Assembly: GCA_017435665.1 (NCBI GenBank)
Contig: JAFSEP010000024.1
Location: 1 to 59,449 of the forward strand
DNA length: 59,449 bases
Direction of reading: 5' to 3'
Origin: Clostridia bacterium
GTDB lineage: Bacteria; Bacillota; Clostridia; Oscillospirales; Acutalibacteraceae
The stretch's first letter is position 1. Each line of letters starts with the position of its first letter. The notes under the pieces were generated by a model that made no database searches, was not told where the DNA came from, and saw only the letters and a list, made by a program, of their open reading frames with translations. Made by a program: the position numbers and the translations under genes. Positions 1 to 59,449 of the stretch are shown here, piece after piece.

Positions 1-52
1 CGTGTAAGTCGCAAACACGGCTTCGAGGGTTCGAATCCCTTGCTCTCCGCCA
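1..52 (+). tRNA. tRNA-Ser, 3' part (cut by window edge)
   Basis: Only the 3' portion is inside the window. A long variable arm (CGTGT at 1-5 pairing with ACACG at 15-19), a 5-bp T stem with loop TTCGAAT (30-36), the acceptor 3' strand GCTCTCC (42-48), discriminator G49 and an encoded CCA (50-52) are visible. The long variable arm points to a class II tRNA, and the arm and T-arm resemble tRNA-Ser more than Leu or Tyr. The anticodon lies before base 1, so the isoacceptor cannot be read. Confidence 0.85.
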
Positions 53-58
53 AAAATG

Positions 59-94
59 ATACCGATACCCGTGTGGTGTCGGTATTATTTTTTC
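59..94 (+). terminator. Rho-independent terminator after tRNA-Ser
   Basis: ATACCGATACC (59-69) pairs with GGTGTCGGTAT (75-85) and is followed by a T-rich tract. It ends the tRNA transcript just before the first tRNA-like repeat. Confidence 0.8.
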
Positions 95-103
95 GTTTAA
101 TCA

Positions 104-239
104 GAAGCACGGGATTCGAACAAGGCGGGCGCGAAGCGGAAGAAAACAGTCCGGTGTGACTGTTTTCGCCGACGGGGCAACGAGCAAAGCGAGGCGATAG
201 GTGCGGCAGCACCGGGACAAAATCCCTTGCTCTCCGCCA
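104..239. repeat. tRNA-Ser-end repeat, copy 1
   Basis: This ~135 bp unit is nearly identical to 903-1037. Its left end carries the reverse complement of the tRNA T-arm (GGGATTCGAAC at 111-121). Its right end repeats the last 19 nt of the tRNA including CCA (221-239, equal to 34-52). Between them are a strong hairpin (GAAAACAGTC / GACTGTTTTC) and a small one (GGTGC / GCACC). It contains no convincing gene. The structure suggests a mobile or recombinational element using the tRNA 3' end; the mechanism is inferred. Confidence 0.75.
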
Positions 240-240
240 A

Positions 241-276
241 AAAATCCGACAAGTTTCGACTTGTCGGATTTTTTTA
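241..276 (+). terminator. Terminator-like hairpin after repeat copy 1
   Basis: AATCCGACAAG pairs with CTTGTCGGATT and is followed by seven T. It sits directly after the second copy of the tRNA 3' end, just as the first terminator follows the tRNA. Confidence 0.75.
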
Positions 277-279
277 TCC

Positions 280-438
280 AAGCCGACAGGCTTGGTATAT
301 CATCAAGGGCGGCGATGCCGTCCTTGTATCTCATCACACCGAAGGTGTGTATTCTGTCGGCTTGATGATATGCAATGCTTTGCATTGATGATATACAACT
401 TTTTGCGAAGTTGATGATATACAAGGCTCCGCCTTGAT
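280..438. repeat. Hairpin array 1 (GATGATAT / ATATCATC linkers)
   Basis: Short stem-loops are separated by a constant linker. Going left to right the linker is GTATATCATC (295-304) and GTATCTCATC (326-335), then its reverse complement GATGATAT at 364-371, 387-394 and 413-420. Hairpins include AAGCC/GGCTT (280-293), ACACC-GAA-GGTGT (336-348), AATGC/GCATT (374-386), CAACTT/AAGTTG (396-413) and CAAGGC/GCCTTG (422-436). A 10-bp outer stem AAGCCGACAG (280-289) / CTGTCGGCTT (354-363) competes with the first local hairpin. The architecture matches the arrays at 58.3 and 59.2 kb although the linker sequence differs. It was not recognised as a known family. Confidence 0.7.
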
Positions 439-482
439 TGAGAGCATAACGGCACAATGAAGTTGTCCTTAGGGCAAATGAA

Positions 483-511
483 TTGATTTTTTAGATTTGT
501 TGTTATATAAT
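483..511 (+). promoter_or_regulatory. Promoter for the 72-residue membrane protein gene
   Basis: TTGATT (483-488), 17-nt spacer, TATAAT (506-511). It lies about 50 nt before the start codon at 565. Confidence 0.65.
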
Positions 512-564
512 GAAGTCGGACAATAATACGAAAGGCGAAATACATCAAAGAAAGAAGGTTTGAA

Positions 565-783
565 ATGAAGAAGAAAATGGATAAAATTCTGAAAGCAGCC
601 GGAATAATTGGCATTGTTCTTTTTGTGATTAGTTTAGTTGTAGCTTTTTTTGGATTCTTAATAGGCAGTGAAACCTTTTTCTATACCGGAATTTCTCTTT
701 TGTTTTTTGTGCTTCCCGTATATTTCGTTGTGTTTTTGCTGATTCTTTTAATAGCTGCGATTATAGAAGAAAAAACCAAGTAA
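565..783 (+). CDS. Small two-helix membrane protein, unknown
   Basis: A 72-residue protein, not recognised. A lysine-rich N-terminus precedes two hydrophobic segments (about residues 11-33 and 40-67) and a charged tail (EEKTK), so a two-helix hairpin in the membrane is expected. The start is supported by AGAAGG seven nt upstream of ATG, by a TTGATT-N17-TATAAT promoter, and by its own terminator at 852-889. It is the only gene in the small islet between repeat copies 1 and 2, so it may be cargo of that repeat system. Small membrane proteins in such contexts can be toxins or immunity proteins, but nothing in the sequence shows that here. Confidence 0.65.
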   Translation: MKKKMDKILKAAGIIGIVLFVISLVVAFFGFLIGSETFFYTGISLLFFVLPVYFVVFLLILLIAAIIEEKTK

Positions 784-851
784 TTATTAAATTGATGCTC
801 AATAATGCCCATTGATTTAGTTTGTTGCTAAATTAAGCTGTAAACACAAAA

Positions 852-889
852 AACGATAACGGTGCCTTCAGGTACCGTTATTATTTTTT
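852..889 (+). terminator. Terminator of the 72-residue ORF
   Basis: AATAACGGTgcc-ttca-GGTACCGTTATT-type stem followed by ATTTTTTA. It lies immediately before repeat copy 2. Confidence 0.75.
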
Positions 890-902
890 AGTTAGAATAA
901 AA

Positions 903-1037
903 AAGCAAGGGATTCGAACAAGGAGGGAGCGAAGCGGAAGAAAACAGTCCGGTGTGACTGTTTTCGCCGACGGGGCAACGAGCAAAGCGAGGCGATAGGT
1001 GCGGCAGCACCGGGACAAAATCCCTTGCTCTCCGCCA
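903..1037. repeat. tRNA-Ser-end repeat, copy 2
   Basis: It differs from copy 1 at only a few positions near the left end. The 11-bp ends AGCAAGGGATT (904-914) and AATCCCTTGCT (1019-1029) are perfect inverted repeats. The right end again reproduces the 19-nt tRNA 3' end with CCA (1019-1037). A hairpin resembling those after the tRNA (ATACCAC / GTGGTAT, 1045-1070) follows, without a full T tract. Confidence 0.75.
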
Positions 1038-1128
1038 TAATCAATACCACTGTTGATACAATGTTGTCGACGGTGGTATCGTTATTTTACAACCATTCCC
1101 CCTTGTTCCATAAGGGGTTATAAAACAA

Positions 1129-1176
1129 AGCGTTGCAGTTTAGGTAGATGTGCTACCTGCTGCAACGCTGTTTTTA
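1129..1176 (+). terminator. Orphan terminator-like hairpin
   Basis: AGCGTTGCAG (1129-1138) pairs with CTGCAACGCT (1160-1169), with a nested TAGGTAG/CTACCT stem, followed by GTTTTTAT. No gene precedes it; it may be debris of an earlier gene end. Otherwise the stretch 1038-1281 shows nothing recognisable. Confidence 0.6.
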
Positions 1177-1281
1177 TGTGGGTGGGTATTGAATTGTGGC
1201 TGATTATTGGTAGGTAATCGTTAAATTGTGGGGTATCGTTAAAAGGTGATATTATATGTAGTGATTCTATGTGAGAATTCA

Positions 1282-1310
1282 TTGAATTTAGTGGTTGTAT
1301 GTGGTATAAT
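1282..1310 (+). promoter_or_regulatory. Promoter of the zinc-ribbon membrane protein gene
   Basis: TTGAAT (1282-1287), 17-nt spacer, TATAAT (1305-1310). It lies inside the longest open frame, which shows that the true start codon is downstream, near 1339. Confidence 0.75.
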
Positions 1311-1338
1311 TAACAAAATGGCATATGGGGAGAGATAT

Positions 1339-2697
1339 ATGATGAAAAATTTCTTTGGTATTAAAGAATCAAAAAAAGAAAGTATATGTCCTGTTTGCGG
1401 TAGAAAACTCATTGATGATTTTTGTAATGCTTGCAATAAATACAGTTCATCTGAAACAGCTCATAAAAAGTTGAAAGAGAAATATCCTCATGTCAGATGT
1501 AAATGTAAGTCTAAAAAAATTGAGTTTAGCATAGAAGAACCAAAAGCTCCGATTCCAAAGAATTTTTTAGATAAAACAGCATTAGACATAATAGAAAAAT
1601 ACAATCAAAAATATCCCCAAGATACTCCTGCATATAGAGAAGTTGCTAAATGTAAAAAGTGCGGTAATAAATGGTATGTTGATGGTTATAGAGATGATAA
1701 TAAGATAATGGCTTCTATAAGAAATGGATTTCTTGTATTCATTGTCATAGTATTTTTGGCATTAGTTATTACTATAGGCTCTATTTCTGAAAACAAGCAG
1801 ACAGATTTTGAAACAAATGACATTACAACAACTTCACAAATTACTCAAAACGATATAGAAGAAACCACAAGCGAAATAACAACTACTGATAGCGTTTCTA
1901 CAACAGACGAACTAATTGATGATTATTATGGAGAAATTGGCAGTGATATAGAAATAGTCACAAAAGCGAATCACCCTAGATATTTAGATGATGTCGAAAT
2001 TGCAACCGGCATTTGGGAATATGAAATTGACGAAAACAAAGTAGTAGTTAATGGTTTGGACAATTCTGTCCACAATAGAAGTCATATTATTGAAATTGAT
2101 ATAACTGAAGACGATCAAGACCAAAAATATATCTCTTATATCGAAATATATTTTTCTCGTTTTGATGATATCGTATCTTTTGGCGATGCATTAAACATTG
2201 TTACAACATATCTTCCTAAAGAAACAATACAGCAATACTATATAGACGGTTTGTCGTATTCAGAATCAAGAGATTCCGGAAACAGAACATTATACTCTAA
2301 GTCTTATATACTCAAAGATGATAAATACAGTAATGAACCTAGATTAGAACCTTATTTGGAAATTATGATTTGGGTTGATAAAAACGGAAATGCAGAACAG
2401 GCCAGAATTGATTCATATATGTTGTCTGAATTTGATGATGAGACCATGGATGAATGGAAATACGACTTCTTTTCTACAAACAACGAAAAACCAATAATTA
2501 CAACAACCGAAAAAGTTACAACAACTGAAACAACGACCAAAGAGACTACTACTGTTAAAAGTGGAAGAATTGTATATGTAACACCTTATGGTGAAAAATA
2601 TCATTGTTCTGCAAGTTGTGCAGGTAGTAATGCAATGGAAAGGGATTATGATGACGTCGAAGGCGTTTATAATCCTTGTAAAAAATGTGCATATTAA
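1339..2697 (+). CDS. Membrane-anchored zinc-ribbon protein with C-terminal YHxxxC-type domain
   Basis: About 452 residues; no named family is claimed. The frame opens at 1246, but the promoter at 1282-1310 and the GGGGAGAG site at 1327-1334 place the start at ATG 1339 (or 1342). The cytoplasmic N-terminus has a CPVCG...CNAC zinc ribbon and a second CKCK...CKKCG pair. One transmembrane helix follows (FLVFIVIVFLALVITI), then a Thr/Glu-rich linker, an unassigned extracellular domain, a second Thr-rich linker, and a C-terminal motif YHCSASCAG...NPCKKC. Similar YHxxxC...CxxC tails are found at the ends of some clostridial nuclease and exported proteins. Codon use is far more AT-rich than in the neighbours, suggesting transfer. 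Confidence 0.75.
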   Translation: MMKNFFGIKESKKESICPVCGRKLIDDFCNACNKYSSSETAHKKLKEKYPHVRCKCKSKKIEFSIEEPKAPIPKNFLDKTALDIIEKYNQKYPQDTPAYREVAKCKKCGNKWYVDGYRDDNKIMASIRNGFLVFIVIVFLALVITIGSISENKQTDFETNDITTTSQITQNDIEETTSEITTTDSVSTTDELIDDYYGEIGSDIEIVTKANHPRYLDDVEIATGIWEYEIDENKVVVNGLDNSVHNRSHIIEIDITEDDQDQKYISYIEIYFSRFDDIVSFGDALNIVTTYLPKETIQQYYIDGLSYSESRDSGNRTLYSKSYILKDDKYSNEPRLEPYLEIMIWVDKNGNAEQARIDSYMLSEFDDETMDEWKYDFFSTNNEKPIITTTEKVTTTETTTKETTTVKSGRIVYVTPYGEKYHCSASCAGSNAMERDYDDVEGVYNPCKKCAY

Positions 2698-2703
2698 AAC
2701 TTA

Positions 2704-2740
2704 ACCGAGCAGAACGTAAAAACTCTGCTCGGCTTTATTT
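2704..2740 (+). terminator. Terminator of the zinc-ribbon membrane protein gene
   Basis: CCGAGCAGA pairs with TCTGCTCGG and is followed by CTTTATTT, seven nt after the stop codon. Confidence 0.8.
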
Positions 2741-2836
2741 ATTCAATCTCACACCCATTCCTAAACCTCCACACCACCCCCATATACCATAACATTCTGG
2801 GTGACTGTCTGCCACGAGGCTTTACATCAGCAAAAC

Positions 2837-2886
2837 AACGATAGCTGGTACAATTGTATCAGCTATCGTTTGTTTTTCTTTTTTTC
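2837..2886 (+). terminator. Orphan terminator before repeat copy 3
   Basis: AACGATAGCTG pairs with CAGCTATCGTT and is followed by a long T-rich tract. As with copies 1 and 2, a terminator stands directly left of the tRNA-like repeat. Bases 2741-2836 show nothing recognisable. Confidence 0.7.
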
Positions 2887-2889
2887 TGA

Positions 2890-2951
2890 AGCAAGGGATT
2901 CGAACAAGGAGGGATCGAAGCGGAAGAAAACAGTCCGGTGTGACTGTTTTC
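2890..2951. repeat. tRNA-Ser-end repeat, copy 3 (left half only)
   Basis: It matches the left ~60 nt of copy 2, beginning AGCAAGGGATTCGAAC and running through the first hairpin to GACTGTTTTC. It then stops abruptly; the right half with the tRNA end is missing. It marks the right boundary of the accessory patch. Confidence 0.75.
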
Positions 2952-3043
2952 TTTCAAACGCTGTCCTAAATAATTTTTCCGAACCCGACACCTGTTTCTG
3001 CACAAAATGAAAAATCAGATATTGTTTTTTGCACTTTGTGCTG

Positions 3044-3072
3044 TTGTTTTTTCCATAAAACTGTTGTAAGAT
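3044..3072 (+). promoter_or_regulatory. Likely promoter of the polytopic membrane protein gene
   Basis: TTGTTT (3044-3049), 17-nt spacer, TAAGAT (3067-3072), leaving a leader of about 65 nt. Confidence 0.45.
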
Positions 3073-3145
3073 AAACTCACAAAGAAAAAGTTTTACTTGT
3101 TCGGAATATGAATAGGGTAACAGGTATAACAAAAGGAGAAACAAA

Positions 3146-4171
3146 ATGGATACAATTATAAGCAGAAAGAAAACAGGAATTTTTACAGCAGCGTTATTTA
3201 TTCTGATTCAGGCAGTAAAAATAACAGTGCAGCACTTTACTATGGTTGACGGGCTTCTGGACGGAGATGCGCTGACAAAGGCACAGATGATTTCCCGCCT
3301 TGGAAGCATATGCATTAATGTTATCACCCTGATTCTGGTTGTCGGTGCCGGATACCTTCTCACCAAGGATAAGAAGAAAACCGTTATGTATGTCGGTTCA
3401 GTATATTTCGGTATGAATGTTACGGCTCTTTTCACAAAGCTGGTGACTGAAATCAGCCGGTCCTTATACAGCCTTACTGCTCGCCCTTACATAGTTTCAA
3501 CTGCAGTCGGCATTATCAATTACCTTCTCGTTGCAGTCAGCATTTTCACCGCATACTTTGCGTTTACCGCTATGGAGGGTATTAATAGCAAATTCCCTTC
3601 ACAAAGCGCAGATACCTCTGTTATGACCGTTTCAAGGGCAAGAAAAAGATATCTTGCAGCCTACGTTATCAGCTCGGTAATTGTTGCAGCATTTTCAACA
3701 ATCCCTGCTTTTATATTTTCTGTTCTTGATGCTGACGGTATGACAACAGCAGGAAGCACCTTTTCCGTAGTAAGCGGTCTGATGAGCTGGCTTAGTATGG
3801 TTATCACCTTTGTAATAATGTATTATACGGGCTACAAGCCGGCCAAAAGTCACGTTGAAGCAATGTGTTTCCGTTCGGCCATTGCTCTTCAAGAACCCGT
3901 TACAAGCATTTTCACAGGCACACTCAGCTTTATATTAACTGTAATATCCAACCACTATAATCTTGAGATTATGTCGGGAGACATGAGTAATGCTCATCTC
4001 TATTCTATGCTGACAAGTGTCGGTAACGGTGTGATTTTTACTATCGGCTTTGCATTGGAAATTGCTTTATGTATGTATGCATTAAAGCTGTTCTTTACAA
4101 AGAAAGCCGAAGCTCCGGTTTTATATGAAGCTGCCACCGATACAGAAGCCTCTGTTGCCGAGGAAGAATAA
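3146..4171 (+). CDS. Polytopic membrane protein, unknown
   Basis: 341 residues, not recognised. Roughly eight hydrophobic segments can be seen (near residues 12-32, 50-72, 81-100, 115-145, 170-192, 205-232, 252-275 and 290-318), with a short acidic C-terminal tail. No ATP-binding, transporter-signature or catalytic motif stands out. AAAGGAG lies eight nt before ATG. It is monocistronic and converges on the sugar symporter gene, sharing a bidirectional terminator. Confidence 0.75.
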   Translation: MDTIISRKKTGIFTAALFILIQAVKITVQHFTMVDGLLDGDALTKAQMISRLGSICINVITLILVVGAGYLLTKDKKKTVMYVGSVYFGMNVTALFTKLVTEISRSLYSLTARPYIVSTAVGIINYLLVAVSIFTAYFAFTAMEGINSKFPSQSADTSVMTVSRARKRYLAAYVISSVIVAAFSTIPAFIFSVLDADGMTTAGSTFSVVSGLMSWLSMVITFVIMYYTGYKPAKSHVEAMCFRSAIALQEPVTSIFTGTLSFILTVISNHYNLEIMSGDMSNAHLYSMLTSVGNGVIFTIGFALEIALCMYALKLFFTKKAEAPVLYEAATDTEASVAEEE

Positions 4172-4193
4172 AATACATAATTCATATGCAAAA

Positions 4194-4231
4194 GCCCCAA
4201 TCTGTGCATACAGATTGGGGTGAAACTTTTA
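4194..4231. terminator. Bidirectional terminator
   Basis: CCCCAATCTGT pairs with ACAGATTGGGG, with T-rich sequence on the plus side and CTTTTGC on the minus side. It separates two convergent genes. Confidence 0.7.
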
Positions 4232-4243
4232 TAGGAGCATTTC

Positions 4244-5674
4244 TTACTCATCAAATGCTTCTCTTTTTGCAAGAACTGCATTATGGATATCCTCTTTTGT
4301 CTTACCTGTCAGCTTATAGAAGAAGTAGGGAACACCTGCAAGGAACATCATAAGACCGTGGAATACGGTATAGAAGAACAGCATAAGTATCTTTGTTCTG
4401 GTGGACTGCACCGGATTGGGAACAAGGTCCGTGGGCTGGATATACTGTATTACAGACCCGTCACCGTAAAGGATTTTAGGTGCAAGGCTGTTGGCAATGG
4501 TACCGCTTATCATTGTGCCGATACCCACAACAAAGGGTAAAGTGGCATCAAGACGCTTGCCGGTTTTAAGCTCGATATCCTCAAGCACGTCAGCCTGGAA
4601 CATACTTGGAAGAAGGTTTGATGCACCGAACTGAAGTCCGATAAGGAAGAGACAGACGATAAATAATATCTGAAGTATGCTGTCCCCTCTTGTAAAATAG
4701 AGATATCCGATGCTGAAGGCAATAGTATTTGCGATAACCGAATAAATACCGCTTGCAATATAGAGCACCTTTGAATTGAACTTTTTGAGCAGGAAGTTAA
4801 TAATGAGCATACCCACTGCAGTACCGATACCTGTGGGAAATCCGAAAAGAAGGAACTTGTTTGTTGCACCCAGAAGGGCAGCAGCAAGGAAAACGCCCAT
4901 ATAGTTCGCAATCGCTCTGAAGCTCTTGAGGAACTCTGAAATTATGATTACCCACGCATACTTGTTTACTATAACGTCACGGAAGCCTATGGCAGGATTG
5001 GTTTTACTCGGCGAATAAACAACTCTTTCCTTTACTATGCGCATACCGAACAGCATTGTGATAACGCCCACAACCGAGCATAAAACTGCACTTGCAATAT
5101 ACTGTGCACCTTCGGTCTTTGCAAAAACAGCAACAACTATGATAATAACCTGAGGTGCAGAGTTACCCACCGCAGAAACAAAGCCTCTCAGGGACATAAC
5201 ATTGTCACGCTCTGCAAGGTTTGTGGACATAGCAACCGCAAGTGAATTGATTGTTCCGCCGAAGCAGTTGACAATGCTCCAGGAAAGTCCCATTGTGAGG
5301 ATATAAATCATCATAAGGTTGCCTGTAAGCCCTGACGGTGTCCAGAAATTCAAGGGGAGTAAAACTGCAACGGGAACCGCACTTAAAGCAATAAGCGGAA
5401 CAAACTTACCGCCCTTGCCTACCCTTCTGCCGTCAATAAACATTGTTATGGCAAGATTGAAAAATACGGGAACAATTGTCAGAAAGGCATTATAAAAGCT
5501 TGCCTGATGCCATGCTACCCTCAACACATTTACAAGGTATGCATTACGGAATGCACCTACCATACCCGTCATATTGGTGTAAAAGAATACTGCCACAAGA
5601 TACCAGATAAACTCGGGCATACCCACCTGCTTTTGATTTTCGTCAGCATGAAGCAATGAATTATTCTTCGTCAT
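4244..5674 (-). CDS. GPH-family sugar:cation symporter (MFS)
   Basis: 476 residues with about 12 hydrophobic helices, the size of MelB/GPH-type symporters. The family-like cytoplasmic loop motif is visible late in the protein (VLEDIELKTGKR, compared with the D-x-E-x-x-TGKR loop of GPH carriers), as is an ERDNVMSLR segment in the central loop. Such proteins move glycosides, pentosides or hexuronides with Na+ or H+ across the cytoplasmic membrane. The substrate cannot be read; lacZ two genes away makes a beta-galactoside plausible, but the genes are not in one operon. AAGGAGAAAACT precedes ATG. Confidence 0.75.
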   Translation of the reverse strand: MTKNNSLLHADENQKQVGMPEFIWYLVAVFFYTNMTGMVGAFRNAYLVNVLRVAWHQASFYNAFLTIVPVFFNLAITMFIDGRRVGKGGKFVPLIALSAVPVAVLLPLNFWTPSGLTGNLMMIYILTMGLSWSIVNCFGGTINSLAVAMSTNLAERDNVMSLRGFVSAVGNSAPQVIIIVVAVFAKTEGAQYIASAVLCSVVGVITMLFGMRIVKERVVYSPSKTNPAIGFRDVIVNKYAWVIIISEFLKSFRAIANYMGVFLAAALLGATNKFLLFGFPTGIGTAVGMLIINFLLKKFNSKVLYIASGIYSVIANTIAFSIGYLYFTRGDSILQILFIVCLFLIGLQFGASNLLPSMFQADVLEDIELKTGKRLDATLPFVVGIGTMISGTIANSLAPKILYGDGSVIQYIQPTDLVPNPVQSTRTKILMLFFYTVFHGLMMFLAGVPYFFYKLTGKTKEDIHNAVLAKREAFDE

Positions 5675-5796
5675 AGTTTTCTCCTTAACATTTCATATAT
5701 ATATTTATACTACACTATTTTCCGCTTATATTTATGAACAATGCGAAAACTCTGTAAAATGTTGTATAACTAACATTACGCCTTTGTTCTGCTAAG

Positions 5797-5838
5797 AAAA
5801 AAAAACGAAGCACCTGTTTCTGACAGGTGCTTCGAAAA
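5797..5838 (-). terminator. Terminator of the small secreted protein gene
   Basis: CGAAGCACCTGT pairs with ACAGGTGCTTCG, followed on the minus strand by a run of T. Confidence 0.85.
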
Positions 5839-5853
5839 TCTTTTGATATTCAG

Positions 5854-6222
5854 TTATGCGATTGCGGGTTCAATAACCTCGGGAGCATCCTCACCGTTTA
5901 CAAAACCGCCAACGAGATCCCATACTAAATCAAGAATAGCGTTCTTGATGGGGCTGAGGTCGATAATGCCGAGCTTATCAAATACGAAAGCAAGCTTAAC
6001 AGCGATCTTTGCGATCTTGAGGATTGTCTTAACCTGATACATATCAAGGTTCATAATCATTTCCATGATTTCTTCCTCAGTCATATCCTGGAAGGGATTT
6101 GATCCTTCGGGAGCAACTGTTGAAGAACCTTCGCCGCCTTCATTTGCCTCTTCTGCAAATGCGATTGTTGCAAATGAGAATGTCATAAGCACTGCGAGTA
6201 AAATAGCGATAATCTTTTTCAT
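5854..6222 (-). CDS. Small secreted acidic protein, unknown
   Basis: 122 residues, not recognised. A classical signal peptide (MKKIIAILLAVLMTFSFATIAFA, cleavage probably after AFA) is followed by an acidic Gly/Ser/Glu-rich stretch and a helical C-terminal half with alternating hydrophobic residues (about residues 55-105), possibly amphipathic. AGGAGG eight nt before ATG, a consensus promoter (6272-6300) and a strong terminator make this a highly expressible single-gene unit. It has no cysteines or enzyme motif. A bacteriocin-like or surface-associated role is possible but unproven. Confidence 0.75.
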   Translation of the reverse strand: MKKIIAILLAVLMTFSFATIAFAEEANEGGEGSSTVAPEGSNPFQDMTEEEIMEMIMNLDMYQVKTILKIAKIAVKLAFVFDKLGIIDLSPIKNAILDLVWDLVGGFVNGEDAPEVIEPAIA

Positions 6223-6271
6223 ACTTGTTTACCTCCTGAAATTTTATGATGTTTCATAACATCTTAGTCAC

Positions 6272-6300
6272 AGTATACTGCATTTCATTAAAAATGTCAA
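6272..6300 (-). promoter_or_regulatory. Consensus promoter of the small secreted protein gene
   Basis: On the minus strand, TTGACA (6300-6295), 17-nt spacer, TATACT (6277-6272). The leader between it and the start holds a small palindrome (GATGTTATGAAACATC). Confidence 0.85.
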
Positions 6301-6339
6301 TAATTTCTGCAACTCATTACATTTTTTATAAAGATTTTA

Positions 6340-6471
6340 TTAAAGTACCATCTTTTTTCCGCCTCTTGTATATTTCTTCATACAGTGCTTTGCGGAAATT
6401 CCGATTATTCCCAATGTAACCAATGCAAACAGGGTTGCAACAGGGTTGCTTTCATATGATGACTTTTTCAT
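6340..6471 (-). CDS. 43-residue single-helix membrane peptide downstream of lacZ
   Basis: A short frame reads MKKSSYESNPVATLFALVTL then GIIGISAKHC and a basic tail ending GGKKMVL. One hydrophobic helix (about residues 11-27) is flanked by lysine-rich ends. GGGAGGA lies eight nt before ATG, a strong ribosome binding site, and the gene starts only 19 nt after the lacZ stop, so co-transcription is likely. It is too short for ordinary gene calling. Function unknown. Confidence 0.6.
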   Translation of the reverse strand: MKKSSYESNPVATLFALVTLGIIGISAKHCMKKYTRGGKKMVL

Positions 6472-6490
6472 ATCATTTCCTCCCGACTAA

Positions 6491-9400
6491 TTAAACAACA
6501 GGTATAATTGAAAAGCCGAACTTATATGTCTTATCAGCCTTATTCTTATACTCGTCAAGGGTGTGTGCGCCCCAGCTGTCATATCCGCCAATGCCCATCT
6601 GTCTTGCGATAACTCTCACCTGAAGCTTATCGCTTTCCTGAAGCTCATAGGGATGCTTTGCTCTTTCAAGAGCATCAATGCTGTATTTTGAAACGTTGAT
6701 TTCCATTTCATTATCAGCTTCTATTCTAAGCTTACTGCCATTTCCCATAAGGCTTGCATATCTGACACCGGTTCTTTCGCCGTGCTCCTGAGGCTTGAGA
6801 TACGGAACAAACAGATTATCAATATTGATCTTATAAAGGCCGATATCTGTGCTGAGATTTCTGTCAATATAGTTTTCGTGGGGACCCCTGCCCAGATAAT
6901 CCATTCTGTAATAATCCTTGCTGACCTCCAGCTTCAGACCGATTTCAGGAATTTCAGGAAGGGAATATCCCGGTGTGAATCCATAGTCAACGTGAACGCC
7001 CTTGGTGCTGATTGTATAGATAATCTTTCCCTTGCTTTCAGGCTCGGTGTGAACTGTGAACGAGGTTTCAAGAATAACCTTTTCTCCGTTTTCCTTCAGT
7101 CTGTCAAGGCTGAAGCCTGCATCCGCACCCGCATTCTTCCAGCAAGCACAGCGTACTGACTGATGACATCCTCTGTCATTATCGGTCTCAGCTCTCCAGA
7201 AGTTGGGCACAATGGGAGTATCGAATATAACCTTACCGCCCATGCTCAGATAATAGAGCTTATTGCTTCTTCTTGAGAAGCGGGCTTCCATATCCTCACC
7301 GTAAATATAGATCGTTCCGTATTCAACCTTTGTTGCAATCTCACTTCCGTTGAGCGTAAATCTGTCAAATTTATATTCGTTTACAACAAACTGTTCCTTT
7401 GCAACAACGTGGCCTGCCTTTGCCCACTTGACAGAATCCTTCAGTTCAAGCAGAAGGTTGAGATACCATTCCTGCTTGACTCTGCCGTCAATTCCGATTT
7501 CAACGACCTTGCTCTCGCCCGGTTTAAGGTCAAGAGAAATATCTCCGCTGTCAACAACAATGCCTTCCTTCACCTGCTGCCAATGAAGATTATATTCATT
7601 GAGGTTAGAGAACATAAAGTTATTGGTAATCTCTACAATACCGTTTTCGGGCTTTATGGGTTTAACGGTCATATTCTGATAAAGTCTCTTTATTTCCTCC
7701 ATTTTCGGGGTGACTGTTCTGTCTGCAAAAAGAAGACCGTTTCCGCTGAAGTTTCCGTCATTAGGCCAATCGCCGAAGTCTCCGCCGTATGCGTAGTAAT
7801 CCTTACCCTCTGCATTTTTATTAAGAAGAGCCTGATCAACATAATCCCATACAAACCAGCCCTGGAAGTGGGGATACTTATCGCTCAGCTCAATATACTT
7901 ACTGTTCGCACCGCAGGAGTTACCCATAGCGTGAGAGAACTCGCAGAGCATATAGGGCTTATCCTTCTGTGACCTAAGTCTGCGTTCAAGATCATCGGGT
8001 CTGATATACATAAATGAATGAACATCGCTTACCCTGCAATCGTTTTTCGGGTCATCCCATACCGATTCATAATGAACAAAACGGCTGGGGTCATTGAGCT
8101 TGAGATAGTCATACATCTTTCTGAAATTTATGCCGCCGCTGCATTCGTTACCCAGCGACCAGCAGATAATCGAGGGGTGATTCTTATCTCTCTGATAAAG
8201 AGCCTCCACCCTCTGCATACAGGCAGGAGTCCATATATCGTCAGAGCCGGGAATAAGAGGTGTATTTCTCAGCTCCATAAATCTTGTTCCGTGGGTTTCA
8301 AGGTTATTTTCGTCAATAACATAGATACCGTATTCATCGCAAAGCTCGTACCAATAAGGACTGTTGGGGTAATGTGAGGTACGCACCGCATTGATGTTAT
8401 TTGACTTCAGGAGCATAATATCCTTACCCATTATCTCTCTCGAAACAGCACGGCCGCCTTCAAGGCAGAATTCGTGTCTGTTAACGCCCTTCATAATGAG
8501 TCTTTCTCCGTTTATATAAATAACGGAGTTTCTTATTTCAATCTTCCTGAAGCCCGTCTTACAGCTTGCATACTCAGTTGCTTCACCCGTCTTATCCCTG
8601 AGTGTGAAAACAACGGTGTAAAGATAAGGATGCTCACTGCTCCAGAGGCTGATAAAGGGTACTGTTGCCCTCAGGGTATATTTACCGGGGGAGCTGATAT
8701 TTTTTGAAGAAAATGCAACAATATCACCGTTTGCATCGTATATTGTCATCTCTATCTCGTTGTTATCAACAACGCCGTCAAGGAGCATCTCTGCATTAAG
8801 TGCACCACTCTTATAGTTGCTGTCGATATCGTGAGTGAGCTTGAAGTCTGAGATATAACCTACGGGGGTTGTGGTGAGATAAACATCTCTGAACACACCG
8901 GAAAGTCTCCAGAAATCCTGATCCTCAAGCCAGCTTCCCGTTGAGAAACGGTAAACCTCAAGAGCAATTACGTTTTCTCCGGGATAGAGTGCCTTGGTAA
9001 TATCGAATTCAACTGTATTGAAGGAGCTTTCGCTGTAACCGAAGCGAAGTCCGTTTATGTAAAGATAAAATGCTGAGTCAACGCCGTCAAAGGTAATCAC
9101 TACCCTGCTCTTCTGAAAGCCCTCGGGGAGGGTTATTCTCTTTATATAGCAGCCAACGGGGTTTTTATCCGTAGGAGCGTTGGGAGGTGACACTCTTTCG
9201 TTACCCTCCCAGGGATACTGAATATTACAGTACTGAGGTGCTCCGTAGCCCTCCGTCTGCCAATGTGAGGGCACTTTTATTGTATCCCAGTCCTCGCTGT
9301 CAAACTGAGGCTCTGCATAGCCGAATTCTATCTTCTGATAGTTTTCATATAATCTGAACTTCCATTCACCGTTAAGAGAAATGCATCTCGGTGACATAAA

Positions 9401-9532
9401 TCTGTTGCACTTGAGTGCCTGATCAAGTGTTGCGTAAGGCATAAAGGTTGCACGGGAAGGCATTGCGTTCACCCTTGTAATATCGGGGCGTGACTGCCAT
9501 TCTGCAAAACCGTCAAGGAATTTCATATCCAT
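6491..9532 (-). CDS. lacZ: Beta-galactosidase (GH2, LacZ type)
   Basis: 1013 residues, close to E. coli LacZ (1024). It hydrolyses lactose and other beta-galactosides in the cytoplasm; there is no signal peptide. The order is sugar-binding jelly roll, immunoglobulin-like domain, TIM barrel, then the C-terminal Bgal_small domain (from about residue 740). The acid/base is E463 in WSLGNEC and the nucleophile E531 in LCEFSHAMGNS; MKGVNRHEF (about 347-355) is also present. AAAGGA nine nt upstream supports ATG at 9532. It follows the ABC permease by 16 nt and precedes a 43-residue peptide, so it is the penultimate gene of an rlmB-led run. Confidence 0.95.
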   Translation of the reverse strand: MDMKFLDGFAEWQSRPDITRVNAMPSRATFMPYATLDQALKCNRFMSPRCISLNGEWKFRLYENYQKIEFGYAEPQFDSEDWDTIKVPSHWQTEGYGAPQYCNIQYPWEGNERVSPPNAPTDKNPVGCYIKRITLPEGFQKSRVVITFDGVDSAFYLYINGLRFGYSESSFNTVEFDITKALYPGENVIALEVYRFSTGSWLEDQDFWRLSGVFRDVYLTTTPVGYISDFKLTHDIDSNYKSGALNAEMLLDGVVDNNEIEMTIYDANGDIVAFSSKNISSPGKYTLRATVPFISLWSSEHPYLYTVVFTLRDKTGEATEYASCKTGFRKIEIRNSVIYINGERLIMKGVNRHEFCLEGGRAVSREIMGKDIMLLKSNNINAVRTSHYPNSPYWYELCDEYGIYVIDENNLETHGTRFMELRNTPLIPGSDDIWTPACMQRVEALYQRDKNHPSIICWSLGNECSGGINFRKMYDYLKLNDPSRFVHYESVWDDPKNDCRVSDVHSFMYIRPDDLERRLRSQKDKPYMLCEFSHAMGNSCGANSKYIELSDKYPHFQGWFVWDYVDQALLNKNAEGKDYYAYGGDFGDWPNDGNFSGNGLLFADRTVTPKMEEIKRLYQNMTVKPIKPENGIVEITNNFMFSNLNEYNLHWQQVKEGIVVDSGDISLDLKPGESKVVEIGIDGRVKQEWYLNLLLELKDSVKWAKAGHVVAKEQFVVNEYKFDRFTLNGSEIATKVEYGTIYIYGEDMEARFSRRSNKLYYLSMGGKVIFDTPIVPNFWRAETDNDRGCHQSVRCACWKNAGADAGFSLDRLKENGEKVILETSFTVHTEPESKGKIIYTISTKGVHVDYGFTPGYSLPEIPEIGLKLEVSKDYYRMDYLGRGPHENYIDRNLSTDIGLYKINIDNLFVPYLKPQEHGERTGVRYASLMGNGSKLRIEADNEMEINVSKYSIDALERAKHPYELQESDKLQVRVIARQMGIGGYDSWGAHTLDEYKNKADKTYKFGFSIIPVV

Positions 9533-9548
9533 AATGTATCATCCTTTC

Positions 9549-10370
9549 TTACTTAACGTTAACCTTCTTTTCCATTATCCAGCCCGTTATAAGCAGGAGA
9601 ACAACAGCAAAGACTGCAGTAAATATCTTACCGCCGATACCGTAAACAAACAATACGTTCTGAGCATCGGACATGGATACTGCCTGAAGGCTTACACCTT
9701 CGGCGGTTGCCACAACCGAAAGGGGCAGATTATAGGTTGCACCCGTTGAGGCTATCTTGTTTGTGAAATATGCAATAAAGAAGAATACCAGTCCGAACAA
9801 GGTGGGCTTATGCTGGAAGCTTCTTGTATTTGCCACAGTAATTGCAAAGAACACAAACGAAAGCATTGAGAGAACCGTTACAATAGAGCCGAGACCCATA
9901 ACCACCACATAGGTAATGATACTGTTCATTGTGGGCAGGTCGTTGATAACCTGAAGCCCTCTTATCATTTCAAATGCGCTTTCGATAAGTCCGTTTGACT
10001 TTGCTTTGAAATACCACACAACAATAATGATTGTGAGAAACAGCACCGCATAGGCAATGATAACCCAGGCAAAGGAAACTATAAACTTTGAGAAAAGCAG
10101 ATTGCTGCACTTAACGGGAAGTGTATAGCTGAGATAGCCCTGATTTCCGTAAAGGGAATGAGCAAAGTTATTGACTATCATAACAAGAGTCATAATAAGT
10201 GAAATAAAGCCGATAAGAACAAGCACTGATGAGCCTGTTGCACCTATCCATGTGATATCCGTTACATAGGATAAGAGCATAAATAAAATTGTTACGCCTG
10301 CTGCCGCATAAACGGTGATAAGGCTTTTTGAGGTCTGTATAAATTCATTTTTTATGAGCTTACCAAGCAT
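9549..10370 (-). CDS. ABC-2 type transporter permease
   Basis: 273 residues with six hydrophobic segments and the segment NQGYLSYTLPVK, typical of ABC-2 permeases paired with short ATPases of the antibiotic-export type. The start is ATG 10370, preceded by AAGGAGGTG; the frame is open further upstream but that part overlaps the ATPase gene. Its first 11 nt overlap the end of the ATPase gene, indicating translational coupling. Together the two genes form a simple ATPase/permease pair; the substrate is unknown. Confidence 0.8.
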   Translation of the reverse strand: MLGKLIKNEFIQTSKSLITVYAAAGVTILFMLLSYVTDITWIGATGSSVLVLIGFISLIMTLVMIVNNFAHSLYGNQGYLSYTLPVKCSNLLFSKFIVSFAWVIIAYAVLFLTIIIVVWYFKAKSNGLIESAFEMIRGLQVINDLPTMNSIITYVVVMGLGSIVTVLSMLSFVFFAITVANTRSFQHKPTLFGLVFFFIAYFTNKIASTGATYNLPLSVVATAEGVSLQAVSMSDAQNVLFVYGIGGKIFTAVFAVVLLLITGWIMEKKVNVK

Positions 10371-11061
10371 ATGCGAACACCTCCTTGAAAATATCCTCAA
10401 CAGTCTTGCCTTCCTCCTTGAGCTGCTTAACATCCGCATTGAGGACAAGCTTGCCCTTTGAAATCATAAGGGCTCTGTCAAGCACAGGCTCAATATCGTG
10501 AATAAGGTGAGTTGACATAAGCACCGTTGCGTTTTCGGTATAGTTTTTGAGGATAAGGTCAAGTATTGCTTCTCTTGCCGCAGGGTCAACACCGCCCAAG
10601 GGCTCGTCAAGAATATAGAGCTTTGCCCTTCTGCACATTACGAGAATAAGGCTTATTTTTTCCTGCTGACCCTTTGACATTGTCTTGATTTTCTGTTTCA
10701 TATCAAGTCCGAAATCCTTGACCATCTGTTCAGCTTTTGCCGGATCAAAATCGGCATAGAAATCGGAGAAATACTTAATTGCATCTTTGGGTCTCATCCA
10801 GTCGGGAAGATAGGATTTTTCAGGCAGGTATGCAATAACACTCTTTGTGTGTACTCCCGGCTCCTCACCGTCAATGAAAACGTGACCCTCATAGTCCTTT
10901 ATAAGACCGGTCATTGTCTTAATGAGGGTAGTTTTACCGCAGCCGTTGGGACCGAGGAGACCGATTATCTGGTTTTCCTCAAGATAAAGGTCAATTCCGT
11001 TAAGAACAACCTTGTGTCCGTAGGATTTACTCAAATTTCTTATCTGAATTATTTCTTTCAT
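10360..11061 (-). CDS. ABC transporter ATP-binding protein
   Basis: About 233 residues. Walker A GPNGCGKTT, signature MSKGQQEK, Walker B KLYILDEPLGG with D-loop VDP, and the H-loop STHLIHD are all present, so it should hydrolyse ATP. The frame also offers a GTG at 11070, but AGGAAG lies eight nt before ATG 11061, which is preferred. It energises the permease encoded immediately downstream. The permease pairing and short length match export-type ABC-2 systems. It lies 22 nt after the degenerate P-type ATPase-like gene. Confidence 0.85.
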   Translation of the reverse strand: MKEIIQIRNLSKSYGHKVVLNGIDLYLEENQIIGLLGPNGCGKTTLIKTMTGLIKDYEGHVFIDGEEPGVHTKSVIAYLPEKSYLPDWMRPKDAIKYFSDFYADFDPAKAEQMVKDFGLDMKQKIKTMSKGQQEKISLILVMCRRAKLYILDEPLGGVDPAAREAILDLILKNYTENATVLMSTHLIHDIEPVLDRALMISKGKLVLNADVKQLKEEGKTVEDIFKEVFAYAW

Positions 11062-11083
11062 CCGTGTCACTTCCTATGTGAAT

Positions 11084-13582
11084 TTAATTATTTCTTCTTG
11101 TCATTAAAAGGCAAAGCATCGTCCAAAGCAAATGATAAGCTATTATCATTATGTGAGAAACGAAGAAGCTGGTTGCCACAATGTTCAGTACGGCAGAAAT
11201 TGCAAAAGCAAAGCCGATACTGATTGCCTGAATAAGCATTGACAAAGACTGAACGTCATAAAGTCTGAAAGCGGTATTGATAACCCTGAGAAGCCCTGTT
11301 ACGTTTCTCTTATAAATAAGTCCTGTCCGCTTTTGCTTTGCGGTTCTGTCAATACTTTTCTTTATGGTTTCCATCCCTGCCCAATTAACCGTTTTTACTG
11401 ACGAAACGTCAACACCGATACTGTTTGATACAAATACCTCATCAATATGCGGGTCGGTTGTCATAAGCATAAGAATAATACCTGTGTTATATATTTTTTC
11501 AAGCTGCTTCTTCGTCATTCTTCCGATAAAATACTCGGCGCAGAACATGGCAATAACCATTGAATCAACTGCAAGATAGAACACCTTTTTGCCCTCGTTT
11601 TTGTATGCGGCTTCAAGGTATTCGGGAGGAACCTCAAGATTATGCTCAATCATCATCTGTCTGGTTCCCAGAAGAACACGTCTGTCCTCTACCCAGCAGG
11701 AAAGACCCAGCTTTTCTTCATATTCAAGGCTTTCAACCTCAGGAACGTTCAGCTGCTGTTCCTTGATGAAGCCCTCCACCTCTTTTTTCAGCACGCCCTC
11801 AGATTGAAGTATCACAGCGCAGACTATCTCAAAAGCGTGAACCGTATCAATGGGAGAACGGGAATTTATTATATGAAACCTTGATATTTCACCGTTGAAG
11901 ATTTCGGCAGTATCAAGCACGATTGCATCCGTATTATCAATATACTCAACTGCCTCATAGCCGAGAATTTCACAGCCGCTTCGGTTCAGACTGATGTTGG
12001 CGTTGGATATAAGATTTATCAGCACAAAGGATATAAATGCAGGTGCCGTCAGCAACGCAGCCGAAGCAAATGCCGTTGAAAAGGCTATCCACGTTCCGTA
12101 GGTCATCTTTGCTATCACGGCACAGATAACCGAAAGCACAAGCATACAGGGAACGGCAAACTTCATAAAGCCGTTCTGCTTATCCTTTATCGTAGAGCTG
12201 TCCATAAACGAATCGGGTACCTCAACCTCACTTGCGCAAAGAATGTTGGGCTCCTTGGAATTGCTTATGCCTGCCGCCAGCTTATCCGTGTCTCTGCCAA
12301 GAGAATATATACCTAGAATTTTTTCATTCTTCGTTATTGTTTCAAGATTGCGCATTATCATTGTGTTTTCCTGCTTATCAGCGAGCACACTTATAAGCAC
12401 AATCACACTCAGAGCAAGTGTAAAGAAATGAGTTGAAGCCGTTATTTCCTCACGGAACACAAGCTGCATAACCGTATGGAACATATTGCATACGCACAGA
12501 ACAAGCAGGAAAAGCTCATTATTGGGTGAGAAGCCCTCACTCTTTTTCAGCCTGCCTATAAACATATCCGTGCACACACCTATAACCGGGATGCTGAGAG
12601 CCGCAGCAATGAGATAAAAGACATAGCTTTGCTCTGTCATAACCGGAGCCAGCGCAGGAAGCCTGCCTCCCGTATAAACAGCCTTGATAACCTCTGCAAT
12701 ACCCAACAATACCGTTGTCACGAGCATAGTTATAAATCTTGATTTATTCTTATCGGCAGCGGTTTTCAGCTCCAGCTTTACCCTGCCCACATCTATTTTT
12801 TCATAAACCTTGCTGTTTCTCTTTTTCAGCAGCTCCGTCTTTTTTGTATTCTCTCTTTTGGGCTTTTTCAGCTTTTCCACAGCCGAGAAAATATCCTCGC
12901 CCTTTTTCGGCTTTACCATATCGGCAGCATTTGAATCAGCCTGTTCTTCGTCGCTGTAAACGGTGCTGTCCGTGAGGTTTTCGGTGAAAAGCCTGAAATT
13001 CTTTATCCTGCCCTTACGGTTTTCCTTGCATTCCTCCTCAAGCCTCAGCTCGTCTTCGGTTGCTTCTGTCTGTCCGCTTACCTTTGTATGCTCCGAGGAG
13101 GTTATTGCCTCAACGTTTCTGAGCTTATCAAAAACTCTGGTCTTATCATCGCTCTCTGTTTTTTCGTCATGAGCCTCGCCTTCGTTTAAATCAACCCTGA
13201 ACATTTCTTCAAAAAGTGCATCATCAAATGCACTTCTGATTTTCTTGTCTTCCTCAGGATCTTCGGTATCCTCCTCGGGCGTAATTTCCTCAGCCTCGTC
13301 CTCACCGTCAGGCTCTTCTTCGGCAACAGCTTCTTCGCCGCTTCCGTCAGAAACAGCCTCCTCTGTCACCGCTTCCTCCGTTACGTCCTCTGCATTCTCA
13401 CCCGTGTCTGCTTCGGAAACAGTCTCCTTTTCTTCCACGGGGGTGATGTCGGTTTTATCCTTGGGAGCACCCGTGTCTATTCTGCTTTTTGCTTTGTTGT
13501 ATATCTCATCAAAAGAGCTTTCCTTATCCTTTCTGATTTCGGCAAGAAGCTCATCGATATTGATATCATTTCTCTCTGACAT
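11084..13582 (-). CDS. Degenerate P-type ATPase-like membrane protein
   Basis: 832 residues. The first ~270 are cytoplasmic, very acidic and low in complexity. Hydrophobic segments follow near 284-302, 318-340, 357-375, 383-400, 472-492, 496-525, 781-800 and 805-826. The layout from 496 to 730 follows P-type ATPases: a TAPAF helix like the CPx helix, then ~40 residues later VLDTAEIFNGE where DKTGTLTxG is expected (Asp557 kept, TGT lost), a small nucleotide-domain-like part (YEEKLGLSCWVEDRRVLLG), and GIILMLMTTDPH in place of the TGD motif. A TGDGxND hinge and TGES loop were not found. ATP-driven pumping is therefore doubtful. AAAGGAAGTG precedes ATG. It lies between rlmB and an ABC pair. Confidence 0.65.
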   Translation of the reverse strand: MSERNDINIDELLAEIRKDKESSFDEIYNKAKSRIDTGAPKDKTDITPVEEKETVSEADTGENAEDVTEEAVTEEAVSDGSGEEAVAEEEPDGEDEAEEITPEEDTEDPEEDKKIRSAFDDALFEEMFRVDLNEGEAHDEKTESDDKTRVFDKLRNVEAITSSEHTKVSGQTEATEDELRLEEECKENRKGRIKNFRLFTENLTDSTVYSDEEQADSNAADMVKPKKGEDIFSAVEKLKKPKRENTKKTELLKKRNSKVYEKIDVGRVKLELKTAADKNKSRFITMLVTTVLLGIAEVIKAVYTGGRLPALAPVMTEQSYVFYLIAAALSIPVIGVCTDMFIGRLKKSEGFSPNNELFLLVLCVCNMFHTVMQLVFREEITASTHFFTLALSVIVLISVLADKQENTMIMRNLETITKNEKILGIYSLGRDTDKLAAGISNSKEPNILCASEVEVPDSFMDSSTIKDKQNGFMKFAVPCMLVLSVICAVIAKMTYGTWIAFSTAFASAALLTAPAFISFVLINLISNANISLNRSGCEILGYEAVEYIDNTDAIVLDTAEIFNGEISRFHIINSRSPIDTVHAFEIVCAVILQSEGVLKKEVEGFIKEQQLNVPEVESLEYEEKLGLSCWVEDRRVLLGTRQMMIEHNLEVPPEYLEAAYKNEGKKVFYLAVDSMVIAMFCAEYFIGRMTKKQLEKIYNTGIILMLMTTDPHIDEVFVSNSIGVDVSSVKTVNWAGMETIKKSIDRTAKQKRTGLIYKRNVTGLLRVINTAFRLYDVQSLSMLIQAISIGFAFAISAVLNIVATSFFVSHIMIIAYHLLWTMLCLLMTRRNN

Positions 13583-13621
13583 AGTTTCACTTCCTTTGCA
13601 AAAGGTTTCTTCTTTATTTTT

Positions 13622-14407
13622 TTACTTTGCTTTTATATCCGAACGCTGTCTTGAAATTTCATACATAAGTATGCCTGCCGCAACGGAGGCATTGAGAGAT
13701 GTTATATTTCCCTTCATAGGAAGGGACACGATGAAATCGCACTTTTCTTTCACAAGTCTGCCTATACCGTTTCCCTCAGAACCGATTACAAGTCCCACGG
13801 GACCGTTATAGTCCTGCTGACACCAGCAGGTACCGTCCATATCGGCACCGTAAATCCAGAGCCCTCTTTTTTTCAGGTCATCTATTGTGCCGGGAAGATT
13901 TGCAACCTTTGCCACGGGCACATATTCAAGGGCACCTGCGGCAGTTTTGGCAACGGAAAAGCTCAGGGAAGCGGAGCGACGCTTGGGAATGATTACACCG
14001 TGAGCACCCGCTGTTTCCGCTGTTCTCACAATGGCACCGAGGTTTCTCGGGTCCTCAAGCTCGTCAAGGATGATGATGAAGGGAGCTTCTCCTCTGCTTT
14101 CGGCAAGAGCGAACATATCGTCAATGCTTGAATATTCGTGTGCCGCCGCAAAGCAGATAACACCCTGATGACTGCTTCCGCCACTCATTGTATCAAGCTT
14201 CTTGTTATCAACCTCTTTTATGACTATTCCTCTTTCACGGCAAGCGGATATAATTCTTCCGATTGAGCCGTTTTTGTCTCCTCTTGAAACAAGAAGCGAA
14301 TCAATGGGTCTGCCGCTGCTGAGAGCCTCCATAACAGCATTTCTGCCTATTATCATATCGAGATTTTCTTTATAATTATCATTGTTTTTATTTTTATCAA
14401 AAGCCAC
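13622..14407 (-). CDS. rlmB: 23S rRNA (guanosine-2'-O-) methyltransferase, RlmB/TrmH family
   Basis: 261 residues. A TrmH substrate-binding N-terminal domain (GRNAVMEAL) precedes a SPOUT methyltransferase with its three knot motifs: LDELEDPRNLGAIVRTAE, GLVIGSEGNGI and LPMKGNITSLNASVAAGI. It uses S-adenosylmethionine to 2'-O-methylate a guanosine, for RlmB in domain V of 23S rRNA. The start is GTG 14407 with GGAGGA nine nt upstream. It heads the minus-strand run that includes lacZ. A second TrmH-family gene lies at 45465-46241. Confidence 0.85.
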   Translation of the reverse strand: MAFDKNKNNDNYKENLDMIIGRNAVMEALSSGRPIDSLLVSRGDKNGSIGRIISACRERGIVIKEVDNKKLDTMSGGSSHQGVICFAAAHEYSSIDDMFALAESRGEAPFIIILDELEDPRNLGAIVRTAETAGAHGVIIPKRRSASLSFSVAKTAAGALEYVPVAKVANLPGTIDDLKKRGLWIYGADMDGTCWCQQDYNGPVGLVIGSEGNGIGRLVKEKCDFIVSLPMKGNITSLNASVAAGILMYEISRQRSDIKAK

Positions 14408-14470
14408 TTTTTCTTCCTCCGATTTCGTTTATAAAAACACTAATCCTATTTTAAAATCATAATCTTGTAT

Positions 14471-14500
14471 ATTATATCATACTTGATAAATAAAAGCACC
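14471..14500 (-). promoter_or_regulatory. Likely promoter of the rlmB-lacZ run
   Basis: An extended -10, TGATATAAT (TATAAT at 14476-14471 on the minus strand), without a convincing -35. It is divergent from the alpha-glucosidase promoter. Confidence 0.45.
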
Positions 14501-14564
14501 ACTTTTTTGAAAGTTTTTCAGATTTTGATAGTTTATAAATTTTTCATAAGTTTTCAACAAAATA

Positions 14565-14593
14565 TTGCCATTTTTCGTGTTTTATGTTATAAT
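14565..14593 (+). promoter_or_regulatory. Promoter of the alpha-glucosidase gene
   Basis: TTGCCA (14565-14570), 17-nt spacer, TATAAT (14588-14593), about 40 nt before the start codon. Confidence 0.8.
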
Positions 14594-14634
14594 TCGTTTG
14601 TTATTTAAAAAACTCTCTGAATGGAGGAACAGCT

Positions 14635-16311
14635 ATGAAAAAGACATGGTATAAGGAAATGGTTGTTTACCAGATCTGGCCCAGAAGCTTCAAGGATTCC
14701 AACGGCGACGGTATCGGTGACCTTGAGGGTATCTATGAAAAGCTGGACTATATCAAGAGCATAGGTATAGATGCAATCTGGTTTTCACCTCTTTATCCCT
14801 CTCCCAATGCCGACTACGGTAATGATATTGCCGATTATATGGATATCAACCCCGAATACGGCGATATGGAAACCTTCAAGAAGGTGCTCGACGGTGCTCA
14901 CGAGCGTGGCATGAAGGTATTTATGGATCTTGTTGTAAACCACACATCAACCGAACACAAGTGGTTCAAGGAAAGCATCAAGGGTCCTGATAACCCGTAC
15001 CACGATTATTATATATGGCGCAAGGGTAAGGGCAAGGACGGCAAGAAGCCCCCCAACAACTGGCTTTCAACCTTTGAAGGCGGTGCTTGGGAATATGTGC
15101 CCGAAATAGACGAATATTATCTCCACGTTTTCACAAAGGGTCAGCCCGACCTTAATATGGACAACCCCAAAGTGCGTGAAGAGGTTAAGAACATTCTCAA
15201 GTTCTGGCTCGATATGGGTGTTGACGGCTTCCGTGAGGACGTTATTACCTATATTTCAAAGAAGGAAGGTCTGCCCAACGGTATTCCCATTCCCGTTGCC
15301 TGCGGTATGGAGCATTACAACTGCGGTCCTCACCTTTATGAATACCTCAAGGAATTCCACGATGACGTGCTTTCAAAGTACGATTGCTTCACAGTCGGTG
15401 AAGGTCCTCTCCTTACACCCGACAAGGCTCTTCCTCTTGTAACAGAGGGTGAAGGTCAGGTGCTCAAGACAATGTTCAGCTTTGACCATCTTGAAGCAGA
15501 CTGCTTTATGACCGACTGGATCAAGACTCCCTTCAATCTCAAGAAAATGAAGAAGTGCTACAAGAAGTGGTATGATGCTATGAACGGCAAGGCATGGCAT
15601 ACACTCTACCTTGAAAACCACGACCATCCCAGAATTATTGACCGCTACGGCAGTCTCAAATACAGAGTTGAAAGTGCAAAGATGCTTGCAACGATGTGTT
15701 ATCTTCAGAAGGGAACTCCCTTCATTTATCAGGGTCAGGAAATCGGTATGACAAATATTGAGCTTCATTCAATAGATGAGTTCAAGGATATGATTACCTT
15801 TAACAACCAGAAGCTGTTCAGCAAGCTGGGCATCAAGGGTGACAGATTTGTCAAGATGGCAAATGCAGGCTCACGTGAAAACTCAAGAACTCCCGTTCAG
15901 TGGGACGATTCCGAAAATGCAGGCTTCACAACAGGTACCCCCTGGTTCAACATCAATCCTAACTACAAGGAAATCAACGTTGCTCAGGCTGAGAATGATC
16001 CCAACTCAATTCTCAACTACTACCGTAAGCTTCTCAAGTTCCGTAAGGAGCACGAAATTGCAATTTACGGTGCATACAGAGAGTATTATGAGGACAGCAA
16101 GAAGGCCTATGTTTACGAGAGAACATATATGGGCGAAAGAATGCTTGTTATCTGCTCATTCTCAGAGGATGGCGAAAAGATTATCGCTCCCGAGGGCTAT
16201 GATCTTTCAAAGGGTGAGCTTGTTCTTGCAAACTACGACCTTAACCCTGTATTCAACAACGGCTTTGTTACAAGACCCTACGAATGCAGAGTTTATTACT
16301 TCGCAGACTGA
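14635..16311 (+). CDS. GH13 alpha-glucosidase (oligo-1,6-glucosidase type)
   Basis: 558 residues, the usual length of GH13 subfamily 31 enzymes, with no signal peptide. It releases glucose from the non-reducing ends of alpha-glucosides in the cytoplasm. Conserved regions: DLVVNHTS (98-105), GFREDVI with nucleophile D202, VGEGP with acid/base E256, and ENHDHPR with D330. Val203 after the nucleophile is the residue seen in alpha-1,6-acting members, where maltases usually carry Thr; this favours isomaltose or panose as substrate. Trehalose-6-phosphate hydrolase is a less likely alternative. GGAGGA lies upstream of ATG; it has its own promoter and terminator. Confidence 0.85.
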   Translation: MKKTWYKEMVVYQIWPRSFKDSNGDGIGDLEGIYEKLDYIKSIGIDAIWFSPLYPSPNADYGNDIADYMDINPEYGDMETFKKVLDGAHERGMKVFMDLVVNHTSTEHKWFKESIKGPDNPYHDYYIWRKGKGKDGKKPPNNWLSTFEGGAWEYVPEIDEYYLHVFTKGQPDLNMDNPKVREEVKNILKFWLDMGVDGFREDVITYISKKEGLPNGIPIPVACGMEHYNCGPHLYEYLKEFHDDVLSKYDCFTVGEGPLLTPDKALPLVTEGEGQVLKTMFSFDHLEADCFMTDWIKTPFNLKKMKKCYKKWYDAMNGKAWHTLYLENHDHPRIIDRYGSLKYRVESAKMLATMCYLQKGTPFIYQGQEIGMTNIELHSIDEFKDMITFNNQKLFSKLGIKGDRFVKMANAGSRENSRTPVQWDDSENAGFTTGTPWFNINPNYKEINVAQAENDPNSILNYYRKLLKFRKEHEIAIYGAYREYYEDSKKAYVYERTYMGERMLVICSFSEDGEKIIAPEGYDLSKGELVLANYDLNPVFNNGFVTRPYECRVYYFAD

Positions 16312-16330
16312 TAATAGCTGCAATCATTTA

Positions 16331-16362
16331 CGCGCACGACCGTCAGGTCGTGCGCTTTTTCT
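16331..16362 (+). terminator. Terminator of the alpha-glucosidase gene
   Basis: GCGCACGACC pairs with GGTCGTGCGC and is followed by TTTTTCT. Confidence 0.9.
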
Positions 16363-16374
16363 GTGCAGGGTGCG

Positions 16375-16473
16375 GGTTTGCCGGGGGGGCTCGGCAGCCT
16401 GCCGCAGGCAGGCTGAAGCGTGGCGCAGCCACGCGTACTTGCGAAGCAAGACCGAGCCCCACCCCACCGGAAA
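16375..16473. repeat. Cloverleaf-like nested hairpin element
   Basis: An outer stem GGGGCTCGG (16386-16394) / CCGAGCCCC (16452-16460), extendable outward, encloses three hairpins in a row: CAGCCTGC/GCAGGCTG (16395-16415), GCGTGGC-GCA-GCCACGC (16418-16434) and CTTGC-GAA-GCAAG (16438-16450). The result is a four-way junction. It has no coding capacity and stands between the alpha-glucosidase terminator and the pgk promoter. No known RNA family is recognised. Confidence 0.7.
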
Positions 16474-16591
16474 CCTGATAAAAACCGGAAACAAACATCC
16501 GGGCAGGTATATCTGCACACAAGAGTGTCAATATTTAGATAAGATTGACAAAAAAATATCATATTTTATCAATGTTTATACTATTTACCAC

Positions 16592-16620
16592 TTGAAAAAA
16601 ATCCCGTTTTGATATACAAT
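16592..16620 (+). promoter_or_regulatory. Promoter of the pgk-tpiA-gpmI genes
   Basis: TTGAAA (16592-16597), 17-nt spacer, TACAAT (16615-16620). A TTGACA at 16545 lacks a well-spaced -10. Confidence 0.75.
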
Positions 16621-16664
16621 AATTGGTGGTTTGAATTAAATCATAAACAGAAAGGAAAATACAC

Positions 16665-17855
16665 ATGAACGTTTTAAACAAAAAGTCAGTTGAAGACATT
16701 GACGTAAGTGGCAAGAAGGTTCTTGTACGTTGCGACTTCAATGTTAAGATGGAAGACGGAGTTATCACAAGTGACAAGAGAATTGTTGCTTCACTCCCCA
16801 CAATTCAGTATCTCCTTAAAAATAACGCAAAGGTTATCCTTTGCTCACACTTAGGCAGACCCAAGGGTGAATTCAAGCCCGAATTTTCTCTTGCTCCCGT
16901 TGCCGCACGTCTTGCTGAACTCCTCGGTCAGGAGGTTAAGATGGCAACAGACGTTGTTGGTGAAAGCGCACAGGCTCTCGCTGCTAACCTTAAAGACGGC
17001 GAAGTTATGCTCATCGAAAACGTACGTTTCCACGCAGAAGAAACAAAGAACGATCCCGAATTCAGCAAAAAGCTTGCTGACCTTGCTGAAATCTATGTAA
17101 ACGATGCTTTCGGCTCAGCTCACAGAGCACACAGTTCAACAACAGGTGTTGCTGATTACCTTCCCGCTGTTTGCGGCTATCTTATCAGAAAAGAGCTCGA
17201 ATATATCGGCGGCGCTCTCGAAAGCCCCAAGAGACCTCTCGTTGCTATCCTTGGCGGTGCAAAGGTTTCAGATAAAATCGGTGTTATCACAAACCTTCTT
17301 GATAAGGTTGATACACTCATCGTAGGCGGTGGTATGGCTTACACCTTCTTCGCTGCTCTCGGTCACTCAGTAGGTACATCAATCTGTGAAACAGACAAGA
17401 TTGAGCTTGCTAAGGAAATGATGGAAAGCGCAAAGGCAAAGAACGTAAACTTCCTTATCCCTGTTGATAACGTTGTCGGTCTCGAATATAAGGCTGACAC
17501 AGAGTGGAAGATTGTTGATTCAGACGATATTCCCGACGGTTGGATGGGTCTTGATATCGGCCCCAAGTCAACAGAAATGTTTGCAAATGCCGTTAAGGAT
17601 GCAGGCACAGTTATCTGGAACGGTCCCATGGGTGTTTCAGAGTGGGCAAACTTCGCAAATGGTACAATCGGTGTTGCAACAGCTATTGCTGAAAGCGATG
17701 CTATCTCAATCATCGGCGGCGGCGACTCAGCAGCAGCTATCCAGAAGCTCGGCTTTGCTGACAAGATGAGCCACATTTCAACAGGCGGCGGTGCTTCTCT
17801 CGAATTCCTCGAGGGTAAGGCTCTTCCCGGTGTGGTTGCTCTTAACGATAAGTAA
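16665..17855 (+). CDS. pgk: Phosphoglycerate kinase
   Basis: 396 residues, the normal bacterial length. It makes ATP and 3-phosphoglycerate from 1,3-bisphosphoglycerate and ADP. The N-terminal substrate domain shows [11 protein letters not shown], the [10 protein letters not shown] basic patch and [14 protein letters not shown]; the C-terminal nucleotide domain shows [20 protein letters not shown] and the GGGDSAAA loop. AAAGGA lies upstream of ATG. tpiA follows after 32 nt and gpmI after that, forming a lower-glycolysis unit without gap or eno. Confidence 0.97.
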
Positions 17856-17887
17856 TAATAAAAAATAACGAAAAGGAAGTAATCATT

Positions 17888-18655
17888 ATGAATAAAGCAA
17901 CACGTAAGGCAGTTATCGCAGGTAACTGGAAAATGAATATGACTCCCTCTCAGGCAACAGCTCTCATCAATGAAATGAAGCCTCTCGTTGCAGGTGCTGA
18001 CTGTGAAGTTGTTCTCTGCGTACCCTTTGTAGACATCCCTGCAGCTATTGAAGCAGCAAAGGGCTCAAACATTAAGATCGGTGCTGAAAATGTACACTTC
18101 AAGGCATCAGGCGCATACACAGGCGAAATCTCAGCTGATATGCTCAAGGAGCTTGGCGTTGAATATGTTGTTATCGGTCACAGCGAAAGAAGACAGTACT
18201 TCGCTGAAACAGACCAGACTGTAAACCTTCGCACACTCGCAGCTCTCGGTGCAGGTCTCAAGCCCATCGTTTGCGTTGGCGAAACTCTTGAGCAGAGAGA
18301 ACTCGGCTACACAGAAACCCTCCTCAAGTATCAGACAAAGATGGCTCTTACAAACGTAACAGCAGATCAGCTCAAGGATGTTGTTATCGCATACGAACCC
18401 GTTTGGGCTATCGGAACAGGCGTTACTGCTACTGCTGACCAGGCTGACGAGGGCAACGGCTTCGTTCGTGCAGCAGTTGCTGAAGCTTACGGTGCAGACG
18501 TTGCTGAAACAGTAACAATCCAGTACGGCGGTTCAATGAACGCAGGCAACGCAGCAGAGCTTGTTGCAAAGGTAAATGTTGACGGTGGTCTCATCGGCGG
18601 CGCATCACTCAAGGCAGCAGACTTCTCAGTTATCGTTAAGGCTGCAAGCGTTTGA
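17888..18655 (+). CDS. tpiA: Triosephosphate isomerase
   Basis: 255 residues, a complete TIM barrel. It interconverts dihydroxyacetone phosphate and glyceraldehyde-3-phosphate. Visible motifs are GNWKMN with the catalytic Lys, VIGHSERR with the catalytic His, YEPVWAIGTG with the catalytic Glu, and the phosphate-binding IQYGGSM and GGASL loops. AAAAGGAAG precedes ATG. Its substrate is also a product of fuculose-phosphate cleavage by FucA, encoded at the other end of the window. Confidence 0.97.
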   Translation: MNKATRKAVIAGNWKMNMTPSQATALINEMKPLVAGADCEVVLCVPFVDIPAAIEAAKGSNIKIGAENVHFKASGAYTGEISADMLKELGVEYVVIGHSERRQYFAETDQTVNLRTLAALGAGLKPIVCVGETLEQRELGYTETLLKYQTKMALTNVTADQLKDVVIAYEPVWAIGTGVTATADQADEGNGFVRAAVAEAYGADVAETVTIQYGGSMNAGNAAELVAKVNVDGGLIGGASLKAADFSVIVKAASV

Positions 18656-18665
18656 TAAAGCAAAA

Positions 18666-18696
18666 ATACGGGGGTCGGTAACTCGACTCCCGTTAT
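18666..18696 (+). other. Intercistronic hairpin tpiA-gpmI
   Basis: ACGGGGGTC pairs with GACTCCCGT with no T tract after it. It may adjust mRNA stability or relative expression of gpmI; it is not a convincing terminator. Confidence 0.45.
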
Positions 18697-18718
18697 TTCA
18701 AGAAGAAAGGATACTCCA

Positions 18719-20251
18719 ATGAAAAAACCTGTTTTATTATGCATAATGGACGGTTTCGGTAACAACCCCTCAGACTACGGTAATGCCGTGGTTGCAGCAG
18801 CAACACCGAACCTTGATAAAATCATAAAGGAAAACCCCTGCACCTTCATCGGCGCATCAGGTATGGATGTAGGTCTGCCCGACGGTCAGATGGGTAACAG
18901 CGAGGTTGGCCACACAAATATCGGCGCAGGCAGAGTTGTATATCAGGAGCTTACAAGAATCACAAAGTCCATCAAGGACGGTGATTTCTTTGAAAACGAA
19001 GCTCTCACAGGTGCTATGGAAAACTGTCTTAAAAACAACTCGGCTCTTCACCTTATGGGTCTGCTCTCAGACGGCGGTGTTCACAGCCACAACACTCATA
19101 TGTATGCAATCGTTGAGCTTGCAAAGAAAATGGGTGTAAAGGAAGTATACCTTCACTGTCTCCTTGACGGCCGTGACGTACCTCCCACATCAGGTGCTGA
19201 CTTTGTGGCTGATGCAAAGGCTGAGCTTGAAAAAATCGGCTTAGGCAAGATTGCAACTGTTATGGGCAGATACTACGCTATGGACAGAGACAACCGCTGG
19301 GAGCGTGTAGAAAAGGCATATGCCGCTATGGTTTACGGTGAAGGCAACAAGAACAGCGACCCCGTTGCAGCAGTCAGAGCTTCTTATGAAGAAATCGATG
19401 CTGAAGGCAAGAACATCACAGACGAGTTCGTTATTCCCACAGTCTGCACAGAAAACGCAACCGTAAAGGCAAACGACAGCGTTGTATTCTATAACTTCCG
19501 TCCCGACAGAGCAAGAGAAATCACCAGAACCTTCGTTGACGGCGACTTCGCAGGCTTCGAGAGAAGAAACGGCTTCTTCCCCCTTTACTATGTATGTATG
19601 ACACAGTATGATGCTACAATGCCCAACGTTCACGTTGCATTCAAGCCTCAGACACTTGAAAATACTTTAGGTGAATACCTTGCAAAGATGGGCAAGACTC
19701 AGCTGAGAATTGCCGAGACAGAAAAATATGCTCACGTAACCTTCTTCTTCAACGGCGGTGTTGAAAAGCAGTATGAGGGCGAAGACAGAATTCTCGTTGC
19801 TTCACCCAAGGTTGCAACCTACGACCTTCAGCCCGAAATGAGCGCATATGAGGTAACAGACAAGGTTGTTGAAGCAATCAAGAGTGACAAGTATGATGTT
19901 ATCATTCTCAACTTCGCTAACTGCGATATGGTCGGTCACACAGGTATCTTTGATGCTGCGAAGGCAGCAGTTGAAGCTGTTGACACCTGCGTTGGCAAGG
20001 TGCATAGTGCTGTTATGGAAATGGGCGGCGTAATGCTCATCACAGCTGACCACGGTAACGCTGACAAGATGTATGAGCCTGACGGTTCACCCTTCACAGC
20101 TCACACCACATTCCCCGTTCCCTTCGTTGTCACAGGCTATGACTGCGAGCTTCGTGAAGGCGGTAAGCTTTGCGATATCGCTCCCACAATTCTCAAGATT
20201 ATGGGTATCGAGCAGCCGGCTGAAATGACAGGCGAAAGCATTGTGAAGTAA
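18719..20251 (+). CDS. gpmI: 2,3-bisphosphoglycerate-independent phosphoglycerate mutase
   Basis: 510 residues, standard for the Mn-dependent iPGM family. It interconverts 3- and 2-phosphoglycerate. The alkaline-phosphatase-like metal core is visible at both ends: CIMDGFG with the first Asp, GQMGNSEVGHTNIG with the phosphoserine, and near the C-terminus NCDMVGHTG and TADHGNAD. The inserted mutase domain includes HSHNTHMYA and LLDGRDVPP. AAAGGATA precedes ATG. It is the last gene of the glycolytic unit, closed by the terminator at 20281. Confidence 0.96.
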   Translation: MKKPVLLCIMDGFGNNPSDYGNAVVAAATPNLDKIIKENPCTFIGASGMDVGLPDGQMGNSEVGHTNIGAGRVVYQELTRITKSIKDGDFFENEALTGAMENCLKNNSALHLMGLLSDGGVHSHNTHMYAIVELAKKMGVKEVYLHCLLDGRDVPPTSGADFVADAKAELEKIGLGKIATVMGRYYAMDRDNRWERVEKAYAAMVYGEGNKNSDPVAAVRASYEEIDAEGKNITDEFVIPTVCTENATVKANDSVVFYNFRPDRAREITRTFVDGDFAGFERRNGFFPLYYVCMTQYDATMPNVHVAFKPQTLENTLGEYLAKMGKTQLRIAETEKYAHVTFFFNGGVEKQYEGEDRILVASPKVATYDLQPEMSAYEVTDKVVEAIKSDKYDVIILNFANCDMVGHTGIFDAAKAAVEAVDTCVGKVHSAVMEMGGVMLITADHGNADKMYEPDGSPFTAHTTFPVPFVVTGYDCELREGGKLCDIAPTILKIMGIEQPAEMTGESIVK

Positions 20252-20280
20252 GAAACTCTAATATAGTTTATATAGCAGTT

Positions 20281-20308
20281 AACCCCCGAACTCACGTTCG
20301 GGGGTTTT
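20281..20308 (+). terminator. Terminator after gpmI
   Basis: AACCCCCGAA pairs with TTCGGGGGTT, followed by TTC. Confidence 0.8.
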
Positions 20309-20352
20309 CGCCGCCCGCAGTCGTGGGCGGGGCGGAACGAAGTTCCGCAGAT
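20309..20352 (+). repeat. Two-hairpin 3' UTR element, copy A (after gpmI)
   Basis: CGCCCGCAGTCGTGGGCG forms one hairpin and GCGGAAC-GAA-GTTCCGC the next. Related copies follow vanY-like (47725) and fucI (53034), each in the sense orientation behind a stop codon. The first hairpin is constant; the second varies with paired changes. Confidence 0.7.
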
Positions 20353-20373
20353 AAACCTTCCTCCTGCAAAAAC

Positions 20374-20430
20374 GAACAAAAAAACATCCCCGAACACCAA
20401 GTGTTCGGGGATTACAATTATCATGCTTTA
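20374..20430. repeat. Direct repeat with terminator, left copy (after hipA-like gene)
   Basis: It matches 21537-21592 except for one extra A and the three loop bases. It contains the hairpin ATCCCCGAACAC-CAA-GTGTTCGGGGAT and ends with the stop codon of the hipA-like gene. On the minus strand it serves as that gene's terminator. Confidence 0.85.
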
Positions 20431-21468
20431 TCTTTTAATCAAATTATATCTGCTCATTACCAAATCGACAATTGTTTGTCTCCTGACCTTCATATTTATT
20501 CTGTTTAATATGTCCCATATCATATCTTCATTGATGTCAGGTATATACTTTTTCAGTTCGGGGAAAACATCCGTTAATTCATTAAAAAGTGATATAAGCA
20601 AATCGCTCTTCTTCGGGTTGTTCGGATAACCTCTTGAAATAAGTGCCATATTATGATCAAAGCAGGGTGCAAAGCCTAACAATTCACCACTATCCGCATC
20701 CCGCATTAAACCGAAATTAGCTGTATGACGATCAGGATTGGCGACGACAGCATCAAGGAAAATCATCTTAATATAATCTTCTATCGCTTCAGGACAGATT
20801 TCTTTCAGTTTTTCCACAACGCTCTCATAATCATCGTTATCGCCCATAAACGAAAGCGCCGCCTCAAATATAATTTTGCCACCATCGGTAAAATCCAAAG
20901 ATTTAACAGCCTTATCGCCTTTCTCATAGTGAGCCATATTCATTCCGAGAGCTTTACCCAGTTCATAAGTAAACAGCTCAGAAAACTGCTCATTATGGTT
21001 TGCATCTTTTATCATCCACCATTTACCGTCAATCAGCTTCCAGCACTTTTCGAAGCTGCCCACATTTGTCAGCTCGGGGGTTCTGGTATACTTGCTGTTT
21101 GCTGCTCTGTTAAAGCTATCATATGTTCCTTTGAGTGCAAGACGTGAAAAATAGTCATTATCAAACTTCACATCATCATACATCAGCTCGCTGTCAAGAG
21201 GCTTGATCCAATATGGGTCCGTTATAGTTGCGCCGTTAACGTGAATAACCGTTGAAACATCATCCTTTTCCTGTAAGCGCAAAGCTTTTTTCAGCAGTCT
21301 TGAATTAGCTCGGTGAGAATCGATTGCACGGGTCTCCAGCCACATGTCAGCGTTATGCACTCTTTTGAGATAAAGAGGTAACAATTTATCATTTAAAACA
21401 GTAAGCTTATTATTCTTCCACTCTGCTACCGGTGTGTTCTTTGACATAATCAAATAGTTTCTGTTCAT
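20428..21468 (-). CDS. HipA-like serine/threonine kinase domain protein
   Basis: 346 residues. The C-terminal half carries the HipA kinase core: a Lys in WWMIKDA (about 154), NPDRHTANFG with the catalytic Asp near 246, and FDHNMAL with the metal-binding Asp near 271. HipA-type kinases phosphorylate proteins, classically glutamyl-tRNA synthetase, and cause growth arrest. No HipB-like antitoxin gene is adjacent, so this may be a solitary kinase of the type seen in clostridia. AAGGAGG lies before ATG 21468. It has its own promoter and sits between two copies of the same ~56-nt terminator repeat, next to rpmA, which suggests insertion as a cassette. Confidence 0.75.
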   Translation of the reverse strand: MNRNYLIMSKNTPVAEWKNNKLTVLNDKLLPLYLKRVHNADMWLETRAIDSHRANSRLLKKALRLQEKDDVSTVIHVNGATITDPYWIKPLDSELMYDDVKFDNDYFSRLALKGTYDSFNRAANSKYTRTPELTNVGSFEKCWKLIDGKWWMIKDANHNEQFSELFTYELGKALGMNMAHYEKGDKAVKSLDFTDGGKIIFEAALSFMGDNDDYESVVEKLKEICPEAIEDYIKMIFLDAVVANPDRHTANFGLMRDADSGELLGFAPCFDHNMALISRGYPNNPKKSDLLISLFNELTDVFPELKKYIPDINEDMIWDILNRINMKVRRQTIVDLVMSRYNLIKR

Positions 21469-21499
21469 TCAATTTACCTCCTTAATCTTAATTTACATT

Positions 21500-21528
21500 A
21501 TTATATAATACTGATTTGAAAATATCAA
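21500..21528 (-). promoter_or_regulatory. Promoter of the hipA-like gene
   Basis: On the minus strand TTGATA (21528-21523), 17-nt spacer, TATAAT (21505-21500). It lies inside the inserted segment, so the cassette brings its own promoter. Confidence 0.8.
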
Positions 21529-21536
21529 TATAATCT

Positions 21537-21592
21537 GAACAAAAAACATCCCCGAACACTTGGTGTTCGGGGATTACAATTATCATGCTTTA
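21537..21592. repeat. Direct repeat with terminator, right copy (after rpmA)
   Basis: The hairpin ATCCCCGAACAC-TTG-GTGTTCGGGGAT lies seven nt behind the rpmA stop and ends the rplU-prp-rpmA transcript. It is the same sequence as 20374-20430, but the loop reads TTG instead of CAA, its reverse complement. Confidence 0.85.
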
Positions 21593-21599
21593 ACTATGA

Positions 21600-21884
21600 T
21601 TACTGCTCGATAGCGTAAACGCTTACCTTCTTGCGATCCTTACCAACTCTTTCGAACTTAACCTTACCGTCGATGAGAGCGAATAATGTATCGTCTGAAC
21701 CTCTGCCAACGTTGTTACCCGGATGAATGTGAGTACCACGCTGCTTTACAAGGATGTTACCTGCAAGAACGAACTGACCGTCTGCACGCTTAACACCGAG
21801 TCTCTTTGATTCAGAATCACGGCCGTTACGGGTAGAACCCATACCTTTTTTATGAGCGAATAATTGAATGTTTATCTTAAGCAT
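21600..21884 (-). CDS. rpmA: 50S ribosomal protein L27 (with Prp-cleaved N-terminus)
   Basis: 94 residues. L27 contacts the peptidyl transferase centre of the large subunit. The N-terminus [11 protein letters not shown] carries the Firmicutes extension that the protease Prp removes, so that mature L27 starts at the AHKKG stretch; [17 protein letters not shown] and [13 protein letters not shown] are the family core. It is the last gene of rplU-prp-rpmA, and the neighbouring prp gene encodes the processing enzyme. GGAGGTG precedes ATG. Confidence 0.97.
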
Positions 21885-21914
21885 TTTGTTACACCTCCAA
21901 GATTTTACTTTGAT

Positions 21915-22211
21915 TCAATGTAGTTTGATAACGTAGTCGGGATATTGCTCAGAAAGCTGTCCGATATGAAGGGCGAAGCCCTCAATCAGCTTCTTTGCCG
22001 TTTCATTTTCTTCACTTACAACCAGATGCATATAGCCGTCCTCAACCTCTATATCAGCTTTGACACCGATTATTTCAGTCAGAGTATTGGCTGTCATATA
22101 GGCTGCTGAAGAAACTGAGGCGCAGATTATATCACTACCCTCTTCGGCATAGCCGCTGTGTCCGTCAACCTCGAAGCCTTTATAATCACCGAGAATACTT
22201 ACCGTTATCAT
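21915..22211 (-). CDS. prp: Ribosomal-processing cysteine protease Prp
   Basis: 98 residues. It cleaves the N-terminal extension of L27, an essential step in Firmicutes that have it. The catalytic pair is visible as His18 (DGHSGYA) and Cys30 (SDIICASVS), at the spacing known for Prp. It lies between rplU and rpmA, the conserved place for this gene, with short gaps on both sides. The nearest stop of rplU is nine nt upstream of ATG. Confidence 0.92.
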   Translation of the reverse strand: MITVSILGDYKGFEVDGHSGYAEEGSDIICASVSSAAYMTANTLTEIIGVKADIEVEDGYMHLVVSEENETAKKLIEGFALHIGQLSEQYPDYVIKLH

Positions 22212-22220
22212 GGCGTTAAA

Positions 22221-22529
22221 TTAAGCGTTGATTGCGCTGATAGCAACCTTTGTGTAGGGCTGTCTGTGACCCTTCTTACGCTTTTCGTTCTTCTTTGACT
22301 TATAAGTGAATACAACCACTTTCTTTGCCTTACCGTTCTTGAGAACCTTAGCTGATACAGTTGCACCTGCTACTGCAGCACCAACCTTAATACCGTCTTC
22401 AGCACCAACAGCGATAACCTTATCAAAGATAACTTCGGAGTCTGCTTCTGCGTCGAGCTTTTCAATGTAGATTTCCTGACCGGCTTCTACCTTGTACTGC
22501 TTGCCGCCTGTTTCGATAATTGCGTACAT
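22221..22529 (-). CDS. rplU: 50S ribosomal protein L21
   Basis: 102 residues, the full family length. It binds 23S rRNA in the large subunit. The N-terminus [17 protein letters not shown] and the C-terminal [14 protein letters not shown]-type basic segment (here [15 protein letters not shown]) are family signatures. AAGGAAGG lies upstream of ATG. It is first in the rplU-prp-rpmA operon and is preceded by a ~90-nt leader and a consensus promoter. Confidence 0.97.
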
Positions 22530-22621
22530 TTTACTAACCTTCCTTTATTATGGACTCGCTACATCGGGCTGATTTTCATCATTTTTGGCGCACCAAATCA
22601 CGCCGCCCATAGTATGCGGTA
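22530..22621 (-). promoter_or_regulatory. Probable L21 leader (5' UTR)
   Basis: About 90 nt lie between the predicted transcription start and rplU, including GC-rich paired segments (GGGCGGCG, TTGGTGCGCCAA). The position and size match the L21 leader described in Firmicutes, a structured 5' UTR thought to bind the L21 protein. The assignment rests on position and general structure; a covariance-model search is needed. Confidence 0.55.
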
Positions 22622-22627
22622 TGAACA

Positions 22628-22656
22628 AGTATAACCTATTAATCAAGGTTTGTCAA
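22628..22656 (-). promoter_or_regulatory. Promoter of rplU-prp-rpmA
   Basis: On the minus strand TTGACA (22656-22651), 17-nt spacer, TATACT (22633-22628). Confidence 0.9.
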
Positions 22657-22693
22657 GAAAAATTTGAAGTTTTTTCCTGCTTTTTTGTCGGTT

Positions 22694-23617
22694 TTATTTT
22701 TTCACTACAAAGCAAAGCCAACCGCTGCTTTCGTTTCTCTCAATAACGGTAAATCCGTACTTCTCAAATGCAGCAAGTACATCCTGCTCTCTCGTATCAA
22801 TAATACCCGAAGTGATGAATACGCTGTCCTCAGCCATAAACTGAGCAACACTTTCGCAGAACATAATGATAACGTCTGCAACGATGTTTGCTACAACTAC
22901 GTCATATGTACCGCTGACCTTGTCTACAAGGTTACCCTGAAGGATTTTGTATTCAGGCTCACCGAAACCGTTTGCTTCACCGTTTTCCTTTGCTGTCTTT
23001 ACTGCAAGAGAATCAATGTCCACACCGATTGCGCTTTCCGCACCCAGAAGAAGTGAGGCAATAGAAAGAATACCGCTTCCGCAGCCGATATCAAGGACTG
23101 TCTTTCCCTCACCTACATATTTTTCAAGGGTTTCAAGACAAAGACGTGTCGTATCGTGGGAGCCTGTACCAAAGGCAAGACCCGGCTCTATATTAAGCAC
23201 TTTACGGTCTGTTTCCTCGGGGCTTTCTTCCCAGAGAGGTCTGATAAGAAGCCTCTCGCCTACGGGCATAGCGTGAAAATACTGCTTCCAGTTGTTTTCC
23301 CAATCCTCGTTTCTGCAAGCGATAAGGTCAATATGATTTTCAATTCCCTCTGCCTTATATCTCTCGCTGAGGAAGGCAACAGCCTCTGCAGGACTTTCCT
23401 CGGGAGCAATATAAACGTGAACGATTGCCTTTGTTCTGTCCTTCTGAAGAAGCTCCTCGTCAATCAGGTCGATATGCGCAATATCCCATGCCTCCTGCTC
23501 AAGATTTGTATAGTCTTCAATGTAAATGCCGTAGGGAACAACCATTGAGGCTATATCCCCTGCCTTATCAACATTTTGAGCATCGATTGTGATTTTAACC
23601 TCTGTCCACTGACTCAT
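22694..23617 (-). CDS. prmA: Ribosomal protein L11 methyltransferase
   Basis: 307 residues, typical for PrmA. It trimethylates ribosomal protein L11 using S-adenosylmethionine. The N-terminal substrate domain is followed by the Rossmann fold with FGTGSHDTTRLCLE, TVLDIGCGSGILSIA (SAM loop), GVDIDSLAV and VVANIVADVI. The start lies three nt after the stop of the GH13 gene, and the GGAGAA ribosome binding site overlaps that stop, so translation of the two is likely coupled although their functions are unrelated. Confidence 0.92.
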   Translation of the reverse strand: MSQWTEVKITIDAQNVDKAGDIASMVVPYGIYIEDYTNLEQEAWDIAHIDLIDEELLQKDRTKAIVHVYIAPEESPAEAVAFLSERYKAEGIENHIDLIACRNEDWENNWKQYFHAMPVGERLLIRPLWEESPEETDRKVLNIEPGLAFGTGSHDTTRLCLETLEKYVGEGKTVLDIGCGSGILSIASLLLGAESAIGVDIDSLAVKTAKENGEANGFGEPEYKILQGNLVDKVSGTYDVVVANIVADVIIMFCESVAQFMAEDSVFITSGIIDTREQDVLAAFEKYGFTVIERNESSGWLCFVVKK

Positions 23618-23620
23618 TTC

Positions 23621-25486
23621 TCATTCTCCTTTTATCAATACCGTGTATCCGATACCGTCAACAGCTACTCCGCCGTCACACTTTTCACCGCCGAGAGCAA
23701 CATCTGCGCTCTGCCATTCAGGTGAAAGATAGTAGGTTATGGCATCTGCATTACGGTTCAGTATTACCATTACTTTCTGTTTTTCGTTCTTTCTGATGTA
23801 TGCGATTACACCGTCTGCCTCAGATACGGGTTCAAATTCACCGTCAATGAATACGCTGTTACCACGTCTGAAGCTGCCAAGCTCTCTGTACCATGAGAGA
23901 AGCTCCCCGTTTTCATTTCCCCAGGGATAGCAAACACGGTTGAAGGGGTCCTTATAGCCCTCCATGCCTGCCTCGTCTCCGTAATAGAGTGAAGGCACAC
24001 CAGGAAGTGTGTACTGAATAAGAGAAGCCATTTTCATCAGCTTCACACCGAAGGCATACTGCTCGTCTGTAAGCTTCCTCTGTGATTGCCAGAGCCTGTC
24101 TCTGTATTCACAGCTTTCTCCCGCAAGCATTGTTATAGCTCTTGCCGTATCGTGAGTGCCGATATGATTCATCAGCACATTCACAACCTGAGGCGGGTAA
24201 TTCTCAAGGATGCTCATTATCTTATCCGTAAAGCCCTGAACATTTCCTGATGCCACATAGTAAATAATCGCATCAGCAAAGGGATAATTCATAACGCTGT
24301 CAAGCTGGTCACCGAGAAGATATCTGCGCCTTGCACCGTAGCTGCACTTGTTTGAAGCATCCTCCCAGACCTCACCGAGCACAAGGGCATCCTTGTTTTC
24401 CCTCTTTACAGCTGCCCTGAAAGCGTCAAGAAATTTATCGGGTAATTCGTCGGCAACGTCAAGTCTCCAGCCTTTTACCCCTGTTTTAAGCCATTTAGAG
24501 GCTATTCCGTCCTCACCGGCAATAAAGCTTATGAAATCATCCTGAGTTTCATCAACCTCAGGCAGAATATCAATACCCCACCACGAGTGATACTTCTCGG
24601 GATAATCGGTGAAATTATACCATTTATAATACGGTGACTCCTTTGACTGATAAGCTCCCACGCTGTCGTATCGTCCGTATTTATTGAAATACTTACTGTC
24701 ATCACCTGTGTGGCTGAACACACCGTCAAGGATTACGGAGATTCCGTATTTCTCAGCTTTTCTGCAAAGGCTCCTGAGGTCTTTCTCCTTACCGAGTAAG
24801 GGGTCAATTTTACCGTAATCGGCAGTATCGTATCTGTGATTTGAATTTGCCTCAAAAATCGGATTGAGATAAATACAGCTTACACCGAGAGAAGACATGT
24901 ATTCCAGCTTCTGCTCAACGCCCTTCAGGTCTCCGCCGAAATAATCGTTGTTTCTGACCTTTCCCTTTTCATCTGGCCGCCATTCGGGCTCACCGCCCCA
25001 ATCGGTACGGAGAACTCTGTCAGGTGAAACGGTTTTCTTTTCTCCCGAGCAATTGAATCTGTCGGGAAAAATCTGATAGATAATACCGCCCTTGAGCCAA
25101 TCGGGAGTTTCAAAGCTATCCTTATATACGGTCAGCTGAAACTCTTTTTCTGTCTCACCTAAGACACCTATGCCCTTACCCGAATCGGTTATTACTGTTG
25201 AGCCCCAGGAGGTTCTGCATTCAAAGAAGTACCAATACAGACCCTCCTGTGCAGGAGTATAATCAAGGGTCCACCATTCTTCATCGGCACCTTCCATTCG
25301 AAGCCATGTAAAGCTGTTGCGGAAGCCCTCTTTTCTTGTTTCTTTATCGTTTCTTACTACAAGATTAACACCCGTACAGCACATAGCACGGGGCAAAACT
25401 ATATTAAAGGTGACTGTTTCACCCTGCTTTATTGCCCCGAATTTGCTTTTATGGAGACTGTTTCGGGAGTTATAGGGAATATACAT
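23621..25486 (-). CDS. GH13 cyclomaltodextrinase/neopullulanase-like enzyme
   Basis: About 621 residues, intracellular (no signal peptide). It is expected to hydrolyse cyclodextrins, maltooligosaccharides or pullulan fragments. A beta-sandwich N-terminal domain (about 1-130, CBM34-like by position) precedes the catalytic barrel: GIIYQIFPDRF, DGVFSHTG, GWRLDVADE with the nucleophile Asp, LGEVWED with the acid/base Glu, and NHIGTHDTAR with the third Asp. The frame opens at 25504, but GAGAGGA precedes the second ATG at 25486, which is taken as the start. It works naturally with the alpha-glucosidase at 14.6 kb in alpha-glucan use. Confidence 0.85.
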   Translation of the reverse strand: MYIPYNSRNSLHKSKFGAIKQGETVTFNIVLPRAMCCTGVNLVVRNDKETRKEGFRNSFTWLRMEGADEEWWTLDYTPAQEGLYWYFFECRTSWGSTVITDSGKGIGVLGETEKEFQLTVYKDSFETPDWLKGGIIYQIFPDRFNCSGEKKTVSPDRVLRTDWGGEPEWRPDEKGKVRNNDYFGGDLKGVEQKLEYMSSLGVSCIYLNPIFEANSNHRYDTADYGKIDPLLGKEKDLRSLCRKAEKYGISVILDGVFSHTGDDSKYFNKYGRYDSVGAYQSKESPYYKWYNFTDYPEKYHSWWGIDILPEVDETQDDFISFIAGEDGIASKWLKTGVKGWRLDVADELPDKFLDAFRAAVKRENKDALVLGEVWEDASNKCSYGARRRYLLGDQLDSVMNYPFADAIIYYVASGNVQGFTDKIMSILENYPPQVVNVLMNHIGTHDTARAITMLAGESCEYRDRLWQSQRKLTDEQYAFGVKLMKMASLIQYTLPGVPSLYYGDEAGMEGYKDPFNRVCYPWGNENGELLSWYRELGSFRRGNSVFIDGEFEPVSEADGVIAYIRKNEKQKVMVILNRNADAITYYLSPEWQSADVALGGEKCDGGVAVDGIGYTVLIKGE

Positions 25487-25565
25487 ATTTATTTCCTCTC
25501 TCATATTACATATGGGTTATACATATAAATCATAATGAAATAAAAAAGAACAGTTGGTGATTTAT

Positions 25566-26117
25566 ATGTTTGTATTCTCATTAAGGGGCGATAAGCTCAA
25601 AAAAGCCATGGTAACGGTACTTGCCGTTGTGGCAGTATTTGCTGCAGTTTTCATTTTCACTCAGAACGGTTCACGGGGTGCCACGCCATCATCAAAAAAC
25701 GGAATGAATCTCAAAGCCTCCGACGCCGCTGAAAGAATTGCTTTTCTTTCACAGTTCGGTTGGCAGGTGTCCGAAGACCCTCTTGAGGTCAGCGAAATTA
25801 TCATTCCCTATGAATTTGATGAAACCTACACAAAGTATAACGAGCTTCAGAAGGAACAGGACTTTGACCTCTCCGATTATAAGGGCATCCGTGTAAAAAA
25901 GTGGACATATGAGGTGCTGAACTATCCCTCATACGAAAACTCCGACGGTATTATACGTGCCAATATCCTCGTTTATGACGGCCACGTCATAGGAGGTGAC
26001 GTCTGCAATATAGAGCTTGACGGCTTTATGCAGGGTTTCAGCTTGCCGGGTGAAAACACCTCTGAAGAAAGCACTCAACCCGAAGCATCTCAGGCTGAAA
26101 CAACCCAAGCATCATAA
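25566..26117 (+). CDS. DUF4830-type membrane-anchored protein
   Basis: About 183 residues. One N-terminal transmembrane helix (AMVTVLAVVAVFAAVFIF) precedes an extracellular domain with the pattern FGWQVSEDPLEVSEIIIPYE, YNELQKEQDFDLSDYKG, then a GGDVCNIELDGFM segment, which recalls the DUF4830 family of clostridial surface proteins. The tail is Ser/Thr/Glu/Gln-rich. The start is uncertain: the frame opens with TTG 25554, but ATG 25566 follows a weak GGTG and is preferred. Function unknown. It shares a bidirectional terminator with hflX. Confidence 0.7.
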   Translation: MFVFSLRGDKLKKAMVTVLAVVAVFAAVFIFTQNGSRGATPSSKNGMNLKASDAAERIAFLSQFGWQVSEDPLEVSEIIIPYEFDETYTKYNELQKEQDFDLSDYKGIRVKKWTYEVLNYPSYENSDGIIRANILVYDGHVIGGDVCNIELDGFMQGFSLPGENTSEESTQPEASQAETTQAS

Positions 26118-26124
26118 TATCTGT

Positions 26125-26152
26125 TAAAGTGTACCAAACGGTACACTTTAAT
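26125..26152. terminator. Bidirectional terminator
   Basis: AAAGTGTACC-AAAC-GGTACACTTT, between convergent DUF4830 and hflX genes. Confidence 0.7.
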
Positions 26153-26156
26153 TATA

Positions 26157-27413
26157 TCAGAATAGCCGTGTTACCCAATCCTTATATCTTTCAAGAAGGC
26201 TTATTTCAACGGTTGCCACCATTCGCAGACCGTTTTCCGTGTATTCCTCTTCCTCAACAGCAGAATCTCTGCGTATTTCCGCAGCTATTGCACCCGCCGA
26301 AAAAGGAATAAGCAATTCTGTCTTTTTACGTGTGGGCGGAAGCTCCTTTGTTATCCTTTCAAGAAGCTCATCAAGACCCCTTCCCTCAAGTGCAGAAATC
26401 ATAACGGTTTTGCCGAAGGTGGGCATAGCATAGACGTTACCCACAAGGTCACACTTATTCATAACGGAAATAACAGGCTTGTCTGCACAGCCAAGCTCAT
26501 CAAGCAGCTTTCTCGTAACCTCAAGATGCTCTGCACAGTGCTCATCACTTGCATCGCATACATTGAGGATAATTGTGGCGCTGCTTGCTTCCTCAAGAGT
26601 TGACTTGAAGGCTTCAACAAGGTGGTGGGGAAGCCTTCTGACAAGTCCTACCGTGTCAATAAGCATAACCGTTCTTCCGTCGGGAAGGGTCAATGCTCTT
26701 GATGTAGGATCAAGGGTAGCGAAAAGCATATTTTCTGCAAGCACACCTGCATTGGTCAGCCTGTTCATAAGAGTTGACTTGCCTGCATTTGTGTATCCCA
26801 CAACCGCAACCGTCTGTATTCCGTCCTTTTCCCGTCGCTGTCTGTGGCGGGTCCTTCTTTTTTCAACCTCCTTGAGCTCCTGCTCAAGAGCCTGAATTCT
26901 TCGCCTGATATGACGTTTATCGCTTTCAAGCTTTGTTTCACCGGGACCTCTTGTGCCGATACCGCCACCAAGCCTTGAAAGCTGAGTGCCGAGGCCGCCC
27001 AGTCTCGGTAATGCATATCTCAGCTGAGCAAGCTCAACCTGAAGCTTACCTTCACTTGAACGTGCTCTTGAAGCGAAGATGTCAAGAATAAGGGTTGTTC
27101 TGTCGATTACCCTCACCCTTGTGAGAGTCTCAAGGTTTCTCTGCTGAGACGGTGTAAGCTCACAGTCGAAAATCAGCAGGTCAACGTCGTTGCTCTGTAT
27201 AAAAGCGATAATCTCGCTGAGCTTTCCCTTGCCCACATAAATTGAGGCTTCAGGTCTTTCTTTTTTCTGGATAACCTTTGCGATAACCTCCGCACCCGCA
27301 GTTCTTGCAAGCTCTTCAAGCTCATCAATAGAAACCTCAGCATCAAAGTCACCTGTATCAACACTTATGAGCATCGCCTGCTCGGGTCTTTCGCTGTTTT
27401 CATAAATACGCAT
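26157..27413 (-). CDS. hflX: GTPase HflX
   Basis: 418 residues. HflX binds ribosomes and splits stalled or heat-damaged ones. The N-terminal domain ends in the glycine-rich segment LGGLGTQLSRLGGGIGTRGP and GETKLESDKR, followed by a coiled coil and the G domain: GYTNAGKST (G1), LDPTSR (G2), DTVGLVRRLP (G3) and NKCDLV (G4). A short C-terminal domain follows. It lies 27 nt after the M24 peptidase gene in a yqeG - peptidase - hflX run. Confidence 0.93.
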   Translation of the reverse strand: MRIYENSERPEQAMLISVDTGDFDAEVSIDELEELARTAGAEVIAKVIQKKERPEASIYVGKGKLSEIIAFIQSNDVDLLIFDCELTPSQQRNLETLTRVRVIDRTTLILDIFASRARSSEGKLQVELAQLRYALPRLGGLGTQLSRLGGGIGTRGPGETKLESDKRHIRRRIQALEQELKEVEKRRTRHRQRREKDGIQTVAVVGYTNAGKSTLMNRLTNAGVLAENMLFATLDPTSRALTLPDGRTVMLIDTVGLVRRLPHHLVEAFKSTLEEASSATIILNVCDASDEHCAEHLEVTRKLLDELGCADKPVISVMNKCDLVGNVYAMPTFGKTVMISALEGRGLDELLERITKELPPTRKKTELLIPFSAGAIAAEIRRDSAVEEEEYTENGLRMVATVEISLLERYKDWVTRLF

Positions 27414-27440
27414 AAGGTCACCGCCTTTTTCTTAGTATTG

Positions 27441-28505
27441 TTATATTATAATCAGCTCTTTCGGACAAACGGTAAGATTTTCATAGCCGTCATCCGTTAT
27501 AAAAGCCATATCTTCAATTCTTACACCGAATTTGCCCGGTAGGTAAATACCCGGCTCATTTGTCACAAGGATGCCTGACTCAAGTACCTTTTTACCAAAG
27601 GGTGAGAGCCTCGGTTCTTCGTGAATTTCAATGCCGACACCGTGACCCAAGCCGTGCCCGAAGTAATCACCGTAGCCGGCCTGAGTGATAACATCTCTTG
27701 CCGCCTTGTCAACGTCGGCACAGGGTATACCCGGCCTCATAACGGCAAAGGCCTCCGTCTGTGCCTTCAGAACGGTGTCATAAACCTCTTTTTGCTCCCG
27801 GCTGACATTACCGACTGCAATAGTTCTTGTCATATCGCTGTGGTAGCCGTCAACAACTGCACCGTAATCCATAGTGATAAAATCCCCGTTCTGTATCTTT
27901 CTCATACCGGGCACTCCGTGAGGCATTGATGTCTTTTCACCGCTGACTGCGATTGTCTCAAAGGAAAGAGCATCTGCGCCGTTTCTGAGCATAAAATAGT
28001 CAAGCTCCAATCCGATTTCCCTTTCGGTCATACCGACCTTTATAAAACCGAGGATATGCTCAAAAGCCTTTTCGGCTATTCTCTGAGCCTTGATAACAAG
28101 GTCGATTTCTGCTCTGCTCTTTATCAGTCTGATGGACTCGATTGCATTTTCTAAGGAGTTATCTGTCTCAAATTCGACATTTATTCCTGACGAATACATT
28201 GCCAGCTGTCTGAGAGTAATCCTGCCTGATTCAACTGCAAGCTTCTTTATTCCTAATTCTTCCACAACGGGAACAATGCTTTCCTTTATGCTTTTGAATA
28301 AAAGCACCTCGTCACAGTCTACGCATTGCTGCTGTGCCGCTTCTATATATCTGCTGTCTGTCAGAAATACTGCCTTCTCTGCAGTAACTATAAGGAAGCC
28401 GTCGCTTGAGGGAAATGCGGTAAAATATCTTCTGTTTTCTTCGCTGACAATAAACGCAGCATAATCCTTATCCTGAAGGAAGCTTTTAAGTTTGCCTATA
28501 TTCAT
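27441..28505 (-). CDS. M24 family metallopeptidase (Xaa-Pro aminopeptidase/dipeptidase)
   Basis: 354 residues. An N-terminal creatinase-like domain precedes a pita-bread catalytic domain with five metal ligands: the two Asp of DYGAVVDGYHSDMTRT, the His of GHGLGHGVGIEIHE, and the Glu of TNEPGIY and RIEDM. Such enzymes remove residues N-terminal to proline from peptides in the cytoplasm. Its ATG overlaps the stop of yqeG in ATGA, indicating translational coupling. Aminopeptidase versus dipeptidase specificity cannot be settled from sequence. Confidence 0.88.
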   Translation of the reverse strand: MNIGKLKSFLQDKDYAAFIVSEENRRYFTAFPSSDGFLIVTAEKAVFLTDSRYIEAAQQQCVDCDEVLLFKSIKESIVPVVEELGIKKLAVESGRITLRQLAMYSSGINVEFETDNSLENAIESIRLIKSRAEIDLVIKAQRIAEKAFEHILGFIKVGMTEREIGLELDYFMLRNGADALSFETIAVSGEKTSMPHGVPGMRKIQNGDFITMDYGAVVDGYHSDMTRTIAVGNVSREQKEVYDTVLKAQTEAFAVMRPGIPCADVDKAARDVITQAGYGDYFGHGLGHGVGIEIHEEPRLSPFGKKVLESGILVTNEPGIYLPGKFGVRIEDMAFITDDGYENLTVCPKELIII

Positions 28506-29059
28506 TTTTTCACAACCTCTTTCACCTTGTGAGGTACACCGGTCTGCTTTTCAAGCTCTGCTATAAGCCTTCTGACCGGCTTTTCCTTCATTCTTCTGTA
28601 TTTATAGAAAAAGTAAAAGCTGAGCTCAGTCTTTGCAGGGTCAACAAGAACGGATACACCGCCTGCGGTATTGGCACCCTTCACATCGGAAAAAACCTGA
28701 TCACCTATGAAAGCGATTTCTTCAACCTTCAGGTCAAGCATCTCGGCAATTTTGAAAAATCCGTCTGTTGCAGGCTTGTTTGCCATTGAGATACATCTGA
28801 GACCTGTCTTCTTTGCAACACGGTTAGCCCTGCCTGTTGTGGCATTTGAAAGAATAACGATAGGTATTCCGCTTTGCTTGACGTTGCTTATCCATTTTTC
28901 GCAGTCACCGATAAACTTGGTTGTAGCGTCATAGCAAATCGTATTATCAATATCAACCGCAACAGCTTTTACCTCCCAGGAAAGAATATCCTGAACGCTG
29001 ATTTTATCGGCTCTTTCATAATGATAATGAGGTATAAGAATATCGTCAATCCGTTTCAT
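28502..29059 (-). CDS. yqeG: YqeG family HAD phosphatase
   Basis: About 185 residues. A HAD-IIIA fold with VDIDNT (nucleophile Asp and the second Asp), ILSNAT (motif II), the Lys of NKPATDGF (motif III) and FIGDQVFSDVKGAN (motif IV). YqeG-type phosphatases are conserved in Firmicutes; the Bacillus relative is linked to phosphatidylglycerol phosphate or ribosome-associated functions, not firmly settled. The frame opens at 29089, but GAGGAGG eight nt before ATG 29059 fixes the start. It is followed by the M24 peptidase with a 4-nt overlap. Confidence 0.85.
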   Translation of the reverse strand: MKRIDDILIPHYHYERADKISVQDILSWEVKAVAVDIDNTICYDATTKFIGDCEKWISNVKQSGIPIVILSNATTGRANRVAKKTGLRCISMANKPATDGFFKIAEMLDLKVEEIAFIGDQVFSDVKGANTAGGVSVLVDPAKTELSFYFFYKYRRMKEKPVRRLIAELEKQTGVPHKVKEVVKK

Positions 29060-29108
29060 AGTATAATCCTCCTCAGCTTTACAATGCACATATTGTCTTT
29101 AACAAACT

Positions 29109-29146
29109 AAAAGAGACAGCAAATTCAGGGATTTGCTGTCTCTTAT
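29109..29146 (-). terminator. Terminator between rpsU and yqeG
   Basis: AAGAGACAGCAAAT pairs with ATTTGCTGTCTCTT. It ends the rpsU transcript; T-rich flanks lie on both sides. The 29147-29293 interval holds nothing else recognised. Confidence 0.8.
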
Positions 29147-29293
29147 TTGTTAGAAATTTTCTAAAGAGAAACGCTGCACGGAAATTTGCGATTTCAATGC
29201 AATAAGGTTAAAAGAGGACTTGTCCGCTTTTAAACACAACAACCTGAAAACACAGATTTTATGCTGTTTCTTCCCTGCGGTGTTGCCACAGTC

Positions 29294-29470
29294 TTACTTG
29301 AACTTTCTCTTACGAGCAGCTTCAGACTTCTTCTTTCTGGCAACAGAAGGCTTTTCGTAGTGTTCTCTCTTACGTACTTCCTGGATGATACCATCTCTTG
29401 AAGTCTGTCTCTTAAAACGTCTGAGAGCACTGTCTAAAGATTCATTTTCTTTAACTTTTACCTGACTCAT
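29294..29470 (-). CDS. rpsU: 30S ribosomal protein S21
   Basis: 58 residues, below common length cut-offs. It reads [20 protein letters not shown], then [20 protein letters not shown] and a very basic tail [13 protein letters not shown], the full S21 family pattern. S21 sits near the anti-Shine-Dalgarno region of the small subunit. GGAGGGA precedes ATG, and a perfect consensus promoter lies upstream, so it is its own transcription unit behind leuS. Confidence 0.95.
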
Positions 29471-29529
29471 TTATTTCCCTCCCTCCGCCTGTTTAGCAGG
29501 GGTATATTTCCACATAAGGATACTCTGCT

Positions 29530-29558
29530 ATTATATATCAAAGCCTTATGATTGTCAA
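29530..29558 (-). promoter_or_regulatory. Consensus promoter of rpsU
   Basis: On the minus strand TTGACA (29558-29553), 17-nt spacer, TATAAT (29535-29530). It is a perfect sigma-A consensus. Confidence 0.92.
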
Positions 29559-29597
29559 TAGCCCATTAATAAAAACTGTATATAAAAAGATGAAATT

Positions 29598-32003
29598 TTA
29601 TTTAACAACAATATTTACCAGCTTACCCTTGACATAAAGCTCCTTGACGATTGTCTTGCCTGCAATAAGCTCGGCTATCTTTTCGTCAGCTTTTACAAGA
29701 GCAAGAACGTCATCCTGCTCAATATCAGCGGGAACATTGAACTTAGCCTTAACCTTACCGTTGATCTGAGCTACGATTTCGATAGTTGCATCAACGCACT
29801 TGCTTTCATCATAGTCAACCCACTCACCGTTTGCAAGCATACCGTCAAAGCCGTTCATTTCCCACATTTCCTCTGTAACGTGAGGTGCAAAGGGATTGAG
29901 CAATGTCAGAAAGGTTTTCAGTTCCTTCTTTGTAACTGAGCCTGCATCGTAAATCTGGTTGAGAAGTGTCATAAGAGCAGCAATAGCTGTGTTGTACTTG
30001 AGGCTTTCGATATCCTCAGAAACCTTCTTGATTGTCTTGTTGAAGGAAACCTCAAGCTTCTGTGAGTATTCGTCACCGTCAACAAGAATTTCGTTAAGGT
30101 TCCATACTCTGTCAATAAATCTCTTACAGCCCTTTACGCTGTCCTGCGACCAGGGTGCTGCCTTTTCGTAGTCACCCATAAACAATACGTATGTACGAAG
30201 TACGTCTGCACCGTAGGATTCAACAACCTCGTTGGGATCAATAACATTACCTCTTGACTTACTCATCTTCACACCGTCGGGACCGAGAATAAGACCCTGA
30301 GCAGTTCTCTTTGCGTAAGGCTCTGAATAGGGAACAAGACCTAAATCGTAAAGGAACTTATACCAGAAGCGTGAATAGATAAGGTGACGTGTAACGTGCT
30401 CCATACCGCCGTTGTACCAGTCAACGGGCATCCAATATTTAAGCTTTTCGGCATTTGCGAATTCTTCGTTGTTCTTCGGGTCGATATATCTTAAAAAATA
30501 CCAGGATGAGCCTGCCCACTGAGGCATTGTGTCTGTCTCTCTCTTTGCAGGCTGACCGCACTTGGGACAGGTGCAGTTTACGTAGGAATCAATCTTTGCA
30601 AGAGGGCTTTCACCGTCTGTGCCCGGCTCAAAGTTATCAACCTGAGGCAGTTTAAGAGGAAGCTCTTCATAGGGAACAGCAACCATACCGCAATGCTCAC
30701 AGTGAACAATGGGAATGGGCTCGCCCCAATAGCGCTGTCTGTTGAATGCCCAGTCCTTCATCTTATACTGAACACCGGCTTCGCCTATGCCCTTTTCCTG
30801 AAGGAACTCAAGCATCTTTGCGATTGAATCCTTCTTGTTTGTATATCCGTTAAGGAAGTCTGAGTTGACCATATCACCGTCGCCTGTATATGCTTCAACC
30901 TCAATATCACCGCCCTTGATAACCTCGATGATATCAATACCGAACTTCTTTGCGAATTCATAGTCACGCTGGTCGTGTGCAGGAACGGCCATAATAGCGC
31001 CTGTACCGTAGCCCATCATAACGTAGTCTGATATGTAAATGGGAATTTCCTTGCCGTTTACGGGGTTGATTGCTGAAAGACCGTCAAGTCTTACACCTGT
31101 CTTATCCTTTACAAGCTGAGTTCTTTCAAACTCTGTCTTCTTTGCACACTCTGCCTTGTATGCTTCAATTTCATCTGTGTTCTTCAGCATATGGCTGTAC
31201 TTTTCAAGAAGAGGATGCTCGGGAGCCATAACCATAAAGGTTACACCGAAGAGTGTATCGGGACGGGTTGTGTAAATCTTGAGAAGCTCATCTGTGCCCT
31301 TGATACTGAACTGAACAAATGCACCAACTGACTTACCGATCCAGTTTCTCTGCTGAAGCTCAACGTTGGGAAGGTAATCAACCTCCTTGAGACCTTCAAG
31401 AAGCTTGTCTGCATATTCTGTAATTCTCAGGTACCATACGTCCTTTGACTTCTGAACAATATCGCTGTGGCAGATATCGCACTTGCCTCCCTGAGAGTCC
31501 TCGTTTGAAAGAACAACCTTACATGAGGGGCAATAGTTTACAAGGGTCTTATCTCTGAAGGCAAGACCGTTTTCGAACATCTTGAGGAAAATCCACTGTG
31601 TCCACTTATAGTAATCCTCTTCAGTTGTATCGATAACTCTGTCCCAGTCAAATGAGAAGCCGACCTTCTTGAGCTGAGAAGTGAACTTCTCAATGTTCAT
31701 ATCGGTAACCTTTCTGGGATGAATACCTGTCTTTATAGCATAGTTTTCCGTGGGAAGACCGTAAGCGTCGAAGCCGATGGGGAAAAGCACGTTATAGCCC
31801 TGCATTCTTCTCTTTCTTGAAACGACCTCAAGACCTGAGTAAGCCTTGATATGACCTACGTGCATACCGGCACCGCTGGGATACGGGAACTCAACAAGGC
31901 CGTAGAACTTAGGCTTATCAAACTCATCAACTGCCTTGAATACGCCTGTTTCCTCCCATTTTTTCTGCCATTTTTCTTCCGCTGATTTGAAATCGTATCT
32001 CAT
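29598..32003 (-). CDS. leuS: Leucyl-tRNA synthetase
   Basis: 801 residues, the bacterial LeuRS length. It charges tRNA-Leu. The class I signatures are HVGH (48-51) within YPSGAGMHVGH and KMSKSRGN (about residue 575). The zinc-binding CPSC...CDIC and CEHC...CPKC segments and the CP1 editing domain (TTRPDTLFG, AVPAHDQRD) are present. It is the last gene of the long 46.2-29.6 kb block, 21 nt after rsfS. No T-box leader precedes it because it is internal to the operon. Confidence 0.97.
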   Translation of the reverse strand: MRYDFKSAEEKWQKKWEETGVFKAVDEFDKPKFYGLVEFPYPSGAGMHVGHIKAYSGLEVVSRKRRMQGYNVLFPIGFDAYGLPTENYAIKTGIHPRKVTDMNIEKFTSQLKKVGFSFDWDRVIDTTEEDYYKWTQWIFLKMFENGLAFRDKTLVNYCPSCKVVLSNEDSQGGKCDICHSDIVQKSKDVWYLRITEYADKLLEGLKEVDYLPNVELQQRNWIGKSVGAFVQFSIKGTDELLKIYTTRPDTLFGVTFMVMAPEHPLLEKYSHMLKNTDEIEAYKAECAKKTEFERTQLVKDKTGVRLDGLSAINPVNGKEIPIYISDYVMMGYGTGAIMAVPAHDQRDYEFAKKFGIDIIEVIKGGDIEVEAYTGDGDMVNSDFLNGYTNKKDSIAKMLEFLQEKGIGEAGVQYKMKDWAFNRQRYWGEPIPIVHCEHCGMVAVPYEELPLKLPQVDNFEPGTDGESPLAKIDSYVNCTCPKCGQPAKRETDTMPQWAGSSWYFLRYIDPKNNEEFANAEKLKYWMPVDWYNGGMEHVTRHLIYSRFWYKFLYDLGLVPYSEPYAKRTAQGLILGPDGVKMSKSRGNVIDPNEVVESYGADVLRTYVLFMGDYEKAAPWSQDSVKGCKRFIDRVWNLNEILVDGDEYSQKLEVSFNKTIKKVSEDIESLKYNTAIAALMTLLNQIYDAGSVTKKELKTFLTLLNPFAPHVTEEMWEMNGFDGMLANGEWVDYDESKCVDATIEIVAQINGKVKAKFNVPADIEQDDVLALVKADEKIAELIAGKTIVKELYVKGKLVNIVVK

Positions 32004-32024
32004 AGTTTTTCTATCCTTTCAGAA

Positions 32025-32381
32025 TTAGTCCTCTGTGATTAAATCGCTGATATCCACAGGTGTTGCATCACTCCACAGACGCTCTAAGTCATAATACTCT
32101 CTTGTTTCTCTTGTGAATATATGAACTAAGACATCACTGTAATCAAGCAGTATCCAGCCTGTTGCCTTACCTGTGATTTTAAAGGGTTCAACACCCTGTT
32201 TTGACATTTCGAACTCAACATCTCCCGCAAGGGACTTAACGTGAGTGTTTGAAGTACCGTTTACGATAACAAAGTAGTCACCGATAATGGTCTTCTCTGC
32301 AATTTCAAGTGCCATAATATCAATACCCTTTTTCTCGTCGAGTATTTTCACTACTGCCCTTGCCTTCTCAAGACTTGTCAT
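32025..32381 (-). CDS. rsfS: Ribosomal silencing factor RsfS
   Basis: 118 residues. RsfS binds L14 and blocks subunit joining when nutrients are short. The family core is visible as AVKILDEKKGIDIMALEI, DYFVIVNGTSNTHVKSLA and WILLDYSDVLVHIFTRETREYYDLERLW. Two in-frame ATG codons lie near the end of yqeK; AAGGA is eight nt before the second (32381), which is preferred over 32387. The yqeK-rsfS order is conserved in Firmicutes. Confidence 0.93.
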   Translation of the reverse strand: MTSLEKARAVVKILDEKKGIDIMALEIAEKTIIGDYFVIVNGTSNTHVKSLAGDVEFEMSKQGVEPFKITGKATGWILLDYSDVLVHIFTRETREYYDLERLWSDATPVDISDLITED

Positions 32382-32985
32382 TTTCATCTTCCTTTCCGTA
32401 ATTATCTATTGTAACTGATTTTTCTATTAATTCATTATAAAGTGCAACACTATCCGGATGAAGCACCTGTCTTTTTTTCACAAGGTCGGGTATGCAGAAG
32501 TCCACTGCAAACAGACACGCCTTGTCAAGACTTTCATAGGCAAGCTCTCTCATATAGTCAACGCCCGGGAATTTTCTCTCAAATGAGACAAAATCCGCCA
32601 CATAAACTATCTTTTCAAGGGTAGTCATTCCTGCTTTTCCCGTTGTGTGATAACGGACTGCGGAAATGATTTCCTCATCCTCAAAGCCAAGCTCATCCCT
32701 TATATAAACGCTTCCTGATATGGCGTGGTGAAGCTTAGGATTATTCTTTTCTTCCAAGCTCAGTATTATACCACCATTTTCAATAATTTGCAACTGTTCA
32801 ACCCCATCAGTATTCTTCGTTATATCGTGAACAAGACCTGCAATATAGGCTCTGTGAGTATCTTCTCCGTGTTTTTCAGCAAGTATCCTTGCCATTTCAG
32901 CCACGCCCAGAGAATGATTGAATCTGTAATCGTCAAGTCTCTCTCTCAGGAGAACTGTAAGCTTCTCTGCATCATATTTACACAT
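32368..32985 (-). CDS. yqeK: HD-domain phosphohydrolase YqeK (Ap4A hydrolase type)
   Basis: About 205 residues. An HD domain is shown by NHSLGVAEMA, GLVHDIT with the His-Asp pair, LHHAISG and AVRYHTTGK. The family symmetrically hydrolyses diadenosine tetraphosphate, an alarmone-like nucleotide, in Firmicutes. The frame opens upstream at 33027; ATG 32985, inside the last codons of nadD and behind AGAGGC, is preferred. The nadD-yqeK-rsfS order is a conserved neighbourhood. Confidence 0.88.
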   Translation of the reverse strand: MCKYDAEKLTVLLRERLDDYRFNHSLGVAEMARILAEKHGEDTHRAYIAGLVHDITKNTDGVEQLQIIENGGIILSLEEKNNPKLHHAISGSVYIRDELGFEDEEIISAVRYHTTGKAGMTTLEKIVYVADFVSFERKFPGVDYMRELAYESLDKACLFAVDFCIPDLVKKRQVLHPDSVALYNELIEKSVTIDNYGKEDENDKS

Positions 32986-33580
32986 TATAGAGCCTCTTTT
33001 CTTTGATATATGCCCACACCTTCTCACCTGTCAGGGATGATACATCCTCACCCCTTGCCACCATCTCCCTTATCCGAGTTGATGAAAGCACCGTTGGTTC
33101 AAGTGAGGAAAAAACTATATCTCCTTCACCAAGTCCGAGGGCTTCAATGGCATAAGCCTTCATATGAGCATTATCAATATCGTTTTCCCTTGTCAGCACG
33201 CAGAGGGTGCATTTTCTGAGGATATCCTCATATCTGTACCACTTGTGAAAGCTGAGAAGCATATCCGAGCCGATTATTAAATACAACTCAGCTTCGGGAT
33301 ACTTTTCCTCAAGCTGACAAAGTGTGTCATAAGTGTAGCTTTTTCCCTGACGCCGGATTTCCATATCGCTGATTTCGGTATTCTCCGCATCAAAGAGAAG
33401 TCTGCACATCTCGAGCCTGTCCTCGCCGTCTGCAAGGCTCTGAGCCTGCTTGTGAGGTGGCTGATATGTGGGTATGATAATCAGCTTATCAAAACTCAGT
33501 CTGCGGGAAAAATCCTCAGCAATATTCAGATGTGCCAGATGGGGCGGATTGAATGTGCCGCCGAAAATTCCTATCTTCAT
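32978..33580 (-). CDS. nadD: Nicotinate-nucleotide adenylyltransferase
   Basis: 200 residues. It makes deamido-NAD from nicotinate mononucleotide and ATP. The nucleotidyltransferase signature GGTFNPPHLAH (8-18) and the downstream IGSDMLLSFHKW and SSTRIRE motifs are present. Its start overlaps yhbY by four nt and its end overlaps yqeK by eight nt, so the three genes are translationally coupled. Confidence 0.95.
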   Translation of the reverse strand: MKIGIFGGTFNPPHLAHLNIAEDFSRRLSFDKLIIIPTYQPPHKQAQSLADGEDRLEMCRLLFDAENTEISDMEIRRQGKSYTYDTLCQLEEKYPEAELYLIIGSDMLLSFHKWYRYEDILRKCTLCVLTRENDIDNAHMKAYAIEALGLGEGDIVFSSLEPTVLSSTRIREMVARGEDVSSLTGEKVWAYIKEKRLYNV

Positions 33581-33951
33581 CTTGAAAAACGCTTTCCCTT
33601 ATTTTCCTTTGCGGCCTTTGCCATTCTTGCCTTTTTCTCAGCGAGCTTTTTTGCCTTTTCTTTTTCCTTTGCCTTTTTGGCAATTTCAGGGTTTTCTCTG
33701 TATAAAACGATAACACCGCCAACAACCTGAATAACCTCGCTGTTTGTTGCCTGAGCCAGCTCATCGGCAACCTCTCTGGGTGTTACGGGTGAGGATTCGA
33801 GAAGCACCTTCACCTTGATAAGCTCTCTTGCAGTAAGTGCATCGTCTGTCTGCTTGATTATGGCATCACTCATTCCGCCCTTGCCTATCTGGAACAAGGG
33901 AGTAAGTGAGTTGGCTTTTGCTCGCCAGCCTGCTCTTTCTTTACCTGTCAT
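33577..33951 (-). CDS. yhbY: YhbY-type CRM-domain RNA-binding protein
   Basis: 124 residues. The CRM fold is recognisable from FQIGKGGMSDAI (the GxxG loop) and TARELIKVKVL. YhbY proteins associate with pre-50S ribosomal particles. A lysine/alanine-rich C-terminal extension (about residues 92-124) lengthens the usual ~100-residue protein and probably adds RNA affinity. It overlaps rdgB by 11 nt and nadD by 4 nt. Confidence 0.9.
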   Translation of the reverse strand: MTGKERAGWRAKANSLTPLFQIGKGGMSDAIIKQTDDALTARELIKVKVLLESSPVTPREVADELAQATNSEVIQVVGGVIVLYRENPEIAKKAKEKEKAKKLAEKKARMAKAAKENKGKRFSR

Positions 33952-34561
33952 TTTTTATCTCCTTAGGATTATATCTTAACATTTCCGGTAATATCTTAAC
34001 CAATTCTCTGAGTGCATTTCCTCTGTGGCTAACGGCATCCTTTTCTTCCTTGCTGAACTGAGCAAAGCTTCTGTCACCTACCATAAACAAGGGGTCATAG
34101 CCGAAGCCTCCGTCACCGAGTCTTTCATAGCCTATTTTCCCCTCGCAGACACCTGAAACGGTTATCTGTCTGCCGTCGGGGAAAACACAGCATACTGCAC
34201 TTTTGAACCTTGCTGTTCTTTTTTCATCGGGTACACCTTCAAGGAGGGCGAGAAGCTTATCGTTGTTTGCTTCATCGTCACCGTGTTTGCCTGCAAATCT
34301 TGCGGAATATACTCCAGGTGCGCCGTCAAGATAGTCAACCATAAGCCCCGAATCGTCAGCTATGCAGGGCATACCGCTTTCACGGCAGCCGCTTTCAGCC
34401 TTTATATATGCATTCTCTTCAAAGGTTGTTCCCGTTTCCTCTGCATCGGTAAGCTCAACGCCCTTTTCATCCGCAGTGAACACGTTGATTCCCAAGGGTG
34501 CGAGAATTCTCTGAAGCTCATCACGCTTTTTAAGGTTATGAGTTGCGATTATAAAATCCAT
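33941..34561 (-). CDS. rdgB: XTP/dITP pyrophosphatase (RdgB/HAM1)
   Basis: 206 residues. It removes non-canonical purine triphosphates such as ITP and XTP. The family pattern is IIATHNLKKRDEL at the N-terminus, then ENAYIKA, ADDSGLMVDYLDGAPGVYSARFAG, GFGYDPLF and FAQFSKEEKDAVSHRG. The ATG overlaps the ftsY stop by one base (TGATG). It sits between ftsY and yhbY in the long block. Confidence 0.95.
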   Translation of the reverse strand: MDFIIATHNLKKRDELQRILAPLGINVFTADEKGVELTDAEETGTTFEENAYIKAESGCRESGMPCIADDSGLMVDYLDGAPGVYSARFAGKHGDDEANNDKLLALLEGVPDEKRTARFKSAVCCVFPDGRQITVSGVCEGKIGYERLGDGGFGYDPLFMVGDRSFAQFSKEEKDAVSHRGNALRELVKILPEMLRYNPKEIKNDR

Positions 34562-35496
34562 CAGTCATCCTCCTTGACTGTCTCGGCTGTGTTTTCAAAC
34601 AGAGCCTTTGCAAATGCGGAGGGGTTGAAGGGCTGAAGGTCGTCTATGCCTTCGCCCACGCCGATGAACTTAACGGGAAGCTTCAGCTCATTCTTGATAG
34701 CAAGAACAACACCGCCTCTTGCAGTACCGTCAAGCTTTGTCAGAGCGATACCCGTAATCTCGGCAACGTTCATAAATTCCCTTGCCTGATTTACAGCGTT
34801 CTGACCTGTTGTGGCATCAAGGACAAGAAGAATTTCACGGTCAGACCAGGGAAGCTCTCTGTCAATAACTCTGTAAATCTTTGCAAGCTCATCCATAAGG
34901 TTCTTCTTATTATGAAGTCTGCCTGCTGTATCGCAGATGATGATATCGCAGTCTCTTGCAATACCTGCATTGATTGTGTCGAACACAACTGCGGCTGGGT
35001 CAGCGCCTTCCTTATGCTTGATAATATCAACATCGGCTCTCTCAGCCCAGATTTCAAGCTGTTCAATAGCTGCAGCTCTGAAGGTATCCGCAGCACCGAG
35101 GATAACCTTTTTACCCTCTGCCTTATATCTTGCGGCAAGCTTACCGATTGTGGTTGTCTTACCCACACCGTTTACACCGATAACAAGCACGATTGAAGGA
35201 ATGGTAACAAGACCCATATCCTCACCGCCCTGAAGCATATCGGAAACGATATCTGCAATTATCATCTTTGCGTGCTTGGGGTTACGCACCTCGTTTTTGT
35301 CAACTCTCTTGCGAAGCTCCGCAACGATATCCTGAGCTGTCTGAACACCAACATCACCCATTACAAGAACTTCCTCAAGCTCTTCATAAAGGTCGTCATT
35401 TATTTCTTCATATGCACCGAGCACATCTTCTATTGCACCTGATACATTCTCTCTTGTTTTTTTAAGACCGAAGCCTAATTTTCTGAAAATACCCAT
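34561..35496 (-). CDS. ftsY: Signal recognition particle receptor FtsY
   Basis: 311 residues, with only a short acidic A region, as usual in Gram-positives. It docks SRP-ribosome complexes at the membrane. The NG domain shows GVNGVGKTTT (G1), DTFRAAAIEQL (G2), DTAGRLHNKKNLMDEL (G3), TKLDGTARGG (G4) and GVGEGIDDLQPF (G5). It lies 34 nt after smc, a widespread Firmicutes arrangement (rnc-smc-ftsY). Confidence 0.97.
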   Translation of the reverse strand: MGIFRKLGFGLKKTRENVSGAIEDVLGAYEEINDDLYEELEEVLVMGDVGVQTAQDIVAELRKRVDKNEVRNPKHAKMIIADIVSDMLQGGEDMGLVTIPSIVLVIGVNGVGKTTTIGKLAARYKAEGKKVILGAADTFRAAAIEQLEIWAERADVDIIKHKEGADPAAVVFDTINAGIARDCDIIICDTAGRLHNKKNLMDELAKIYRVIDRELPWSDREILLVLDATTGQNAVNQAREFMNVAEITGIALTKLDGTARGGVVLAIKNELKLPVKFIGVGEGIDDLQPFNPSAFAKALFENTAETVKEDD

Positions 35497-35530
35497 AATT
35501 AAACCTCCTTTTCAGTATTGCGAATATTAA

Positions 35531-38500
35531 TTATGTAATACCCATACGTCTTGCCATTTCTGCTGTTTTCAGCTCAAGCAGCTTTGACACGCCTTCCTCC
35601 TGCATTGTAACGCCGTAAAGCACGTCAGCTTCTTCCATAGAGCCTCGTCTGTGTGTAATTAGTACGAACTGGGTTGTATCGGTCATTCTTCTCAGGTACT
35701 GAGCATACTTCGATACGTTAACCTCGTCAAGTGCCGCCTCAACCTCGTCAAAGATACAGAATGGAGCAGGGTTGACCTTGATAATTGAAATGAGAAGGGC
35801 AATAGCTGAAAGTGCCTTTTCACCGCCTGAAAGAAGGTCAATGTTCTGAACATTCTTTCCGGGAGGCTGTACCTTGATTTCAATGTTACTTCCGAGAACA
35901 TCCGAGGGATCCTCAAGACGAAGCTCTGCCATACCTCCGGCAAAAAGCTCCCTGAAGGTAACGGAGAATTCTCTGTTGATCTTTGCAAACTGCTCTCTGA
36001 ACTGCTCTGCCATTTTTGCCGTCAGCTCATCAATGAGCTTTATAAGCTCTGCCTTGCTCTTTTCAACATCCTCAACCTGAGAGGACATAAACTCATATCT
36101 TTCGCCGACTTCCTTGTATTCCTCGATTGCGCCCACATTGACACTGCCGAGGGCTCTTATCTGGCTTCTCAGCTCATGGAGACGTCTTTGTGACTTAGCC
36201 ACATCCTCAATAACAATACCGAGCTGCTCTGCCTCACGTCTTGTAAGCTGATACTCGTCATAGAGCTTATTGATGGTCTCGTCATACTCCTTGAGCATGG
36301 TGACCTTTCTTTCTTCAAGTCGGGCAAGCTCACCGCTGATTTTTTCACGCTCCGTTGTCTTGTTTCTTTCAAGAATACGAAGCTTTGTGGACTGAGCCTC
36401 AGCCTCGTTACGCTCCTCCTGAAGCTTTGCAATGGTTTCCTTGGAGGAAGCACCGCTGTTTCTCAGCTCAAGAGCCTGAAGTCTGAGCTTTTCGATTTCT
36501 TCTGCTGTTTCTTTATTCTTATTTTCAATTTCCTCAATTTCCTTGTCAAGCTCAAGCACCTTGTCGCTCTGTGAGCCGATTCGGTTTTTAAGGTCTTCTA
36601 TACTGTCACGTCTTACCTGAATATCCTTTTCGGCATTATGGATAGCCATATTGATATCAGTTGCCTTTTTGCTAATTTCTTCCTTGAGAAGTGCAGTCTT
36701 TTCCCTTTCCTCACCGATTTCGGCAAGCTTTGCTTCAGCCTCATCGAGCTCTGCAGAAATCTCTGCAACCTTCTTCTCTGCTTCTTTGCAGCCCTTTCTT
36801 ATCTGAGCAATTCTTTCCTCTGAGGAAAGCTTTTCCTGATTAAGCTCATCAAGGGTATGCTGTGCATCGTCGAGCTGCTGCTGAACAAGGCTGAGCTCGC
36901 CCTGCTTACGGATTCTTGCTTCCTGAGAATTGAGAAGGTCGGCCTTTGCACCGTCAAGCTCTGCAGTAACGTTTGCAAGATCCTCGCTGAGCACCTTATA
37001 ATCCTCCTGCATAAGTCTGAGCCTTGCAGAAAGCTCCTGAGTGATCTTTCTGATGTTTTCAATCTCGGTTGAACGGGAAAGAATACCTGCATTCTGGGTT
37101 CTTGAGCCACCCGTCATTGAACCGCCGGCATTGATAACCTGACCGTCAAGGGTAACTATCTTGAAACGGTTGGAATACTTCTTACCGATAGCAATGGCGC
37201 AATCCATATCCTCTGCAACAACAGTTCTGCCGAGAAGGTTTTTAATTATTGCATCATACTTCTTATCATAAGAAAGAAGCTCTGTGGCAATATTCACAAA
37301 ACCGTAGCAATCCTCAAGTCCGCTTTCCTGAAGGCTCTTTGCCTTTATTGCAGTAAGAGGAAGGAAGGTTGCACGGCCTGCATTGCTTCTTTTAAGGAAC
37401 TCAATGGCACGCTTTGCATCGTTTTCATTATCTGTAACAATGTTCTGTATTGCGGCACCGAAGGCTGTTTCAACTGCAACCGCATACTTATCATTAACGG
37501 TAATAAGCTGAGAAACTGCACCGTGTATACCTCTGAGCGTACCACGCTTTGTCTCCCTCATAACAGCCTTTACCGCACCCGAATAGCCCTCCATATTCTT
37601 CTCAAGGTCTTCCAGCATCTTTGCTCTTGATTCCTTCTTCTGAATATCGAAAGCCTTATCGTCAATCTGCTTTTTAAGCTCGTCTGTTTTAGCAAGCCTG
37701 TTATTATATCTGAGTGTGTAGCCGCTGACCGTATTGTTGAGTGAAACGATATTTTCCTCAATGGCATCAAGCTCACTCTGCTGTGTATTTCTCTGCTCTT
37801 CAAGCTCTCTTACATTTTCTTTCCTAGCTTCAATAAGCTCATCTATGGTGCTTTCTCTTGAAGAAATCTCATCAATGGCAGACTGAGCCGTTGACGCTGC
37901 AACACGGTTGTCTGCAAGCTCCTTTGTAAGTGAAGCAATCTGCGCTGAAACACGGTTGCTTTCGTCTGAAAGTGAACCGCCTTTTTCCTGAGTCTTTGAA
38001 ATCTGCTCTGCAAAATCAAGAAGCTGTCTCTGTTTCTCCTGAGATAAAGCAGTAAGTTCTTCTATTTCTTTTTCGTTGTTAGCAATTTCTTTTTCAATGG
38101 TTTCTTTTGCACTTGTATTTTCATTCTTCTCCCTGATAATTCTTTCGATAGTCTCTTTATTGTGACCGATTGAATTTTCAAGAACAGCTATATTTGCATC
38201 AATAGCCATAGCGTTTTCTTCGAACTTTGAAACGCTCTGACGGATTTCTTCGATCTGAACGGTAATCTTCTGCGACTGAGCTATTGCTTCCTCAATCTTT
38301 TCTTCAATGGTTGTCAATTCAATCTCAGCCTGCTCATACTGATTTGTGGCAATACTGAGCTTGTCCTCCTGCTCTTTAAGTTCCCTCTTTGCTTTTTCAA
38401 TGGTATGAAGCCAGAGACCAATTTCAAGATCCTTTTTCTCTGAAGCAAGAACAAGAAACTTTTCAGCCTTCTCACTCTGCACTTTAAGAGGTCCGATTCT

Positions 38501-39103
38501 GTTTTCAAGCTCCGTGAGAATATCACGAAGTCTGACAAGGTTTTCTTCAGCCTGAGCAAGTCTTCTGAGGGAGTCGTTTCTTGAATAACGGTAGTGTGAA
38601 ATGCCTGCCGCTTCCTCAAACATTTCACGTCTCTCGTTGCCTCTGGTTGAAATCATTGTATCGATTTTACCCTGACTGACCATTGAATAACCGTCACGTC
38701 CAAGACCCGTATCCATAAACATTTCGTGGATATCACGAAGTCTGACGGTTTCACCGTTAATGGCATATTCGCTGTCGCCGGAACGGTAATAGCGTCTTGT
38801 GACCGATACCACGTCTGTGTCGTATTTCTTTATGCTTTTATCCGTATTATCAAGCTTGAGGGTAACCTCTGCATAGCCAACGGGACGGCGGATGCTTGTG
38901 CCGCTGAAGATGACGTCTTCCATCTTTGAGCCTCTGAGACTCTTGGTTGACTGCTCACCGAGTACCCAACGTATAGCGTCAGAAATATTACTTTTACCGC
39001 TTCCGTTAGGGCCGACAACTGCTGTTATTCCCTTTTCAAATTCAAATACGGTTTTATCTGCAAAGGACTTGAAGCCCTGCATCTCCAATGCTTTTAAAAT
39101 CAT
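35531..39103 (-). CDS. smc: Chromosome partition protein SMC
   Basis: 1190 residues, full length. SMC dimers organise and segregate the chromosome together with ScpA/ScpB, which are not in this window. The N-terminal ATPase half has GPNGSGKSNISDAIRWVLGE, two long coiled coils flank the hinge (about 510-660, with GIHGAVSQL and the conserved TGGSRTQNAG behind it), and the C-terminal half has the signature LLSGGEKALSAIALL and Walker B FCIFDEVEAALDE. The rnc - radical SAM - smc - ftsY order is typical for clostridia. Confidence 0.97.
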   Translation of the reverse strand: MILKALEMQGFKSFADKTVFEFEKGITAVVGPNGSGKSNISDAIRWVLGEQSTKSLRGSKMEDVIFSGTSIRRPVGYAEVTLKLDNTDKSIKKYDTDVVSVTRRYYRSGDSEYAINGETVRLRDIHEMFMDTGLGRDGYSMVSQGKIDTMISTRGNERREMFEEAAGISHYRYSRNDSLRRLAQAEENLVRLRDILTELENRIGPLKVQSEKAEKFLVLASEKKDLEIGLWLHTIEKAKRELKEQEDKLSIATNQYEQAEIELTTIEEKIEEAIAQSQKITVQIEEIRQSVSKFEENAMAIDANIAVLENSIGHNKETIERIIREKNENTSAKETIEKEIANNEKEIEELTALSQEKQRQLLDFAEQISKTQEKGGSLSDESNRVSAQIASLTKELADNRVAASTAQSAIDEISSRESTIDELIEARKENVRELEEQRNTQQSELDAIEENIVSLNNTVSGYTLRYNNRLAKTDELKKQIDDKAFDIQKKESRAKMLEDLEKNMEGYSGAVKAVMRETKRGTLRGIHGAVSQLITVNDKYAVAVETAFGAAIQNIVTDNENDAKRAIEFLKRSNAGRATFLPLTAIKAKSLQESGLEDCYGFVNIATELLSYDKKYDAIIKNLLGRTVVAEDMDCAIAIGKKYSNRFKIVTLDGQVINAGGSMTGGSRTQNAGILSRSTEIENIRKITQELSARLRLMQEDYKVLSEDLANVTAELDGAKADLLNSQEARIRKQGELSLVQQQLDDAQHTLDELNQEKLSSEERIAQIRKGCKEAEKKVAEISAELDEAEAKLAEIGEEREKTALLKEEISKKATDINMAIHNAEKDIQVRRDSIEDLKNRIGSQSDKVLELDKEIEEIENKNKETAEEIEKLRLQALELRNSGASSKETIAKLQEERNEAEAQSTKLRILERNKTTEREKISGELARLEERKVTMLKEYDETINKLYDEYQLTRREAEQLGIVIEDVAKSQRRLHELRSQIRALGSVNVGAIEEYKEVGERYEFMSSQVEDVEKSKAELIKLIDELTAKMAEQFREQFAKINREFSVTFRELFAGGMAELRLEDPSDVLGSNIEIKVQPPGKNVQNIDLLSGGEKALSAIALLISIIKVNPAPFCIFDEVEAALDEVNVSKYAQYLRRMTDTTQFVLITHRRGSMEEADVLYGVTMQEEGVSKLLELKTAEMARRMGIT

Positions 39104-39108
39104 CTGAG

Positions 39109-40113
39109 TTATCCTTTCGGTATGATAGTAAGTTCATACTTTTTAAAGGCAGGATTCTGAACTACCGAGCATCTGTAACCCATTTCTTCAAGATGCTTCA
39201 GATTAGTTTTTTTCTGCCCTGTCAGCTGAGAAATAAATTTCGTGCCGACGGTTATTTCTATTTCCCCGTAAGGTATGCCCACGAGTTTTTCTTTTATTTT
39301 ATCAAGGTATATCCTGCTTTCGCAAAGCTCTCTGAACGCAGGATGATACACCCCTGCCACGAAGCCCTCCTCCACGTTTCCGCCCGAATGAAGACCGAGT
39401 CTTATGACGGGTATGTCTGCATTGTGGAACATCAGAAGAAGCTTGCTGCAAAGCTCCACCCCTTCCTCAAGGGTCTGTACCCTGTATTCACCTGCTGTAT
39501 ATTTATCGCACAGCATTGTTCCTTCAAGCACCACCGTGGGATAAATCCTCACCGTATCGGGAGAGAGTTCAATAATCTTCTCAGCAGTCTCAATATCCTT
39601 TGTGCTGTCGGACATATAAAGTCCGGTCATCATCTGCAGACCAAGCTCAAAGCCTTTGCTTTTTATAAGACCTGACGCCCTGACAACTGCCTGAGCATCG
39701 TGCCCTCTCAGGTTAGCCCTAAGCACCCCGTCATCCATACTCTGACAGCCAAGCTCTATTGCCGTTACACCGTAGCTTTTAAGTATGCCGAGCACTTCTT
39801 CATCAATGCAGTCGGGTCTTGTGGAAACTCTTATTCCCTTTACCTGACCGACTCTGATAAACTCCGACGCAGCTTCAAGAAGGGATATCATATAGTCTCT
39901 GTCAATTGCCGTAAAGCTGCCGCCGAAAAAGGCAATCTCAGCCTGAGCGCAGTCTCTTCCCTCAAGGGCGGTATTTACTGCCGATTTCACATCGTCTGCA
40001 TTAATCTGTTTTGCCTGCCCTGATATGCTTTTCTGGTTACAGAAGCTGCACTGATTAGGGCAACCCATATGGGGTACAAACAAAGCTATGTTAATATGCT
40101 TCATATCATTCAA
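39109..40113 (-). CDS. Elp3-like radical SAM protein
   Basis: About 334 residues. An iron-sulfur cluster motif GCPNQCSFCNQ (CxxxCxxC) near the N-terminus, FFGGSFTA and STRPDCIDEE place it in the Elp3/oxygen-independent-coproporphyrinogen-type radical SAM group found between rnc and smc in many clostridia. Its substrate is not established; tRNA modification is a reasonable guess from Elp3. The start is ambiguous: TTG 40113 has GGGAG six nt upstream, while ATG 40104 is badly spaced; both lie around the end of rnc. Confidence 0.8.
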   Translation of the reverse strand: MNDMKHINIALFVPHMGCPNQCSFCNQKSISGQAKQINADDVKSAVNTALEGRDCAQAEIAFFGGSFTAIDRDYMISLLEAASEFIRVGQVKGIRVSTRPDCIDEEVLGILKSYGVTAIELGCQSMDDGVLRANLRGHDAQAVVRASGLIKSKGFELGLQMMTGLYMSDSTKDIETAEKIIELSPDTVRIYPTVVLEGTMLCDKYTAGEYRVQTLEEGVELCSKLLLMFHNADIPVIRLGLHSGGNVEEGFVAGVYHPAFRELCESRIYLDKIKEKLVGIPYGEIEITVGTKFISQLTGQKKTNLKHLEEMGYRCSVVQNPAFKKYELTIIPKG

Positions 40114-40789
40114 CCGCTACTCCCATAAGCTCAAGGGCACTTTTGGCCGCTTCCTGTTCGGCAAGCTTCTTGCTCTTGCCTGCTCCCTTACCGATAACGT
40201 TACTGTCAAGGTGAACCTCCACCTCAAAGCGCTTATCGTGATCAGGACCGCTTTCCCCCACAAGAACATAAGCAATATGCTCATCACGGTTTTTCTGTAT
40301 AATTTCCTGTAATGTAGTTTTGTAGTCACGGAAGTTGGGCTTTTCTATGTTTGCCTTGGAAATAAAACGAAGCACAAACCTTTCAGCCTCCTCCTTACCG
40401 CCGTCAAGATATATTGCGGCAATAACCGACTCAAAGGCATCTGACAGAATTGACGGTCTTTCTGCCCCGTGCATTCTCATTTCGCCTTTGCCCAAAAGCA
40501 GATATTTTCCCAGATCAAGCTCCTTGGCAAAAGCGAAAAGTGACTTTTCACATACAGTAGCCGCCCTGAGCTTTGTAAGCTCTCCCTCGGGCAGGTCGAA
40601 CTTTTTGTAAAAATATTCAGCCGTGATAACACCGAGAACCGAGTCTCCGAGGAACTCAAGTCTTTCATTGCTTCCCGATGCCAGATGGCGTTCATTGGCA
40701 TAGGAAGAATGGGTCAGTGCGTGGTTAAGAAGCCTTATATCCTTGAACTCATAACCTAACTTTTCTTCAAGCTCTGTCACTTTTCTCAC
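40106..40789 (-). CDS. rnc: Ribonuclease III
   Basis: 227 residues. It cleaves double-stranded RNA, including rRNA precursors. The catalytic domain has ALTHSSYANE, the signature NERLEFLGDSVLG and SDAFESVIAAIYLDGG; a double-stranded RNA binding domain follows from about residue 155 (DYKTTLQEIIQ to AEQEAAKSALE). It overlaps trmFO by four nt upstream and the radical SAM gene downstream. Confidence 0.96.
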   Translation of the reverse strand: MRKVTELEEKLGYEFKDIRLLNHALTHSSYANERHLASGSNERLEFLGDSVLGVITAEYFYKKFDLPEGELTKLRAATVCEKSLFAFAKELDLGKYLLLGKGEMRMHGAERPSILSDAFESVIAAIYLDGGKEEAERFVLRFISKANIEKPNFRDYKTTLQEIIQKNRDEHIAYVLVGESGPDHDKRFEVEVHLDSNVIGKGAGKSKKLAEQEAAKSALELMGVAVE

Positions 40790-42105
40790 TCCTTTATATT
40801 GTTTTCTTCCATAAATTTCATAAGGTCAGATATCCCTCTTTGTGAAAGGGCGGCATATCTTTCCTTCTTATCTCTTATATGAGGCTCAATGGGAGGAAGC
40901 ACACCGAAGTTTGCTCCCATGGGCTGAAAGTTTTTCACGCTTTCATCGCTTATGTATCTTGAAAGAGCGCCCATCATTGTAGTTTCAGGCAGGGTAACCG
41001 TATCAAGTCCTTCAATAAGCCTTGCCATATTTACACCTGCAAGTATTCCTGAGGATGCTGATTCCATATAACCTTCAACACCTGTTATCTGTCCTGCAAA
41101 GAAGAGGTTGCTTCTCTGTCTGAAGGAATAGTCCGAATTCAGAAGCTCAGGTGAGGAAATGAAGGTGTTTCTGTGCATAACACCGTATCTCATAAACTCT
41201 GCGTTTTCAAGGGCAGGAATCAGAGAAAATATCCTTTTCTGCTCGGCAAATTTAAGATTTGTCTGGAAGCCTACAAGGTTATAGAGAGTACCCATATTGT
41301 TTTCCTTGCGCAGCTGAAGCACAGCCCAGGGTCTGTGTCCCGTTCTCGGGTCTCTGAGCCCTACGGGCTTGAGAGGCCCGAAACGCATTGTGTTCTCCCC
41401 TCTTGAAGCCATAACCTCAATAGGCATACAGCCTTCATAAACGTCCTTGCGCTTGTCAAAGGAATGAAGCTCTGCACTCTCACCGTTTATAAGCTCATTA
41501 TAAAAATGCTCGTATTCTTCTTTATTCATCGGGCAATTAATGTAATCATCATCGCCGCCTCTGTCGTATCGGGAGGCTGTGAATGCCTTCTCCATATTGA
41601 TGCTGTCTGCAGAAACAATGGGTGCCGCCGCATCGAAGAAGTGGAGTCCCTCACCGCAAAGCTTACTGATGCTTTCGCTGAGGCTGTCACTTGCAAGAGG
41701 ACCTGCTGCAATAATTACATTGCCCTCAGGAATTTCCGTAACCTCTTCCCTTATGAGATTGATGTATTCGTTTTCCTTTATCTTTTCTGTGATTATCCTT
41801 GCAAACTCGTCTCTGTCAACTGCAAGAGCGCCTCCTGCATCGACCTTACACTCATCAGCCGCAAGCATACACAGTGAGCCGAAGCGGCGCATTTCTTCCT
41901 TGAGAAGTCCTGCCGCCGATTCAAGTCTCATAGCCTTGAGGGAATTTGAACATACCAGCTCGGCGAGATTTTCATTTTTATGGGCAGGTGAAAATTTAAC
42001 AGGCTTCATCTCGTAAAGATTAACCTTAATTTTTCTCTTTGCTAACTGCCATGCGGCTTCAACTCCTGCCATACCGCCGCCGATAACCGTTACTGTTCTT
42101 TCCAT
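40786..42105 (-). CDS. trmFO: Folate-dependent tRNA m5U54 methyltransferase TrmFO
   Basis: 439 residues. It makes 5-methyluridine at position 54 of the tRNA T-loop using methylene-tetrahydrofolate and FAD. The FAD-binding signature GGGMAGVEAAW (9-19), followed by LYEMKPVKFSPAHKN and LVCSNSLKA, identifies the family; a second motif GYMESASSGILAGVNMAR lies near the C-terminus. It is 17 nt after topA, and topA-trmFO adjacency is common in Firmicutes. Confidence 0.95.
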   Translation of the reverse strand: MERTVTVIGGGMAGVEAAWQLAKRKIKVNLYEMKPVKFSPAHKNENLAELVCSNSLKAMRLESAAGLLKEEMRRFGSLCMLAADECKVDAGGALAVDRDEFARIITEKIKENEYINLIREEVTEIPEGNVIIAAGPLASDSLSESISKLCGEGLHFFDAAAPIVSADSINMEKAFTASRYDRGGDDDYINCPMNKEEYEHFYNELINGESAELHSFDKRKDVYEGCMPIEVMASRGENTMRFGPLKPVGLRDPRTGHRPWAVLQLRKENNMGTLYNLVGFQTNLKFAEQKRIFSLIPALENAEFMRYGVMHRNTFISSPELLNSDYSFRQRSNLFFAGQITGVEGYMESASSGILAGVNMARLIEGLDTVTLPETTMMGALSRYISDESVKNFQPMGANFGVLPPIEPHIRDKKERYAALSQRGISDLMKFMEENNIKE

Positions 42106-42122
42106 TGCTTTTTATCCTTTGA

Positions 42123-44216
42123 TTATTTTGCTGATTTTCTTGTTGCCTTTGCAGTGTAACCGCACTTTTCATCAAGGCAGCTGAGCATACCGCCCTTACC
42201 CTTGAAAAGGCTCTTTCCGCAGTTGGGACACTTTTCATCCGTAGGCTTATCCCATGTTGCAAAATCACACTCAGGCCACTTTTCGCAACCGAAGAAGGCA
42301 TATCCCTTTTTGCTCTTTCTTGATATTACCTTGCCTCCGCACTTGGGACAGGTTGCCTCTGTCTGCTGAACAAAGGGCTTTGTGTTTTTACATTCGGGAT
42401 ATCCGGGACAGGCAAGGAATTTGCCGAAGCGTCCTGATTTGACCACCATCATTCTTCCGCACTTTTCGCAGGGAATATCGGTGATATCCTCTTTAAGCTG
42501 TATCTTCACACCGTCCATTTCGTCCTTTGCCTTCTTGAGACTGACCTCAAAATCGTCATAGAACTCGTGGAGCATACTGATGTAATTTTCCTCTCCTTCA
42601 CCTACACGGTCAAGGTTTGTTTCCATCTGGGCTGTGAACTTTACGTTTACAATCTTTGAGAATTTATCCTTGAGAAGACCTACGATTGCTTCACCAAGCT
42701 CTGTGGGAACAAGCTGCTTCTTCTGTCTTGTGACATATTCACGCTTGATTATGGTGGAAACGATTGTTGCGTATGTGCTCGGTCTGCCTACACCGTTTTC
42801 TTCAAGTGTCTTGATGAGGGTATCCTCTGTGAAGCGTGCAGGTGGCTGAGTGAAGTGCTGATTGCCTGTAATCTTCTTATTCTTTACCTTGTCACCGTTC
42901 TTTATCTCTGAAGGAAGTGCCTTGGCTTCATCATCTGTATTGTTATCGTAAAGGACGGTGTAACCGTCAAACTTCACGCTGTAACCATTTGCAGTAAAGG
43001 TACAGTATCCGTCAACGCCCTGCTTTGTTGCAGTGATTTCCAGCTTTGCCGTATTCTGAACACAGTCAGCCATAAGTGAAGCCACAAATCTGTTCCAGAT
43101 AAGGGTATAAAGCTTATGCTGCTCTGCAGTAAGACTGCCCTTTACCATATCGGGAGTAAGACCTACGGTAGAGGGACGGATGGCTTCGTGACCGTCCTGA
43201 GCCTTGTTCTTTGTCTTAAAATATCTGGGCTTTTCGGGGTTATAGCTGTCACCGTAGTTTTCGGCAACATATTCCCTTACAGCCTGTCTTGCTTCTTCGG
43301 AAATACGAAGCGAGTCCGTTCTCATATACGTGATAAGACCCACAGAGCCCATGCCCTTGATATTTACACCTTCATAAAGAGACTGAGCAATTCTCATTGT
43401 TTTGTCGGGATGATAGCCCAGCTTTCTTGAAGCATCCTGCTGAAGGGTTGAGGTAATAAAGGGAGGTGCAGGGCTTTTCTTTCTTGTACCTTTTTTAAGA
43501 GAGGTTATCTCGAAGTCTGCGCCGTCAATTCTTTCAAGGTATGCGTTTGCCTCCGTCTCATTCTTCAGCTCCTTCTTGCCGTTTTCGTCGCCATAGAAGG
43601 AAGCATCAAAGGTCTTGGTCTTGTGCATAAACTTTGCATCTATTGTCCAGTATTCTTCCGGATTGAAGGCTCTGATTTCATTTTCTCTGTCAACAATAAT
43701 TCTCACAGCCACGCTCTGCACTCTGCCTGCGGAAAGACCTCTTCTGATTTTCTGAGAAACAAAGGGGCTGAGTCTGTATCCCACAAGTCTGTCAAGAATA
43801 CGTCTGCCCTGCTGAGCATTAACAACGTTCATATCAACCTGCCTGGGATTTGCCATACCGTTCTTTACGCCGGTCCTTGTGATTTCGTTAAAGGTCACAC
43901 GGTTAGGCTGATTAAGGTCAAGGTCAAGAATTGAAGCCAGATGCCAGGAAATTGCTTCTCCTTCACGGTCAGGGTCAGTTGCAAGATAAACATAATCGCT
44001 TTCCTTGACCTTCTGTTTAAGCTCCTTGACAAGTTTTTCCTTGCCCTTAACAATCGCATACTTGGGAGCAAAATCATTTTTTACATCAACGCAAAGTCTT
44101 GCTGCCGGCAGGTCACGGACGTGACCCATTGAAGCTGCGATTTCATAATCTGCACCAAGATAATTTTTAAGTGTCTTCGCCTTTGACGGAGACTCAACAA
44201 TAACTAATTTTGACAT
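42123..44216 (-). CDS. topA: DNA topoisomerase I
   Basis: 697 residues. It relaxes negative supercoils. The TOPRIM domain shows VIVESPSKAKT and ATDPDREGEA (D81, D83), and the active-site tyrosine is Y297 in GLITYMRTDS. Three zinc ribbons follow at the C-terminus (CEKCGRMM, CPKCGGKV, CPNCGKSL, each with a second Cys pair), then a basic tail. It lies 12 nt after dprA, the usual dprA-topA-trmFO order. Confidence 0.97.
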   Translation of the reverse strand: MSKLVIVESPSKAKTLKNYLGADYEIAASMGHVRDLPAARLCVDVKNDFAPKYAIVKGKEKLVKELKQKVKESDYVYLATDPDREGEAISWHLASILDLDLNQPNRVTFNEITRTGVKNGMANPRQVDMNVVNAQQGRRILDRLVGYRLSPFVSQKIRRGLSAGRVQSVAVRIIVDRENEIRAFNPEEYWTIDAKFMHKTKTFDASFYGDENGKKELKNETEANAYLERIDGADFEITSLKKGTRKKSPAPPFITSTLQQDASRKLGYHPDKTMRIAQSLYEGVNIKGMGSVGLITYMRTDSLRISEEARQAVREYVAENYGDSYNPEKPRYFKTKNKAQDGHEAIRPSTVGLTPDMVKGSLTAEQHKLYTLIWNRFVASLMADCVQNTAKLEITATKQGVDGYCTFTANGYSVKFDGYTVLYDNNTDDEAKALPSEIKNGDKVKNKKITGNQHFTQPPARFTEDTLIKTLEENGVGRPSTYATIVSTIIKREYVTRQKKQLVPTELGEAIVGLLKDKFSKIVNVKFTAQMETNLDRVGEGEENYISMLHEFYDDFEVSLKKAKDEMDGVKIQLKEDITDIPCEKCGRMMVVKSGRFGKFLACPGYPECKNTKPFVQQTEATCPKCGGKVISRKSKKGYAFFGCEKWPECDFATWDKPTDEKCPNCGKSLFKGKGGMLSCLDEKCGYTAKATRKSAK

Positions 44217-44228
44217 TTGTTATATCAC

Positions 44229-45452
44229 CTATCTAATTCTATATTCATTTCCTGCCCCGCACTCGACTATTCCTTCGAACTCAAGTTCTGTCAGGGCAAC
44301 AAGTACATCTCTTATCTGAATACGGGTTTTCTTTGCAATATCATCAAGATACGCTTCACCCTCCGAAATTGCTTTATAAACCGTTTTTGCTTCCTGACTG
44401 AGTAAGTCAGTATTAATTCCGGATTTTTCTTTTTCTCCTTCTGTTTTTTCAGATTTTTCTGCCTTGATTATGTTTTTATTTTTTCTCTTTTTCGGTTTCT
44501 CATTCTTTCCCTCGGGATAGTCATCGATTCCCTCGAAAACTGCCTTACCCGTACCGCTGAAATAAAATGAGTCCCTGTTTCTGATTTCAAATCCGTAGAG
44601 AGTCAGGATGTCATCTGCAGAAAACACTACTCTTGCACCGTTCTGAGCGAGCTTATTTGCACCCACAAAGCCCTTGCCTCTGGCATCGCCCGTTACAACA
44701 AAAAGGTCTTTGTTATATTTAAGAACTCTGTTTGCCGTGCTGAGAGAGCCGCTTTTTTCTCCGGCTTCAACCACAAGGACGCCCTTACAGAATGCTGCCG
44801 TAATACGGTTTCTCTGAACAAACTGAAAGCTCTTTGCAGAGGTATAAGGGGGATATTCGGTTATTACTGCACCGTTATGCTCAGCCCTGTTTCTCATCGG
44901 TTCATTAACGGAAAGATAGTCATAGCCGAGACCGCAGCCCATTATCACGACGGTTTTGCCGCCTGCATCCATAGCTGAATTATGAGCAACGCTGTCAATC
45001 CCCTGGGCTCCGCCGCTGACAATCAGCGCATTTCTTTTTGCAAGCTCAATAGATATTGTTTCTGCAACATCTATTGCATACTGACTGGGCTTTCTTGTCC
45101 CGATCACTCCTATGGGCATTTCGTGTGTGAGACACTTCACGTCACCGCTGACATAAAGCACCAAAGGAAAATCAAATATCTGTCTTAGCTGAGGAGGATA
45201 TTCTCCATCCTCATAATTGACAATTTTCCAACCCTTTTCCTCACAGTCAGATATAACTTTATCGGCTATGCTCAGGTCTGTGATTTCCATTTTTCTGAGC
45301 TGTATATCGGAAAACAGCTGAGATGCTCTGAGCAAATCCTTATCTGCATTATATATCTCTTTTGCGCTGTGCCATACGCTCAGTACATCATATGTTCTTG
45401 AAGCATAACCCATAACGTTCTGAAGCCATATCCAATATCTGTCGTTCTGCAC
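44229..45452 (-). CDS. dprA: DNA processing protein DprA
   Basis: 407 residues. DprA loads RecA on incoming single-stranded DNA during transformation. The Rossmann-like domain shows IGTRKPSQYAI, SGGAQGIDSVAH, the GCGLGYDY segment and VQRNRITAAF. A lysine-rich linker (about 315-345) leads to a C-terminal winged-helix domain. Its presence does not prove competence, as no other com genes are in the window. It lies 12 nt after the TrmH-like gene. Confidence 0.92.
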   Translation of the reverse strand: MQNDRYWIWLQNVMGYASRTYDVLSVWHSAKEIYNADKDLLRASQLFSDIQLRKMEITDLSIADKVISDCEEKGWKIVNYEDGEYPPQLRQIFDFPLVLYVSGDVKCLTHEMPIGVIGTRKPSQYAIDVAETISIELAKRNALIVSGGAQGIDSVAHNSAMDAGGKTVVIMGCGLGYDYLSVNEPMRNRAEHNGAVITEYPPYTSAKSFQFVQRNRITAAFCKGVLVVEAGEKSGSLSTANRVLKYNKDLFVVTGDARGKGFVGANKLAQNGARVVFSADDILTLYGFEIRNRDSFYFSGTGKAVFEGIDDYPEGKNEKPKKRKNKNIIKAEKSEKTEGEKEKSGINTDLLSQEAKTVYKAISEGEAYLDDIAKKTRIQIRDVLVALTELEFEGIVECGAGNEYRIR

Positions 45453-45464
45453 ACAACCGCCCCT

Positions 45465-46241
45465 TTATCTCATCATTTCCCACATAACTATCGCCGCAGC
45501 CATTGAGGCATTAAGACTTTCCGCCCTGCCCTGCATAGGTATCGTCACGTTTCTGCATATTTTCAATACATCCTCGCTTACACCGTTACCCTCGTTGCCC
45601 ACAACGCTTATAACTCCGCCGCTGAGATCAAGCTCCGTTATCCTTTCCGCAGCTGCATCGGGTGTGGTGGCAAGCACCGTCATCCCCCTTGCCATACAGC
45701 CGGACAGATAACCTTTGGCATCATCGGTGAAGATAAGCGGCAATCTGAGGAGAGAGCCCATAGAGGCTCTGAGTGCCTTGGGATTATAGCAGTCACAGCA
45801 GCCCGACAGAATTGCTCCGTCAAGTCCCAGCGCTTCAGCTGTTCTTATGACTGCACCCAAGTTCGCAGGATCCTGTATGTTTTCAAGAGCAATATACTTT
45901 CCGTCTTCCGAAACATCACCCTTGTTTTCCCTCATACCGCACACGGCAAAAACGCCTTGCGATGACTGAGTTTCAGACAGCTTATCTGCAATATCGTCGC
46001 TGATAATATATGAGTTATCCGCACCCTGAATTATTCTTTCCAGTCTTTCACCGTATTTCTCTCTTGCTTTTTCCGTGAAGAAGCATTGACAGACTCTTAC
46101 TCCGCTTTCAAATGCATCGGAGCAAAGACGGAGACCTTCAAGAAAAAATTCGTTTTTTTCTTTACGGAATTTACCGTTTGAAGCCAGCTTCTGGGCTGTT
46201 TTTATCTTTTCATTTGAGCGACTTTCGATAGCTATTATCAT
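45465..46241 (-). CDS. TrmH/SpoU family RNA 2'-O-methyltransferase
   Basis: About 258 residues. An N-terminal substrate-binding domain (SRSNEKIKTAQKLASNGKFR, FFLEGLRLC) precedes a SPOUT domain with ALENIQDPANLGAVIRTAEA, ISVVGNEGNGV and IPMQGRAESLNASMAAAI. The target nucleotide is unknown; relatives modify 23S rRNA. The frame opens upstream at 46295, but GGAGAA seven nt before ATG 46241 fixes the start. It heads the long minus-strand block; no clear promoter was found in the 69 nt behind the rplT terminator. Confidence 0.87.
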   Translation of the reverse strand: MIIAIESRSNEKIKTAQKLASNGKFRKEKNEFFLEGLRLCSDAFESGVRVCQCFFTEKAREKYGERLERIIQGADNSYIISDDIADKLSETQSSQGVFAVCGMRENKGDVSEDGKYIALENIQDPANLGAVIRTAEALGLDGAILSGCCDCYNPKALRASMGSLLRLPLIFTDDAKGYLSGCMARGMTVLATTPDAAAERITELDLSGGVISVVGNEGNGVSEDVLKICRNVTIPMQGRAESLNASMAAAIVMWEMMR

Positions 46242-46310
46242 AGATTTTCTCCACATAAACAGTCTGTTTTGCCATCTTTCCCCTGTTTTTGACACAGATA
46301 AAAAATGACA

Positions 46311-46347
46311 AATACGCCCGAGAAAAAATCTCGGACGTATGTTTTTT
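46311..46347 (-). terminator. Terminator after infC-rpmI-rplT
   Basis: ATACGTCCGAGA pairs with TCTCGGGCGTAT; T-rich sequence follows on both strands, with GTCATTTTTT on the minus strand. Confidence 0.7.
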
Positions 46348-46350
46348 TAA

Positions 46351-46704
46351 TTAGAGAGCTGCCTTTGCCTGTTCGCAGAGAGCTGTGAATGCAGCGGGGT
46401 CTGCAATAGCAATTTCTGAGAGCATCTTTCTGTTGAGGTTGATGTCTGCCTTCTTGAGACCGTTAATGAATGTTGAGTAGTTCATACCGTTAGCCTTGCA
46501 AGCAGCTGAGATTCTTGTGATCCAAAGACGGCGGAAGTCTCTCTTCTTCTGCTTTCTGCCGATGTATGCATACTGACCTGACTTCATTACAGCCTGCTTA
46601 GCTGTCTTGAAAAGGCTGTGCTTTGAGCCGTAGTAGCCCTTAGCGAGCTTTAATACTTTATTTCTTCTCTTGCGAGTCATCATTGCGCCCTTAATACGTG
46701 CCAT
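46351..46704 (-). CDS. rplT: 50S ribosomal protein L20
   Basis: 117 residues. It binds 23S rRNA early in large-subunit assembly and is the known feedback repressor of this operon. The family pattern is [35 protein letters not shown] and [20 protein letters not shown]. It is the last gene of infC-rpmI-rplT and is followed by the terminator at 46311. Confidence 0.97.
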
Positions 46705-46758
46705 GATAAAGTTCCTCCGTTATTCTTATTTTATTATACTTTTGTTTTAGGTTATTTC

Positions 46759-46956
46759 TTATTTGTAAGGAATCAAACGCTTGATCTGCTTAACATTTGT
46801 TGTATCTGCAACAGATGTCTTACGTAAGCCTCTCTTACGCTTTGTTGACTTCTTTGTAAGGATGTGTGACTTATTTGCATGAGCACGGATGGGCTTTCCG
46901 TTCTTTGAAAGCTTGAAGCGCTTCTTTGCACCACTGTGAGTTTTAATTTTAGGCAT
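46759..46956 (-). CDS. rpmI: 50S ribosomal protein L35
   Basis: 65 residues. [20 protein letters not shown] and the [16 protein letters not shown] core are diagnostic for L35, a small basic protein of the large subunit. It lies between infC and rplT; AAGGAGG precedes ATG. Confidence 0.97.
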
Positions 46957-46976
46957 TGTAGTATCCTCCTTGTTTT

Positions 46977-47501
46977 TTACTTTGTTGATTTCGGTGCCAG
47001 GAACATCATCATTGAGCGACCTTCGAGTTTAGCCGGCTTTTCCACATTGCTGAATTCCTGACAGGCTTCTGAGAAGTTACTCATAATTACAAGACCGTTT
47101 TCAGGGTGAGCCATTTCTCTGCCTCTGAAGCGGATTGTAACCTTAACCTTATTGCCCTGTGTAAGGAACTTTCTGGCGTGGTTTACCTTTGTGTCAAAAT
47201 CGTGCTTGTCAATGTTAAGTGACAGTCTGACTTCCTTGATTTCAATAACACGCTGATTTTTTCTGTTTTCTTTTTCTTTTTTAGCCTGCTCGAAACGGTA
47301 CTTGCTGTAATCCATAATCTTACATACGGGCGGAGTAGCGTGGGGAGCAATCTTAACAAGATCAAGACCTCTCTTATCAGCTTCTGCCAGAGCCTCCTCT
47401 GCGCTCATAATACCGAGCTGTTCACCGTCACCGGCAATTACACGAAGCTCCTTGTCATTGATTTCCTCGTTGATCTGCATTTCTTTGATAGCGATGTTCA
47501 T
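46977..47501 (-). CDS. infC: Translation initiation factor IF-3
   Basis: About 175 residues. IF-3 binds the 30S subunit and checks initiator tRNA and start codon. The N-domain has [13 protein letters not shown] and [20 protein letters not shown]; the C-domain has [16 protein letters not shown] and the [17 protein letters not shown] segment. The start is unusual: a strong GGAGG lies only three nt before ATG 47501, but nine nt before ATC 47495. Since infC often starts at a rare AUU or AUC codon that IF-3 itself disfavours, ATC 47495 is a real alternative. The operon has an L20-type leader. Confidence 0.94.
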
Positions 47502-47519
47502 GCACCTCCAAATTTGCAT

Positions 47520-47646
47520 TAAAAATCAAAGCGTGAACACACAGGTGTTCACGCATCAATACACAGTTATCCTTAAAACTAAGTATTGACCCCCGTCGAG
47601 CGAACCCCGAAGGTGAGAACACACATACTGCTCTACTTTGTTGTAG
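47520..47646 (-). promoter_or_regulatory. L20 leader with terminator (infC-rpmI-rplT attenuator)
   Basis: The ~125-nt leader contains ATACTGCT/AGCAGTAT and CAATAC/GTATTG stems followed by a rho-independent terminator, GCGTGAACAC/GTGTTCACGC (47554-47531) with TTTGATTTTT, right before the infC ribosome binding site. In Firmicutes, L20 binds such a leader and stabilises termination, giving feedback control of the operon. The arrangement is seen; the L20 assignment comes from family knowledge. Confidence 0.8.
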
Positions 47647-47650
47647 CAGT

Positions 47651-47679
47651 ATATTACCACCTATCGGAACGGATGTCAA
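47651..47679 (-). promoter_or_regulatory. Promoter of infC-rpmI-rplT
   Basis: On the minus strand TTGACA (47679-47674), 17-nt spacer, TAATAT (47656-47651). Confidence 0.88.
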
Positions 47680-47724
47680 GAGTTTTTCGGAAATTATTTT
47701 GATTTCTTCTGTTTTTTGGCTTTG

Positions 47725-47766
47725 TCTGCGGAGCTTCGCTCCGCCCCGCCCACGACTGCGGGCGGT
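47725..47766 (-). repeat. Two-hairpin 3' UTR element, copy B (after VanY-like gene)
   Basis: In the direction of transcription it reads CCGCCCGCAGTCGTGGGCGG then GCGGAGC-GAA-GCTCCGC, starting directly at the stop codon. Compared with copy A, an A-T pair of the second stem has become G-C on both sides. Confidence 0.7.
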
Positions 47767-48831
47767 CTATCGCTCTATCCCCAGATACTCTTCAAGACAA
47801 AGACCGCTGTCCTTTATCTTCTTTGCGTTTTCCTTGCCTACATATCTCCAATGCCAAGGCTCACCGACGATACCCGTCTTACCCTTCCATTCTTCCTTAT
47901 ATCTGAGAATAAATCCGTATTTATGAGCGTTTTCGTCAAGCCACTTATATTCTTTTGTCTGATCAAAATCATAATCAAGAGAGCAGATATCCATAGCAAG
48001 ACCTAAGTTATGCTCGCTTGTGCCCGGCGGAAGAATTACCGCAGACGTCTTAGCCACAGCCTCATTATAGCTGTAACCCTTGCTCTGCCATAAGGCTATA
48101 CGGTTTTTATGGTTGGTCTCCTGTCTCTCGTAGCTTCTGTAACCTGATATGGGTGTGAGGGTTATACCGTCCTTCTTTGCCGCCTTATACATTTCGGTAA
48201 AGCTGTCGGCAACTCTGTGATCCATATAGATATTATAACCGGTATCCGGCAGCACCTTTTTCAGCTCAGGCACGTAGCTCTTGTCGTATTCACGGTATGC
48301 GTTGACAACAACCAGCTTCCAGTCTCCCTGAGTGGGGTCAACCTTGACTCTGTTCACCGTTGTTGCCTCCTCTGTCGTAGGCTTCTCTGTCACAAGATAT
48401 TTACTGCTTATATAGCAGATTTCGCCCTTGTATTCAACCTTGCTCCAGCCGTTTTCACCAATTGCCGTTCTTTTTATGCTTTTACCCATTTTAAGAAGCC
48501 CTGCCTTCTCACTTTCCGCTGAGGGCCCCTTTCTTATGTTGACATCGCTTTTTGCATAGACCGTTTCTTCTTTTTCGGTGTACCTGTCGGTGATATTATC
48601 GGTTGAAGTTTCCTCCGTGGAAGGTTCCTCCGTTGTACTCTCGTCCGCTGTCTTGTCAGTCGTTGCAGCAGCATCAACGGTGCTCTGCTGAACAGTGGTC
48701 TGTGTAGCATTTACCGTATTGCCCTGATTGCGCTTTATAAGTCCGAAAAGCACGGCGAGACATACCACAAGTATCACGCAAAGCACAACTATTATCCAAT
48801 TGTAATTCTTTTCCTTAATTTTCTCTGCCAT
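47767..48831 (-). CDS. D-alanyl-D-alanine carboxypeptidase, VanY type, with SH3 domain
   Basis: 354 residues, membrane-anchored by one N-terminal helix (12-33). A Thr/Glu-rich linker, a bacterial SH3 domain (about 91-147, NIRKGPS...YISSKYL) and the M15 peptidase domain (about 195-345) follow outside the cell. The zinc and catalytic residues are visible: H274 and D281 in SEHNLGLAMDI, E324 and H327 in GEPWHW, and SGYRSYERQ upstream. It trims the terminal D-Ala of peptidoglycan stem peptides. No vanRS or resistance genes are near, so housekeeping wall remodelling is likelier than glycopeptide resistance. Confidence 0.88.
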   Translation of the reverse strand: MAEKIKEKNYNWIIVVLCVILVVCLAVLFGLIKRNQGNTVNATQTTVQQSTVDAAATTDKTADESTTEEPSTEETSTDNITDRYTEKEETVYAKSDVNIRKGPSAESEKAGLLKMGKSIKRTAIGENGWSKVEYKGEICYISSKYLVTEKPTTEEATTVNRVKVDPTQGDWKLVVVNAYREYDKSYVPELKKVLPDTGYNIYMDHRVADSFTEMYKAAKKDGITLTPISGYRSYERQETNHKNRIALWQSKGYSYNEAVAKTSAVILPPGTSEHNLGLAMDICSLDYDFDQTKEYKWLDENAHKYGFILRYKEEWKGKTGIVGEPWHWRYVGKENAKKIKDSGLCLEEYLGIER

Positions 48832-48845
48832 TTATATCATCCTTT

Positions 48846-48876
48846 TAAAATGGGACTGCATTCACAGTCCCATTTT
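48846..48876 (-). terminator. Terminator after the SGNH/Ig-like protein gene
   Basis: AAAATGGGACTG pairs with CAGTCCCATTTT, eight nt behind the stop codon and before the VanY-like gene. Confidence 0.7.
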
Positions 48877-48883
48877 GCTTTAT

Positions 48884-51800
48884 TTATTCAACAGTCACAA
48901 CGCAGGAGGTTTTCCAACCGCCATCTGCCGTTTTAACGGAAATAAGAGCCTTACCGGGCTTGACAGCCGTAACCTTACCGTTCTTGCTTACGGTTGCAAC
49001 AGACTTGTTGCTTGATGACCAGGTGACCATCTGGTTTGCAGCATTCTGAGGAAGCACGGTTGCATAAAGTGTCTGTGTCTTTCCTGCTTTGAGCGTAAGT
49101 GCACTCTTGTTGAGCTTTACGCCCATTACCTTCTGGTCGTCATCCGTGGGAACTCCGTAAACTGTCACTTTGCAGGTTTTCTTGAATTTACCGTCCTTTG
49201 TGGTGCAGGTGATTGTAGCAGTACCTCTGCCCATACCTGTAACCTTACCCTTGGAGCTTACCTTTGCAACAGCCGTATTGCTTGACTTCCATGTCACGTT
49301 TTTATTTGTGGCATTTGTCGGCTTGATTGTTGCCGTAAGTCTGTCTGAATCACCGACCATAAGTCTGAGAGTCGATTCGCTGAGTTTCAGGGACTTAACC
49401 TTCACAGTCTTAACGGTAACCTTGCACTTATCCTTAACCTTGCCGTCCTTTGTGGTGCAGGTTATGGTTGCCGTGCCCTTGCCAACAGCTGTTATCTTAC
49501 CGCTTGAGCTTACCTTTGCAACGGATGTGTCGCTTGACTTCCATGTCACGCTCTTAACGCTTGCATTTGAGGGACTTACTGTTGCCTTGAGCGTATACTT
49601 TTCACCCACGTTAAGCTTCTTTGAGGATACGTTAAGATCAACGTCCTTCACCTTAATATACTTGGAGACCGTTACCTTGCAGGTATCCTTGTAGCTTCCG
49701 TCCTTTGTTGTGACGGTGATTGTAACAGTGCCGGCCTTTTTACCTGTAACAACGCCCTTGGAGCTTACCGTTGCAATACTTTTATTGCTTGATTTCCACG
49801 TGACTTCCTTATTACTTGCAGAGGAAGGCTTGATTGAAGCGGTCAGCTTTGTTGTCTTGCCGATATATGCCTTTGCACTTGAAGGAAGGCTTACACCCGT
49901 TACCTTTGTCTTAACCTTGATTTTGCAGGTTGCTACAAGGTTTCCGTCATCAGTTGTGGCCATTATCTTTGCAGTACCGTTTTTCTTTGCTGTAACCTTA
50001 CCTGAGGAAGAAACAGTTGCAACGGAAGTGTTGCTTGATTTCCAGGTCACCTTCTTGTTGCTTGCATTTACGGGAGTAATTTCAGCAACAAGCTGATACG
50101 TGTTTCCTTTATATACCGTCTTGCTTGATTTATTCAGCTCTATATCCTTAACGCTTATCTTCTTTGTGACGGTAACTATGCAGGTTGCGACTGCGCCGCC
50201 GTCCTTTGTTTTGCAGGTTATGGTTGCAGAGCCCTTACCCACAGCCGTTATCTTACCACTCGAGCTTACGGTTGCAACATTGGTATTGTTTGAAGACCAG
50301 ACAAGCTCCTTATTGCTTGCCGATGAGGGTTTAACTGTTGCCTTGAGTGTTTTTTTCTGAGTGGTATACATCTTGAGAGACGTATCGCTCAGCTCAATTT
50401 TATTTGTAAGAGTTGTAACCTTTACGGTACAGGTATCTTTTCTTCCGTTATAGGTTTCACAGGTTATTATTGCAGTACCGTTACCCTTTGCCGTAACCTT
50501 ACCGCTGCTGCTTACCGATGCTACTGCGGAATTGCTCGTTGACCATTCAACCTCTGCGCCCTGAGCTGCAGAGGGTGTCACTGTGTATCTGAGATTAAAG
50601 CTTCCGCCCTTTGTGAGAGTTATGGAGCTTTTGCTGAGTCTTATATTTGCGGGAGAATACTCAACGCCGATAAGATGAAGGGGGATTTCCTTTGCCCATT
50701 CCTGCTGAGTTGTTTCGTTAGGACGGATATAGTCATCTGTTTTCTCGTCCCTGAATTTCTGAGGGTCACGAAGACTTGCCGTTACATCGTTAAGGTCAAC
50801 ATAGCCGTCAAGCATATCTGTTGAAGCCAGCCATCTGTTTACATCTTCGGCAGTTTTCCAATCAGCCTCTCTCCAAACATACTGAGGCTCACCGCTTATT
50901 CCGAAATAGTTTCTTTCAGCGTTCTTCCATGGAGTTATTGAGCAAGCAATAACCTTAATATCGTTTTCGTGACAGCGTTTAATGAAGGTCTCAAAGCCCC
51001 TTATCATTTCTTCTGTATTATAGCCGCCAAGCACTATGTCATTGACACCGATCTTCACAATCGCATACCTGACATTTTCTACATTTACAACATCATCCCA
51101 CATACGGTTAAGAAGTGACTTGCCGTAAATGTCGCCGGATACAGCACCAGCATCTGCAATAAGGCAGTTACCGATAACACCCTTGCCTATAACACCTATT
51201 CCGTCTGCACCCTCGGCGTAAACAAGTCTGCCCAGGTATCCGTTAAGATTGTTCGCAACAGTTTCGTCACCTACAACAACCACCGAATAAGGATCGCTCT
51301 CATTTGAATAAACATCAACATCTGAAAGCAGAGGAACAGCTTTTGCAGTACCGATTCCAATCGGCTCTGAAGGCAAGGTGATGGGTCCCAGAGACGTGTT
51401 GATAACCTCCTCGTGGGTCTTGTTACCGATTGCCACATATGCCGAACCGCCTGAAAAGCCTGAAGTTGTTATATTGGGCATCTCACCAATCTCAGACTTA
51501 GAAAAATACAGGCTGAGTGCAATTTCCTCGTTGGCCTTTACGGTGAAATTCATCGCATCGGTATATACTTCCTGACCTGCAGGAATAATCATATCGTGAA
51601 TTCTTCCGTTATTATACGTTACCTGTTTTATGGTTCCGGTTGAAATACTGCTGCCCGTGCTTACCTTTGCAACAGTCATACGGTTAACCGTAAGTGAAGT
51701 ATCGCCAAACTTATTTGACAGTTTAAATCTTACTTTATTGCCGCTTACGGTGGGCTTTACCACTATTCTTACGGTGCAGTCACCTGAGGACGTAAGCAGA

Positions 51801-51967
51801 TTGCTTATCGTATCCAAAGAAGCCTCGGTCATACCTGTGCCCCACGCTGCTACCCATTCGCCTGTATCAGCAGCGGCTGCCTCCATGGGATTTGCTGTCA
51901 TTATGGGAGCTGCCGTACCGAAGGCAAGAAGAACAACCATAATAACGCTCAAAATTCTCTTTATCAC
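48884..51967 (-). CDS. Secreted SGNH-like protein with seven Ig-like (Big_2) repeats
   Basis: About 1027 residues. The frame opens at 52003, but AAAGGAGG eight nt before GTG 51967 and the signal peptide that starts there (IKRILSVIMVVLLAFGTAAP) fix the start. A beta-rich N-terminal domain leads to an SGNH-hydrolase-like fold: block I reads VVVVGDETVA (GDE at about 233-235 where GDS is expected), block II GVIGN and block III GVND are kept, and block V reads DDYIRPN where a His is expected. Serine and histidine of the triad are thus replaced. Seven ~82-residue Big_2 domains follow (TWKSSN..VATVSSSGKVTA pattern). No LPxTG or other anchor is visible. Likely carbohydrate- or surface-binding rather than an esterase. 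Confidence 0.8.
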   Translation of the reverse strand: MIKRILSVIMVVLLAFGTAAPIMTANPMEAAAADTGEWVAAWGTGMTEASLDTISNLLTSSGDCTVRIVVKPTVSGNKVRFKLSNKFGDTSLTVNRMTVAKVSTGSSISTGTIKQVTYNNGRIHDMIIPAGQEVYTDAMNFTVKANEEIALSLYFSKSEIGEMPNITTSGFSGGSAYVAIGNKTHEEVINTSLGPITLPSEPIGIGTAKAVPLLSDVDVYSNESDPYSVVVVGDETVANNLNGYLGRLVYAEGADGIGVIGKGVIGNCLIADAGAVSGDIYGKSLLNRMWDDVVNVENVRYAIVKIGVNDIVLGGYNTEEMIRGFETFIKRCHENDIKVIACSITPWKNAERNYFGISGEPQYVWREADWKTAEDVNRWLASTDMLDGYVDLNDVTASLRDPQKFRDEKTDDYIRPNETTQQEWAKEIPLHLIGVEYSPANIRLSKSSITLTKGGSFNLRYTVTPSAAQGAEVEWSTSNSAVASVSSSGKVTAKGNGTAIITCETYNGRKDTCTVKVTTLTNKIELSDTSLKMYTTQKKTLKATVKPSSASNKELVWSSNNTNVATVSSSGKITAVGKGSATITCKTKDGGAVATCIVTVTKKISVKDIELNKSSKTVYKGNTYQLVAEITPVNASNKKVTWKSSNTSVATVSSSGKVTAKKNGTAKIMATTDDGNLVATCKIKVKTKVTGVSLPSSAKAYIGKTTKLTASIKPSSASNKEVTWKSSNKSIATVSSKGVVTGKKAGTVTITVTTKDGSYKDTCKVTVSKYIKVKDVDLNVSSKKLNVGEKYTLKATVSPSNASVKSVTWKSSDTSVAKVSSSGKITAVGKGTATITCTTKDGKVKDKCKVTVKTVKVKSLKLSESTLRLMVGDSDRLTATIKPTNATNKNVTWKSSNTAVAKVSSKGKVTGMGRGTATITCTTKDGKFKKTCKVTVYGVPTDDDQKVMGVKLNKSALTLKAGKTQTLYATVLPQNAANQMVTWSSSNKSVATVSKNGKVTAVKPGKALISVKTADGGWKTSCVVTVE

Positions 51968-52015
51968 ATTTACTTCCTCCTTTGATATCATATAAGGATA
52001 CATATATACACGATA

Positions 52016-52044
52016 ATAATATCATCAGTTTTTTTCAAAGTCAA
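52016..52044 (-). promoter_or_regulatory. Promoter of the SGNH/Ig-like protein gene
   Basis: On the minus strand TTGACT (52044-52039), 17-nt spacer, TATTAT (52021-52016). Confidence 0.75.
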
Positions 52045-52146
52045 CCATACGCAAAGGCAAAAAAATTATTTAATACCGTCTTAACAAATCCCCAACCTCG
52101 GTCACAAAATTATTCCCTTTATTTCAGAAATCTTTTACAATAACCA

Positions 52147-52175
52147 TTGATATATAGCGAAATATATGTTAAAAT
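52147..52175 (+). promoter_or_regulatory. Promoter of yebC
   Basis: TTGATA (52147-52152), 17-nt spacer, TAAAAT (52170-52175). Confidence 0.7.
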
Positions 52176-52226
52176 ATATTGGTTTAAAATGCAATAGAAT
52201 AAAATATACAGAATGGTGGTTTACTT

Positions 52227-52964
52227 ATGTCAGGACACTCAAAATGGAGTACAATCAAAAGAAAGAAAGAAAAAATCGACAGCGCAAGAGCTAAGGTTTT
52301 CACAAAAATCGGACGTGAGCTTACTATTGCAGTAAGAGAGGGCGGAAGTGCAGACCCCACGGTAAACACAAAGCTCAAGGACGTTATCGCTAAGGCAAAG
52401 GCTAACAACGTACCCAACGATAACATTGAAAGAATTATCAAGAAGGCCGCCGGTGAAGGTGATACCTCAAGCTACGAAGAAATCACATATGAAGGCTACG
52501 GTCCCTCAGGTGTTGCTGTTATCGTTGAAACACTCACAAACAACCGTAACAGAACTGCAGGTGAAATGAGACATTACTTTGATAAGAACAAGGGCAATAT
52601 GGGTCAGAGTGGCTGCGTTTCATTTATGTTTACCCGCTACGGTATCATCACAATTGAGCAGGAGGATATCGACGAAGAGAAGCTTATGGAGGATGCACTT
52701 GAGGCAGGTGCCGCCGACTTTATCTCAGACGGCGACGTTTTCGAAATTCGCACAGAGCCCAACGACTTCACTCTTGTCTGTAACGACCTTTCAGCTAAGG
52801 GCTATAAGTTCCTTGAGGCTGAGGTTGGCTATGTTCCTTCAACATATACAAAGCTTGAAAGCGAAGATGATATCAAGATGATGGAAAGACTTCTTGATAT
52901 GATGGAAGAAAATGACGACGTTCAGGGTGTATGGCACAACTGGGAAGCTGACGACGAAGAGTAA
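52227..52964 (+). CDS. yebC: YebC/PmpR family protein
   Basis: 245 residues. The family signature MSGHSKWSTIKRKKEKIDSA is complete, with ELTIAVREGG and the GYGPSGVAVIVE, NKGNMGQSGCVSFMF segments. Members were described as transcription regulators, and more recently YebC-type proteins have been linked to translation through difficult proline stretches; which applies here cannot be told. It is a single-gene unit with promoter and terminator, convergent with fucI. Confidence 0.95.
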   Translation: MSGHSKWSTIKRKKEKIDSARAKVFTKIGRELTIAVREGGSADPTVNTKLKDVIAKAKANNVPNDNIERIIKKAAGEGDTSSYEEITYEGYGPSGVAVIVETLTNNRNRTAGEMRHYFDKNKGNMGQSGCVSFMFTRYGIITIEQEDIDEEKLMEDALEAGAADFISDGDVFEIRTEPNDFTLVCNDLSAKGYKFLEAEVGYVPSTYTKLESEDDIKMMERLLDMMEENDDVQGVWHNWEADDEE

Positions 52965-52980
52965 TTTATCAGAAAACATA

Positions 52981-53016
52981 AAGGAGATGTATCCTCGGAT
53001 ACATCTCCTTTTTTCT
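52981..53016 (+). terminator. Terminator of yebC
   Basis: AAGGAGATGTATCC-TCGG... pairs with ATACATCTCCTT, followed by TTTTTCTTCTTTTTT. Confidence 0.9.
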
Positions 53017-53033
53017 TCTTTTTTCCGGTTTAC

Positions 53034-53077
53034 CTGTGCGGCTTCGCCGCACGCCGCCCACGACTGCGGGCGGCCCT
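53034..53077 (-). repeat. Two-hairpin 3' UTR element, copy C (after fucI)
   Basis: Read with fucI it is CCGCCCGCAGTCGTGGGCGG followed by TGCGGC-GAA-GCCGCA. The first hairpin is identical to copies A and B; the second keeps the GAA loop but has a different, still perfectly paired stem. Confidence 0.7.
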
Positions 53078-53082
53078 GACTC

Positions 53083-54867
53083 TTAACCGTAAATCGGACC
53101 GTATGTCTGACAAGCTCTGTAATCAGCACTCTGACTGTCCTCTGTACCGAAGGCTGCCCATGAGTGGGGACGGAAAATCTTATCAGCATCAATATTGTGC
53201 ATATTAACGGGAATACGGAGCATTGATGCAAGAGTGATAAGATCTGCACCAACGTGGCCGTAAACTGTAACACCGTGGTTTGCACCCCAGTTAGCCATAA
53301 CTGAGTAAACATCCTTGAATGCGCCCTCACCTGTAAGATTGGGAACAAACCAGGTTGTAGGCCATGTGCGGTCTGTTCTCACGTCAATTGTGGTATGAGC
53401 TGTATCGGGAAGGTCAGCGGTATAACCCTCAGCAATCTGCATAACGGGGCCTATACCCTCGATTATATTAACTCTGAGCATTGTGACAGGCATTTCAGCT
53501 CTGCAACGGAAATGGCTTGAGAATCCGCCGCCTCTGAAATATTCATAGTTTGCTCTGCACCAGTCTGTTGCCTCAAGGCAAGCCTTCATATCAGCCTCTG
53601 TGATTTCCCAGAAGGGCTTCATGCAGCCTTCGCCCTGAGTATTCTTTGCAGCACCGCTGCCGTCAAGTGCTGTTGCACCTGAGTTAATAAGGTGGATAAA
53701 TCCGTCCTTAGCCTTACCTTCAGGTCTGATGCCCGTAACTCTTTCACAAGCCTCGGGGCTCCAGTATGTACGTACATCGTGGAAGCAGGGAGCACTGCCT
53801 GAAACGAGAGTACCGAGCATCATTGCAACACCGTTGAGGGTATCGTTTTCCGTTGCAAAGGGCGTGGGAGCCTTGGGACCGTTCCAGTCAAATGTAGAAG
53901 CCATAATAGCTTCTGTGAAGTCAGCGTTTGGAAGCCAGTCTGTCCAGTTTCTCTGTCCCTGGAAGCCGCCTGCAACAGCGTTCTTACCGAGTGCTTCCTC
54001 GTGCCAGCCCATTTCATCGAGCTTCTTGTTTCCGTAAAGTATATCCTTTACGATAATTGAAAACTTTGCAATGAATTCCCAATCCTTATCAGCAGGAACA
54101 ACCTTTGATTTTCTTATGATTTCAGGAAGATCCTTACCTGCATTTACGTCGAAGCCTTCCTTGCAGTTAGCCTTGATCCAGGCAAGAGCCTTTTCGTATT
54201 CATCGTGGTCATATATTTCAAGAGTAATTCGTCTGATGATATCACTCATATCAACCCATTCTGCACGGATGCCGAAGTATTTCTGGAACATTGATGCATC
54301 ACAGTAGCTTCCTGCAATACCCATTGAAATACCGCCGAGATTTACATATGCCTTATTCTTCATCCAGCCCACAGCAATTGAGCCTCTTGCAAAACGGAGA
54401 ATTTTTTCGGCAACATCCTCGGGAATAGTTCTGTCGTCCATATCCTGAACATTTCTTCCGTAAATCGAGAATGCGGGAAGTCCCTTCTGTGCGTAAGCAG
54501 CCATAACTGCAGCAAGATAAACAGCACCCGGTCTCTCTGTACCGTTGAAGCCCCATACAGCCTTGATTGTATTGGGATTCATATCAAAGGTCTCTGAACC
54601 GTAGCACCAGCAGGGAGTAACAGAAAGAGTTGCCACAACGTTTTCCTTTGAGAACTGGTCCTCACACTTTGCAGCCTCTGCACCGCCGCCGATAGTGGTA
54701 TCTGAAATAACACACTGAACGGGTGTTCCGTCAGGGTATCTGAGATTTTCGCTGATAAGCTTTGCAGCAGCCTCAGCCATACCCATTGTCTGATTTTCGA
54801 GGCTTTCTCTTACTCCGCCCCAGCGTCCGTCAATTACGGGTCTTATACCAATTTTGGGATATAACAT
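53083..54867 (-). CDS. fucI: L-fucose isomerase
   Basis: 594 residues, like E. coli FucI (591). It converts L-fucose to L-fuculose with Mn2+. Family segments visible include [82 protein letters not shown] and TFDWNG, which hold the metal-binding acidic residues. AAGGAGAAAATA precedes ATG, 19 nt behind fucK. It is the last gene of the fuc operon although it catalyses the first step. D-arabinose is a possible alternative substrate for this family. Confidence 0.96.
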
Positions 54868-54886
54868 ATTATTTTCTCCTTATAAA

Positions 54887-56299
54887 TTATTTCTTTATTA
54901 TCTGACAGAATCTTTCATAAGCCTCATCCCAATCGGGTGTGTGAGCTTCTTCAAAGGTTCTGACACTTTGTGTTTCTGCGATTATCCTTCTGCCCTCATC
55001 AATGCTCTTGATTTCACCAAGAGCAATAAGCTGAAGAACAATATTGCCAAGAGCAGTTGCTTCTATGGGGCCAGCAATAACAGGTATGCCCAGACTCTGA
55101 GCCGTCAGCTCACAGAGGAAGCCGTCCTTTGTTCCCCCACCCATAAGATGAAGCACATCAAATTCCTTGCCTGTGCATTGTGAAATCTGTTCAAGAGCAA
55201 GTCTGTATTTAAGAGCAAGGCTTTCATAAATGCATCTGACGAGCTGTCCCGTTGTTTCGGGTACGGGCTGACCTGTTCTTTCGCAGTAGGCTCTTATCTT
55301 ATCAGGAAGATTGCCGTGAGCTGAAAGTGAAGCATCGTCAGGATCAATGAAGCTTCTGAATCTTTCGCTGTCCCTTGCCATCATTTCAAGCTCGTTATAT
55401 GAATACTTACGGTCAGTTTCCGAAAGATTACGCCTTGTTTCCTGAATAAGCCACAGACCGCTTATGTTTTTAAGGAAATTGATTTTTCCGTTGGCACCCA
55501 GCTCATTGGAAAGCTCAAGTGCGTTGCTCTGCTTTGTCATAACAGGCTCATCAAGCTCACAGCCGATAAGGGACCAGGTTCCGCAGGAAAGAAAAGCAGG
55601 ATTTTCCGTTTTCGCAGGCATAGCCGCAACAGCACACTGTGTATCGTGACCTGCAACGCTTATTACGGGGATACCCTTATACTCACCGTTTACGGTTGCA
55701 CTTTCACAAAGTTCGGGGAATAATCTTTCCGTGATACCGAATTTGTCAAGCACCTTTTTGCTCCAATTCTTTGCTTTCATATCGAGCATCTGCGAGGTGG
55801 ATGCAATAGACATCTCACACACCTTTTTACCGGTAAGAAGATATGCAAACAGGTCGGGCATAAACAGGAGCTTATCAGCCTTCTGAACATTCTCATCGCA
55901 CACAAGCTGGAAAAGAGTGTTTATGTTCATTATCTGATTTCCCGTCTCACCGTAAAGCTCATCGGGAGTGATTTTTTCAAAAACTTTTTCAAGTGCATCA
56001 GCAGTACGTCCGTCACGGTAATGGAAGGGCTCGTGAAGAAGTCTGCCGTCAGCACTGAGCAGCGCATAGTCAACGCCCCACGTATCGAAGGCTATGGAGT
56101 CAATATCCCCTGCCTTATCAATCGCCTTCACAATTTCGCCGAAAATCATATCCACATCGTGGCATACGTGACCGTCAACGGTCTTGGGTATGTTATCGAA
56201 TCGGTGAACCTCCTCGTAGCTGACAGTCCCCTTATCATAGACAGCCTTTATGGCTCTGCCTGTTGAAGCACCGAAGTCAAATGCGAGTACCGTTTTCAC
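54887..56299 (-). CDS. fucK: L-fuculokinase (rhamnulokinase-like FGGY kinase)
   Basis: 470 residues. An FGGY carbohydrate kinase closer in pattern to RhaB-type rhamnulokinases than to E. coli FucK: LAFDFGASTGRAI at the N-terminus (phosphate loop), AFDTWGVDYALL, FHYRDGRT, SVAGHDTQCAVAA with the catalytic Asp, LSCGTWSLIG and HLMGGGTKD. By context it phosphorylates L-fuculose at C1; RhaB-like fuculokinases are known from other gut bacteria. Its ATG overlaps the fucU stop by four nt. Rhamnulose as substrate is the alternative, but no rhamnose genes are near. Confidence 0.8.
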   Translation of the reverse strand: MKTVLAFDFGASTGRAIKAVYDKGTVSYEEVHRFDNIPKTVDGHVCHDVDMIFGEIVKAIDKAGDIDSIAFDTWGVDYALLSADGRLLHEPFHYRDGRTADALEKVFEKITPDELYGETGNQIMNINTLFQLVCDENVQKADKLLFMPDLFAYLLTGKKVCEMSIASTSQMLDMKAKNWSKKVLDKFGITERLFPELCESATVNGEYKGIPVISVAGHDTQCAVAAMPAKTENPAFLSCGTWSLIGCELDEPVMTKQSNALELSNELGANGKINFLKNISGLWLIQETRRNLSETDRKYSYNELEMMARDSERFRSFIDPDDASLSAHGNLPDKIRAYCERTGQPVPETTGQLVRCIYESLALKYRLALEQISQCTGKEFDVLHLMGGGTKDGFLCELTAQSLGIPVIAGPIEATALGNIVLQLIALGEIKSIDEGRRIIAETQSVRTFEEAHTPDWDEAYERFCQIIKK

Positions 56300-56733
56300 T
56301 TGACCACACCCTTCTTCAGCAGAATGTTGGCATAAATTGCCTTTTCGCCTGTTGCGATTATAAGGTATGCCTTTTCGGCTCTTTCATAAAAAGCAAAACG
56401 CTCTGTATAGTCGATTTCGTGGTGGTCAGGCTCGTATTTGTTAAGTATTTCCTCATAGGTCTGCCAGATTTCAGGAGTACCGCAGGTGTCTCCCGGCACA
56501 ACCTCCATAAGAGCAACCGGCTTTTCCGTGTATGTATCAAGAGGAATAAGCTTCAGTACCGCATCAAGGATTTCAGGAACACCGTGTCCGTCGGCACGGA
56601 TAACGGTTGCGTTCTTACCTACGCTGTGGCAGGGAAAATTACCGTCTGCAATAACAAGCTCGTCACCGTGTCCCATTTGGGCAAGAGCCTTGAGAAGCTC
56701 AGGCGATATAATCGGAGATATACCTTTAAGCAT
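56296..56733 (-). CDS. fucU: L-fucose mutarotase (RbsD/FucU family)
   Basis: 145 residues. It interconverts alpha- and beta-L-fucose so that the isomerase receives its preferred anomer. The signature MLKGISPIISPELLKALAQM followed by GHGDELVIADGNFP, with the catalytic His22, is characteristic; IRADGHGVPEIL and WQTYEEIL follow. It lies between fucA and fucK with an 11-nt gap and a 4-nt overlap. Confidence 0.93.
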   Translation of the reverse strand: MLKGISPIISPELLKALAQMGHGDELVIADGNFPCHSVGKNATVIRADGHGVPEILDAVLKLIPLDTYTEKPVALMEVVPGDTCGTPEIWQTYEEILNKYEPDHHEIDYTERFAFYERAEKAYLIIATGEKAIYANILLKKGVVK

Positions 56734-56744
56734 AGTGTCACCCC

Positions 56745-57455
56745 TTAATCTTTCTTGTGAAGCAGATTGTCATCGGGATTGAACACCTTGTGTCCCGGAT
56801 GTCTGCCTGTAATTCTGTAATAGCTGCGAAGATCAATAAGCTTCTGCACGTTTTCATTGCTTATATCGAAGCTTCCGCCAAGGATAACTGCATTGATTGT
56901 AATCTTTGCCCAAAGCTCAAGGCTTTCCATTCTGTAAAACGCTGTGATAACGTCACTGCCCACAGCAAGAGCACCGTGGTTTTCAAGGAGCATAACATCG
57001 TGTTCTTCAAGATAGGGCTCGATTGAATCGGGAACCTCAGAGGTTGAGGGTGTACCGTAGGGTGTGAGAGGCACTGCACCGATTGCGGCAACGTCTTCAA
57101 TCATATTATACATATCCATAGGCTTGTGAGCCACAGCAAAGCCTGTTGCTCCGGGAGGATGAGCGTGAATTACGCTGAATACATCCTCACGCTTATCGTA
57201 ACAGCGAAGGTGCATTTTGATTTCGCTTGAAGGACGGTAGCCCTCCTGAGCCTCAAGCACATTTCCGTCTTTATCCAGAATGATAAGCTTATCGGGAGTA
57301 ATAAATGACTTGCTTATGCCTGTGGGGGTAGCAATAACACGTCCGTCAGAAAGTCTTGCGCTGACGTTACCGTCATTTGCCGCAACCCAGCCTAACTGCC
57401 ACATTTTATGGCAGACATCACAGATTTGTTCTTTTATGAGTTCAATATTTTCCAT
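56745..57455 (-). CDS. fucA: L-fuculose-phosphate aldolase (class II aldolase)
   Basis: 236 residues. It cleaves L-fuculose-1-phosphate to dihydroxyacetone phosphate and L-lactaldehyde. The zinc-dependent active site is seen in full: E78 in SSEIKMH, H97 and H99 in VIHAHPPG, and H160 in LLENHGAL, all shifted by five from E. coli FucA (E73, H92, H94, H155). The N-terminal GNVSARL and TPTGISK bind phosphate. AAGGAGAAGAT precedes ATG. It is first in the operon. Confidence 0.92.
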   Translation of the reverse strand: MENIELIKEQICDVCHKMWQLGWVAANDGNVSARLSDGRVIATPTGISKSFITPDKLIILDKDGNVLEAQEGYRPSSEIKMHLRCYDKREDVFSVIHAHPPGATGFAVAHKPMDMYNMIEDVAAIGAVPLTPYGTPSTSEVPDSIEPYLEEHDVMLLENHGALAVGSDVITAFYRMESLELWAKITINAVILGGSFDISNENVQKLIDLRSYYRITGRHPGHKVFNPDDNLLHKKD

Positions 57456-57484
57456 AAAGCATCTTCTCCTTTGTATTTTATTCC

Positions 57485-57530
57485 ATTATAACAAAAGGTT
57501 CCGTGTTTTTCAACACAGAACCTTTGTACA
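57485..57530 (-). promoter_or_regulatory. fuc operon promoter embedded in a terminator hairpin
   Basis: On the minus strand a stem-loop AAAGGTTCTGTGTT/AACACGGAACCTTT ends the upstream gene. Its loop supplies TTGAAA (57513-57508), which stands 17 nt before TATAAT (57490-57485), giving a near-consensus promoter for fucA. No regulator gene and no clear operator are next to it. Confidence 0.75.
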
Positions 57531-57567
57531 AATAAAAAATTCATATCCGTTTCAGGCAAATTAAGGC

Positions 57568-57792
57568 TCAGCGCTTTGCCTTCCTGCTTTTCACTATTTT
57601 TTCAATATCTTCTTTATCGATCCATTCCTCGGTAAAGCCGCATTTGCAGCATATGTATCTGTTCACATTTACTGCAGAAAAGACAGACATACCTGTCATC
57701 ACATTGTTGCCTGAACCGTAGGGCCCCGAATAACCGTCAATTCTGACAAGGTCTGCAGATTGACATTTAGGGCAGATTTTTGTGTTTTTCAT
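57568..57792 (-). CDS. Small zinc-ribbon protein, unknown
   Basis: 74 residues, not recognised by name. Two CxxC knuckles (CPKC at residues 7-10, CCKC at 48-51) bracket a Gly/Ser/Asn-rich segment, and the C-terminus is basic (KIVKSRKAKR). Short zinc ribbons of this type are common in clostridia. AAAAGGAAG precedes ATG. It lies 46 nt behind the lipoprotein gene and is probably co-transcribed with it; a terminator separates it from fucA. Confidence 0.75.
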   Translation of the reverse strand: MKNTKICPKCQSADLVRIDGYSGPYGSGNNVMTGMSVFSAVNVNRYICCKCGFTEEWIDKEDIEKIVKSRKAKR

Positions 57793-57838
57793 ATTGTCAC
57801 TTCCTTTTTAGGATTATTATTTCCGAGCAGAGTATATA

Positions 57839-58234
57839 TTAAGCCCAATGCAGTTCGTAGTAATACCATCGATCTGCAATTTGCTTTACGTAGCACCAAT
57901 CAGTTCCGTTATTCGGTTTGCCGAAATACGTACCGCCATCCGCCTCAGACTTATCGTTTCTGATTATATCAATATCGTTTCCTGAGTAAAAATCGGGAAG
58001 CAAAATTTCATTACCGGCAGTGTAATAATATCCGTAATATACCCCGCCGATACTGAGCCCGTTTGTTTCATATTCAAAAAACTCGGTTTCAGTATCCGTG
58101 GAAACAATATGGTTGTTCTGCAAAACGTAGTCAGAGATTTCGTTATACATTTCGTCCGACACAGACATTCCTTTACAAGCAGAAAAAGATAGCAAAACTG
58201 TGAAAATCATAAAAATAACAAATAAGCGTTTCAT
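57839..58234 (-). CDS. Putative lipoprotein, unknown
   Basis: 131 residues. An N-terminal hydrophobic stretch ends in LLSFSAC, a plausible lipobox with Cys20 as the anchor, so the mature part would sit outside the membrane. That part is acidic and rich in tyrosine (GGVYYGYYYTAGNE, DRWYYYELHWA), and no family was recognised. AAAGGAGA precedes ATG and a TTGCAC-N17-TATAAT promoter lies just upstream, bordering hairpin array 2. Confidence 0.7.
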   Translation of the reverse strand: MKRLFVIFMIFTVLLSFSACKGMSVSDEMYNEISDYVLQNNHIVSTDTETEFFEYETNGLSIGGVYYGYYYTAGNEILLPDFYSGNDIDIIRNDKSEADGGTYFGKPNNGTDWCYVKQIADRWYYYELHWA

Positions 58235-58255
58235 TTCGGATTCTCCTTTGCGGTC

Positions 58256-58284
58256 ATTATATCACAGAAAACAGCACAGTGCAA
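58256..58284 (-). promoter_or_regulatory. Promoter of the lipoprotein gene
   Basis: On the minus strand TTGCAC (58284-58279), 17-nt spacer, TATAAT (58261-58256) with an extended TGA before it. Confidence 0.8.
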
Positions 58285-58288
58285 TATT

Positions 58289-58460
58289 CAGTGAAGTTTG
58301 GCTTGCGCCAAGTGAAGCAGCGGCGTTGCCGCTGTGAAGTACCGTGCTCACGCACGAGTGAAGTTTAGTGTGCCACCCACGCCCGCAGGCACTTCACTAC
58401 GAAGCAACTTCACGATGCATTAGCATCACTTATCGTGCCGTAAGGCACACTTAGTTGCTC
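58289..58460. repeat. Hairpin array 2 (GTGAAGT / ACTTCAC linkers)
   Basis: GTGAAGT/C occurs at 58291, 58312, 58334 and 58358. The reverse complement ACTTCAC follows at 58391 and 58407, then the shortened ACTTA at 58428 and 58449. Hairpins between them include TTGGC/GCCAA, CAGCGGC/GCCGCTG, CGTGC/GCACG, GATGC/GCATC (58414-58427) and GTGCC/GGCAC (58435-58448). AGCAACT (58403-58409) and AGTTGCT (58453-58459) close an outer stem around the last two. The order, four direct linkers then two inverted then two short, is the same as in array 3. Confidence 0.75.
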
Positions 58461-58466
58461 CAGAAC

Positions 58467-58504
58467 AAAAAAAGCAAGTCTTCCGACTTGCTTTTTTGTT
58501 CTGC
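58467..58504. terminator. Bidirectional terminator downstream of the XRE gene
   Basis: GAACAAAAAAAGCAAGTC pairs with GACTTGCTTTTTTGTTC; A/T runs on both sides let it work in either direction. Confidence 0.85.
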
Positions 58505-58596
58505 GAAAGAGCGACAAAACGGTGTATAAGTGGGGGTAAGAACCACCAAAAGTATTGTAGCTGCACTGTTCGATAAATTGGAATTTGGCTAACCGT

Positions 58597-59022
58597 TTAG
58601 TCATCGACAAATTCTTCTACATACTCTTCATAGGTATCCGTATTTACTTCGTAACTCTCATATGCTGTAAAACCTAGAGCAACTAAGAGCAGTTGTCCTA
58701 CAATGATAATAGCAAGAATGATTCCAATGGTTTTCCATATTTTGCGGCTTCGGTTGTTTTTCACAACCAACTGCTCATTAATTCTGGATAGCTGCTCTGC
58801 AATGATATCTACATTTTCGTTTTGATTAATGGGTGAGCCTAACAATTGGCTAACATTGACCTCAAATACTTCAGCTATTTTTTGAAGCATTTCTGCGTCT
58901 GGTACAGAAAGGCCTTTCTCCCACTTTGAAATAGTTTGTCGAACTACATTCAATCTGATTGCCAATTCATCTTGCGTGAGTCCTTTTGTTTTACGCAAGG
59001 CTTTAATGTTTTCGTTAAGCAT
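58597..59022 (-). CDS. XRE-family transcriptional regulator with membrane tail
   Basis: About 141 residues. The frame opens at 59085, but GAGGAGGT seven nt before ATG 59022 sets the start. The N-terminal helix-turn-helix (LRKTKGLTQDELAIRLNVVR, then QTISKWEKGLSVPDAEML) belongs to the XRE family. A short linker leads to one transmembrane helix (IGIILAIIIVGQLLLVALGF) and an acidic outer tail, so it may sense something at the membrane. The target genes are unknown; the flanking lipoprotein and zinc-ribbon genes are candidates. The gene stands between two hairpin arrays. Confidence 0.88.
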   Translation of the reverse strand: MLNENIKALRKTKGLTQDELAIRLNVVRQTISKWEKGLSVPDAEMLQKIAEVFEVNVSQLLGSPINQNENVDIIAEQLSRINEQLVVKNNRSRKIWKTIGIILAIIIVGQLLLVALGFTAYESYEVNTDTYEEYVEEFVDD

Positions 59023-59135
59023 AGTTGTACCTCCTCGTTCTTGGCTACTTTTATTTTGCCACAGAAGCACAGTTGCTGCAAGCAACGCAAGTTAACATTG
59101 GCATAAATACTGTCAAATTCTTATTTGTCGAACTG

Positions 59136-59164
59136 ATTATATCATAAATCATCGGATATTTCAA
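59136..59164 (-). promoter_or_regulatory. Promoter of the XRE gene, overlapping array 3
   Basis: On the minus strand TTGAAA (59164-59159), 17-nt spacer, TATAAT (59141-59136). The -35 box touches the first linker of hairpin array 3. A second TTGACA (near 59111-59116) with TAACTT 16 nt later could be a weaker tandem promoter. Confidence 0.75.
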
Positions 59165-59325
59165 TGAAATCGCGCAAAGCACGATGAAATTCTCGTTTCG
59201 CTCGGATGAAATCTGCTCCGCAGATGAAATTAAATCCGTCCAATCTCCCGACGAAGTCGGATTTCATCACGAAGTGATTTCATCCACCGCAGGTGGATTT
59301 ATCCCGTCCGATAGGACGGATTTAG
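59159..59325. repeat. Hairpin array 3 (ATGAAAT / ATTTCAT linkers)
   Basis: ATGAAAT occurs at 59164, 59184, 59206 and 59224, the reverse complement ATTTCAT at 59261 and 59277, and the shortened ATTTA at 59297 and 59320. Hairpins include CTGC-TCC-GCAG, CCGAC-GAA-GTCGG, CAC-GAA-GTG, CCACC-GCA-GGTGG and CCGTCC-GATA-GGACGG. An outer stem AAATCCGTCC (59232-59241) / GGACGGATTT (59314-59323) competes with the last local hairpin. Confidence 0.75.
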
Positions 59326-59329
59326 TTGA

Positions 59330-59371
59330 AAAGAAACACCCTTTGTCCGGTAGACAAAGGGTGTTTCTTTT
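59330..59371 (-). terminator. Terminator of tRNA-Gly
   Basis: GAAACACCCTTTGTC pairs with GACAAAGGGTGTTTC, followed on the minus strand by TTTTC, directly behind the tRNA. Confidence 0.9.
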
Positions 59372-59372
59372 C

Positions 59373-59448
59373 TGGAGCGGATGACGGGGCTCGAACCCGC
59401 TACCTCCACCTTGGCAAGGTGGCGCTCTACCAGATGAGCTACATCCGC
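59373..59448 (-). tRNA. tRNA-Gly (GCC)
   Basis: Read on the minus strand it forms a complete 76-nt cloverleaf: acceptor GCGGATG/CATCCGC, anticodon stem CCACC/GGTGG with loop TTGCCAA (anticodon GCC, Gly), T loop TTCGAGC and an encoded CCA. Its promoter lies beyond the window edge. Confidence 0.96.
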
Positions 59449-59449
59449 A

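What the first reader, a model, noticed from the sequence alone, without database searches (positions are those of the whole stretch)
58289..59325. Two hairpin arrays with a linker that flips orientation, flanking an XRE gene
Arrays 2 and 3 have no shared sequence in their linkers (GTGAAGT versus ATGAAAT) yet the same plan: four direct linkers, two reverse-complement linkers, two shortened linkers, with a small perfect hairpin in each gap and an outer stem near the right end. Within an array the linker is almost invariant, so linkers seem to be homogenised or copied as a set. That fits a templated or recombinational process, or selection by a protein that binds the linker in both orientations. 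I know of no named family with this plan.
Basis: partly seen in the sequence, partly recalled or inferred. Interest (0 to 1): 0.82.

Follow-up and report, generated by a model that had tools for sequence, protein, structure and literature searches.

The report
Hairpin arrays behind tRNA genes
Two clusters of small DNA hairpins in a gut bacterium look like the front ends of tiny gene-carrying elements that sit right behind tRNA genes, often with a gene for a four-helix protein that changes in step with the hairpins, so a sequence catalogued as an 'RNA' may really be part of an undescribed kind of mobile element.

Summary
The arrays are real: each has five perfect hairpins, a number that 0 of 1000 shuffles reach. 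They are not nameless: half of array 3 passes the threshold of Rfam Gut-1, RF01706, and the two linkers share xTGAAxT. Gut-1 is only half of the thing. The whole unit reads tRNA...CCA, terminator, half-array, inverted half-array, promoter, gene. In this genome 17 of 26 assessable tRNA operon ends have five or more hairpins within 330 nt. Homologues of arrays 2 and 3 in congeners are followed by a PF05635 (S23, four-helix-bundle) gene. Array-linked S23 genes lie in one clade and S23 divergence tracks array sequence (Mantel r 0.60, 0 of 9999). Sister copies sit behind different tRNAs; in one sister pair homology stops at the S23 stop codon, and one cargo gene is shared between different S23 types from exactly that point. 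Best reading: arrays 2 and 3 are S23-less, stacked members of a compact tRNA-tail element family whose array S23 recognises. Mobility and binding are inferred: no empty site, recombinase or RNA data. REP/BIME with RAYT is not supported.

The parts
59373..59448 (-). tRNA-Gly (GCC), anchor of the element
   Evidence: ARAGORN; Rfam RF00005
59328..59372 (-). terminator-like hairpin (20-bp arms) that begins right after the tRNA CCA; its sequence aligns with that of arrays behind other tRNAs in G013 and G015
59162..59327 (-). array 3 (ATGAAAT linkers)
   Evidence: Gut-1 matches on both strands
59228..59327 (-). tRNA-side half of array 3, closed by the outer stem 59310-59327 / 59228-59245; Gut-1 match 59256-59328, 55.3 bits, threshold 50
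59162..59235 (+). promoter-side, inverted half of array 3; Gut-1 match 35 bits, below threshold
59136..59164 (-). promoter of the XRE gene: TTGAAA (59159-59164, overlapping the array end), 17 nt, TATAAT (59136-59141)
   Evidence: read; statistics for the family
58597..59022 (-). XRE-family HTH protein with a C-terminal hydrophobic stretch (cargo gene of array 3)
   Evidence: Pfam HTH_3 PF01381 E 1.5e-15
58575..59147 (-). block 566 of 573 nt identical to a sheep-rectum Clostridia MAG (JAFXFC010000055.1) with different flanks
58461..58503 (-). terminator-like hairpin in front of array 2
   Evidence: I6, I9
58289..58459 (-). array 2 (GTGAAGT linkers), outer stem 58367-58374 / 58444-58451; weak Gut-1 match 58289-58369 +, 29.4 bits
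58256..58284 (-). promoter: TTGCAC (58279-58284), 17 nt, TATAAT (58256-58261)
   Evidence: read
57839..58234 (-). small lipoprotein-like ORF of 131 aa (cargo gene of array 2)
   Evidence: no Pfam match

Best explanation
Arrays 2 and 3 are the leader ends of compact elements that sit at the 3' end of tRNA genes. Shown: the unit starts directly after the tRNA CCA and runs terminator, half-array A (three or four linker-hairpin units closed by an outer stem), inverted half-array B whose outer end supplies or abuts the -35 box, promoter, gene. In many relatives that gene encodes an S23 (PF05635) four-helix-bundle protein, whose stop codon can overlap the start (ATGA) of a variable cargo gene. Shown: array and S23 diverge together, array stems keep pairing through compensatory change, loop orientation follows linker orientation, and sister units lie behind different tRNAs and in ten families of the order. 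Inferred: S23 binds the linker-hairpin units of its own array, probably as folded single-stranded DNA, and with an unidentified recombinase moves or maintains the unit at tRNA ends. Arrays 2 and 3 are S23-less copies that carry an XRE gene and a lipoprotein-like gene, stacked one behind the other after tRNA-Gly.
For: Own genome: 17 of 26 assessable tRNA operon ends have 5 or more hairpins in the next 330 nt; S23 follows in 5 of these 17. S23: 34 of 105 genes in 34 congeneric genomes have 5 or more hairpins in 330 nt upstream, against 4 of 105 downstream and 1 of 105 after shuffling; same-strand tRNA within 600 nt upstream in 20 of 34 against 5 of 71 others. After curation by eye 35 of 105 are array-linked; the label needs 4 changes on the S23 tree, shuffled mean 29.4, 0 of 500 as low, and all 35 lie in one branch of 41 rows. 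Mantel r 0.60, 0 of 9999. Arrays 2 and 3 align with S23-linked arrays of G001/G018 and G013/G015, terminator included for array 3. Own-genome sisters behind tRNA-Leu and tRNA-Tyr: homology from just after CCA to the S23 stop codon. Order: of the 29 closest S23 loci kept, 27 have 150 nt or more upstream, and of these 23 have 5 or more hairpins and 22 a tRNA; 40 of 44 elements with a tRNA have it 233-322 nt before the S23 match. Cargo exchange: L300 and L310 share cargo at 91.9% over 418 nt from the cargo start codon, with S23 only 46% identical, while their S23 sisters L088 and L314 have unrelated cargo. Stems: 9 of 17 pairs tested change on both sides, 0 of 500 shuffles. Loops: forward-linker TTCG 37, CGAA 0; reverse TTCG 1, CGAA 16. 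GNA/GNNA loops closed by C-G: 100 of 167 array hairpins against 15 of 178 in the rest of the window. tRNA 3'-end repeats flank two array islands in this genome (16 and 33 nt). Promoter at the array end: 22 of 35 against 10 of 70.
Against: No pair of close genomes with and without the unit at the same site was found; the one attempt (tRNA-Thr pattern) matched only this genome. A tRNA 3'-end copy within reach was found in 0 of 44 elements. No recombinase lies in the unit. G023 has 9 Gut-1 matches but no S23. Arrays 2 and 3 themselves have no S23. Only 1 of 7 similar cargo pairs among array-linked S23 crosses S23 types. Correlation of array and S23 can come from being inherited together rather than from binding. 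Related arrays also lie in 5' leaders and between convergent genes. S23 of this type was not found in viral contigs and plasmid relatives are below 60% identity, so no vehicle is known. The S23 tree is a quick one with 105 columns.
Confidence: 0.55

Rival explanations
1. Operator or insulator: the array is a DNA regulatory region between a strongly transcribed tRNA and a downstream promoter; S23 (or another protein) binds it to control that promoter, and there is no mobility beyond ordinary recombination.
For: The array lies between a terminator and a promoter, and its end supplies or abuts the -35 box; S23 divergence tracks array sequence.
Against: Presence and absence at the same tRNA-Gly (by eye 10 of 30 congeneric loci), near-identical units behind different tRNAs, exchange of cargo at the S23 stop codon, arrays in front of unrelated genes.
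Confidence: 0.22
2. Gut-1 is a structured noncoding RNA, as first described; the arrays are RNA genes or parts of transcripts.
For: Half of array 3 scores 55.3 bits, threshold 50; compensatory changes; related half-arrays lie in what look like 5' leaders; Weinberg et al. 2010 rate Gut-1 as certainly an RNA and not cis-regulatory (PMC2864571, passages seen).
Against: The two halves carry the unit on opposite strands, so one transcript holds one half in sense and one in antisense; the full arrays lie upstream of the promoter, not in its transcript; most loops fit GNA/GNNA on one strand, a class recalled as stable in DNA.
Confidence: 0.12
3. REP/BIME-like repeats spread by a RAYT (Y1) transposase.
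For: Extragenic, palindromic, direct and inverted units side by side, many copies per genome.
Against: No Y1_Tnp match in this genome (98.94% complete) although it has the most Gut-1 matches in the genus sample; 21 of 34 genomes have Y1_Tnp. The linked gene is S23.
Confidence: 0.04
4. A host structure at tRNA ends, such as a gyrase or supercoiling site or a road-block for read-through, inherited mainly by descent.
For: 17 of 26 tRNA operon ends in this genome carry an array.
Against: Different linker types and downstream genes, or no array, at the same tRNA in congeners; link to one S23 clade.
Confidence: 0.07

Closest known systems
Gut-1 RNA (Rfam RF01706)
   Same: Half of array 3 passes its threshold; 39 matches in this genome at E up to 1, of which 11 over the threshold.
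   Different: The model is 77 nt long and covers one half. Here two halves face each other on opposite strands in a unit with terminator, promoter and gene.
S23/IVP (PF05635) intervening-sequence elements of 23S rRNA, e.g. of Coxiella
   Same: The same four-helix protein family in a very small element tied to a stable-RNA gene; described as a selfish element (PMC4990558, abstract and passages).
   Different: Behind tRNA genes rather than inside 23S rRNA; a hairpin array instead of a terminal stem; own promoter; cargo genes. S23 genes with heptamer-like repeats, as in Coxiella, form other branches in the same genomes.
REP/BIME and RAYT
   Same: Palindromic units in both orientations, linked to a protein family.
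   Different: No Y1 transposase in this genome; the linked protein is S23.
Integron gene cassettes with attC hairpins (recalled)
   Same: Single exchangeable genes joined to folded DNA sites.
   Different: No integrase in the unit; the anchor is a tRNA CCA; the array has 7-8 hairpins. attC features were not tested.
tRNA-integrating satellites and islands (recalled)
   Same: tRNA 3'-end location; direct repeats of the tRNA end in two islands of this genome.
   Different: Units of about 0.6-1.3 kb with no integrase; repeats absent within reach in 44 other elements.

Membership tests
Gut-1 RNA (RF01706) | score at or above the gathering threshold | tested here: met
   59256-59328 -, 55.3 against 50 bits; the other half of array 3 (35) and array 2 (29.4) are below it
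Gut-1 RNA (RF01706) | expressed noncoding RNA from one strand | not testable with these tools
   no RNA-seq; matches on both strands facing each other speak against a single-strand RNA
REP/BIME with RAYT | Y1 transposase in the genome | tested here: not met
   0 PF01797 matches in this genome at E up to 0.001
REP/BIME with RAYT | palindromic units in direct and inverted order | tested here: met
S23 intervening-sequence element | S23 (PF05635) ORF in the element | tested here: not met
   not met for arrays 2 and 3 (XRE and an ORF without Pfam match); met for homologous arrays in G001, G013, G015, G018
S23 intervening-sequence element | inserted in 23S rRNA and removed by RNase III | tested here: not met
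   behind tRNA-Gly; RNase III processing not testable
Integron gene cassette | attC site recognised by IntI | not tested
   resemblance only, from memory
MITE or transposon | target-site duplication and empty sites | tested here: inconclusive
   tRNA 3'-end repeats at two array islands, none within reach at 44 other elements; empty-site attempt failed

The most novel reading that the evidence does not exclude
A new class of mobile gene-cassette system: an S23 four-helix-bundle protein recognises a two-faced array of minihairpins that fold on opposite DNA strands, and carries exchangeable single genes to the CCA end of nearly any tRNA gene. Gut-1 'RNA' and perhaps the rRNA intervening sequences would be faces of the same S23 system, whose function has been open for decades.
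Probability: 0.35. Interest if true: 0.92.

Novelty: new variant of a known kind. Interest (0 to 1): 0.78.

Why it matters
S23 proteins have no known function (so stated in PMC4990558, passage seen), and Gut-1 was listed as a noncoding RNA of human gut only (PMC2864571, passages). If the link holds, it gives S23 a likely partner (the array of its own unit), turns a catalogued RNA into part of a DNA element, and points to a common but overlooked route by which gut Clostridia gain single genes behind tRNAs. The paired series of S23 proteins and linker types makes binding directly testable by swapping partners.

Tried and rejected
RAYT/REP: rejected for this genome. XRE protein as the array's partner: not supported, since other arrays precede unrelated genes and the XRE block occurs without an array in L090. 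Phage or plasmid vehicle: close S23 relatives not found in one scan of viral contigs; 25 plasmid records matched, all under 60% identity. Empty site: the tRNA-Thr pattern matched only this genome and the array 3 boundary pattern only this genome and G015. Literature: ten searches gave no paper that describes this unit; of these only listings were seen, plus passages of PMC2864571 and PMC4990558; subscription journals are mostly not held. Structure prediction and fold search were not used; the S23 query matches one PDB sequence, 2rld.

Labels by eye: of the 34 S23 loci with 5 or more hairpins I dropped 4 (L079, L268, L269, L280) as heptamer-type or chance, ignored L273, which only a second measure had flagged, and added 5 (L307, L313, L318, L325, L326), all before the tree was built. 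L309, labelled 'none', has an array remnant upstream.

Full report
1. Observation. Arrays 2 and 3 are present as described, in 58289-58459 and 59162-59327. Each has five perfect hairpins of 5 bp or more; the best of 1000 dinucleotide shuffles has four. The linkers are GTGAAGT and ATGAAAT; they share 5 of 7 letters. Both arrays end in ...TTAGTTG on the + strand. The plan is four direct, two reverse and two shortened linkers in both.

2. Name. Rfam at its own threshold finds Gut-1 in half of array 3 (59256-59328 -, 55.3 bits against 50). With a loose threshold the other half matches on the opposite strand (35 bits) and array 2 matches at 29.4 bits. In this genome 39 places match at E up to 1, of which 11 are over the threshold, with 150 of 290 candidates scored; 31 remain at E up to 0.01. 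At these loose limits the control genomes also ring (4 of 14 at E 1, 2 of 14 at E 0.01, none over the threshold), so weak matches alone mean little. Many matches come as facing + and - pairs 10-45 nt apart. So Gut-1 is one half of a two-faced unit. In the genus sample 30 of 34 genomes have a match at E up to 0.01 and 19 of 34 one over the threshold. Weinberg et al. 2010 list Gut-1 as a noncoding RNA, human gut only, not cis-regulatory (PMC2864571, passages).

3. Place. ARAGORN and Rfam give a tRNA-Gly at 59373-59448. Reading away from it: terminator hairpin, array 3, promoter TTGAAA-17-TATAAT, XRE gene, terminator, array 2, promoter TTGCAC-17-TATAAT, small lipoprotein-like ORF. This genome has 41 tRNA matches in 30 operon ends by my grouping; 26 have 150 nt or more behind them, and 17 of these 26 have five or more hairpins in the next 330 nt, terminator included. 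In 5 of the 17 the next gene is S23. At one and the same tRNA (Gly) in congeners, by eye, 10 of 30 loci shown show an array or its remains, with differing linkers and following genes; one has another kind of repeat with S23, and 19 have none (30 of the 50 places found were held as loci).

4. Partner gene. PF05635 (23S_rRNA_IVP, S23) was searched in the 34 genomes: 31 have it. Of 106 matches 105 could be read with flanks. Five or more hairpins lie in the 330 nt upstream in 34 of 105, against 4 of 105 downstream and 1 of 105 in single-base shuffles. A same-strand tRNA lies within 600 nt upstream in 20 of these 34 and in 5 of the other 71. After curation by eye (four dropped, five added) 35 are array-linked. 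On an S23 tree all 35 fall in a branch of 41 rows (SH-aLRT 96) and the label needs 4 changes against a shuffled mean of 29.4 (0 of 500 as low); the tree is a quick one with few columns. Within the branch, neighbouring S23 share linker type; a Mantel test of S23 distance on array 5-mer distance gives r 0.60, 0 of 9999 permutations as high. This can reflect co-inheritance of a linked pair as well as binding.

5. Arrays 2 and 3 belong there. Array 3 aligns along its length, terminator included, with the arrays in front of S23 in G013 (L088) and G015 (L300); array 2 aligns with those of G001 (L333) and G018 (L281). The similarity fades at the -35 region of the promoter. In the window S23 is missing and other genes follow.

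6. Borders and exchange. Two sister units in this genome, behind tRNA-Leu (C8) and tRNA-Tyr (C33), align from just after CCA to the S23 stop codon and not beyond. Across the order, 127 of 295 genomes have a match to this S23 type; the 29 closest outside this genome that were kept, 69-89% identical, come from ten families. Of the 27 with 150 nt or more upstream, 23 have five or more hairpins and 22 a tRNA; this sample was chosen by similarity to an array-linked S23. In 44 of the 49 units I passed to a tRNA was found upstream, and in 40 of these 44 it ends 233-322 nt before the S23 match; the tRNAs are of many kinds. The S23 stop codon overlaps or abuts a following ORF in 8 of 35 array-linked genes and 6 of 29 order loci, against 2 of 70 other S23 genes. 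L300 and L310 share this following gene at 91.9% DNA identity over 418 nt from its start codon while their S23 are 46% identical; their closest S23 relatives, L088 and L314, have unrelated followers. It is the only one of 7 similar cargo pairs among array-linked S23 that crosses S23 types.

7. tRNA-end repeats. Exact 16-nt copies of the tRNA 3' end lie downstream in 9 distinct cases among 236 tRNA calls in redundant loci. Two, both in this genome, enclose an array and genes: tRNA-Tyr, 1316 bp, repeat 16 nt; tRNA-Thr, 1111 bp, repeat 33 nt plus 5. Several others enclose a short element without an array, and in some an array follows the copy. No copy was found within reach at 44 units, so direct repeats are not a general feature.

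8. Structure. On an alignment of 11 homologous arrays (A1), 17 pairs in three well-aligned helices are formed in 95.2% of cells; 9 pairs change on both sides (22 cells), never reached in 500 shuffles; one helix hardly varies, and the helices were picked from this alignment. Loop orientation follows linker orientation: 37 TTCG and 0 CGAA beside forward linkers, 1 and 16 beside reverse ones (54 informative of 359 hairpins in 46 arrays). Loops read GNA or GNNA on one strand with a C-G closing pair in 100 of 167 hairpins of genus arrays, 42 of 96 of order arrays, 8 of 10 in arrays 2 and 3, 15 of 178 in the rest of the window and 0 of 17 in shuffles; among the 25 longest hairpins elsewhere in the window 10 also have such loops, closing pair not checked. 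That d(cGNAg) and d(cGNNAg) loops are unusually stable in DNA is recalled, not taken from a call. The strand switch between halves argues against one RNA.

9. Promoter. A TTG-16/18-TATAAT-like promoter lies in the 150 nt before 22 of 35 array-linked S23 against 10 of 70 others (shuffled means 2.55 and 2.9) and before 13 of 27 order loci (0.7).

10. XRE gene. 566 of 573 nt (58575-59147) are identical in a sheep-rectum Clostridia MAG contig, L090, whose flanks differ and show no such array. The gene is therefore recently shared and separable from the array.

11. Against the reading. No empty site was obtained. G023 has 9 Gut-1 matches and no S23. Related half-arrays lie in what look like 5' leaders (L002, L009, L015, L016) and between convergent genes (L012, L014). 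No recombinase or vehicle is known.

12. Verdict. Like Gut-1 by sequence, like S23 intervening sequences by partner, like gene cassettes by exchange; a member of none by the tests made, apart from the Gut-1 score. I rate the tRNA-tail element model at 0.55.

Noticed in passing
L025 (C33 of this genome), L088, L222, L230, L237, L241, L250, L252, L254, L259: A second kind of short element behind tRNAs with the core ACAGTCCGGTGGACTGT or similar palindromes; in L230, L241, L252, L254, L259 it is enclosed by an exact copy of the tRNA 3' end.
   Followed up: partly
L060-L087 and other S23 loci without arrays: Most other S23 genes are flanked by inverted tandem repeats of about 7-9 nt (for example GTAGTCA units upstream, TGACTAC downstream), recalling the heptamers reported upstream of Coxiella S23p. 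They sit between conserved genes.
   Followed up: no
L002, L009, L015, L016, L041, L048, L052: Gut-1-type half-arrays placed between a hairpin and the ribosome-binding site of a gene on the other strand, so possibly transcribed 5' leaders.
   Followed up: no
window 58575-59147; L090, L212, L242, L373, L375: A shared promoter and leader motif, about TATAATnAnyTCrAyAAATaagaATTTG, in front of or behind cargo genes.
   Followed up: no
L090 1-1100: A direct repeat AAAAAATGTGACGCAGTATTCATAT on both sides of the XRE gene in the sheep-rectum MAG.
   Followed up: no
window 58455-58470 (array 2): The terminator arm of array 2 continues into TGGAGC, complementary to the tRNA-Gly end GCTCCA, as it does in full in L244; this suggests that array 2 once sat directly at a tRNA.
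   Followed up: partly
L275, L281, L283, L300, L302, L310, L314, L334: The 3' end of S23 encodes AAGGAG a few bases before the overlapping ATGA, a built-in ribosome-binding site for the next gene.
   Followed up: partly
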